Origin: Phycisphaerales bacterium
GTDB lineage: Bacteria > Planctomycetota > Phycisphaerae > Phycisphaerales > SM1A02
Reading direction: 5' to 3'
Assembly (NCBI GenBank): GCA_022616475.1
Contig: JAKEEP010000283.1
Span: 1 to 32,672, forward strand
DNA: 32,672 bases
Below are positions 1 to 32,672 of this stretch, piece after piece. The notes under the pieces are model-generated. The model was not told where the DNA came from. It did not search any database and saw only the letters and a list, made by a program, of their open reading frames with translations. Within the stretch, counting starts at the first letter, position 1. Each line of letters begins with the position of its first letter. The position numbers were made by a program, and so were the translations under genes.

Positions 1-254
1 ATGCCGGCGCGGATCATCACCGCCAGCTGCGAGGTGAAGTCGAGGATGTCCTTTTGCCCAGGACCGGATGAGTAGTTGAGAGCCTTGACCAGGGTGCGGT
101 TGAGCTGCGATCCGCTCTGGACCGGGACCAATTGCAGAACGTGGTGGCCCTGGCTCCGCAGCAGCGCGGCAGCGGCGCCGGCGTTCTCGGCTGCGAGCAC
201 GCCGGCCTGCACCTGGCCGGAAGAGTGTTTGGCATGGTAACGGTACTGTGGCAT
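1..254 (-). CDS. pilC: Type II secretion/type IV pilus inner-membrane platform protein (PilC/GspF family), N-terminal fragment
   Basis: The gene runs off the left edge; 84 codons are visible. It begins with an ATG at 254 (MPQYRYHAKHSSGQVQAG). The next part reads GVLAAENAGAAAALLRSQGHHVLQLVPV, the small N-terminal domain typical of GspF/PilC proteins. Near the cut comes KDILDFTSQLAVMIRAG, which matches the conserved start of the first T2SSF domain. In the family this protein is the polytopic inner-membrane platform that couples the assembly or retraction ATPase to the pilus fibre. It lies 120 nt downstream of pilT in the same orientation, which supports a pilus role over a dedicated secretion role. 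The spacer is filled by an inverted repeat, so read-through from pilT is uncertain. No Shine-Dalgarno is obvious before the ATG. The membrane helices lie outside the window, so the call rests on the N-terminal domain and context. Confidence 0.85.
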   Translation of the reverse strand, partial: MPQYRYHAKHSSGQVQAGVLAAENAGAAAALLRSQGHHVLQLVPVQSGSQLNRTLVKALNYSSGPGQKDILDFTSQLAVMIRAG

Positions 255-259
255 AGGTC

Positions 260-372
260 AAAGTCCAAACGGCCAAAGGTTTCAAAGTCCAAATCACCTT
301 GCCCACACGACGCTCTTGTCCGAATGCCAAACGCCACTCTTTGGACTTTGGCTATTTGCGCATTTGGACTTT
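260..372. repeat. Inverted pair of AAAGTCCAAA repeats between pilT and pilC
   Basis: AAAGTCCAAA occurs at 260-269 and 284-293. Its reverse complement TTTGGACTTT occurs at 340-349 and 363-372. The two arms (260-293 and 340-372) can pair with interruptions around a loop of about 46 nt. The right arm ends 2 nt short of the pilT stop codon (375-377), so on the minus strand the element starts immediately after pilT. It may end or attenuate pilT transcription before pilC. The words inside the arms recur at roughly 7-8 bp intervals, like the other arrays in this window. Confidence 0.75.
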
Positions 373-374
373 TC

Positions 375-1430
375 TTACGCGGCCAACTGTCGCTCGAGCT
401 TTTCGGGATACGCGGCCTGAGCCAACGCGTCTTCGCGGCTGATCAAGCCGTTGAAATACAACTCCGCAATCGCGTTATCCAGGCTCACCATGCCCATCTG
501 GCGGTTGGTGTCGATCACGTTGGGAATCTCAAACGTGCGCGCTTCGCGGATGATGTTTCGAACCGCGGGCGTGCAAAGCATGACCTCGACGGCCGGCACC
601 ATGCCAGGCTGATCGATGCGGCTGAACAACGTTTGCGAAAGCACCGCCTGCAGCGTGTTGCCCAACATGGATCGGATCTGGTTCTGCTGGCCGGAGGGAT
701 ACATATCCACGATGCGCTCGACGGTCTGCGAGGCGTTGACCGTGTGCAGGGTCGAGAGCACCAGGTGGCCGGTTTCGGCGGCCGAGATGGCCAATGCCGT
801 GGTTTCCAGGTCGCGCATTTCGCCGACCAGAATGATGTCGGGGTCTTGACGCAACGCGTGCTTGAGACCGGAGGAGAACGTGGGCATGTCCTGGCCCAGC
901 TCGCGCTGCTCGATTAGGCACTTGTTGGAGCTGAAGGCGTATTCGACCGGGTCCTCGAGGGTGATGATGTGCTTGCGGTAGCGGTCGTTCATCGCCTGGA
1001 TCATGGCTGCGAGCGTGGTTGACTTGCCCGAGCCGGTGTCGCCGGTGACAAGCACCAGGCCGCGCGGCAGGTAGGTCAGGCGCGAAATGATCTCAGGAAG
1101 GTTGAGCTGCTCGAGGGGTGGAACCTTCACCTTGATGGCGCGCATGGCCAGGCCGATGGTGCCGCGCTGCATGTGAGCGTTCACGCGGTAACGGCCCAGG
1201 TCCTTGACCGCATAGGAGAAGTCGAGGTCCTGATACTCCTCGAATCGCTTCTGCTGGTTGGGGTTGGTCATCTCATCGAGCGCGGCCTTCACGCTCGGGG
1301 GCGTCAGCAGCGGATAGTCCATGGGCGTCATGACGGTGTTGACGCGCATCATGGGCGGGTGCCCGCTGATGAGGTGGATGTCTGAGGCTTTATGTTCAAA
1401 CGCACTACGTAGAATGTCGCCAAGCTTCAT
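375..1430 (-). CDS. pilT: Type IV pilus twitching-motility/retraction ATPase PilT
   Basis: 351 residues, the usual PilT length. It is a cytoplasmic hexameric ATPase that depolymerises type IV pili. The N-terminal PAS-like domain contains ASDIHLISG (residues 15-23). The RecA-like domain shows Walker A GDTGSGKST at 130-138, an Asp box around ITLEDPVEY (156-164), Walker B DIILVGEMRD at 198-207 and the His box LSTLHTVNA near 225-233. The start ATG at 1430 gives the standard PilT N-terminus MKLGDILRSAFEHKASDIH. Only a weak GGGGA precedes it at about 7 nt. The pilC-like gene follows downstream at 254. No part is missing and all catalytic motifs are intact. A second PilT-type gene lies at 27738-28850. 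Confidence 0.96.
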   Translation of the reverse strand: MKLGDILRSAFEHKASDIHLISGHPPMMRVNTVMTPMDYPLLTPPSVKAALDEMTNPNQQKRFEEYQDLDFSYAVKDLGRYRVNAHMQRGTIGLAMRAIKVKVPPLEQLNLPEIISRLTYLPRGLVLVTGDTGSGKSTTLAAMIQAMNDRYRKHIITLEDPVEYAFSSNKCLIEQRELGQDMPTFSSGLKHALRQDPDIILVGEMRDLETTALAISAAETGHLVLSTLHTVNASQTVERIVDMYPSGQQNQIRSMLGNTLQAVLSQTLFSRIDQPGMVPAVEVMLCTPAVRNIIREARTFEIPNVIDTNRQMGMVSLDNAIAELYFNGLISREDALAQAAYPEKLERQLAA

Positions 1431-1676
1431 CGATGATCCCCAATCTGTAAGTCGGCTGGGTAAGTGGGTGAATGGCTTGCGGCCGACTCTGGATATCGGC
1501 TGGCGGGCGGCCCCGAATCAGTCGAGTTGCCAACCAGCGATGACGATCGGGAAACCCCTGTTGAACGGGATGGTTGTGCCGGTTATGCGGGTTGGGCTGA
1601 ATTCGGCTTCGTCAGACGAGCCTCAAGCATGGTCACAGCCGGGCGGAACCAAGTGCTCGTGCGATAGTCGGATGTA

Positions 1677-2171
1677 TCACCTTGACTCAACAGGCACCGC
1701 GCCGGTTCCGGAAAACTTGACGGACGGTCTCCAGACGCCGGTGTCGAGCAAAACCTGCGCGACCTCGCCGGGTTGCACGTAGCGCAGGGTGCCCGAAATC
1801 GAATAGGTGGGCGGTGTTTGGGGCGCGGCGTCGGCTGCCGGCCAGGTCGGGTGATCGCGGCGCCACACCGCTGGAATGGCCAGCTCGCGCTCGCTCGCCG
1901 CCGCGAGCGTCGCCTGTGCTGAACGAACGCCTTCAAAGGCGGTCACTCCATCGATTTCAACTTCGTACTCAAACTCCAGCAGCTTCAGCGGCTCATCGCT
2001 GGCGTTCGATAGATGCAAATCGAATCGCAGCACGACCGCTTCGTCGGACGACTCGCCGAGCGCGACATTCTTCACAACGATGTCCGGCCTCGCCGCGGAA
2101 CATCCAGCGATAAGGAGAAGATACGGGACTGCCAGAAATGCGGCGATCACTCGCGCGACGGATCGAGACAT
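1677..2171 (-). CDS. Lipoprotein with LEA14-like (LEA type 2) domain
   Basis: 164 residues. A hydrophobic signal (residues 5-23) ends in the lipobox LIAGC with Cys24, so the protein is probably lipidated and exported. Residues 29-155 (PDIVVKNVALGESSDEAVVLRFDLHL, then SNASDEPLKLLEFEYEVEIDG) resemble a LEA14/WHy fold. In that family a V-x-N-V strand is followed by a strand with N-x-N/S-x-x-x-x-P-L and an E-x-x-L-x-Y-E-V-x-I-x-G strand. Such domains occur in small envelope or desiccation-linked proteins of unknown biochemical role. The start at 2171 is chosen because the signal peptide begins there and a TACAGT hexamer lies exactly 6 nt upstream of the ATG. The frame stays open further upstream, but that stretch is repeat DNA. 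The neighbours do not reveal a function. Confidence 0.75.
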   Translation of the reverse strand: MSRSVARVIAAFLAVPYLLLIAGCSAARPDIVVKNVALGESSDEAVVLRFDLHLSNASDEPLKLLEFEYEVEIDGVTAFEGVRSAQATLAAASERELAIPAVWRRDHPTWPAADAAPQTPPTYSISGTLRYVQPGEVAQVLLDTGVWRPSVKFSGTGAVPVESR

Positions 2172-2177
2172 GCGCTC

Positions 2178-2183
2178 ACTGTA
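2178..2183 (-). promoter_or_regulatory. Candidate -10 box of a leaderless promoter (TACAGT)
   Basis: On the minus strand TACAGT is separated by 6 nt from the ATG at 2171 of the lipoprotein gene. This would place transcription start at or next to the A of the ATG. No Shine-Dalgarno is visible. The same geometry recurs at several other genes in the window. Confidence 0.45.
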
Positions 2184-2229
2184 ACGCCATTGGCTCGCGC
2201 TGCAAACTGCTCGAACAGGGAGGGCAAAC

Positions 2230-2256
2230 GCACAGGCGAGACGCCTGTGCCACTGG
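2230..2256. repeat. Dispersed stem-loop repeat, copy 1
   Basis: A 27-nt element with stem CACAGGCG (2231-2238), triloop AGA and CGCCTGTG (2242-2249), followed by the tail CCACTGG. It is identical over 27 nt to 22802-22828. A third copy at 22926-22952 has changed the stem on both sides while keeping the pairing. It lies in the spacer upstream of the lipoprotein gene. Confidence 0.85.
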
Positions 2257-2258
2257 AA

Positions 2259-2334
2259 AAAGGTGTCAGGAACCTTTTCGTGAGACATCTCTTGGATGTC
2301 GAGTGTTGCGTTAGGAAAGGCTCCTGACACCTTT
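2259..2334. repeat. Inverted repeat with 19-nt arms (AAAGGTGTCAGGAACCTTT)
   Basis: The left arm 2259-2277 pairs with the right arm 2316-2334; they match at 18 of 19 positions. The 38-nt loop holds a second inverted pair, GACATC/GATGTC. The element is intergenic, between the lipoprotein gene and the downstream end of the DUF5658-like gene. It could act as a terminator stem for the latter or be a small palindromic mobile-type repeat. No transposase is associated. Confidence 0.7.
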
Positions 2335-2363
2335 CTCGCACACCTTTTCCGCAATCTGTCCTT

Positions 2364-2390
2364 CCTCTGTGCTCTCTGTGTGCTCTGCGG
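2364..2390. repeat. 9-bp-period repeat, inverted copy of the element at 18961
   Basis: Its reverse complement matches 18961-18987 at 25 of 27 positions. The unit is CACAGAGAR with a 9-bp period. It lies just beyond the stop codon of the gene at 2408-2842. Confidence 0.8.
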
Positions 2391-2407
2391 TGAATCTCTA
2401 GTTTCGC

Positions 2408-2842
2408 TCACGGCAATCCAAGCATGCCCTCGCCGGCGTCGGCGTGCACCAGCAGCACGTCTTCCATGCCATCGAAGCAGCTCGAATAGCTGTGCCACAT
2501 CGCCAGGACCGCCACCAGAACAGCCATGCCGAACCAGGCGGCCATTTCGCCTGCCGCATGCCGGCGGAGCCGCAGCAGCAACGCGGCGCAGATTCCCACC
2601 GTGACGCACTTGAACGCCACTAATACCCATGCCGATTGTGTCGATTCAATCACATACGCGGCGATCGGGTTGGCCTCGATCATCCACCTGGCTTCGAGGA
2701 ACTTCAGCGTGATCGCCAGATCGCCCAGGCTCAAGACAATGATCCCCAGCACCAGGACCGTCACGCGACGCCGTCGATTGTTCACCGCCAGGGTTGCCGA
2801 CGCGGCATGTGACGCAGTTCCAGCGATCGCGACCTGTTCCAT
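2408..2842 (-). CDS. Small polytopic membrane protein, DUF5658-like
   Basis: 144 residues. After a basic segment (NNRRRR, residues 21-26) it shows hydrophobic helices at about 27-47, 58-90 and 98-115. The text LSLGDLAITLKFLEA, then ANPIAAYVIE, resembles the D-x-x-x-T-L and E-x-N-P motifs I associate with DUF5658-type proteins. Their function is unknown. The start at 2842 lies after a purine-rich GAGAGGG on the minus strand. The gene is divergent from the large propeller gene, with 207 nt between the two starts, so this spacer probably contains both promoters. I rate existence as likely and the family name as tentative. Confidence 0.6.
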   Translation of the reverse strand: MEQVAIAGTASHAASATLAVNNRRRRVTVLVLGIIVLSLGDLAITLKFLEARWMIEANPIAAYVIESTQSAWVLVAFKCVTVGICAALLLRLRRHAAGEMAAWFGMAVLVAVLAMWHSYSSCFDGMEDVLLVHADAGEGMLGLP

Positions 2843-3049
2843 GTGCCCCTTTGCCCTCTCGAAGCGGTTTGCAGTGAACCCTCGCTGCCGATCGGAATCG
2901 ACCGGCTCATCGACACCCTTGACGCGCTACCATTTGATCGTGTCGCCTGGCGGCAAGATGTGCGGCTTCGGTTGTACTGCCTGTTTTACTTCATACAGTT
3001 TGATGCGCCATATTCGCCGCGCGACACATGACCTCCCGAGGATTTCTTG

Positions 3050-6000
3050 ATGCTACGGTCCGCGCTCCGCTCGATTCTGATCATTCTGGTAATTGGGTGT
3101 TTCGCCCCAAGAACTCTGGCCCAACCTGAGAACCCTGTCTATGTAGACGATTCGCCGCAGGCCTGGGAACTGTTCCGGCATGCGCAAGACCAGGTGCGGC
3201 ACAACGCCGGCGAAGCGGTCCGCCTGTACCAGGAACTGCTCGACGATTTCGCGCTCAAGCTCATCCCCGTGGCCGAGGGTGAGGCGGCTCGCGATCACTT
3301 CACCGCGGTTCGCCGACGAGTGGTGCAGGCTCTGCGGCGCGATCCAGCGCTGCTCGAACGCTATCGGTCGATCCAAACTCCCGCGGCCGAGCGACTGCTC
3401 CAATCAAATGAACTGGAGAGGCTGGCGATGACGCGATCGCTGACGGCGCCGGGATTGGAGGCGCTGCTTCGGCTGGCGCAGCGCGAACTGGAGGCGGCGC
3501 GATTTCGCCAGGCGAACTGGTGGCTAAGCCAGGCGATCGAGCATCCGGACCTCGACGATCGCAAAGCGGGGCATTGTCATTTCATGCTTGGCCTGGCCGG
3601 CCACTACCTGGGCGAGCCCGATCAAGTGCAGCTTTCGCTCGAAGCGCTGAGCGGACTTGGACCGGAAGCCGCCCAGTTTCATGCGCAGCTGGCGCGATTG
3701 TCGGAATCGAAGGCCACCGCAGCGCACGGCCCCGCCCTTTCAGGGCTCGATCGAGGCCAGGGTTCAGATCTGGATGATCTTGTGGCGCAGGCGATCTGGT
3801 CGGTCCCGCTTGAGGACTCGCTCTCTCGAAGGCGATTCGCAGCCATTCAAGATGATCCGGTCGATATCGATCGGCTCGCTGAAGGAATCGAACAGCGATT
3901 GATCGACGCCGATTTGACGACCGCCGTGGCAACGGTGGACCAATCGACTGTTTACGTCAATCAGGGCTACACGATCCTGGCGTTGAACCGGCTGACCGGC
4001 CGGGAGCTGTGGCGATATCCCAAAATGAATCGTCTGGGCTTGCCGGACCGCGACATCCAGAACGCGTTGGATCTGAATGTGGTGGCCGCGGCCGAGGGCT
4101 CGGTGGTGACGCTGACGGGGCACGCCGTGCCCTCGGGCCGAACCGAAGACGGCCAGATCGTGTGCCTTGATCCTCGAACTGGTTTGGACCGCTGGCCGCC
4201 GGTGTCATTCAACCGGGTGATTGATGGTGGTCCGGATGAAGACCTGTTTCCGCACGGTGCGCCGATCATTGCGGAAGGGCTGATCTTCGTCGCCGCGCGC
4301 AAGGTGAGCCGCCAACTCCTGACCAGCATGTACGTGGTCGCGCTGAATTTGCAAGATGGCAAGGTGCGCTGGTGGCGGCACATCACATCGAGCGGCGGGC
4401 TCCAGGCGCGAACCAGGCCGTTCTGCACGATGTTGTACGATCGCGGAGGGCTGTATGTCTCCAGCGCCGTGGGCGCAACCGCGCGTCTGGAAGCGGCCAC
4501 CGGAGAGATGCACTGGCTGCAGCGTTTCAACGTGCCGATCACGCCACCCATTCTCGATCAAAACCGCAGGCCGTGGGAGATGACCGGACCAGTGATGACG
4601 TCACGGGGGCTGGTGGCGGTTCAGCCGGACCAGCGATGGATCATGCTGCTCGATATTGACACCGGCGACGTTCTGGACAGGCAATCCTCCTCGTCAAACG
4701 CCGGATGGAATTCTCCGCGGTACCTGCTGGCTGATGAAGACTATGTGTACGGCATCGGCAGCGAGATTCGCGCGTTTCGCCACGACGATCTGGTCAATCC
4801 AGTCTGGCGGCTGCCCGGTCCGCCGCAAGAGGACGAGAATCGCCAGCCGCTTTCGCCAACGTCAATCGAAATCCGCGGCCGCGTCCAATTGGCCGACGGG
4901 TCGCTGATCGTGCCGGCGACCGATGGCGTGATGGTGGTTGACCGCGAGACCGGAAACGTGCGCAGCACGTTGGCGGTGCAACCGGTCGGCAACCCGGTTG
5001 CCACCGAGGCTCAACTGCTCCTGGCGTGCGGCGACCGCCTGGATTCGTACATGTCGTTCAACAAGGCGCAGCAAATGCTGCGTGATCGCATTGCGCATGG
5101 GCCCGACGAGCCCGAGCCAGCGCTTTCTCTGCTGCGGCTGGGAATGCGCGTTCGGAACCTGGAGCTTGCGCTGGAGGCGGCCCAGTTGGCGATCAACGCC
5201 ATCAACCGCATGTCGCAAACGAATGCTGCCGACCGCCGCCCGGCCGAAGCTCGCGGCGAACTCTTCGCGCTGCTGCTCGATCTGGCCCGCGAGAACATCG
5301 CCCGCACTCAATCCGAAGGGGAGTTGCTCTACGCGACGATCGGAAGCGTGGCGATTGAGCCCGCGCATCGCGTCGATTACCTGTTGGCGTACGGCGATTG
5401 GCTGGTTGATCATTCGTTGGGCAAGGCCGTGGAGAGCTATCAAGCCATTCTGTCTGACCGCGCGCTGGCGGCGGCTTGGCGCGACGCGGAAGGAACAGCC
5501 CGGCCCGCATCGGCATGGGCCGGGCAGCGCCTGGCGAAGTTGATTGCCGAGCGCGGATCAGCGATCTACGCGCCGCAGGCCGACTACGCCGCCTCTCGCC
5601 TCCGCCAGATAATCGCCTCAGAAACGCCCCCCGGAACGCCCGCCGGAAACTCTCCAGCCCCTCAACCCCGAGCGCCGGCGATCGATCCGGATGAGCTGGT
5701 GGCGTTGGCTCAGGAGTTCCCGTTCGCGGATGCGTCCACCGAGGCCGCGTTGGCTGCATCGGAAATCTACTTGAAACGCGGCCAACCGCGACCGGCGATT
5801 GCGGCGCTGATGACGGCCTACCACGCAGCGCCCAGGAAGAAGACGGCTCCGCGCCTCCTCGGCGCGTTTGTGAGCATCTGCATGAATCAGCAGTGGACCA
5901 TGCAGGCGCGCGACGCCTTGCGGCACGTCATCAGCACCTATGGCGACCTGCCGTTGGTCGGCGCCGCCGGAGAGCAACGTCCCTCGGTCTGGCTCAAGAC

Positions 6001-7396
6001 CCTCGAGAGTGCGGCCGATCAGACCGCGCGGCTGGCCACGATCGGCGAGCCCAATGGCGAGGCTCTGCCCCTTGCCGGAAGCGTCGTTCCTCCTGATCCA
6101 GCCTGCGCCATGCCGCCCGATCGCGTTCTGCTGAGGAATGGTCAGCAGTTTCAGTTATTGAACTCTCGACAGATGGGGGAGCCAATCTGGTCGTCAACTG
6201 TTCCAGGCGAAGGCGCCAGAATCTTGCGATTCGACGATCGAGGCATTCTGGTCTGGTTTGGAGCCGACGCGCAGGAACCCAAGGCGGTCATGCTCGACCC
6301 GGTCGATGGCAAGGTCCGTTGGACCACGCCGCGCGTCGCGACGGTGTTGGGTGAAACTCCTCGTCCCTCCGGGCGATGGCGCGGCGGCCAGGACCAGATG
6401 GCCGACGGCGAACCCTTCGACCCAACGCAAACACTGCCGCGACTGGACGCACGGTCGCTCTTCATGATTCAGCGCACCGGCGGAGTGATCGCCATCGAGC
6501 TCGCTGATCCGGCGAGGGCCGGACGGGTTCGCTGGCACAAGCCGCCGAAGGCGACGCTGGAGCAGATTCACGTGGTTGCCCTCAATGACGCTGCCTTGGC
6601 GCTGGCGGGGATGACGCGAGATCTGCAAGCAGCTGATGAGTCAACCGGTGGGATGGCGCCACGCCTTCTGGTGCTCGACCCGCAGACGGGTCAGCCCCTC
6701 TATGACCAAACGCAGCTTGGACCGATCGGCCGCAATGGTGTGACATGGATGACCATTTCCCCCCTCGGCTTGTTGACCTATGGCGCCGACGAAGGCGTGA
6801 GCGTATTCGATTTGTACGGCGGTCAGCGCCGCTGGAGCAGTTCGCCCTACACGGTGGTCAACACTCAGCGTGCGTGGCGCTTCGATGACCTGATTGTTCT
6901 CGAAGATCAGCGCAGCCGGCTTCGCACAGTACAGCTGCACGATGCAACCATATCCGATCCGTTCGAGGCGCCGCTGCGAGGCGAGTGGGATCCGCCGGCA
7001 TTGAACAACGTGATGCTGATCGGCGACAAGATTGTCGCTCATTATCCACAACGCGTGGTGATGTATGAGCCGCTCAGCGGCGCGGTGGTGGGCGTGGACA
7101 TCATCACTGATGATCGAGATTACCGCTGGCTGCTGCCGGCGCTGAACGCCCAAGGCGAGAACCGGTTGCTGGTGGTCAATGCCCGCTCGTCACAAGTTGC
7201 AGTGGGCGGCGGACCGGGAATGCGGAACCAGTACAAGTACTGGCTGTATCTGCTCTCAGACAACGGCAAGGTGCTGGCCGACCCAGCCGAGGCTCCTCCA
7301 CTGGGCGACAAGGTCCAGCAAGCCCGGCTGATCGACGGCTGGCTCTTGCTCTCAACCCAATCCAACACCCTGGCGATCCCCATGCCGGCGCAATAG
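3050..7396 (+). CDS. Giant exported PQQ-type beta-propeller protein with TPR-like middle region
   Basis: 1448 residues. ATG 3050 is chosen over the TTG one codon upstream because GAGGA (3038-3042) sits 7 nt before it. Residues 1-24 form a signal peptide (IILVIGC inside, RTLAQ at the likely cleavage site); the Cys could instead be lipidated. An N-terminal helical region is followed by PQQ/BamB-type blades (YTILALNRLTGRELWRYP; VVALNLQDGKVRWWRH; ARLEAATGEMHWLQRF; MVVDRETGNVRSTL). A helical TPR-like stretch follows, then a second blade set (VMLDPVDGKVRWTTP; LLVLDPQTGQPLYDQ; FDLYGGQRRWSSS). Propellers of this type are protein-binding scaffolds in the periplasm or outer membrane. It ends 40 nt before the vWA gene and looks like the first gene of the ExbB/ExbD block. 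No catalytic residues are recognised. Confidence 0.85.
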   Translation: MLRSALRSILIILVIGCFAPRTLAQPENPVYVDDSPQAWELFRHAQDQVRHNAGEAVRLYQELLDDFALKLIPVAEGEAARDHFTAVRRRVVQALRRDPALLERYRSIQTPAAERLLQSNELERLAMTRSLTAPGLEALLRLAQRELEAARFRQANWWLSQAIEHPDLDDRKAGHCHFMLGLAGHYLGEPDQVQLSLEALSGLGPEAAQFHAQLARLSESKATAAHGPALSGLDRGQGSDLDDLVAQAIWSVPLEDSLSRRRFAAIQDDPVDIDRLAEGIEQRLIDADLTTAVATVDQSTVYVNQGYTILALNRLTGRELWRYPKMNRLGLPDRDIQNALDLNVVAAAEGSVVTLTGHAVPSGRTEDGQIVCLDPRTGLDRWPPVSFNRVIDGGPDEDLFPHGAPIIAEGLIFVAARKVSRQLLTSMYVVALNLQDGKVRWWRHITSSGGLQARTRPFCTMLYDRGGLYVSSAVGATARLEAATGEMHWLQRFNVPITPPILDQNRRPWEMTGPVMTSRGLVAVQPDQRWIMLLDIDTGDVLDRQSSSSNAGWNSPRYLLADEDYVYGIGSEIRAFRHDDLVNPVWRLPGPPQEDENRQPLSPTSIEIRGRVQLADGSLIVPATDGVMVVDRETGNVRSTLAVQPVGNPVATEAQLLLACGDRLDSYMSFNKAQQMLRDRIAHGPDEPEPALSLLRLGMRVRNLELALEAAQLAINAINRMSQTNAADRRPAEARGELFALLLDLARENIARTQSEGELLYATIGSVAIEPAHRVDYLLAYGDWLVDHSLGKAVESYQAILSDRALAAAWRDAEGTARPASAWAGQRLAKLIAERGSAIYAPQADYAASRLRQIIASETPPGTPAGNSPAPQPRAPAIDPDELVALAQEFPFADASTEAALAASEIYLKRGQPRPAIAALMTAYHAAPRKKTAPRLLGAFVSICMNQQWTMQARDALRHVISTYGDLPLVGAAGEQRPSVWLKTLESAADQTARLATIGEPNGEALPLAGSVVPPDPACAMPPDRVLLRNGQQFQLLNSRQMGEPIWSSTVPGEGARILRFDDRGILVWFGADAQEPKAVMLDPVDGKVRWTTPRVATVLGETPRPSGRWRGGQDQMADGEPFDPTQTLPRLDARSLFMIQRTGGVIAIELADPARAGRVRWHKPPKATLEQIHVVALNDAALALAGMTRDLQAADESTGGMAPRLLVLDPQTGQPLYDQTQLGPIGRNGVTWMTISPLGLLTYGADEGVSVFDLYGGQRRWSSSPYTVVNTQRAWRFDDLIVLEDQRSRLRTVQLHDATISDPFEAPLRGEWDPPALNNVMLIGDKIVAHYPQRVVMYEPLSGAVVGVDIITDDRDYRWLLPALNAQGENRLLVVNARSSQVAVGGGPGMRNQYKYWLYLLSDNGKVLADPAEAPPLGDKVQQARLIDGWLLLSTQSNTLAIPMPAQ

Positions 7397-7423
7397 CGCC
7401 CCCGGAATGGGCCGCGGAACGGT

Positions 7424-7429
7424 TATCCT
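7424..7429 (+). promoter_or_regulatory. Candidate -10 box (TATCCT) 7 nt before the vWA start codon
   Basis: TATCCT is followed by 7 nt and then ATG 7437; there is no Shine-Dalgarno. It could provide an internal leaderless promoter for the vWA-exbB-exbD segment. Confidence 0.45.
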
Positions 7430-7436
7430 TTGTGGC

Positions 7437-8483
7437 ATGCTCGATCGATCGGCACAACACGACCCGCAGCTCAGCGATCAGCTTTCCGAGCGACTGGCGG
7501 CGCTGGGAGCCCAGACGCCCAGCGAGCGACGCGTCAAACGAATCGTGCCTTGGATCATCTCTGTCATTGTCCATGTTGGCATCGCGCTCGTGGCGCTGTT
7601 CATTACATGGACGGTGTCGAATCGCGCCACCACTGATGATGACTCCGTTTTGATCGTCGCAGATTTCAATGCGCTGACCTATCAACCGCTCACGACCGAT
7701 GCACCGATGCTGTCGGATTCTTCATCGTCGTCGGCTCAAGCCGCCGCGCGGCCGCTTGAAACCGCCTCGATGCTCGATCAACTGCCGTCGTCGGACGCTC
7801 AGACGATCGACGCCGCGATGGCGGCGATGCTGGGGTCCAGCCGCGCTTCGGGCGACCAGCAATGGGGATCGCTCGGCCCGCTTTCAGCCGGAGGATCATC
7901 GCATTCAGTCAGCTTTGCCGGAGCCCGAGGCACAAACGCGCGCAAGGTTGTCTATGCAATCGACGCGTCGGGATCGATGACGCCGTATCTGCAGATCGTC
8001 CTTGGGGAACTGACCAGGTCGCTCGAGAATCTTTCCGCAAGCCAGAGTTTCGCCATCGTCTTCTTCCAGAGGAATGCGGCGATCGAAGTGCCGCCCGCCG
8101 GCAAGCTGATTCCGGCGACGGCGGTCGAGAGGCTTCGTGCGTTGGACTGGATCAAGCAAGAAAACGTGGTCCCTGCAGGCGGGACCAATCCCATCGTGGC
8201 GATCGAGAAGGCCATGGCGCTCAAGCCCGACGTCGTCTTCCTGCTGAGCCAGGACATTACCGGGTATGGGGCGTTTGAAGTCGATCAAGCCGACCTGATG
8301 AAGCTCTTGGACGCGCTGAACCCGAAGGACTCGCAGACCGGCCGTCGGCGCACTTCGATCAAGTGCATCCAGTTCCTGGATGCCGATCGGCTTGGCACCA
8401 TGGAGAGAATCGCCAAAGAGCACGGCGGACCCGACGGATACAAGTTTCTTTCTCGTCAGGAGCTCGGCCTTGGTGGATCGTAA
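7437..8483 (+). CDS. TonB-like membrane-anchored von Willebrand factor A domain protein
   Basis: 348 residues. A short basic cytoplasmic segment (RRVKR, 31-35) precedes one transmembrane helix at about 37-59, WIISVIVHVGIALVALF. The helix contains S42-x3-H46, the spacing of the S/H pair in the membrane anchor of TonB, which that protein needs to couple to ExbB/ExbD. Residues 60-165 are a low-complexity Ser/Ala-rich linker. The vWA domain at about 169-345 has MIDAS residues D176-x-S178-x-S180, T250 in AGGTNP and D273 in LLSQD. MIDAS domains bind a divalent metal and a protein ligand. I prefer ATG 7437 to ATG 7407 because of the TATCCT upstream and because the extra ten residues look unnatural. 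The exbB-type gene starts 4 nt after its stop, so co-expression is expected. That it receives proton-motive energy is inference. Confidence 0.9.
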   Translation: MLDRSAQHDPQLSDQLSERLAALGAQTPSERRVKRIVPWIISVIVHVGIALVALFITWTVSNRATTDDDSVLIVADFNALTYQPLTTDAPMLSDSSSSSAQAAARPLETASMLDQLPSSDAQTIDAAMAAMLGSSRASGDQQWGSLGPLSAGGSSHSVSFAGARGTNARKVVYAIDASGSMTPYLQIVLGELTRSLENLSASQSFAIVFFQRNAAIEVPPAGKLIPATAVERLRALDWIKQENVVPAGGTNPIVAIEKAMALKPDVVFLLSQDITGYGAFEVDQADLMKLLDALNPKDSQTGRRRTSIKCIQFLDADRLGTMERIAKEHGGPDGYKFLSRQELGLGGS

Positions 8484-8487
8484 GAAA

Positions 8488-9327
8488 ATGAAATTGATGA
8501 TCAAGCCATTCGTTGTTGGCGCAATCGCGTGCACGGTGATGTTCGGAAGCGCGCTGGGGCAAGCCGATGTTGCGATCACCTCCCAGCAAGCCGGGTCGAA
8601 CGAGAGCTGGGCGGGCGCCTTTTTTGTCATCCGCGTGACCCATGCCAACGGCGAGCAGACCATTGATCTCGTTGGAAGCGTGTTGCTGTGGACCCTCTTG
8701 TGTCTGTCGGTTCTGAGCATCGGGCTGATTGGGTTTCTGGGGCTCGCCAATCAGCGCAAGGCAATCGTCCCAGCGGGGGTGGTGAGCGAAGCTCGGCGAT
8801 TGCTTGCGGCCGGGAACTATCGACAGGCAATCGACTTGACCAAGAAGGAGCAGAGTTTCTTCAGCCAGGTGCTGCACGCCGGTCTGAGCAACGCCACGCA
8901 CGGCGCCGGCGGCATGATTCGCGCGCTGGAGCAGCAGGCCGATGTGCTCATCACCGCGCGAATGCGCCCGATCGAAATCCTCTACATGTTGGGACAAATC
9001 AGCCCAATGATGGGGCTTCTGGGCACGGTCTACGGCATCATTTTCGCGTTTCGAGTCTTTGTCTCGATGGGCGGGCACGCCACACCGGCGCTGCTGGCGG
9101 GCGGGATCGGCACGGCGCTGGTCGCGACCTTCTGGGGCTTGGTTGTGGCGATTCCCGCCTTGGCGGGTTATTCGATGCTCCGCAACAAAGTTGATCACCT
9201 CACCATGGAAGCGATGGCGTCGGCCGAGGAATTGCTCACGCAGTTTCGCGCCAAACCGCCCGCAGCAAAGCCCTCGGGCCCGGCGAAAGCGCCCCTCGCG
9301 AGCGCCGCTGAGGCCGGGCTCGCCTAA
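8488..9327 (+). CDS. MotA/TolQ/ExbB proton-channel family protein
   Basis: 279 residues. The start at ATG 8488 is preceded by GGTGGA about 10 nt upstream. An N-terminal signal-like segment (1-25, ending SALGQ) comes before the family core. Such an extra exported prefix is common among planctomycete-type ExbB proteins, to my knowledge. Helices lie at about 62-84, 165-192 and 206-230. The segment GQISPMMGLLGTVYGIIFAF (169-188) and AGGIGTALVATFWGLVVAIPA (204-224) are the family signature lining the proton path. With ExbD-type partners it forms the inner-membrane motor. Its stop is 16 nt before the first exbD-type gene. The C-terminal tail is Pro/Ala-rich (256-279). Confidence 0.95.
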   Translation: MKLMIKPFVVGAIACTVMFGSALGQADVAITSQQAGSNESWAGAFFVIRVTHANGEQTIDLVGSVLLWTLLCLSVLSIGLIGFLGLANQRKAIVPAGVVSEARRLLAAGNYRQAIDLTKKEQSFFSQVLHAGLSNATHGAGGMIRALEQQADVLITARMRPIEILYMLGQISPMMGLLGTVYGIIFAFRVFVSMGGHATPALLAGGIGTALVATFWGLVVAIPALAGYSMLRNKVDHLTMEAMASAEELLTQFRAKPPAAKPSGPAKAPLASAAEAGLA

Positions 9328-9343
9328 GCGGCACGGGGCTCTT

Positions 9344-9829
9344 ATGCATCGAGCGAGGCGACATCGAGAGCGCAGCGGCCTTGAAGTGAACCTTACTTCT
9401 CTGATCGACGTCACCTTTCTGCTCATCATTTTCTTCGTACTGGTTTCCAAGCTCAACGAAGTGGAGAACGTCAGGCTCGACCTGCCGAGTCCGCAAGAGC
9501 CCATGACGGTGCTGCCTGATTCCAAGCAACAGGTCGTCATCAACGTGCTGCCGGACAATGCGGGCGGTGCATCCGCATATCGGGTGGGCGTGATCGACTT
9601 TCCGTCAAACCTGGCCGGGCAGAACGCAATGAAATCGCATCTGGCGGAACTCTATCAAGCCAACCCGGGAATCGAAGTGAATGTTCGCGCCGACCGGTCC
9701 ACCCACTACGAGCATGTTGAACCGGTGATGCGAGCCGTCTCGCTGGCCGCTCGAATCGCGGCCGGCGCCGGGGCGCCGCCCGCAAGCGGAATGGCGCGGA
9801 TCAATCTGGTTGTGTTGAAGGAACGCTGA
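9344..9829 (+). CDS. ExbD/TolR family biopolymer transport protein, first copy
   Basis: 161 residues. It has the typical layout: a basic N-terminus, one helix at about 19-36 (SLIDVTFLLIIFFVLVSK) with the motor-essential Asp22, then a periplasmic domain of about 120 residues. The start at ATG 9344 gives exactly the short cytoplasmic tail of the family. Only a weak GGGG precedes it. ExbD/TolR proteins form the dimer inside the ExbB/TolQ pentamer and carry the protonatable Asp. Two different ExbD proteins in a row suggest a heterodimer, as is common in Bacteroidetes and planctomycete systems. The end is followed by only 2 nt before the second exbD gene. Confidence 0.94.
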   Translation: MHRARRHRERSGLEVNLTSLIDVTFLLIIFFVLVSKLNEVENVRLDLPSPQEPMTVLPDSKQQVVINVLPDNAGGASAYRVGVIDFPSNLAGQNAMKSHLAELYQANPGIEVNVRADRSTHYEHVEPVMRAVSLAARIAAGAGAPPASGMARINLVVLKER

Positions 9830-9831
9830 GC

Positions 9832-10359
9832 ATGATCACGGATAGCGCAACGACCGAGATCGATGACGATCAGGAGATTCCGGTGCCGCCGTTGCGGGGC
9901 CGCCGAGGTCGCCAGCGCGCGCGAATGAACGTCAACTTGACCTCGCTGATCGATGTGACGTTCCTGCTCCTGGTCTATTTCATGGTGGCAACCAGCATGA
10001 CCGGCCGCGAGCAGGTGTACCGCATGGACCTGCCCAGCCGCGAAGGCGCTGGCCCCTCCGATCCGTTCACATTGGATGATGAGCCGCTTCGCATTCTGGT
10101 CAGTTCCAGCGCCGATGAGGCGCAACCGTATCGGTTGACGATCGACGGTCCGTATCCCCAACCGGCCACGTTCCAGGCGCTTCACGATTTCCTGCGCAGC
10201 AAGCAGGTGAACGAGGCAACTTCGGGCGGCCTTTTCGATTCGAAGCATCCGATCATGATCGAACCTGCGGCCGGGACGCGGTGGGAGCATGCGATCGAAG
10301 CGTTCAACGCCACAGTGACGGCTCGTTACTCCAATGTGACCTTCGCGGCTCCCGGCTGA
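9832..10359 (+). CDS. ExbD/TolR family biopolymer transport protein, second copy
   Basis: 175 residues. ATG 9832 follows GAAGGA (9817-9822) by 9 nt. The cytoplasmic tail is longer than in the first copy and acidic then basic (EIDDDQEIP, then RGRRGRQRARM). The helix at about 38-55 has the conserved motif NLTSLIDVTFLLLVYF with Asp41. The periplasmic part differs strongly from the first copy, so the two are old paralogs rather than a recent duplication. The pair probably forms a mixed dimer within one motor. The TPR gene starts 8 nt downstream. Confidence 0.94.
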   Translation: MITDSATTEIDDDQEIPVPPLRGRRGRQRARMNVNLTSLIDVTFLLLVYFMVATSMTGREQVYRMDLPSREGAGPSDPFTLDDEPLRILVSSSADEAQPYRLTIDGPYPQPATFQALHDFLRSKQVNEATSGGLFDSKHPIMIEPAAGTRWEHAIEAFNATVTARYSNVTFAAPG

Positions 10360-10367
10360 GCAGATCG

Positions 10368-12968
10368 ATGAAGTCTCGACGCGCAATTCACATCATCGCT
10401 CTGGCGTGCTGCGGCTTGATGGCCATGCCGACGACCGCGTCCGCTCAGTCCAAACCTGCCGCATCCAGCACCGAGCCCGTCACTCAACGGAAGTTGAAGG
10501 AGATTGAGGACAAGCGGCAATCGCTGAGTTTGTTGCAAGGCTCAGAGTCGCAGCGGCTAGCCGCCATCGAGGAAGTGCTGGCGCTGCGGCAATCGCTCAT
10601 CGATTCACAGACCGACCGAGCCAATCGCGGCGTTTGGATGCATGACCAGGCCGCCGACATGCTTTTTGAGCTGCTCCCGATCGACGCCTCGGGCATGACC
10701 GCGCTGTTTGGGGTGCCGTCGCCTGCTCAACGCGAGCGCGCTCGCCGAGTCGCGCGCGAAGTTCACCGGTTGGCGTCGGAAGCCGAACGCTTGATCTCAC
10801 AAGCGATCGCAGACTTCGAGGCCGCTGGGGACTTCGAGAATAATCCGACGCTTCAGCAGAAGCGGCGCGACCTGATCGAACAGGAACGCGACCGGCGCGG
10901 GCCTTTCCTGCTCGGTGTCGGCGCATTTCTGGAGGCAGAGTTGAACTCTGACGATGTCCAAAGGCGCGCCACGTTGCACCGGCAAGCGGCCGATCTGCTG
11001 CTGCCGCTTGCCGAGACGCTTGAGGGAGCAGCCGCGCTCCAAGCCCGGTTGCACGCCGGGCTCGCGCTGGCCCGCCTGGGAGAATTTGACGCCGCTGAGG
11101 CACTTTGCGCGCACATCGCCACCGACGGCGCCGCGCGTCCGCAAGACATCTTCACGGCCCGCATGGGCGGTGTGTTCAATCGGACACAGCGCGGCGGCCC
11201 TTCAGCAGGCCTTATCGCCCTGGATTCGATCGAGCCACGGTATTTGCGCGATGATTCAGACTCCTCGAGCATGTTCTTTCGGATCTTGATCGCCGACCAG
11301 CGGTTTCTCCTTCGCCGGCAATTGGCCGACGCAGCGGGACCAAACGAGCGCCGCGACCTGCTGACCCAAGCGGCTCAAGTGTATGTGGATCTTTGCAGAT
11401 CGCTTGCCCCCCCGCCTGGCCAGAGCGCCGCCCAACGCCAGAGCGTGCGCTCGCTCGTGCTGGACCGATTGGCCAACGCCATCACCCCCGATATGCCCCT
11501 GGAACAGCTTCCCCCGCTGGCTCGCATCGCGCGCGCACAGCACCTGTCGCGCCAGGCCAGCGCCCGCGCGCAATCCATCGACATCGTCGAGTCCGTGCTG
11601 GCTGACGCTTCGCTCATCCCGGCCGAGCGCGCCGAAGCCCTTCACACGCTCGCCATGGCGCTGTACGAAGATGGTCAGCAGCTGCCGGCTGCACAGCGGT
11701 TTCTTGAACTGGCCACAGACCATCCCGACGACAGCCGCGCCGATCGCGCCATTGAAACTGCGGCCGCCATCGCCGCGGACTGGTACCAACACGACACGCT
11801 CGACGGCGAGGCTCGCGACACGCTGCGCCAGGCGCTTTCACTGCTTCTTGAGCGCTATCCGAATCTACCCAGCATCGACCAGTGGCGGTACATGGCTGGC
11901 CGCCTGGCGCTGGATGATGGCAAATTTGATGATGCTGCCGCGCTGTTTGCGCAGATCGCTCCCGATGCCGAGCACTGGCTTGACTCGCATTTCATGCGCG
12001 CGGTTGTCGTGAAGGCCCGCGCCGACGCGACGAGTGATTCCGATGAACGCCGACGGAGCTATGCCAGTCTCCTTGAGGTCGTTGATCGCACGCATTCGAT
12101 CCTCGAATCAGGCCTGGAGTCGGCCGGCCAAGCGAGTCGCGCCGCTGCGATACGAGAGTACATCGCCTGGCTGCGAGTTTTCCGCGCGCACGCCATGTTG
12201 ACGCTCGACCAACCCTTGCAGGCGATCGAAGCAGTGGCCGGAATCGAAACCAACGCGTCGCTCGATAGCGCTGTGCTTGCCGAGGCGCTTGAAGCGCGGA
12301 TTCAGGCGTTTGAGGCGCTCGACCGGCCCGATGACGTCGCGCGCGAAATCGAGCGCTTTACCCAGGCCGTGCCCGACAAGGCCGCCAACGCGGTGCGGCC
12401 GGCAATGGCGCGCATGCAACTCAAGGTGCAAGCGTTGATCGATTCAGGCGCTGCAGATCAAGCGCTCGAACTGGCGCATCGCACCTTGCTTCCGGCAGCG
12501 CAGATTCTGAGCCGATGGCTGACCGATCGACCGCTTTCCAGCAATGACCCACTGCTGCTGGCTTGGCAGGTCGCCGACGCATTTCGGTTGAGCGGGCAGT
12601 ATTCCGACGCCCTTGCGTGGTACGACCGGCTGATCGGGCAGCAACCGGACTCTGTGCAGCTTCTGGGCGGTCGAGCCGAATGTTTGTTCCATCTCGGCGG
12701 TGAGCAGCGCCTCGCCCAGGCCATGCAGATTTACAAGCGAGTCGCCGCCGGCCTGTCCAATGATGCGGCCAATCCATCGGCAAAGGCGGCCTTCTGGCTC
12801 GCACAGCTTCGAATGCTGCAGATCATCGATCAAGTCGGGCGAAACACCGAGCAGATCGTGCCACGAATAGAGCGGTTGCGGCTGGAAGATCCTCAATTCG
12901 GCGGCGAGCGATTCCGCAGGGGCTTCGAGGCGCTGCGAAACAAGCATCAGGCCAAGGCGCGCTCGTAG
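10368..12968 (+). CDS. Exported TPR-repeat protein of the ExbB/ExbD block
   Basis: 866 residues. ATG 10368 starts a clear signal peptide (basic SRRAI, hydrophobic IIALACCGLMAM, cleavage after TASAQ). The rest is almost wholly alpha-helical and Ala/Leu/Arg-rich with degenerate tetratricopeptide units. Examples are EDGQQLPAAQRFLELATDHP, WRYMAGRLALDDGKFDDAAA and YSDALAWYDRLIGQQPDS. TPR proteins are periplasmic protein-binding scaffolds. In the Tol-Pal system the TPR protein CpoB has a comparable position at the end of the operon. The parallel is by layout only; I see no sequence similarity to CpoB. It starts 8 nt after the second exbD stop and ends 34 nt before the stop of the convergent DoxX gene. 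Confidence 0.85.
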   Translation: MKSRRAIHIIALACCGLMAMPTTASAQSKPAASSTEPVTQRKLKEIEDKRQSLSLLQGSESQRLAAIEEVLALRQSLIDSQTDRANRGVWMHDQAADMLFELLPIDASGMTALFGVPSPAQRERARRVAREVHRLASEAERLISQAIADFEAAGDFENNPTLQQKRRDLIEQERDRRGPFLLGVGAFLEAELNSDDVQRRATLHRQAADLLLPLAETLEGAAALQARLHAGLALARLGEFDAAEALCAHIATDGAARPQDIFTARMGGVFNRTQRGGPSAGLIALDSIEPRYLRDDSDSSSMFFRILIADQRFLLRRQLADAAGPNERRDLLTQAAQVYVDLCRSLAPPPGQSAAQRQSVRSLVLDRLANAITPDMPLEQLPPLARIARAQHLSRQASARAQSIDIVESVLADASLIPAERAEALHTLAMALYEDGQQLPAAQRFLELATDHPDDSRADRAIETAAAIAADWYQHDTLDGEARDTLRQALSLLLERYPNLPSIDQWRYMAGRLALDDGKFDDAAALFAQIAPDAEHWLDSHFMRAVVVKARADATSDSDERRRSYASLLEVVDRTHSILESGLESAGQASRAAAIREYIAWLRVFRAHAMLTLDQPLQAIEAVAGIETNASLDSAVLAEALEARIQAFEALDRPDDVAREIERFTQAVPDKAANAVRPAMARMQLKVQALIDSGAADQALELAHRTLLPAAQILSRWLTDRPLSSNDPLLLAWQVADAFRLSGQYSDALAWYDRLIGQQPDSVQLLGGRAECLFHLGGEQRLAQAMQIYKRVAAGLSNDAANPSAKAAFWLAQLRMLQIIDQVGRNTEQIVPRIERLRLEDPQFGGERFRRGFEALRNKHQAKARS

Positions 12969-13002
12969 CACCATCGCGCAGAAGTCTCGAGACGGGTGCA
13001 GG

Positions 13003-13965
13003 TCACATCATCGTGTCATCAACCACGATCTGCCGGCGGCCGCCGAACAGCAATTGATCCAGGCTCATTTTTCCCGGCCCGGTCAAGAAGATGCCGAATG
13101 CCAGCACGAAGAGTCCGAGCTGGCAGTACATCGCGTGGAATGCGTTGACATCCTCGGCAAACTCAAACGGATGCGTGCGCAGCGCGCCGTTCATCTGCAC
13201 CGAGACCATGTAGAACGCCACACCCATCGAGATCGCCAGGCCAAGGCCCCAGATTCGGCTGAACAATCCAACCAACAGGAGCGCGCCGCCGATGAGTTCT
13301 GTGAACGCGGCAACCTGCGCGACCCGAACCGGCGCCGGCCAACCGGCCGAATCAACCATTAGGGCGATTCTGTACATGCCGGGCGCGCGATGCGAACCTC
13401 CCGATGTCACTTGCACCGGGGTTGGACCCGCAAACGGCGGAACTTCATCTTCGCTCTTGGAAGGCTTGATGATGATCGGCTGCTTTGCAGGAGCTTCGGG
13501 TTGAACTTCCGGGGCCGGAGCCGGCGTCGGCACTGGATCGGGACGGGTGGCCGGCGTGGTAGTCGGCGGCGGGCGGCGAATGACCCGGCGCGGCGCCGTC
13601 GCGGGCGGCGCAGGCTTGGCCTCGGGTTTGGGTTCCGGTTTGACTTCAGGCTCTGGCTCAGGCTGGGTCTGAGGCTCGGGATCCTGGTTCTGATCGTCGG
13701 TCACGTCGGGCGGATCCTGTTCAGCCTCCTGGCGATACGAGGCATAGATCAAGCTTGCGGGCCCCAGCGACGGGTCGGCCCAGCTTGTCACCGTGACCGG
13801 CGCCGTTGTCTTCACGCCCAGGCTCTGCAATCGATTGGCCTCAAGGTCGGTGAACTCGGATTCCTTGAAGACCTTGTTGTAGCCGGCGCTGACAAACGCC
13901 AGGCACAAAACGATTCGGCTCAGGGTCGGAACGAATGATGTTGCTGCGGTGACGCTGAATGACAT
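13003..13965 (-). CDS. DoxX-family membrane protein with a long Pro/Glu-rich periplasmic-type linker
   Basis: 320 residues. ATG 13965 is chosen because AGGAG lies 7 nt upstream on the minus strand; an earlier ATG at 14010 lacks this. Helix 1 is at about 14-33 (TLSRIVLCLAFVSAGYNKVF). Three more are at about 212-235, 238-256 and 277-296, with the DoxX-like text VAAFTELIGGALLLVGLFSR. Between helix 1 and the rest lies an insertion of about 150 residues. At residues 95-165 it is almost pure Pro/Glu/Lys/Ala (EPEPEVKPEPKPEAKP), resembling the TonB periplasmic linker. DoxX proteins are small, poorly understood inner-membrane proteins linked to redox chemistry. The gene converges on the ExbB/ExbD block. 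Confidence 0.82.
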   Translation of the reverse strand: MSFSVTAATSFVPTLSRIVLCLAFVSAGYNKVFKESEFTDLEANRLQSLGVKTTAPVTVTSWADPSLGPASLIYASYRQEAEQDPPDVTDDQNQDPEPQTQPEPEPEVKPEPKPEAKPAPPATAPRRVIRRPPPTTTPATRPDPVPTPAPAPEVQPEAPAKQPIIIKPSKSEDEVPPFAGPTPVQVTSGGSHRAPGMYRIALMVDSAGWPAPVRVAQVAAFTELIGGALLLVGLFSRIWGLGLAISMGVAFYMVSVQMNGALRTHPFEFAEDVNAFHAMYCQLGLFVLAFGIFLTGPGKMSLDQLLFGGRRQIVVDDTMM

Positions 13966-14046
13966 GGGCGGGCTCCTGAAGGCGGTGGGCAGACAAGCGC
14001 TGTCTGCCACCGAGGCTTACGGCTTCTGGCTCAAGCTGATGGCGCT

Positions 14047-14076
14047 TTGCTGGCCTATGCTCATGGTCGATACAGA
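14047..14076 (+). promoter_or_regulatory. Possible tRNA promoter
   Basis: TTGCTG (14047-14052) and TACAGA (14071-14076) are 18 nt apart, and the mature tRNA begins 18 nt downstream. The -10 match is imperfect. Confidence 0.3.
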
Positions 14077-14094
14077 ATGATATTCATCGGCTTT

Positions 14095-14176
14095 GCGGGC
14101 GTGGCGGAACTGGCAGACGCGCGGGACTTAGGATCCCGTGGGGAAACCCATGCAGGTTCGATTCCTGTCGCCCGCA
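14095..14176 (+). tRNA. tRNA-Leu, anticodon UAG
   Basis: 82 nt without an encoded CCA. The acceptor stem GCGGGCG (14095-14101) pairs with CGCCCGC (14169-14175), with discriminator A at 14176. The anticodon stem CGGGA/TCCCG encloses loop CTTAGGA with anticodon TAG at 14129-14131, reading CUA. A long variable arm (TGGGGAAACCCA) marks it as class II, as expected for leucine. The T arm GCAGG-TTCGATT-CCTGT is canonical. No intron is present. Confidence 0.97.
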
Positions 14177-14375
14177 TTTCCCAATTGGTGGCAGCGAGAA
14201 TCCTCATGGTGATCAAATCCCGAAAATGCCGAGGGGGCAGCCCCCGCGCAAAAAAGTAGTTCGGCAATTGCAGTGGCTTAGATCGGCTGAAACTTGGCGT
14301 TGCTCCGCCATTTTCGACATTTCAGAGCCGCCCATGCCCGATCTGGCCCCGAAAATCGCACTCGAAGGCGCGGTT

Positions 14376-14404
14376 GGGCCCCGATCAGGCCCGAAAAATT
14401 TTTT
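14376..14404 (+). terminator. Short hairpin followed by a T run
   Basis: GGGCC (14376-14380), loop CCGATCA and GGCCC (14388-14392) are followed by GAAAAA and six T residues. It could end an unidentified plus-strand transcript 200 nt beyond the tRNA. The stem is only 5 bp and the A run sits between stem and T run. Confidence 0.35.
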
Positions 14405-14487
14405 GTCCTGCAATTTGCAACCGGCCGCCGGCCTCTTGCGGAATGATCAATGTCGGCCGGCCGTGTGCTGTACTCTCCTCCGCCGAC

Positions 14488-14567
14488 AACCCCGTTCCCC
14501 TCAGAAACGTCCCCGTCGTACGAGCAGAGCAGGCTGGGCGTGCCGGGCTCTGGCGACGGGGTTTTTT
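14488..14567 (+). promoter_or_regulatory. Terminator with a competing stem in the DAHP synthase leader (candidate attenuator)
   Basis: CCCCGTCG (14511-14518) pairs with CGACGGGG (14554-14561). Inside, CAGAGC (14525-14530) pairs with GCTCTG (14547-14552). Six T residues follow (14562-14567). This is a convincing intrinsic terminator 82 nt before the GTG start of the gene. Upstream, AACCCCGT (14488-14495) could instead pair with ACGGGGTT (14556-14563), which would destroy the terminator stem. I see no classical ribosome-sensed leader peptide with a run of aromatic codons. The terminator is well supported; the regulatory reading is inference. Confidence 0.6.
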
Positions 14568-14649
14568 GCACAAAGTCACACGCGCGAGGACGCGAATTTC
14601 GGCGTTCAGTCCACGCTGTATCATTGCCGATTCCCTCATCGGCTTCATT

Positions 14650-16104
14650 GTGCAACCCTGGTCGCCCACATCCTGGCAGTCCAAACCCGTCACCCAGCAA
14701 CCGGTGTACCCCGATCCCGGCGAGCTGCGCGAGGCGTTGAACCAGCTCTCGTACCTGCCGCCACTGGTTTCATCGTTCGAGATCGAATCGCTCAAGTCGC
14801 AGCTTGCTGAAGCCGCGCGCGGGCAGCGATTCCTGCTCCAAGGGGGCGATTGTGCTGAGAGCTTCGAGGATTGCCAATCCACCACGATCGCCAGCAAGCT
14901 CAAAATCCTTTTGCAAATGAGCCTGGTCCTGGTGCACGGCTTGCGCAAGCGCGTGACTCGCGTGGGACGGTTCGCCGGCCAGTATGCCAAGCCGCGCTCG
15001 AACGACATTGAGCATCGCGCTGATCGCGAAGGGGAGCCCGCGACGGCCCTGCCCGCCTACCGCGGCGACCTGATCAACCGAGTTGAGTTCACCGCCGATG
15101 CCCGCACGCCTGATCCACAACTGCTTCTTCGCGGTTACGAGCGCGCGGCGCTGACGCTCAACTTCATCCGCGCCCTCATCGACGGCGGCTTCGCCGATCT
15201 GCATCATCCGGAATACTGGGACCTCGAATTCGTCAAGCACTCGCCGCGCGCCGCCGAGTACCAGCGCATCGTCGAATCGATCGGCCAATCGCTCCGCTTC
15301 ATGGAAACGCTGGCGGGCCAGACCGTCGGCGAAATGACGCGCGTGGACTTCTTCACCAGCCACGAGGGCCTTCATCTTCTGTACGAGCAGGCGCAGACCC
15401 GCCAGGTGCCGCGCCGGGAAGGCTGGTACAACCTTTCGACGCACATGCCGTGGATCGGCATGCGCACCGCCACGCCCGAGGGCGCGCATGTGGAGTACTT
15501 CCGCGGCATTCGCAATCCCATCGCCGTCAAAATTGGGCCCACTGTGCCGGCCGGGTCCGACTCGATTGCCGATCATCTGCGCAAATTGCTCGATCTGCTC
15601 CTTCCTAACAACGAGCCCGGCAGACTGACGATCATTCATCGGTTCGGCGTTCGCGACATCGCTCGCCTGCTGCCCGCCGTCATCGAAGCTGTTGGGAAGT
15701 CGGGCAAAACTGTTCTTTGGTGCTGCGACCCGATGCACGGCAACACGCACACCGTAAACGTCCAAACGTCTAAACGTCCAAACGTCCAAACCGGCCGCCT
15801 TGGGGCTTCCACCGAAGCATTAGCGCTCACCACTCAGGACGCAGCGCTCTCAGTAAAGACCCGCAAGTTCGACGACATTCTCTCCGAACTCGAGCAGGCA
15901 TTCGACATTCACGCCAAAATGGGCACATACTTGGGCGGCGTGCACTTCGAGCTGACCGGCGAGAACGTCACCGAATGCACCGGCGGCGCCCGCGGCACCT
16001 CTGAAGCAGACCTCACGCGTGCTTACAAGTCGCAGGTCGATCCCCGGCTCAACTACGAGCAGGCTCTCGAAATGGCCATGCACATCGCTCGGCGAGCCGG
16101 ATAA
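14650..16104 (+). CDS. 3-deoxy-7-phosphoheptulonate (DAHP) synthase, class II
   Basis: 484 residues from GTG 14650. The family start (PWSPTSWQSKP, then QQPVYPDP) follows directly, so I reject the long upstream extension that runs through the terminator. The enzyme condenses PEP and erythrose 4-phosphate in the first step of the shikimate pathway. Signature segments are FLLQGGDCAESF, RVGRFAGQYAKPRS, CDPMHGNTH near the C-terminal third, HFELTGENVTECTGGA and DPRLNYEQALE. Compared with the family, about 30 extra residues lie between GNTH and KTRKFDDIL. They are encoded by DNA that begins with four 8-bp AAACGTCC units (15756-15787). The reading frame is intact. Whether the insertion, next to the substrate-binding CDPMHGNT motif, is tolerated is unknown. 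Confidence 0.93.
   Translation: MQPWSPTSWQSKPVTQQPVYPDPGELREALNQLSYLPPLVSSFEIESLKSQLAEAARGQRFLLQGGDCAESFEDCQSTTIASKLKILLQMSLVLVHGLRKRVTRVGRFAGQYAKPRSNDIEHRADREGEPATALPAYRGDLINRVEFTADARTPDPQLLLRGYERAALTLNFIRALIDGGFADLHHPEYWDLEFVKHSPRAAEYQRIVESIGQSLRFMETLAGQTVGEMTRVDFFTSHEGLHLLYEQAQTRQVPRREGWYNLSTHMPWIGMRTATPEGAHVEYFRGIRNPIAVKIGPTVPAGSDSIADHLRKLLDLLLPNNEPGRLTIIHRFGVRDIARLLPAVIEAVGKSGKTVLWCCDPMHGNTHTVNVQTSKRPNVQTGRLGASTEALALTTQDAALSVKTRKFDDILSELEQAFDIHAKMGTYLGGVHFELTGENVTECTGGARGTSEADLTRAYKSQVDPRLNYEQALEMAMHIARRAG
15756..15790 (+). repeat. 8-bp-period AAACGTCC array inside the DAHP synthase gene
   Basis: Units at 15756-15763, 15764-15771 (AAACGTCT), 15772-15779 and 15780-15787, followed by AAACCGGCC. 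Four octads are 32 bp, so the whole inserted block must supply other bases to keep frame. It shares GTCCAAACG with the pilT-pilC element at 263-271. Confidence 0.9.
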
Positions 16105-16306
16105 ACAAGCCGTAAGTGAGGCGCGCCTCGCCCGGGGAATCACACGGAGGCGGTCAGGGTCCCGCCCGTTGGTCCTTTTTTGTTCACAGTGAATGGTTTT
16201 GGTCGTATTACGCCGCCTGAGAGGGTAGATTGTGGCTTGGTGGCTCGCTGGAATGGGCTTTGGAGCCACGTTCCGATCGCATCTGAGGCGAAGGAGAACA
16301 GAATCC

Positions 16307-18388
16307 ATGGCATTCGCGACCCTCACGCATTCATTCAATGCGCTGTTGAAGGCTGCCATCGCTCGCGCGTCGAAGACTCGGTTACAAGCAGCGGCATCAT
16401 TGCTGCCGCTGGCAACGACCGTGCTCATCATCAAGGTCGCCCAGGCGCAACCGCTTATTCCATTCACAGAGGAGGCTGTCGGGCGCGGCCTCGTGTACCA
16501 GATGCAGAATTACTTTCAGACGGGCGGTCTGCTTGGCTTCGGCTGCGGCTTCGCCGACTTGGACAACGATGGCGATCAGGACGTCATCCTGCTTGGCGCT
16601 CATTTTGTCGAGCGGTTCGTTCCCATTGGAAAGGTCGGCATCTTTGAAAACGACGGAACCGGGCACTTCACCGACCGCTCCACCAATAACGGCATTGAGC
16701 TGATGCCCGAAGGCGTCGGGTTCGCCGCAGCCGACTACGACGGAGACGGGCTGATCGACCTCTACATCACCCAGATGAGCTTCGATGTGCATCCGAGCAG
16801 ACTGTACCGCAACCTCGGCAACTTCCAATTTGAGGACACCAGCGCCGCCGCGGGAGTGGAGCTGCTTGCGCCCGCGCAAGCGCCCGCGTGGGGCGATTAC
16901 AACAACGATGGCTGGGTCGACCTGCACGTGCCGACCTATCACATGGCATACGGCTCCGGAAGTTGGAGCAGCAACGGCGTGCTCGACAAGCTCTATCGAA
17001 ACAACGGCGATGGCACGTTCACCGATGTCGCGCCGGCTCAGGGTGTGGACAACAACGGCTATGGATTCCAATCGGTATGGTTCGACTACGACCGGGACGG
17101 CGACGTCGATTTGTACCTCTCGCAAGATCGAGGCCATCTCGGCCCCTACTTCCAATCCAACAAGCTTTGGCGAAACGATGACGGTGTTTTGGTGAATGTT
17201 TCGGCCGAGTCGGGCGCCGACGAGGCGCTGTTCAGCATGGGAATCGCGTGCGGCGACTTCGATGGCAATCGATGGCCCGACATCTACGTCACCAACCTTG
17301 CAGGGTACATCAACGGCTACAACCGCCTCCTGCTCAATCAGGGCAATGGCACGTTTCTCGAGTCGGCCGCCGCCGCCGGTGTGGATCACTGGGTCACTTC
17401 GTGGGGCGCGATCTTCTTTGACTTCAGCAACGACGGGATCCAAGACCTCTATGTAAACAATCAGTTTGTTGACAACACCATGTATCACAATGCAGGGGCG
17501 TTTCCGTGCGAGGCGGTCACCACCGAACTCGACTGCGGCGGCAACGATGGCACCTCGTGGTCCTCGGCTGTTGGCGACATCGATAACGACGGTGACCTGG
17601 ACCTTTTGGTGAGCAGCCTGTCGTTCAATGTCGAACTTTTTGTCAACCACCACGCCGACAGCGGCGAGCGACGATGGTTGGAGTATGTCGTCGTGGGCCA
17701 AGCGCCGAATACCAAGGCTGTCGGCGCCAGCCTTGACACGCGCATCGGCCAGTATTGGCAATGGCGCGAGATTATGGCTGGCGGCAACGGGTACCTGGGT
17801 CAGAACGACCTGACAGTGCACGTGGGTGCCGACACGGTCCTGGCCGCCGACGAAGTCGTGGTCAGCTGGCCGGGCGGCAAGACCGTGCGCACGCTCACGA
17901 ACGTGCCGACGAATCAGCGGTGGACGATGTGGCCGCCGGAGCGGCTGGGCGATGCCAATGGGAACGGGTTGGTCACGCTGAGCGATTTTTGGGTGTTTGT
18001 GGGCTGCCATGGCCGGGGGGTGGAGCCAGGCTGCGAGATCATGGACTTTGATGGGAACTGGCAAATCGACGACATCGATTTCTACGCGTTCACCGGCGTG
18101 TATGACGACCCGGTCGAAGACTGCGACCGAGATGGCGTCATCGATCTGGCTGAGATCCTGGGCGAGCGGTCGTTGGATGGGGATCAGAATGGCGTGTTGG
18201 ACGAGTGCGAGGAGGCGGGTGTGCCGGGGGATGTGACGGGCGATGGGCTGGTAAACGTGTTCGACCTGCTGGCGGTGATCTCGGCGTGGGGACCATGTCC
18301 ACAGCCGCAGAACTGCCCGGCGGACTTGACCGGGGATGGCACGGTCAATGTGGCGGATTTGCTGTTTGTAATCGGGCATTGGGGGTGA
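16307..18388 (+). CDS. Secreted FG-GAP/VCBS repeat protein with ASPIC domain and C-terminal GC-type dockerin
   Basis: 693 residues. ATG 16307 is chosen over an earlier ATG because AAGGAG (16291-16296) lies 10 nt upstream. The signal peptide ends near VAQAQP (44-49). Repeated Ca-binding FG-GAP loops follow (DLDNDGDQD at 84-92, DYDGDGLIDLY, DYNNDGWVDLH, DYDRDGDVDLY, DIDNDGDLDLL), forming a propeller of the CRTAC1 type. The ASPIC/UnbV-like segment includes VGASLDTRIGQYWQWRE and VVVSWPGGKTVRTL. The tail has a degenerate dockerin-like pair (GDANGNGLVTLSDF), EF-hand loops (DCDRDGVIDLAE) and a complete GC-type dockerin at about 638-693 (GDVTGDGLVNVFDLLAVISAWG, then DLTGDGTVNVADLL). This tail is a planctomycete cell-surface sorting or anchoring module in my experience. 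Substrate is unknown. Confidence 0.93.
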   Translation: MAFATLTHSFNALLKAAIARASKTRLQAAASLLPLATTVLIIKVAQAQPLIPFTEEAVGRGLVYQMQNYFQTGGLLGFGCGFADLDNDGDQDVILLGAHFVERFVPIGKVGIFENDGTGHFTDRSTNNGIELMPEGVGFAAADYDGDGLIDLYITQMSFDVHPSRLYRNLGNFQFEDTSAAAGVELLAPAQAPAWGDYNNDGWVDLHVPTYHMAYGSGSWSSNGVLDKLYRNNGDGTFTDVAPAQGVDNNGYGFQSVWFDYDRDGDVDLYLSQDRGHLGPYFQSNKLWRNDDGVLVNVSAESGADEALFSMGIACGDFDGNRWPDIYVTNLAGYINGYNRLLLNQGNGTFLESAAAAGVDHWVTSWGAIFFDFSNDGIQDLYVNNQFVDNTMYHNAGAFPCEAVTTELDCGGNDGTSWSSAVGDIDNDGDLDLLVSSLSFNVELFVNHHADSGERRWLEYVVVGQAPNTKAVGASLDTRIGQYWQWREIMAGGNGYLGQNDLTVHVGADTVLAADEVVVSWPGGKTVRTLTNVPTNQRWTMWPPERLGDANGNGLVTLSDFWVFVGCHGRGVEPGCEIMDFDGNWQIDDIDFYAFTGVYDDPVEDCDRDGVIDLAEILGERSLDGDQNGVLDECEEAGVPGDVTGDGLVNVFDLLAVISAWGPCPQPQNCPADLTGDGTVNVADLLFVIGHWG

Positions 18389-18399
18389 GGGGGAAGGGC

Positions 18400-18448
18400 G
18401 AGTGCTGAGTGTTGAGTGTTGAGTGCTGGGTGCTGAGGGCCGAGTGAG
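18400..18448. repeat. 7-bp-period array, unit GAGTGCT
   Basis: Seven consecutive heptads: GAGTGCT, GAGTGTT, GAGTGTT, GAGTGCT, GGGTGCT, GAGGGCC, GAGTGAG. The array starts 11 nt after the stop codon of the FG-GAP/dockerin gene, then degenerates through GACTGAG. Confidence 0.9.
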
Positions 18449-18510
18449 GACTGAGTGCTGGGTTGAAAATGCGGTTTGGTATGGCGGTTGCGCGGGAGGG
18501 TGTAGTTGGC

Positions 18511-18650
18511 GCGCGCAGAATTGCCAGAAGGGGATTAGGTTTTGCGCGCTGGAATGCCAGACAGGGATTAGTTTGTGCGCGCGCCTGGGATGGAAAGGGA
18601 TTAGTTTTTGCGCGCGCGTTTGCCAGAGAGGGATTAGTTTTTGTGCGCGG
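18511..18650. repeat. 33-bp tandem direct repeat, four full copies plus a partial fifth
   Basis: Units begin at 18511, 18544, 18577 and 18610, each exactly 33 bp; a fifth starts at 18643 (GTGCGCGG) and breaks off. Each unit begins GCGCGC and ends with GGGATTAG followed by TTTTT-like bases. Three of the four contain TGCCAGA in the middle; the third has GGATGGA there. The variable part is positions 7-12. A 33-bp period keeps one reading frame open, which explains the long open frames without implying a protein. Confidence 0.93.
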
Positions 18651-18712
18651 CCTAAGGCTGTGGTGGGCGGGCGCGAGGGATAGTTGTGGCGTTGTGGTAG
18701 ACGCATTGGTGG

Positions 18713-18747
18713 ATTTCAGATTTACGATTTCAGATTTACGATTGCGA
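18713..18747. repeat. 7-bp-period array alternating ATTTCAG and ATTTACG
   Basis: Heptads ATTTCAG, ATTTACG, ATTTCAG, ATTTACG, ATTGCGA in strict register. Confidence 0.88.
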
Positions 18748-18915
18748 GAACAGTCTCCTGTATTGAACTGGGCGCGGAAGTGGCGCCCCCGGCCCCGGAA
18801 CACGGGCGGTCCCTCTACCCTTGGGCCGAGGGAACGATTGGCGCGCGCGCCGGAGGTCGTGGTTCTGGGAAGTGCCTGTTTTTGCAGGGTGAAATGATTT
18901 GGAAAATGGGGATTT

Positions 18916-19710
18916 TCACTTTTTGGTGGGGGCTGGTTTGTGCGCGCGGGACGAGGCTAACCACAGAGAACACAGAGAGCACAGAGGGGGATTCGGGGTT
19001 AGAGCCGGGATTTCGGAAAGCTGTCGGCTGTCGGCTATCGGCTGTCGGCTGAGAAGGCGGCCGCATTCAGTGCATGTCGCGCTCGTGCCGATTGGATACG
19101 CACACGCCGGGCACAGGCCGCGCTTGATGCGGTAGTTTCGCCGCAAGATACGCAGCGCGGTTAGGGGCAACGCCAGGATTACGAACCAGGCCAAGACGTT
19201 CAGACCGACGGGCCCCCATAGGACACGTGTCGGAATGCGAAATGAGGCGCTGCCAACCTTCACTTCGTAGGCATCAACTAGAGTTTCAATACGCGTGCCT
19301 CGATCATGCGTCCAAAAGTCGCTCACCCAGCGCAGCGGCCAGCCATAAGCGCGCTCACCGATGTAATCGATCCTCACATAAAACTGTTTCGAAGCTTTTA
19401 GTTCCCCGAGGAACTGCTGGCTCGCTTTGGCCCAGAGTGTAAGTTGTGCTGCCTGCGGCTTTCCCGCCGGCCACGGGAACCGACTGAGTTCATAGATCAT
19501 CTGTGCGGTCGATGCGGTCCCCCTCATGACGGGCACACGAATGACAATTTCCTCTGAGAACTTCCCATCTCGGATTGTCCAGCCGACATCATGAACTCGA
19601 TCGACCAAGCCCCGTGCTGGTCCAGCACGGTCCAGCAGCGCCACGCCCACAACACCGGTCGCCACGGTGCATACGATCGCCACAATCATCAAAAGAAGCC
19701 AGCGGTTCAT
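18916..19710 (-). CDS. Zinc-ribbon membrane protein, paralog 1 of 5 (last in order), with repeat-derived C-terminal tail
   Basis: 264 residues. Helix at about 4-26; a conserved AYGWPLRW core at 121-128; a second helix at about 168-187; then basic RNYRIKRGLC. The zinc ribbon has C200, C203, C213 and C216 in the pattern C-x2-C-x9-C-x2-C (CPACAYPIGTSATCTEC). The topology suggests a periplasmic central domain and a cytoplasmic ribbon. Function is unknown. Its start overlaps the stop of the upstream paralog by ATGA. Residues 221-264 have no counterpart in the other paralogs, which end 7-26 residues after the ribbon. This tail is encoded by repeat DNA (19020-19054, 18961-18988 and 18929-18949). It may be a read-through extension after loss of the original stop. 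Confidence 0.78.
   Translation of the reverse strand: MNRWLLLMIVAIVCTVATGVVGVALLDRAGPARGLVDRVHDVGWTIRDGKFSEEIVIRVPVMRGTASTAQMIYELSRFPWPAGKPQAAQLTLWAKASQQFLGELKASKQFYVRIDYIGERAYGWPLRWVSDFWTHDRGTRIETLVDAYEVKVGSASFRIPTRVLWGPVGLNVLAWFVILALPLTALRILRRNYRIKRGLCPACAYPIGTSATCTECGRLLSRQPIADSRQLSEIPALTPNPPLCSLCSLWLASSRAHKPAPTKK
18929..19054. repeat. Three repeat families within the 3' end of zinc-ribbon paralog 1
   Basis: 19020-19054 is a 7-bp array (GCTGTCG twice, GCTATCG, GCTGTCG, GCTGAGA). 18962-18988 is a 9-bp array (CACAGAGAA, CACAGAGAG, CACAGAGGG). 18929-18949 resembles the junction of the 33-bp array (GGTTTGTGCGCGC). All three lie before the stop codon of the minus-strand gene. Confidence 0.85.
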
Positions 19711-20423
19711 GACACATTATCCAACCTGGATCTTGCTGGGATCACCTCAGCTCCGCACTCACTGCACAGAGCAGACTCGCCGACGGGATACGCACAGGCC
19801 GGGCACAGGCCGCGCTTGAGGCGCAGGCGACGACGAACGAAGCGTGGAACCACAAACACAGGAAGCAAGCATGCATGAAAGGCGGCAACCGAACATAACC
19901 ATGCCTTGAACCGAACTGACTCGGGCCAGGGCCACAGCCAGTAGGAAGCGCCCGATACTCTCGAAGAAAGGACAAGATCAGCGGACGACCACCTGTAAAC
20001 ATACCCTCCTTCAAAGCAAGTGATCCGGTACACCGTGGAACGACACGGCCAGCCGAAATGGAAGTACTTGTCGATGAACCGCCCGCGTGTGCCACTGTTC
20101 CGCATGCCGCGTGTATCTGCCAACCAATTGGGAAGGGCGGCTTGCGGAGCCATCTCAAAGTAGATGTACGGAACCATCCCGATCTCACTTGCGCGTGCGC
20201 CGGATTCACATACCTTCAACCGCTTATCGCGAATAAGCGTGCTGACGGTCGCTTGGTCAAAGAGTGTGCGGTGACGCGTGAGCCACAAGAGTTGCCGCGA
20301 TCTGTCGGCCTTCCACGAGGCGTTGGAAGAGAATTCGATGACGGGAGGGAACATGAGCGGATACAGACATAGCGACGTGGCTGCTGCCATCGCAATCAAC
20401 AATGGCAACACATGGCGCCGCAT
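19707..20423 (-). CDS. Zinc-ribbon membrane protein, paralog 2 of 5
   Basis: 238 residues from ATG 20423, chosen because it begins the hydrophobic segment MRRHVLPLLIAMAAATSL. A central soluble region contains the family motif FHFGWPCRS (121-129). The second helix is at about 174-193. Then come RRRLRLKRGL and the ribbon CPACAYPVGESALCSEC, with C207, C210, C220 and C223. It is the most divergent of the five in the middle part and lacks the N-terminal VNVAVAWGC motif of paralogs 3-5. The stop overlaps the start of paralog 1 by 4 nt (ATGA), indicating translational coupling. A 44-nt gap separates it from paralog 3 upstream. No Shine-Dalgarno is visible. Function is unknown. Confidence 0.75.
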   Translation of the reverse strand: MRRHVLPLLIAMAAATSLCLYPLMFPPVIEFSSNASWKADRSRQLLWLTRHRTLFDQATVSTLIRDKRLKVCESGARASEIGMVPYIYFEMAPQAALPNWLADTRGMRNSGTRGRFIDKYFHFGWPCRSTVYRITCFEGGYVYRWSSADLVLSSRVSGASYWLWPWPESVRFKAWLCSVAAFHACLLPVFVVPRFVRRRLRLKRGLCPACAYPVGESALCSECGAEVIPARSRLDNVS

Positions 20424-20467
20424 CAGGATGAGGGTGAAGAAGGAGCCGACGCTAAGTGTTGGTGGCC

Positions 20468-21208
20468 TCACCTGACAGATATGACGCGCTCGACATTGAG
20501 AGGTTCCCCACATTCGGTGCACGTCGCACCGTCGCCAGCCGGATACGCACACGCCGGGCACAGGCCGCGCTTGAGGCGCCTGCGGCGACGAACCAAGCCC
20601 GGCGCTGCGAACAGCAGCCAAAGGATCGCGGCGTAGAAGATCGTGTTCACTGCGAAACCGTGCCAAATGGGACGCGTAGGAAGCACACGTGGCCAAGTCG
20701 CGCCCGATGCACGAGGCCATGTCGCACCGGACAGTTGCCAAGTTAAGCCTGTGTCGATACCGGCAACCAAAGGAGGTACGGCCTTGACTCTTTGCATCAT
20801 TGAATAGTCGTTGGCCGTGAATAAATGCCTTCCCTGGCTATAGAGTGAAACGAATGGCCACCCTCGCAATTCTGTGACACACGACTCCATTACCTCTGCG
20901 TCCGCAGATGTGTATGCATCGCTTGGCTTTTGATATCGGCTCAGAGAAGCGTCCAGAGTCGCTCTTGGCGGATTGATGTAGGCAATGGCATCGGCAGAAA
21001 TCGGCCGCACGCGTGAGGTAGCGACCCACACTGCTCCCCAATCTGAAATCCAGGTCGCCTCCCATATCTCATCGCCTGCCGTCCCCGACGAATGAGCCGG
21101 TGCTCGATTGAAGATATTGTGGCCCAACGCGCATCCCCACGCGACAGCGACGTTGACGATCGCGCCGAGGATGACGAGCACCGTCGTCTTGACGATGATG
21201 CGCTTCAT
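20468..21208 (-). CDS. Zinc-ribbon membrane protein, paralog 3 of 5
   Basis: 246 residues from ATG 21208. The N-terminal helix reads VLVILGAIVNVAVAWGCALG (10-29), shared almost exactly with paralogs 4 and 5. The core motif is RGWPFVSL (115-122). The second helix is HGFAVNTIFYAAILWLLFAAP (183-203), again nearly identical in 4 and 5. The ribbon has C217, C220, C230 and C233. The start overlaps the stop of paralog 4 (ATGA). A short internal tandem duplication gives ATWPRASG and ATWPRVLP (about 162-177), from two 24-bp units at 20686-20733 that match at 18 of 24 positions. Function is unknown; two helices with a terminal zinc ribbon suggest a membrane-tethered binding role. Confidence 0.8.
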   Translation of the reverse strand: MKRIIVKTTVLVILGAIVNVAVAWGCALGHNIFNRAPAHSSGTAGDEIWEATWISDWGAVWVATSRVRPISADAIAYINPPRATLDASLSRYQKPSDAYTSADAEVMESCVTELRGWPFVSLYSQGRHLFTANDYSMMQRVKAVPPLVAGIDTGLTWQLSGATWPRASGATWPRVLPTRPIWHGFAVNTIFYAAILWLLFAAPGLVRRRRRLKRGLCPACAYPAGDGATCTECGEPLNVERVISVR

Positions 21209-21933
21209 GGCGTGCGCTCCACTGCTTCCCGCGCCCTTCCCCTGGAGGGGCAGGGAATTGGCTTGCCGCACTCGGTGCAAGTTTCGCTCTCGCCGACTGG
21301 GTACGCACACGCCGGGCAGAGGCCGCGCTTGATGCGTATGCGGCGACGAATGAAGCTGGGGGCTGCGAAGAGCAGCCAGAGAATCGCGGCATAGAAGATG
21401 GTGTTGATCGCGAAGCCGGGGCACACCACGCCAAGCGGGAAAGGATGCCGATATTCAGTAATCCGGTATCGATTCGTCTTCACATGCTTGAATAGCGATG
21501 GAGCTTTGACGCCCGAATCCCACGCCATCTCTTTGCGTACTGCTCGCCGGAATCTTCGATCATCCCATTCAAGGCTCCCCTGGCATTGGAGGCATCGCAG
21601 CGGCCAGCCGGCGCGATGCACATGTAGCAAGCGCCAAGCTATGCGCCCGTCCACGTATTGTGGTCCATGTTGCACCACAATTTGCTTCGCGTGCACGCCA
21701 AATCCCGAGAATTCATCGTACGACACACCGTCTAAAGACAGTTTGTCGATGTCGAGCCACCAATGAGGCGGAACGAGAAGATCAATGCCAAATTCCTTTG
21801 TTGGTGCATTCCACGCATACCCAGGTTGGTGTATCTGCATCGGCGACCAGATCGCACAACATTCGGCTACGGCGACATTGACGATCGCGCCGGCGAGAAT
21901 CAGCAGGCCGAGCTTGAGCAGGCGGCGCTTCAT
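21205..21933 (-). CDS. Zinc-ribbon membrane protein, paralog 4 of 5
   Basis: 242 residues from ATG 21933; a Met five residues earlier is less likely because paralogs 3 and 5 also start MKR. The N-terminal helix is LLILAGAIVNVAVAECCAIW (10-29). The middle contains HRAGWPLRCLQCQG (106-119), with two extra cysteines. The second helix is PGFAINTIFYAAILWLLFAAP (172-192). It is followed by RRRIRIKRGL and the ribbon CPACAYPVGESETCTEC, with C206, C209, C219 and C222. Both ends overlap neighbours by 4 nt (ATGA), so it is translated in a coupled string. Function is not known. Confidence 0.82.
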   Translation of the reverse strand: MKRRLLKLGLLILAGAIVNVAVAECCAIWSPMQIHQPGYAWNAPTKEFGIDLLVPPHWWLDIDKLSLDGVSYDEFSGFGVHAKQIVVQHGPQYVDGRIAWRLLHVHRAGWPLRCLQCQGSLEWDDRRFRRAVRKEMAWDSGVKAPSLFKHVKTNRYRITEYRHPFPLGVVCPGFAINTIFYAAILWLLFAAPSFIRRRIRIKRGLCPACAYPVGESETCTECGKPIPCPSRGRAREAVERTP

Positions 21934-22601
21934 GTGGGTGCAACGCACTTCGTTGGAACTGGCTTACCGCACTCGGTGCAGGTTTCGCTTGCGCCGATTG
22001 GATACGCACAGGCCGGGCACAGGCCGCGCTTGATGCGGTGACGGCGGCGGAGTTGGAAAGGGGCTGCGAAGAGGGACCAGAGGATCGCGGCGTAGATGAT
22101 GGTGTTGATCGCGAAGCCGGGCCAAGCAGGTCGAAGTGGCAATGGCCGGGCGTAAGGCGCGGGCATAGATCCCTCAAGTATTCGAGGCCGCAAGACAGCC
22201 GATGCAGCGCACCCGCCCTCCCATTTGGCAATCAGGCCAACTGGACGCGGAAAATCGGTTCGTTCGATATATCCGAAGCAAATGAGTGATGTCAACGGCC
22301 AGCCAGCGCGTGTGCCGTGGAGAACTCTCGGCGAGCTGCTAAGTCGATGACCGACCATGACACCGTGCTGCAGTTGACTGGTTGTGCAGCCCATCGCAAA
22401 GTGAGTGCGAATCATCCATTCGCCCTCTTGTGGCAACTTGGACCAATCCAGGCGCGAATCGAAAATGGGTTCAGGGACGGCAAAATCCTGAAGCTCCTTT
22501 CGTGTAACAGGTGCCCACAACGCACATCCCCACGCCACGGCGACGTTCATGATTGCACCGAGGAGGAGGAACAGCATGATTTTGGGGACAGCTCGCTTCA
22601 T
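21930..22601 (-). CDS. Zinc-ribbon membrane protein, paralog 5 of 5 (first in order)
   Basis: 223 residues from ATG 22601. It is first in the string and so probably nearest the promoter, although I see neither a good -10 nor a Shine-Dalgarno before it. The N-terminal helix is FLLLGAIMNVAVAWGCALWAP (11-31). The core is GTRAGWPLTSLICFG (96-110). The second helix is PGFAINTIIYAAILWSLFAAP (161-181). The ribbon has C194, C197, C207 and C210. It is more similar to paralogs 3 and 4 than to 1 and 2 in protein sequence. Its ribbon-coding DNA (21994-22039) matches paralog 1 at 45 of 46 bases. Confidence 0.82.
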   Translation of the reverse strand: MKRAVPKIMLFLLLGAIMNVAVAWGCALWAPVTRKELQDFAVPEPIFDSRLDWSKLPQEGEWMIRTHFAMGCTTSQLQHGVMVGHRLSSSPRVLHGTRAGWPLTSLICFGYIERTDFPRPVGLIAKWEGGCAASAVLRPRILEGSMPAPYARPLPLRPAWPGFAINTIIYAAILWSLFAAPFQLRRRHRIKRGLCPACAYPIGASETCTECGKPVPTKCVAPT

Positions 22602-22801
22602 GGAAGATCGCAGAGGGATCGAGAGCTTTCCTTCGCCACTTGCGGGGCGAGTGGGTGATTCTATTTCATTACACGGGTTTCACCGGTGGCTGCATTCCGG
22701 CGCTCCATCGGGGCGATACGGGGCGCCGGTTCGTACCGGTCCGGCGATGCCATCGCCGGCTTTGCACGGTGGTGAAGCACCTGTTGGCGGTTGGGTTGCG
22801 G

Positions 22802-22828
22802 GCACAGGCGAGACGCCTGTGCCACTGG
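22802..22828. repeat. Dispersed stem-loop repeat, copy 2
   Basis: Identical over 27 nt to 2230-2256: stem CACAGGCG/CGCCTGTG, loop AGA, tail CCACTGG. Confidence 0.9.
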
Positions 22829-22881
22829 GCTGAAATAAAATGTGCCACTGAGTTGAAATAAAAATGGGGCTGAAATGAAAA
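22819..22881. repeat. Tandem duplication of the stem-loop tail
   Basis: 22819-22841 and 22842-22865 are near-identical direct repeats, each starting GTGCCACTG and ending with TGAAATAAAA-like bases. A third partial copy (GGGCTGAAATGAAAA) follows. Confidence 0.8.
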
Positions 22882-22910
22882 CGCCCACGGATGGGAGGCC
22901 GTGGGCGTTT
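22879..22910 (-). terminator. Terminator hairpin of the FG-GAP/dockerin gene at 22969
   Basis: AAACGCCCACGG (22879-22890) pairs with CCGTGGGCGTTT (22899-22910) over 12 bp with an 8-nt loop. On the minus strand it continues TTTTCATTTC, 58 nt after the stop codon. The T run is short but the stem is strong. Confidence 0.65.
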
Positions 22911-22925
22911 GTCGGTCGGGTTTTT

Positions 22926-22952
22926 GCACACGCCCGAGGCGTGTGCCACTGA
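22926..22952. repeat. Dispersed stem-loop repeat, copy 3 (covarying)
   Basis: The stem is now CACACGCC/GGCGTGTG with loop CGA and tail CCACTGA. Stem positions that differ from copies 1 and 2 changed on both sides. Confidence 0.85.
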
Positions 22953-22968
22953 TCTTCCATCGGCGAAC

Positions 22969-25392
22969 TTACGGGCAGGCGCCCCAGAGGCCGATGAGGG
23001 CCAGCAGGTCGGTGACGTTGACGAGATCGTCGCCGCCGGGGGGAGCGAGGTCGGCGGGGCAGTTGTTGGGATCGGCGCAGGCGCCCCAGACGCTGATAAG
23101 CGCCAGGAGGTCGTTGATGTTGATCTGGCCGTCGCCGCCGGCGAGGTCGCCGATGCAAGGCGCATCGCAGATAAGCTCTTCGACCTGGAAGTTGTCGATG
23201 CCGGCTTCGGTCACGGAGTCATTGGGCGCGTCGGAGGTCGTGAATCGGACGCGCACGTTTGCGGTCGGGTTGACGAAGTCGCCGACACGGAAGATGACGT
23301 TCTCCCAGCCGGTTTCGGTGCCGCCGGTGGAATGAACCAAAACCCAGTTGACGCCGCCGTTGTTGGAGACCTCAGTGACGAGGAAATCGGCGCCGGGCGC
23401 GCCCTGGTCTTCGCAATAGAACCAGCGATCGTAGGAGATGGTGGCGTCGGTTCCAGCAAGGTCGATGACGGGCGAGAGCACACTGGTGGGCCCGAAGTCA
23501 ACGTCGGCCGCATTGGCGAGGCCGCCGGGAGCGCCGTTCTGAGTGACGAAGGCCATGATGTCTTCGCCGTTGCCGTTGTCGTCTTCAGGCGAGGCGACGT
23601 CGCCGAAGTTGACGGTTCCGTTGGGGTCGGCGACCTGCCAGGCCCCACCAGTGAGCGATGGATGGCTCACGACCGTCCAATTGGAGGTGTCGAGTTCCAG
23701 GGTGTCCTCAAGGGTGATCTGAGTTCCAGCGGCGGAGACGGCCTGGTGGAAGTTCGCCGGTGCGCCGGCGGGATCAGTGAAGGTAGCGCCGCCGGTCTTC
23801 TGGCCGCTGAGGTAGAAGTTGACGATGTCGGTGCAATTGGTTGCCGGGATGGTGGCGGTGTAGAGGTCTGTTCCGCTGACGGCCATCGCCAGGGAGACAA
23901 ACGAACCGCCGTTGATGGAGTAGTGGAGCATGCCGCTGCCGGGCAATGGAGACCCTCCACCGACGGCCGTGAGCTGGACCTGGAAGGAATGAGTCTCGCC
24001 GCTGGGAAGAAGGGTTGGAAGGCCCTGAGGATACGAGAACATCAGTCCGCTGGGCGGGTTGGCGATCCAGACTTGCAGGCCGGTGCACTTGCCGAACACG
24101 ATGTCGAGCCAGCCATCGCGATTGATGTCGATGACGGCGAAGTCGTGGACATCGTTGAGGGCGGTGCCCAAGCCGCTGGCCTCAATGACCATTCCGGGGT
24201 TGGGGAGGATGCCGTTGTTTCGATACACCTGAGACTGCGGGGTTTGGCCGCAATTGTTCACATCGACATCGAGGTCACCCATGACGACATCGTTCTTGCC
24301 ATCGTTGTTGAGATCGGCGACGCGTGAGTTGCCGTTGAAGCCGCTGCTGTTGGGGAAGGAGAGGTTATTGAATGAGGCGGTGGGTGCGCCGGGTGTTGTG
24401 GTGTTGACGAGGTAGCGGTCGGAGCCGTCATCGGTGATGACGAGGTCGACTTTTCCATCGCCATTGAGGTCGCCGGCGCTGGTGTTGTAGGCGGAGCCGC
24501 TATAGGGGCTGACGGTGTTGGTGAAGAAGCCGCCGCCGTTGTTGTAGTGGATTTCGGTTCCGCCGGCCTGCTGCTCGTAAATGTCGAGCTTTCCATCGCC
24601 GTTGAAGTCGGCGATGATGGAGGCGTTTCCGAAGCCGTTGGAAAGCATGTTGGTGGTCATGCGCGCGTTGGATTGATCGCTAAAGTATCCGTTGCCATCG
24701 TTGATGAGAAGTTTGTCCTCAAAGGCGTTGGGCTGAAGGTTGTCGTAATCGGTAAAGAAGAGGTCCGGCGCCTTGTCGCCGGTGACGTCGCCTGCGCCTA
24801 CGCCGCAGAAGTTATTCCATTGTCCGGCGGCCCCGAGCTGGGGAATGCGAGCCTCCTCGTACTTGAAGCCGAGCCAATCGCCGGTGCCTTCATCAGCCTT
24901 CAGGTTGATGTAGACGCGCGGGTGAGACCTTGACTTGGGAAGACCTTGGCCGTAGGTGGTGGCGGTGACGATGTCGAGCCAGCCATCACCGTTGACGTCG
25001 GTGGCGGCGACATCGCGATCGTCGGTGAGATCGAGCATACCCTGGCCGCCGTCGTCGGCGGCGCTGGCGTACTCGACGGTGCGATCGATCATCACGCCAT
25101 CGAAGGCGTGGCCTTCGGCGATGCCTTCGTTCATGAACAGCACATTGCGGCGGGGGCCGATGCTTGTGAAGGGCGACTTGCGCACGTTGACAAAGTCGAC
25201 GTCGCCGTCGTGGTCAAAATCGCCCAAGGCGAAATCTTTTTCCTGGGTGTCGCTGGCGCCAATATCGGCGGCGGCAATCAATCGCGTTGAGGTTTGATTC
25301 GAATACGTGATCCAACTCTGGCCAGACGCAGGGGTGACGAGCAATGCGCATGGCACAGCGACGATGAAAATGGGGATCGAGCGTGACAACAT
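22969..25392 (-). CDS. Secreted FG-GAP/VCBS repeat protein with GC-type dockerin
   Basis: 807 residues. ATG 25392 is supported by AGAGGAG about 8-9 nt upstream; an ATG 18 codons earlier lacks this. The signal peptide ends PASGQS (about 21-26). The first half has FG-GAP Ca-binding loops (DFDHDGDVDFV, DVNGDGWLDIV, DFNGDGKLDIY, DLNGDGKVDLV, DLNNDGKNDVV, DINRDGWLDIV), consistent with a beta-propeller. A middle beta-rich region contains MLHYSINGGSFVSLAM. A jelly-roll-like stretch follows (DATISYDRWFYCED; WENVIFRVGDFV). The C-terminus is a GC-type dockerin (GDLAGGDGQININDLLALISVWG, then DDLVNVTDLLALIGLWG). It is a second member of the surface-protein class seen at 16307. Target and ligand are unknown. 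Confidence 0.93.
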   Translation of the reverse strand: MLSRSIPIFIVAVPCALLVTPASGQSWITYSNQTSTRLIAAADIGASDTQEKDFALGDFDHDGDVDFVNVRKSPFTSIGPRRNVLFMNEGIAEGHAFDGVMIDRTVEYASAADDGGQGMLDLTDDRDVAATDVNGDGWLDIVTATTYGQGLPKSRSHPRVYINLKADEGTGDWLGFKYEEARIPQLGAAGQWNNFCGVGAGDVTGDKAPDLFFTDYDNLQPNAFEDKLLINDGNGYFSDQSNARMTTNMLSNGFGNASIIADFNGDGKLDIYEQQAGGTEIHYNNGGGFFTNTVSPYSGSAYNTSAGDLNGDGKVDLVITDDGSDRYLVNTTTPGAPTASFNNLSFPNSSGFNGNSRVADLNNDGKNDVVMGDLDVDVNNCGQTPQSQVYRNNGILPNPGMVIEASGLGTALNDVHDFAVIDINRDGWLDIVFGKCTGLQVWIANPPSGLMFSYPQGLPTLLPSGETHSFQVQLTAVGGGSPLPGSGMLHYSINGGSFVSLAMAVSGTDLYTATIPATNCTDIVNFYLSGQKTGGATFTDPAGAPANFHQAVSAAGTQITLEDTLELDTSNWTVVSHPSLTGGAWQVADPNGTVNFGDVASPEDDNGNGEDIMAFVTQNGAPGGLANAADVDFGPTSVLSPVIDLAGTDATISYDRWFYCEDQGAPGADFLVTEVSNNGGVNWVLVHSTGGTETGWENVIFRVGDFVNPTANVRVRFTTSDAPNDSVTEAGIDNFQVEELICDAPCIGDLAGGDGQININDLLALISVWGACADPNNCPADLAPPGGDDLVNVTDLLALIGLWGACP

Positions 25393-25426
25393 CGGCTGGT
25401 CTCCTCTTAGTGACGTGAAGCGTGCC

Positions 25427-25441
25427 GAGTAAAATTTACTC
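25427..25441. promoter_or_regulatory. 15-bp AT-rich palindrome upstream of the dockerin gene
   Basis: GAGTAAA-A-TTTACTC is a perfect inverted repeat with one central base, 34 nt upstream of the ATG at 25392 and just before its Shine-Dalgarno region. Such an AT-rich palindrome stands out in this GC-rich DNA and resembles an operator. Confidence 0.4.
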
Positions 25442-25516
25442 AACAATGATGATGATGGCTACAGGTGAGCGTCGGCAAATCGCATTATTTCTGTTGAATT
25501 GGTACCGATGAAGGAG

Positions 25517-25539
25517 GGGGGATTCACTGCTGAACCCCC
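25517..25539 (-). terminator. Hairpin downstream of purM, no T run
   Basis: On the minus strand GGGGGTTCA pairs with TGAA-T-CCCCC (one bulge) around loop GCAG, about 80 nt after the purM stop codon. A T run is missing, so intrinsic termination is doubtful. Confidence 0.3.
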
Positions 25540-25620
25540 AATCACCAACACCAGCGATGGCGAACTATTTGCAAACAACCGCCAGGATGCTGGAACAGCC
25601 AACAACGCGACGCACCGTTG

Positions 25621-26724
25621 CTATTCGAGGCGGACCGCCCCCGTACCCTTGACGATCTTGCCCAGAATCCACGCTTCTTCGCCAAAACGGTTGAGTTGGC
25701 GAAGGATCGACTCGGCGAAGGCGGGCCGGACGATCAGGACATAGCCCACGCCCATGTTGAACACATTCCACATCTCGGCCCGGTCGATGTTGCCATGGCG
25801 CTGGAGGAACTCGAAGATGGAGGGGACGGTCCAGGATCCGAGGTCGATGTCGGCATCGAGGTCTGGGGAGAAGGCGCGGGGGATGTTGCCTGGCAGGCCG
25901 CTGCCGGTGATGTGCGCCATGCCGGTGACGATCTTCTTGACGGTGTAGCGGCGTAGCAGGCGAACGATGGGCTTGGCGTAGATGCGGGTGGGTTCAAGAA
26001 GGACCTGGCCGAGGGTGCGGGTGGGGTCGAGGTCTGGATAGATCTGGTCGAGTTGCAGATTGCCCTCCCTGACGATGCGGCGGACCAAGGAATAGCCATT
26101 GGAGTGAACGCCCGAGCTGGCGAGGGCGATGATGATGTCGCCTTGCTCGACGCGTGTGGGGTCGATGGCGCGTTCGAGCTCGACGACGCCGACGGCGAAC
26201 CCGGCGATATCGAAATCTCCGGGGGCGTAGACATCGGGCATCTCGGCGGTTTCGCCGCCCAGCAGCGCGCAGCCGGCGAGCTCGCATCCGCGCGCGACGC
26301 CTTCGACCATTTGCGCCGTCTGCTCGGGAATGACCTTGCTCAAGCCCAGGTAATCGAGAAAGATCAGCGGCTCAGCGCCTTGAACAATCAGATCGTTGAC
26401 GTTCATGGCGACGCAATCGATGCCGATGGTGTTGTAAATCCCCATCTGGGCGGCGAGCTTGACCTTGGTGCCGGCGCCGTCGGTGCACGCCACGAGCACG
26501 GGCTCACGAAAGTTGCGCTTGAACAGTTGCTCGTTGTAGTCGAGCCGAAACATGCCGGCGAACGCGCCGTGCTCACCGATGACACGGGGGCCGTGAGTGC
26601 GCTTCATCATGGCCTGGATGAGATCGACGACCTTGTCGCCGGCTTCGATATCCACCCCGGCATCGGCGTACGTGAGTTTCTTGATTTTGGTCGAGCTGGG
26701 AGGGCTGCTGGCGTCGGAGGGCAT
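25621..26724 (-). CDS. purM: Phosphoribosylformylglycinamidine cyclo-ligase (AIR synthetase)
   Basis: 367 residues, slightly longer than usual (about 345) because of an N-terminal Ser/Pro-rich stretch. It catalyses ATP-dependent ring closure of FGAM to AIR, the fifth step of purine synthesis. Conserved segments are LTYADAGVDIEAGD (17-30), ACTDGAGTKVKLA (79-91), MNVNDLIVQGAEPLIFLDY (107-125), GGETAEMPDVYAPGDFDIAG and SSGVHSNGYSLVR. Near the C-terminus come MAHITGSGLPGNIPR and VFNMGVGYVLIV. ATG 26724 is chosen because TACACT lies 6 nt upstream and because the frame before it reads through spacer. The gene stands alone without other pur genes nearby. Confidence 0.97.
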   Translation of the reverse strand: MPSDASSPPSSTKIKKLTYADAGVDIEAGDKVVDLIQAMMKRTHGPRVIGEHGAFAGMFRLDYNEQLFKRNFREPVLVACTDGAGTKVKLAAQMGIYNTIGIDCVAMNVNDLIVQGAEPLIFLDYLGLSKVIPEQTAQMVEGVARGCELAGCALLGGETAEMPDVYAPGDFDIAGFAVGVVELERAIDPTRVEQGDIIIALASSGVHSNGYSLVRRIVREGNLQLDQIYPDLDPTRTLGQVLLEPTRIYAKPIVRLLRRYTVKKIVTGMAHITGSGLPGNIPRAFSPDLDADIDLGSWTVPSIFEFLQRHGNIDRAEMWNVFNMGVGYVLIVRPAFAESILRQLNRFGEEAWILGKIVKGTGAVRLE

Positions 26725-26730
26725 GTGGGA

Positions 26731-26736
26731 AGTGTA
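26731..26736 (-). promoter_or_regulatory. Candidate -10 box of a leaderless purM promoter (TACACT)
   Basis: On the minus strand TACACT is followed by 6 nt and the ATG at 26724; no Shine-Dalgarno is present. Confidence 0.5.
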
Positions 26737-26905
26737 GTAAAGGAAGGGAATTGCCGAGCGCGACCAGGCGGCAACGTTTTGGAGAATAGCGCTTGCCGTA
26801 CGTCGAGTTGGTGCAATAATTGCGAAATCGCGGGGAGCGGGCGAGCGAACCGGTGGAGAACCCACCGATGGGCGCCGCTGAGCGAACCGCGACGACCGCA
26901 AGGGA

Positions 26906-26968
26906 GCGGTCAGCGATCAGCGGTCAGCGGTCAGCTCAAAGGCTGATAGCTGAAAGCCGAAAGCTGAG
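26906..26968. repeat. 7-bp-period array, units GCGGTCA then AGCTGAA
   Basis: Nine heptads in register: GCGGTCA, GCGATCA, GCGGTCA, GCGGTCA, GCTCAAA, GGCTGAT, AGCTGAA, AGCCGAA, AGCTGAG. The second half is an imperfect reverse complement of the first (TCAGC words against GCTGA words), so the array can fold back. Confidence 0.88.
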
Positions 26969-27095
26969 AACTCTCTTTTGCGGGCGATGAGCCCATCGGG
27001 ACGCCGATGGGGAAAGGAGCCTGGCGGGCCGCGCCTGGTTCGTGAATGGGCGGACTGACGGCTGGGTAGGAATCTTTCAGAACGGAGGTGATTCA

Positions 27096-27137
27096 GTGTT
27101 AAAAACTTATGACTGTTTCGGAGGGCTGCACTTTTAG
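27096..27137 (+). CDS. Possible 13-codon leader peptide or micro-ORF
   Basis: GTG 27096 to TAG 27135-27137 encodes MLKTYDCFGGLHF. Upstream, GGAGGTGAT (27084-27092) is a nine-base match to the complement of a typical 16S 3' end, with 7 nt between GGAGG and GTG. GAATC (27070-27074) could pair with GATTC (27090-27094) and loop out the Shine-Dalgarno. An overlapping ATG frame (27109) of 22 codons is an alternative. The signal is good but the frame is too short to trust alone. Confidence 0.3.
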   Translation: MLKTYDCFGGLHF

Positions 27138-27174
27138 AACCCGTGCAACCGACGGGACTGCACGCGTGCAGCCC
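27123..27174 (+). ncRNA. Candidate structured RNA element
   Basis: GGGCTGCAC (27123-27131) pairs with GTGCAGCCC (27166-27174). Inside, CCCGT (27140-27144) pairs with ACGGG (27152-27156). An intrinsic terminator follows 15 nt later. This resembles the end of a small plus-strand transcript, but no known RNA family is recognised. Confidence 0.4.
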
Positions 27175-27188
27175 TGACAGAAAACGTC

Positions 27189-27224
27189 GCCCGGCGATCG
27201 GATATCGATCGCCGGGCTTTTTTT
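27189..27224 (+). terminator. Strong intrinsic terminator, 11-bp stem and seven T residues
   Basis: GCCCGGCGATC (27189-27199), loop GGATATC, GATCGCCGGGC (27207-27217), then T at 27218-27224. In the plus direction it is textbook. On the minus strand it lies right after the stop codon of the gene at 27223-27660 and is followed by CGTTTTC, so it may work both ways. Confidence 0.85.
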
Positions 27225-27660
27225 ATGCTGGCTCATTTCTCGGAAGGTGGGTCAACTGAGCGTCGATCTCGTGGACCAGCGCATGCTCAGCGCCAAGGGC
27301 GGATACGATCGTTGCTCGCGCTGTGCGTTCATCAATACTCCACAACGATAACGTCTCTCTGGCTTTCACGAAATCAAATCGCCCGGTATCGGGAATGACC
27401 TTCGCGATCGCTCCACCCACAACGTGAACCTCGAATTCCTCCGGCGTGCCCGGAAGAGCGTCGGGATTCTCCAAGTATCCGGAAGCAACAACATGCTTCG
27501 AGTCTGGTTCCCCGATGTCGTTGCCTCCCCACAGCAGCACATCGCCAACCTCATATTCGTGCTGCCAGGTATCGCCATATTTGAACTGCACGTTGATATC
27601 TCGGTACTGGCCCGTCTTGGCGTCCCTCCATTGAAGCCTCACTGTGTTGAATGCGCCCAC
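27223..27660 (-). CDS. Hypothetical protein of unknown function
   Basis: 145 residues, acidic, without signal peptide or membrane helix. The start is GTG 27660; no ATG is available before the upstream in-frame stop at 27682-27684, and no good Shine-Dalgarno is visible. The N-terminal half looks beta-rich (TVRLQWRDAKTGQYRDINVQFKYGD, then YEVGDVLLWGGNDIGEP). The second half includes VHVVGGAIAKVIPDTGRFDF and a helical end. I recognise no family. It lies 77 nt downstream of the pilT-type gene in the same direction and its TAA overlaps the T run of the terminator. It could be in an operon with that ATPase, but nothing else links them. Confidence 0.6.
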   Translation of the reverse strand: MGAFNTVRLQWRDAKTGQYRDINVQFKYGDTWQHEYEVGDVLLWGGNDIGEPDSKHVVASGYLENPDALPGTPEEFEVHVVGGAIAKVIPDTGRFDFVKARETLSLWSIDERTARATIVSALGAEHALVHEIDAQLTHLPRNEPA

Positions 27661-27737
27661 GTTCAGAATCCGCGTCTTGCGTCAGGTCTGTTGGTTCTTA
27701 CGGGCGCGACCGGAAGGCACCCGCCAGCACGCACACA

Positions 27738-28850
27738 TCAGCTCTTGCGCGAGACCAGCACGTCGGCCTTGACCTTGATGCCGCGGACTTTGCTGCGCAA
27801 GGCTTCGGCATTCGGGGCATATCGCTCGGCGGTCTTCAAATCCACCCAGTCTTCTTCGACCAGCCGCGCCAGGCTGTCGGTGAAGGTGTGCATGCCTTCC
27901 TGGGCCGAGCCGTGCATGACTGCGTAGAGGTCTTCATCGCGCCCTTCGCGAATGACATCGCCGACGACCGGCGTGTTGAGCAGCACTTCAGTTGCGGGCA
28001 CGACTTTCACGCCTGGCCTGACTGAGGGAAGCAGTCGCTGCGCCATCACCGCCTGAAGGCCGTTGGCCATCGTGGATCGGATGAAGTTGTGCTCGTTCGA
28101 GGGGAAAAACTCGAGGATTCGCGCGAACGACTGCATGGCGTCGGCCGTGTGGAGGGTGACGAAGACCAGGTGGCCCGTTTCGGCAGCCATGAGACCCGCC
28201 ATCATCGTCTCGCGGTCGCGCATCTCACCGATCATGATCACGTCGGGATCCTGTCGAACGGCAGCGCGCAGGGCGGTGGGGAAGTCGATGACGTCGAGGC
28301 CGATTTCGCGCTGGCTGATGTAGGACTTGTGCGGCACAAAGAGGTACTCGACGGGATCTTCGACGGTGATGATGTTGTAGGCGTGGCGATCGTTCATGTG
28401 GCCGATGATGGCGGCGAGCGTTGAGCTCTTTCCGGAGCCGGTGACGCCGCAGACGACCACCAGGCCCTCGTGGGTATGCTCGGCGACGCGCCCGTAAATG
28501 GCGGGCAGATGAAGCTCATCGAAATCGGGAATGGTTGGATTGACCCGGCGAATGGCGGCGTGAAGTCCTCCGCCGGCGTGGAAGACCGAGCAACGGTAGC
28601 GCTGGCCGCGGCCAGGAGTATGGGAGAAGTCGATGCCGCCGCGGTTCTTGAGCTGTTCGATCAGATGCGTCGGGACGATGGGCATGAGCAGGCGCTCGGT
28701 GTCTTCGGCGGTAAGCGGCGCGCTGTTGATCTCGCGCAGTTTTGCCGCCACGCGGAGAACTGGCGCCGAGCCAACTTTCATGTGCAAATCGCTGGCCTGG
28801 ACCTCTTGCATCATGAGCAGGAGCCGTTCAGTGGTGATCTCGCCTTGCAT
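27738..28850 (-). CDS. PilT/PilU-type pilus retraction ATPase, second copy
   Basis: 370 residues from ATG 28850, preceded by AAAGGGA about 6-7 nt upstream; an alternative ATG at 28877 lacks such a signal. The N-terminal domain contains ASDLHMKVGSAPVLRV (19-34). Walker A is GVTGSGKSS (135-143), the Asp box ITVEDPVEYLF (161-171), Walker B DVIMIGEMRD (203-212) and the His box TLHTADA (232-238). All catalytic motifs are intact. It is clearly diverged from the pilT at 375-1430 and has its own context, divergent from the carboxyltransferase gene by 146 nt. It may be a PilU-like accessory or a PilT for a different pilus. The C-terminal AIRA-type motif of canonical PilT is not evident, so the subtype is left open. 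Confidence 0.92.
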   Translation of the reverse strand: MQGEITTERLLLMMQEVQASDLHMKVGSAPVLRVAAKLREINSAPLTAEDTERLLMPIVPTHLIEQLKNRGGIDFSHTPGRGQRYRCSVFHAGGGLHAAIRRVNPTIPDFDELHLPAIYGRVAEHTHEGLVVVCGVTGSGKSSTLAAIIGHMNDRHAYNIITVEDPVEYLFVPHKSYISQREIGLDVIDFPTALRAAVRQDPDVIMIGEMRDRETMMAGLMAAETGHLVFVTLHTADAMQSFARILEFFPSNEHNFIRSTMANGLQAVMAQRLLPSVRPGVKVVPATEVLLNTPVVGDVIREGRDEDLYAVMHGSAQEGMHTFTDSLARLVEEDWVDLKTAERYAPNAEALRSKVRGIKVKADVLVSRKS

Positions 28851-28984
28851 CGAATTCCCTTTCAGGGCTTGTGACATCGCGCTTTCATCATGACAGCAAA
28901 CAGAAGGGGCATCAAGCGGAAAGTGCGGTCAGACGGCGTATGGACCCGCCGTATATAGATTCGTCAGACGAGGCATAGCGGTTG

Positions 28985-28990
28985 TATCCT
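28985..28990 (+). promoter_or_regulatory. Candidate -10 box (TATCCT) of a leaderless promoter
   Basis: TATCCT is followed by GATGGG (6 nt) and ATG 28997. The palindromic 13-mer TTCGTCAGACGAG (28960-28972) lies 12 nt upstream of it. Confidence 0.5.
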
Positions 28991-28996
28991 GATGGG

Positions 28997-30667
28997 ATGA
29001 CTGCAAGCGATGCCAAGCCGATGGCGCCAATGGTGATGCCATTGCGCGCCGCCACTGCGGAGTACATTGAGCAGGCCAAGCAGATTCGGGCCGGCGGCGG
29101 GCCCAAGGGGATCGAGCGCCAGCACCGGCATGGGCGCCTGACGGCGAGAGAGCGGATCGATCAGTTGATCGACGCCAAATCAGCTCAGTTCGAATGTGGA
29201 TTGTTTGCCGCCTGGGAGATGTATCAGGAGCACGGCGGCGCGCCCTCGGCCGGGGTGATCACGACCATCGGTCAGGTGGGCGGGAAGCTGTGCATGATTG
29301 TCGCCAATGACGCGACCGTGAAGGCCGGAGCGTTTTTTCCGATGACGTGCAAGAAGATCATCCGGGCGCAGATGATCGCTGAGCGGGCGAGGCTGCCGCT
29401 GTTGTATCTGGTGGACTCGGCGGGGGTGTACCTGCCGATGCAGGAGGATGTGTTTCCGGATACTGACGACTTCGGGCGGATCTTCCGCAACAACGCGGTG
29501 ATCTCGGCCAAGGGGATTCCGCAGCTGGCGGCGATCATGGGCAATTGCGTCGCGGGCGGCGGCTATCTGCCGGTGCTGTGCGACACCTTGATCATGACCG
29601 AGGGCAGCGGCTTGTACCTTGCGGGGCCGGCACTGGTGAAGGCGGCGATCGGGCAGGAAGCGACCAGCGAGGAACTGGGCGGGGCGACCATGCACGCGGA
29701 AATCTCCGGCACGATCGACTTCAAGGAGAAAGATGACCCCGCTGCCATCGAGCGATTGCGGGCGCTGGTGCATGCGGACATGTCGGTCTCGCCGGTGGGC
29801 ATGCCGCCGTTTGAGCCGGTGGCGCCCAAGCGCAAGCCGGAGGATGTGTATCAGATCTTCAGGAGCGAATCGACTCAGCAGTACGACATGGTCGAGATGC
29901 TGGAGTGCATCGTTGATGATGAGAGCTTCAACGAGTACAAGGCGGACTACGGCAAGTCGATGATCTGCGCGTACGCGCGGATTGGCGGCCGGCCGTGCGG
30001 GATCGTTGCTAACCAGCGGAAGTTGACGCAGCGCAAACAACCAACTTCCGGGGGCGGGAAGAGCGGGCCCGCCATGTCGATGAACATGCCGGCGGTGATT
30101 TACGATGACTCGGCCGACAAAGCCGCGCGGTTCATCATGGACTGCAACCAGAAGAAGATTCCGCTGATCTTCGTGCACGATACGACGGGCTTCATGGTCG
30201 GGCGCGACAGCGAGCAGGCGGGGATCATCCGCAGCGGCGCCAAGATGGTGAACGCGATGAGCAACTCGATCGTGCCGAAGATCGCGCTGATCGTGGGCGG
30301 AAGTTACGGCGCGGGGAATTACGCGATGTGCGGGCGGGCGTTTGATCCGCTCTTGACGCTGGCGTGGCCGGGGGCCAAGTGCAGCGTGATGGGGGCCTCG
30401 CAAGCAGCGAACACGCTGCTGCACATCGATTTGGCCGCGCGCGAGCGAAAGGGGGAGAAGATTGATGAGAAGATGCGCAAGGAGTTGCTGGCGGCGATTA
30501 CAAAGTCATACAGCGAGCAGCAGGACATCCGCTACGGCGCAGCGCGCGGGTGGGTGGATCGCTTGATCGAGCCGGAGAAGACGCGCGAGGAGCTGATCTT
30601 CGCGCTGCAGGTCGCGGCGACGTTTCCGATTGAGGGTGAGTTCAAGACGGGGGTATTGCAGACGTGA
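28997..30667 (+). CDS. Acyl-CoA carboxylase, carboxyltransferase (beta) subunit
   Basis: 556 residues from ATG 28997; a TTG five codons earlier is rejected because the TATCCT box would be inside the gene. Both crotonase-type halves are present. The N-terminal half shows GRLTARERIDQLID, YLVDSAGVYLPMQEDVFPD, FGRIFRNNAVISAKGIPQ and AAIGQEATSEELGGATMH. The C-terminal half shows DDSADKAARFIMDCNQKKIPL, DTTGFMVGRDSEQAGIIR and IVGGSYGAGNYAMCGRAF. The sequence is closest in my reading to methylcrotonoyl-CoA carboxylase beta subunits, which act in leucine breakdown. Substrate should be treated as unproven. No biotin carboxylase or biotin carrier gene is adjacent. The stop is followed after 2 nt by a large inverted repeat. 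Confidence 0.94.
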   Translation: MTASDAKPMAPMVMPLRAATAEYIEQAKQIRAGGGPKGIERQHRHGRLTARERIDQLIDAKSAQFECGLFAAWEMYQEHGGAPSAGVITTIGQVGGKLCMIVANDATVKAGAFFPMTCKKIIRAQMIAERARLPLLYLVDSAGVYLPMQEDVFPDTDDFGRIFRNNAVISAKGIPQLAAIMGNCVAGGGYLPVLCDTLIMTEGSGLYLAGPALVKAAIGQEATSEELGGATMHAEISGTIDFKEKDDPAAIERLRALVHADMSVSPVGMPPFEPVAPKRKPEDVYQIFRSESTQQYDMVEMLECIVDDESFNEYKADYGKSMICAYARIGGRPCGIVANQRKLTQRKQPTSGGGKSGPAMSMNMPAVIYDDSADKAARFIMDCNQKKIPLIFVHDTTGFMVGRDSEQAGIIRSGAKMVNAMSNSIVPKIALIVGGSYGAGNYAMCGRAFDPLLTLAWPGAKCSVMGASQAANTLLHIDLAARERKGEKIDEKMRKELLAAITKSYSEQQDIRYGAARGWVDRLIEPEKTREELIFALQVAATFPIEGEFKTGVLQT

Positions 30668-30669
30668 GG

Positions 30670-30753
30670 GGTTCGTGGTTCGTGGTTCGTGGTTCGTTGC
30701 GACGGGATCTGATGACGCCACAACAACGAACAACGAACCACTAACAACGAACG
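30670..30753. repeat. Inverted pair of 7-bp arrays (GGTTCGT and ACGAACC)
   Basis: Four perfect GGTTCGT heptads occupy 30670-30697. After a 28-nt loop, ACGAACA, ACGAACC, ACTAACA and ACGAACG occupy 30726-30753. The arms pair at 24 of 28 positions. The left arm starts 2 nt after the TGA of the carboxyltransferase gene. It may serve as a terminator or 3'-end stabiliser. Confidence 0.92.
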
Positions 30754-30776
30754 ACCGACGACGACCAAAACGTCGT

Positions 30777-30782
30777 TATCCT
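30777..30782 (+). promoter_or_regulatory. Candidate -10 box (TATCCT) of a leaderless promoter
   Basis: TATCCT is followed by 7 nt and ATG 30790. No Shine-Dalgarno is visible. Confidence 0.5.
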
Positions 30783-30789
30783 CTCACAC

Positions 30790-31263
30790 ATGAATGCAAT
30801 CATCTTGGCGGTGTTGGCTGGCTTGTGCTGGGGGATCGGTGAAGTGTTCACCAAGAGCGTGCTGCACAGCGGGAAGATCGGGCCGCTGACGGCGATTGCG
30901 GTGCGCACGACCGTAGCGCTGCCGGTGCTGTGGTTGGGGTATTGGATTGCCGTGCCGATGATGAAGTCGGAGCCGGTTGCGTGGATGAAGGCCGACGGGG
31001 CGACGCTGATGAAACTGATTCTGGGTTCGGGCTTGATCGCGGGCGCGGGCGGCATGATCTGCTTCTATGCCGCGCTGAACCTGGGCGAGATCTCGCGCAT
31101 CAAGCCGGTTGCCTTCAGCCTGGCGCCTGCGGTTGGAGTGATCCTGGGGTGGCTGGTGTTGCGCGAGCCGATGACGGTGCAGAAGGCGATCGGCGTAGCG
31201 TTGATTCTGGCCGGAGTGGTTCTGTTGACGGGGAATGGAGGGACGGCGCTGGGCGCACGTTGA
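30790..31263 (+). CDS. EamA/DMT-superfamily membrane protein, single-domain
   Basis: 157 residues with five likely helices (about 3-20, 36-55, 74-92, 107-122 and 130-148). The start MNAIILAVLAGLCWGIGEVFTK and the end VAFSLAPAVGVILGWLVLREPMT, then GVALILAGVVLL, match EamA drug/metabolite transporter repeats. The usual transporters have two EamA repeats and ten helices. This has one, so it may dimerise like small multidrug-type relatives. Substrate is unknown. It has its own putative leaderless promoter and is followed by inverted repeats. Confidence 0.85.
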   Translation: MNAIILAVLAGLCWGIGEVFTKSVLHSGKIGPLTAIAVRTTVALPVLWLGYWIAVPMMKSEPVAWMKADGATLMKLILGSGLIAGAGGMICFYAALNLGEISRIKPVAFSLAPAVGVILGWLVLREPMTVQKAIGVALILAGVVLLTGNGGTALGAR

Positions 31264-31265
31264 AC

Positions 31266-31375
31266 GGTGCCACGACTCGTCGCGGAGGGCGAGTCGTGCG
31301 GGCGCGATGTGAGCATCGGGACGTGTAACTTCCAACCGGCACGACTCGCCGCTATCGCCGTCGAGTCATGGCACC
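31266..31375. repeat. Nested inverted repeats built on GGTGCCACGACTCG
   Basis: CACGACTCG (31271-31279) pairs with CGAGTCGTG (31290-31298). GCACGACTCG (31339-31348) pairs with the CGAGTC-type arm at 31362-31370. The outer ends GGTGCCACGACTCG (31266-31279) and CGAGTCATGGCACC (31362-31375) are also complementary at 13 of 14 positions. The element starts 2 nt after the EamA stop codon, so it could terminate that gene. Confidence 0.8.
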
Positions 31376-31406
31376 GAAAGACCCGCCGCCAGTCGGTGTT
31401 GCGCCG

Positions 31407-31412
31407 TACACT
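31407..31412 (+). promoter_or_regulatory. Weak candidate -10 box (TACACT) before the SDR gene
   Basis: TACACT lies 9 nt before ATG 31422, slightly further than in the other cases. Confidence 0.3.
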
Positions 31413-31421
31413 GACGCGCCT

Positions 31422-32246
31422 ATGCGCGATTTGACCGGGCGAGTGATGATCATCACGGGCGCGAGCTCGGGGATCGGCGCGGCCACCGCGATTGCGTGCG
31501 CCAAGGCGGGCATGGATGTCGTGCTCAACGCGCGCCGCGCCGATAAGCTCGGCGATGTCGCCACACAGATTCAAAGCCTGGGCCGGAAGGCCCAGATTGT
31601 CGCCGGCGACGTCACTGAGCCGGGCATTTCCAAGCGCATGCTCGACGCCGCCGTAGAGCGCTTTGGCCGGTTCGACGCCGTCTTCGCCAACGCCGGCTAT
31701 GGCTACGACCGCCCGATGATCGATGTCACAGACCAGGAGCTGCGCGACATGTTCGAGGTCAACTTCTTCGCGGGTGCGGAGCTTCTGCGCGACGCCGCAA
31801 AGCGGCTGATCGCGGAGAAGAGGCCGGGTCACCTGCTGATGTGCTCAAGCTGCCTGGCGAAATTCACGCTCCCCAACAGCGGGGCGTATTGCGCGACCAA
31901 GGCGGCGCAGAATCACGTTTGCCGCGCGATGAATATCGAGCTCAAGAGCGCGGGCATTCACGTGTCGAGCGTGCACCCCATCGGCACGCGCACCGAGTTT
32001 TTCGAGGTCTCGGCCAAGCGCAGCGGCAAACCCGACTACTCCAAGCGGGTGGTCGACTCCACACCCCGAATGTTCATGCAGCGGCCCGAGCGCATCGCCA
32101 ACGCGGTCGTGCGGTGCCTCCGCCGCCCGCGCCCGGAAGTCTGGACCAGCTTCTCGACACGGTTCGCAGCCGCGCTCATGACGCTCTGGCCCAGCTTTGG
32201 CGATTGGCTGATGACCAGGGCCGACCGCCTCATGTCAAAGGAGTGA
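31422..32246 (+). CDS. Short-chain dehydrogenase/reductase (SDR) family oxidoreductase
   Basis: 274 residues from ATG 31422; an ATG 18 codons earlier is rejected because that stretch is inverted-repeat DNA and the Rossmann fold begins only after 31422. It shows the classical SDR pattern: cofactor motif T12-G-A-S-S-G-I-G19, NAG at 90-92 and N114. The catalytic Ser lies in CSSCLAKF (141-148), with Y156-x3-K160 (YCATK). R38-R39 after strand 2 suggests NADP preference. The C-terminal 35 residues are hydrophobic/basic (FAAALMTLWPSFGDWLM) and may contact membrane. Substrate is unknown. It is convergent with the gene at the right edge. Confidence 0.93.
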   Translation: MRDLTGRVMIITGASSGIGAATAIACAKAGMDVVLNARRADKLGDVATQIQSLGRKAQIVAGDVTEPGISKRMLDAAVERFGRFDAVFANAGYGYDRPMIDVTDQELRDMFEVNFFAGAELLRDAAKRLIAEKRPGHLLMCSSCLAKFTLPNSGAYCATKAAQNHVCRAMNIELKSAGIHVSSVHPIGTRTEFFEVSAKRSGKPDYSKRVVDSTPRMFMQRPERIANAVVRCLRRPRPEVWTSFSTRFAAALMTLWPSFGDWLMTRADRLMSKE

Positions 32247-32370
32247 CGATTGCTTTTTGGGGTGCCCCGATGCGAAAAAAATGCGCGCTGGCATTGTTGC
32301 TATTTTGTTTAAAAAGTATCTCAGTCAGTCGCGCGGAGATTGCGATGACCAAAGCGCGCGAGTACGTCAA

Positions 32371-32672
32371 TCATCGCGCCAGCCGTCCCGCCGTTGAAAC
32401 ACCCACCTGCGGCGCCGCCGTAACGCGCCGGCGAAGTCGCGGGAAGAATCGCGCTGTCCGGCGGCGATAATCAAGGTACTTCTCGCTGTGTTGCGCAATC
32501 AGGTCGCGCTCCTCCATCGTGATGCCGATCAGGATGTACGCCGTCATCGCCGCTGCGAACAGCAGGCGGCCGGCGGTCATCGTCGGGGCGCACCAGAACG
32601 AGATGAGAAATCCCAGCATCAGCGGGTGCCGAACCGCCTTGTAGAGCGACCGCTCGACGAACGGACGCTGTG
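32371..32672 (-). CDS. Isoprenylcysteine/methanethiol S-methyltransferase-like membrane protein, C-terminal part
   Basis: The gene enters from the right edge; about 100 codons are visible. The fragment reads QRPFVERSLYKAVRHPLMLGFL, then FWCAPTMTAGRLLFAAAMTAYILIGITMEERDLI. After that come HSEKYLDYRRRTARFFPR. The RHP and EERDL motifs form the SAM-binding part of ICMT-type methyltransferases. To my knowledge the P-T-M-T and T-A-Y-I-L-I-G-I text is typical of the MddA/NnrU-like subgroup that methylates methanethiol. Two helices are visible. The tail (RRVTAAPQVGVSTAGRLAR) is unremarkable. The substrate cannot be settled without the N-terminal half. Confidence 0.85.
   Translation of the reverse strand, partial: QRPFVERSLYKAVRHPLMLGFLISFWCAPTMTAGRLLFAAAMTAYILIGITMEERDLIAQHSEKYLDYRRRTARFFPRLRRRVTAAPQVGVSTAGRLAR

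Follow-up and report, generated by a model that had tools for sequence, protein, structure and literature searches.

A vWA-domain protein with a TonB-like S-x3-H helix, encoded beside ExbB and two ExbD genes in a Phycisphaerales bacterium

The window analyzed here, a 32,672-nucleotide stretch from a Phycisphaerales bacterium, contains the gene order vwA-exbB-exbD1-exbD2-TPR, with all genes on the plus strand and intergenic gaps of 2 to 16 bases (Table 1). This core was found in all 20 sampled loci of the same taxonomic family. A second in-frame ATG for vwA is located at position 7407. A structure search with the exported TPR protein returned generic solenoids only; as it is the most constant nonmotor neighbor in the family, it is the best candidate for a partner or scaffold of the vWA domain.

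Table 1. Features of the vwA locus (positions in the window)
Feature	Position	Strand	Remarks
vwA, putative vWA transducer gene	7437..8483	+	348 aa; TM helix 28-63, linker island ~70-85, vWA 158-338
S-x3-H, putative motor-docking motif, codons 42-46 (SVIVH)	7560..7574	+	S42/H46
Linker island, codons 70-85 (SVLIVADFNALTYQPL)	7644..7691	+	Most conserved linker stretch, where TonB/TolA have their "motor box"
First MIDAS motif, codons 176-180 (DASGS)	7962..7976	+	From sequence
Fifth MIDAS position, codons 272-273 (Q-D)	8250..8255	+	Substituted
ExbB/TolQ-like motor subunit	8488..9327	+	PF01618, 3.5e-25; N-terminal signal-like extension
ExbD1, first-copy clade	9344..9829	+	PF02472; TM Asp present
ExbD2, second-copy clade	9832..10359	+	PF02472; TM Asp present
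Exported TPR-solenoid protein	10368..12968	+	Conserved final operon gene; AF2 mean pLDDT 89.8
DoxX-family membrane protein	13003..14010	-	Probable associate of the system

The surroundings of the core are more variable. A further TPR gene, often present after vwA in family loci, is missing from the window copy, and doxX, which lies directly upstream of vwA and on the same strand in most orthologous loci, is downstream and inverted in the window. The DoxX protein of the window carries a long Pro-rich insert (EP/KP-type) that recalls the TonB linker, and the inserts of DoxX orthologs encoded beside vwA are variable, either Pro-rich or acidic. Upstream of vwA by 40 bases is a gene for a large, exported PQQ/BamB-like beta-propeller (positions 3047 to 7396, plus strand, 1449 aa, TTG start), which was dropped as a candidate vWA partner because, of the 20 family loci, just 1 carries a homolog close to vwA. 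Elsewhere, one lineage (12 loci) has lspA separating vwA from the TPR-exbB genes, and in another an LplT-Aas-like MFS/acyltransferase/ligase gene adjoins orphan vWA genes (7 loci).

The reading frame of vwA and the residues S42, H46, D176, S178, S180, T250, and D273 are as given in a preliminary description of the locus made from the sequence alone. In an AF2 model, computed with 28 family members as input, the protein has a single long N-terminal transmembrane helix, a low-pLDDT, disordered linker of roughly 95 residues (approximately 64 to 157), and a vWA fold. The top Foldseek match was a vWA chain (E value, 1.9e-10), named ITIH4 by a profile match to the same chain, and the PDB matches were ITIH and integrin-type vWA domains. 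Only vWA models were found by Pfam, with no TonB_C domain in the protein. The earlier reading of the periplasmic part as a vWA domain is confirmed. Within the linker island, the conserved residues are A75, D76, F77, and P84; this strand-like segment follows directly on the helix and, as a predicted motor box, probably contacts the periplasmic domains of ExbD.

S42 and H46 share the spacing of TonB S16 and H20 and stand in front of ExbB/ExbD genes, as had been noted beforehand. Relatives were gathered across the phylum with their gene neighborhoods, and vWA reading frames were listed with a profile of the vWA domain only, blind to the helix. One observation named in advance as refuting TonB-type coupling was a homolog with this gene order but without one of the two residues. 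The histidine was present in all 67 vWA proteins with an adjacent ExbB, while the serine was present in 64 and replaced by Ala in 3; most of these relatives were first found by full-length similarity, helix included, and they share ancestry, so that motif and motor counts are not independent events. In an alignment of 104 proteins, all 21 close orthologs and all 48 exb-adjacent relatives have H46 (69/69), and S42 was Ser in 21/21 and 45/48, respectively, with the rest of the helix variable around the two residues. The four relatives without the His in this alignment had no ExbB nearby. As a control, 286 further N-terminal helices of strong hydrophobicity were taken from these regions; 32 of them contain His and none has S-x3-H, so the motif is above chance. 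It was also absent from the generic, mostly secreted vWA proteins of the phylum (20 regions, domain-only matches). The Ser and His of the SHLS motif, which marks the helix of published vWA force transducers (PMC12204202), correspond to S42 and H46, its Leu and second Ser positions being A53 and T57 in vwA.

A contig scan with P0001 alone as the query gave no matches, and one with close orthologs gave 48 loci; of the loci inspected, those from Phycisphaerae and Schlesneria carry the His helix wherever the N terminus is complete, and those from Verrucomicrobiales and Krumholzibacteriia are unrelated vWA proteins without it. For approximately 31 vWA proteins that carry the His helix, the surrounding 4.5 kb contain no motor gene, and several genomes hold one orphan vWA gene and one complete operon, as though two transducers shared one motor. 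These motor-less relatives, which weigh against the docking reading, either use a motor in trans or carry a helix motif that means something else there.

On the motor side, cryo-EM of the Escherichia coli complex places TonB S16 and H20 in contact with ExbB S34 and W38, linked to P190 (PMC12215075). The window ExbB has S74, T180, T214, and P223 at the positions of E. coli S34, T148, T181, and P190, P223 being assigned from an alignment with the E. coli ExbB structure and S74 by a MAFFT alignment of TM1 together with reading by eye. Both S74 and P223 were kept in 67/67 ExbBs adjoining a vWA transducer. The W38 position is I, V, or L in these proteins and is not conserved, so that two of the three contact positions are kept. 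The conservation of the helix motif and the matching ExbB residues strongly support the TonB-type coupling to ExbB/ExbD put forward in the preliminary description, and the analogy with TonB is well supported at the level of sequence.

The two ExbD copies are distinct and of long standing. From a tree that took in the loci with exactly two ExbDs (n = 56), it was found that the first copies form one clade and the second copies the other in all 56 loci (support, 100/99), with a single label change, a value as low as which was reached in 0 of 500 shuffles. The TM Asp is kept in all ExbDs of these loci. On this phylogeny, ExbD was duplicated once, before these planctomycete lineages diverged, and the copy order has been kept since. 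The two clades favor, rather than prove, a heteromeric axle, and their age and consistency imply an obligate ExbD pair. Among more distant relatives, some encode just one ExbD; at one locus, the vWA gene is followed directly by a single exbD without an adjoining exbB.

The vWA domain had been credited with a complete MIDAS (D176, S178, S180, T250, and D273), which does not stand. DASGS and T250 are present; however, the canonical fifth Asp column ([ST]-D-[GN]) corresponds to Q272 and not to D273, as is apparent from an ungapped comparison of LLSQDITG in the window with LLSDNITG in an ortholog. Asp occupies column 272 in 46/48 exb-adjacent relatives versus only 2/21 close orthologs from the same taxonomic family, in which the residue is mostly E or N. 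D273 is not conserved, column 273 being Asn in 14/21 close orthologs. The wider vWA family keeps D-x-S-x-S, T/S, and D. As the fifth position is substituted in the window protein and in nearly all of its close orthologs, the suggested metal-dependent adhesion or binding is unsupported for this protein. A paralog on another contig of the same genome (C141) has the full MIDAS set together with S-x3-H; since the two vWA systems differ in these residues, they probably also differ in metal dependence.

Three ExbB loci were identified in the genome: that of the window, the C141 locus (vWA-TPR-exbB-exbD), and a third (C190) with a TonB_C protein and a Plug-domain receptor. Given the separate TonB locus, the vWA systems are not this genome's TonB. 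The window protein as a plain TonB was thus rejected, Pfam finding only vWA models in it and the TonB_C protein lying at C190. A vWA match was found in 43/43 high-quality genomes of the window's taxonomic family, the named relatives being Phycisphaerales. Six members of the order have a vWA-motor locus and gave no match to TonB_C, TonB_2, or Plug; the motor therefore has no TonB to serve there.

The preliminary description knew of no described class for such a TonB analogue, but one was published in 2025, when Williams-Jones et al. (Mol Biol Evol; PMC12204202) proposed a class of vWA force transducers that shares this helix motif and gene order and occurs in Planctomycetes among other hosts. 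In that class, the helix is described as binding the motor edge through its His. Their AF3 models show docking of other class members, and the authors state that no deletion phenotype is known. The window system shares with this class the S/H helix, motor-box-like segment, disordered linker, and vWA end domain, as well as a neighboring tolQ-like gene, two tolR-like genes, and a TPR gene; it differs in the loss of the fifth MIDAS Asp in its subfamily, in having no TPR gene between vwA and exbB, unlike many relatives, and in its large terminal TPR gene and doxX neighbor. The present results test the published proposal on more sequences; new to it are the matching Ser and Pro in ExbB, the split of ExbD into two clades, the almost universal occurrence in one family, the genomes without a TonB match, and the substituted MIDAS position. 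With E. coli TonB-ExbBD, the system has in common the S16/H20 spacing, the helix position, the ExbB S34/P190 equivalents, the pore Thr residues, and the ExbD Asp, whereas it has a vWA domain instead of TonB_C, two different ExbDs, no TBDT in the operon, and no conserved W38, in a genome with its own TonB locus. TolQRA shares the motor family and an S-x3-H helix, but the window protein lacks the TolA C-terminal domain and its operon lacks TolB and Pal. AglRQS-Glt of Myxococcus also combines one TolQ-like and two TolR-like subunits (PMC9389320) and has a vWA protein in the wider machine; that protein is, however, a surface adhesin and is not fused to a motor-docking helix.

Two-membrane bacteria must carry energy from the inner membrane to the outer membrane, which has none. 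Among such routes, Ton, Tol, and a few motility machines are, to our knowledge, the only ones understood. We consider it likely that the vwA protein transduces force in the way of TonB and TolA, with a vWA domain at its end and a proton-driven motor as its source of energy. This motor would reside in the inner membrane as an ExbB ring with an axle of one ExbD1 and one ExbD2. The vwA helix is predicted to dock outside the ring, with H46 and S42 against ExbB S74/P223, an arrangement with strong sequence support, and the island just after the helix would engage the ExbD periplasmic domains. The flexible linker could then extend the vWA domain into the periplasm to bind a candidate periplasmic or outer membrane partner, which would be pulled or remodeled; the exported TPR solenoid may be that partner or its scaffold. 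Envelope maintenance is favored over nutrient uptake as the role. More tentatively, and with the balance only slightly against it, the system may be a third pathway, after Ton and Tol, that carries force across the envelope and is core to Phycisphaerales-type planctomycetes, with an obligately asymmetric 5:1:1 motor (ExbB5-ExbD1-ExbD2) and vWA partner binding without a working metal site. If true, such a widespread route, distinct in its end domain, would alter the explanation of planctomycete envelopes. The matched residues and the two-clade ExbD pair would provide ready handles for mutants and stoichiometry.

A more specific version of the force-transducer reading, and not its opposite, is that the system replaces Tol-Pal, with the outer membrane tied down or remodeled as the vWA domain mobilizes an OmpA/Pal-like or TPR partner. 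Its near-universality in the family, its presence in genomes without a TonB or TBDT match, the lspA or LplT-Aas-like genes adjoining relatives in some lineages, and the OmpA-domain proteins found in 41/41 genomes of the order are all consistent with such a role. However, the operon lacks a TolB or Pal gene, the neighbor hints come from one or two lineages, and OmpA domains are common everywhere, so that their distribution does not discriminate; we regard the replacement as a serious possibility but lean against it. Like Agl-Glt, the system might instead move adhesins, drive gliding, or power uptake through surface structures, as put forward by Williams-Jones et al. (PMC12204202). Domains of the vWA type are adhesion modules, and the motor composition is alike. 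As an inner-membrane tether keeps the vWA domain from surface exposure, the MIDAS is degraded in the window subfamily, and no motility genes were seen in the operon, this seems improbable.

The remaining two readings were rejected. Williams-Jones et al. also propose a second vWA family (TPH-vWA), in which the TM helix carries an Asp, tolR/exbD genes are missing, and the vWA protein serves as a transpore axle inserted in the ExbB ring (PMC12204202). The window vWA gene likewise adjoins a tolQ/exbB-like gene, but its helix has no Asp and carries S-x3-H, and two ExbDs with the TM Asp are encoded alongside, making an axle role very improbable. It is scarcely credible that the protein is a BatA/MoxR-type co-chaperone beside exbBD by accident: BatA-like vWA proteins are membrane anchored, but vwA has a single N-terminal TM helix, no MoxR ATPase was found among the scanned neighbors, and both adjacency and motif are conserved across the phylum.

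True TonB loci of related genomes were variable at the positions discussed above, with no clean rule; all but three have Ala or no aligned residue in ExbB, and several of these have a His at the helix edge. At nine loci with a long ExbB-like protein, mostly accompanied by a second ExbB, the TonB_C proteins have a TM helix without S-x3-H, and the ExbB position aligned to the docking Ser is Ala. At the remaining three loci, the ExbB Ser is present and the TonB has a mid-helix A-x3-H.
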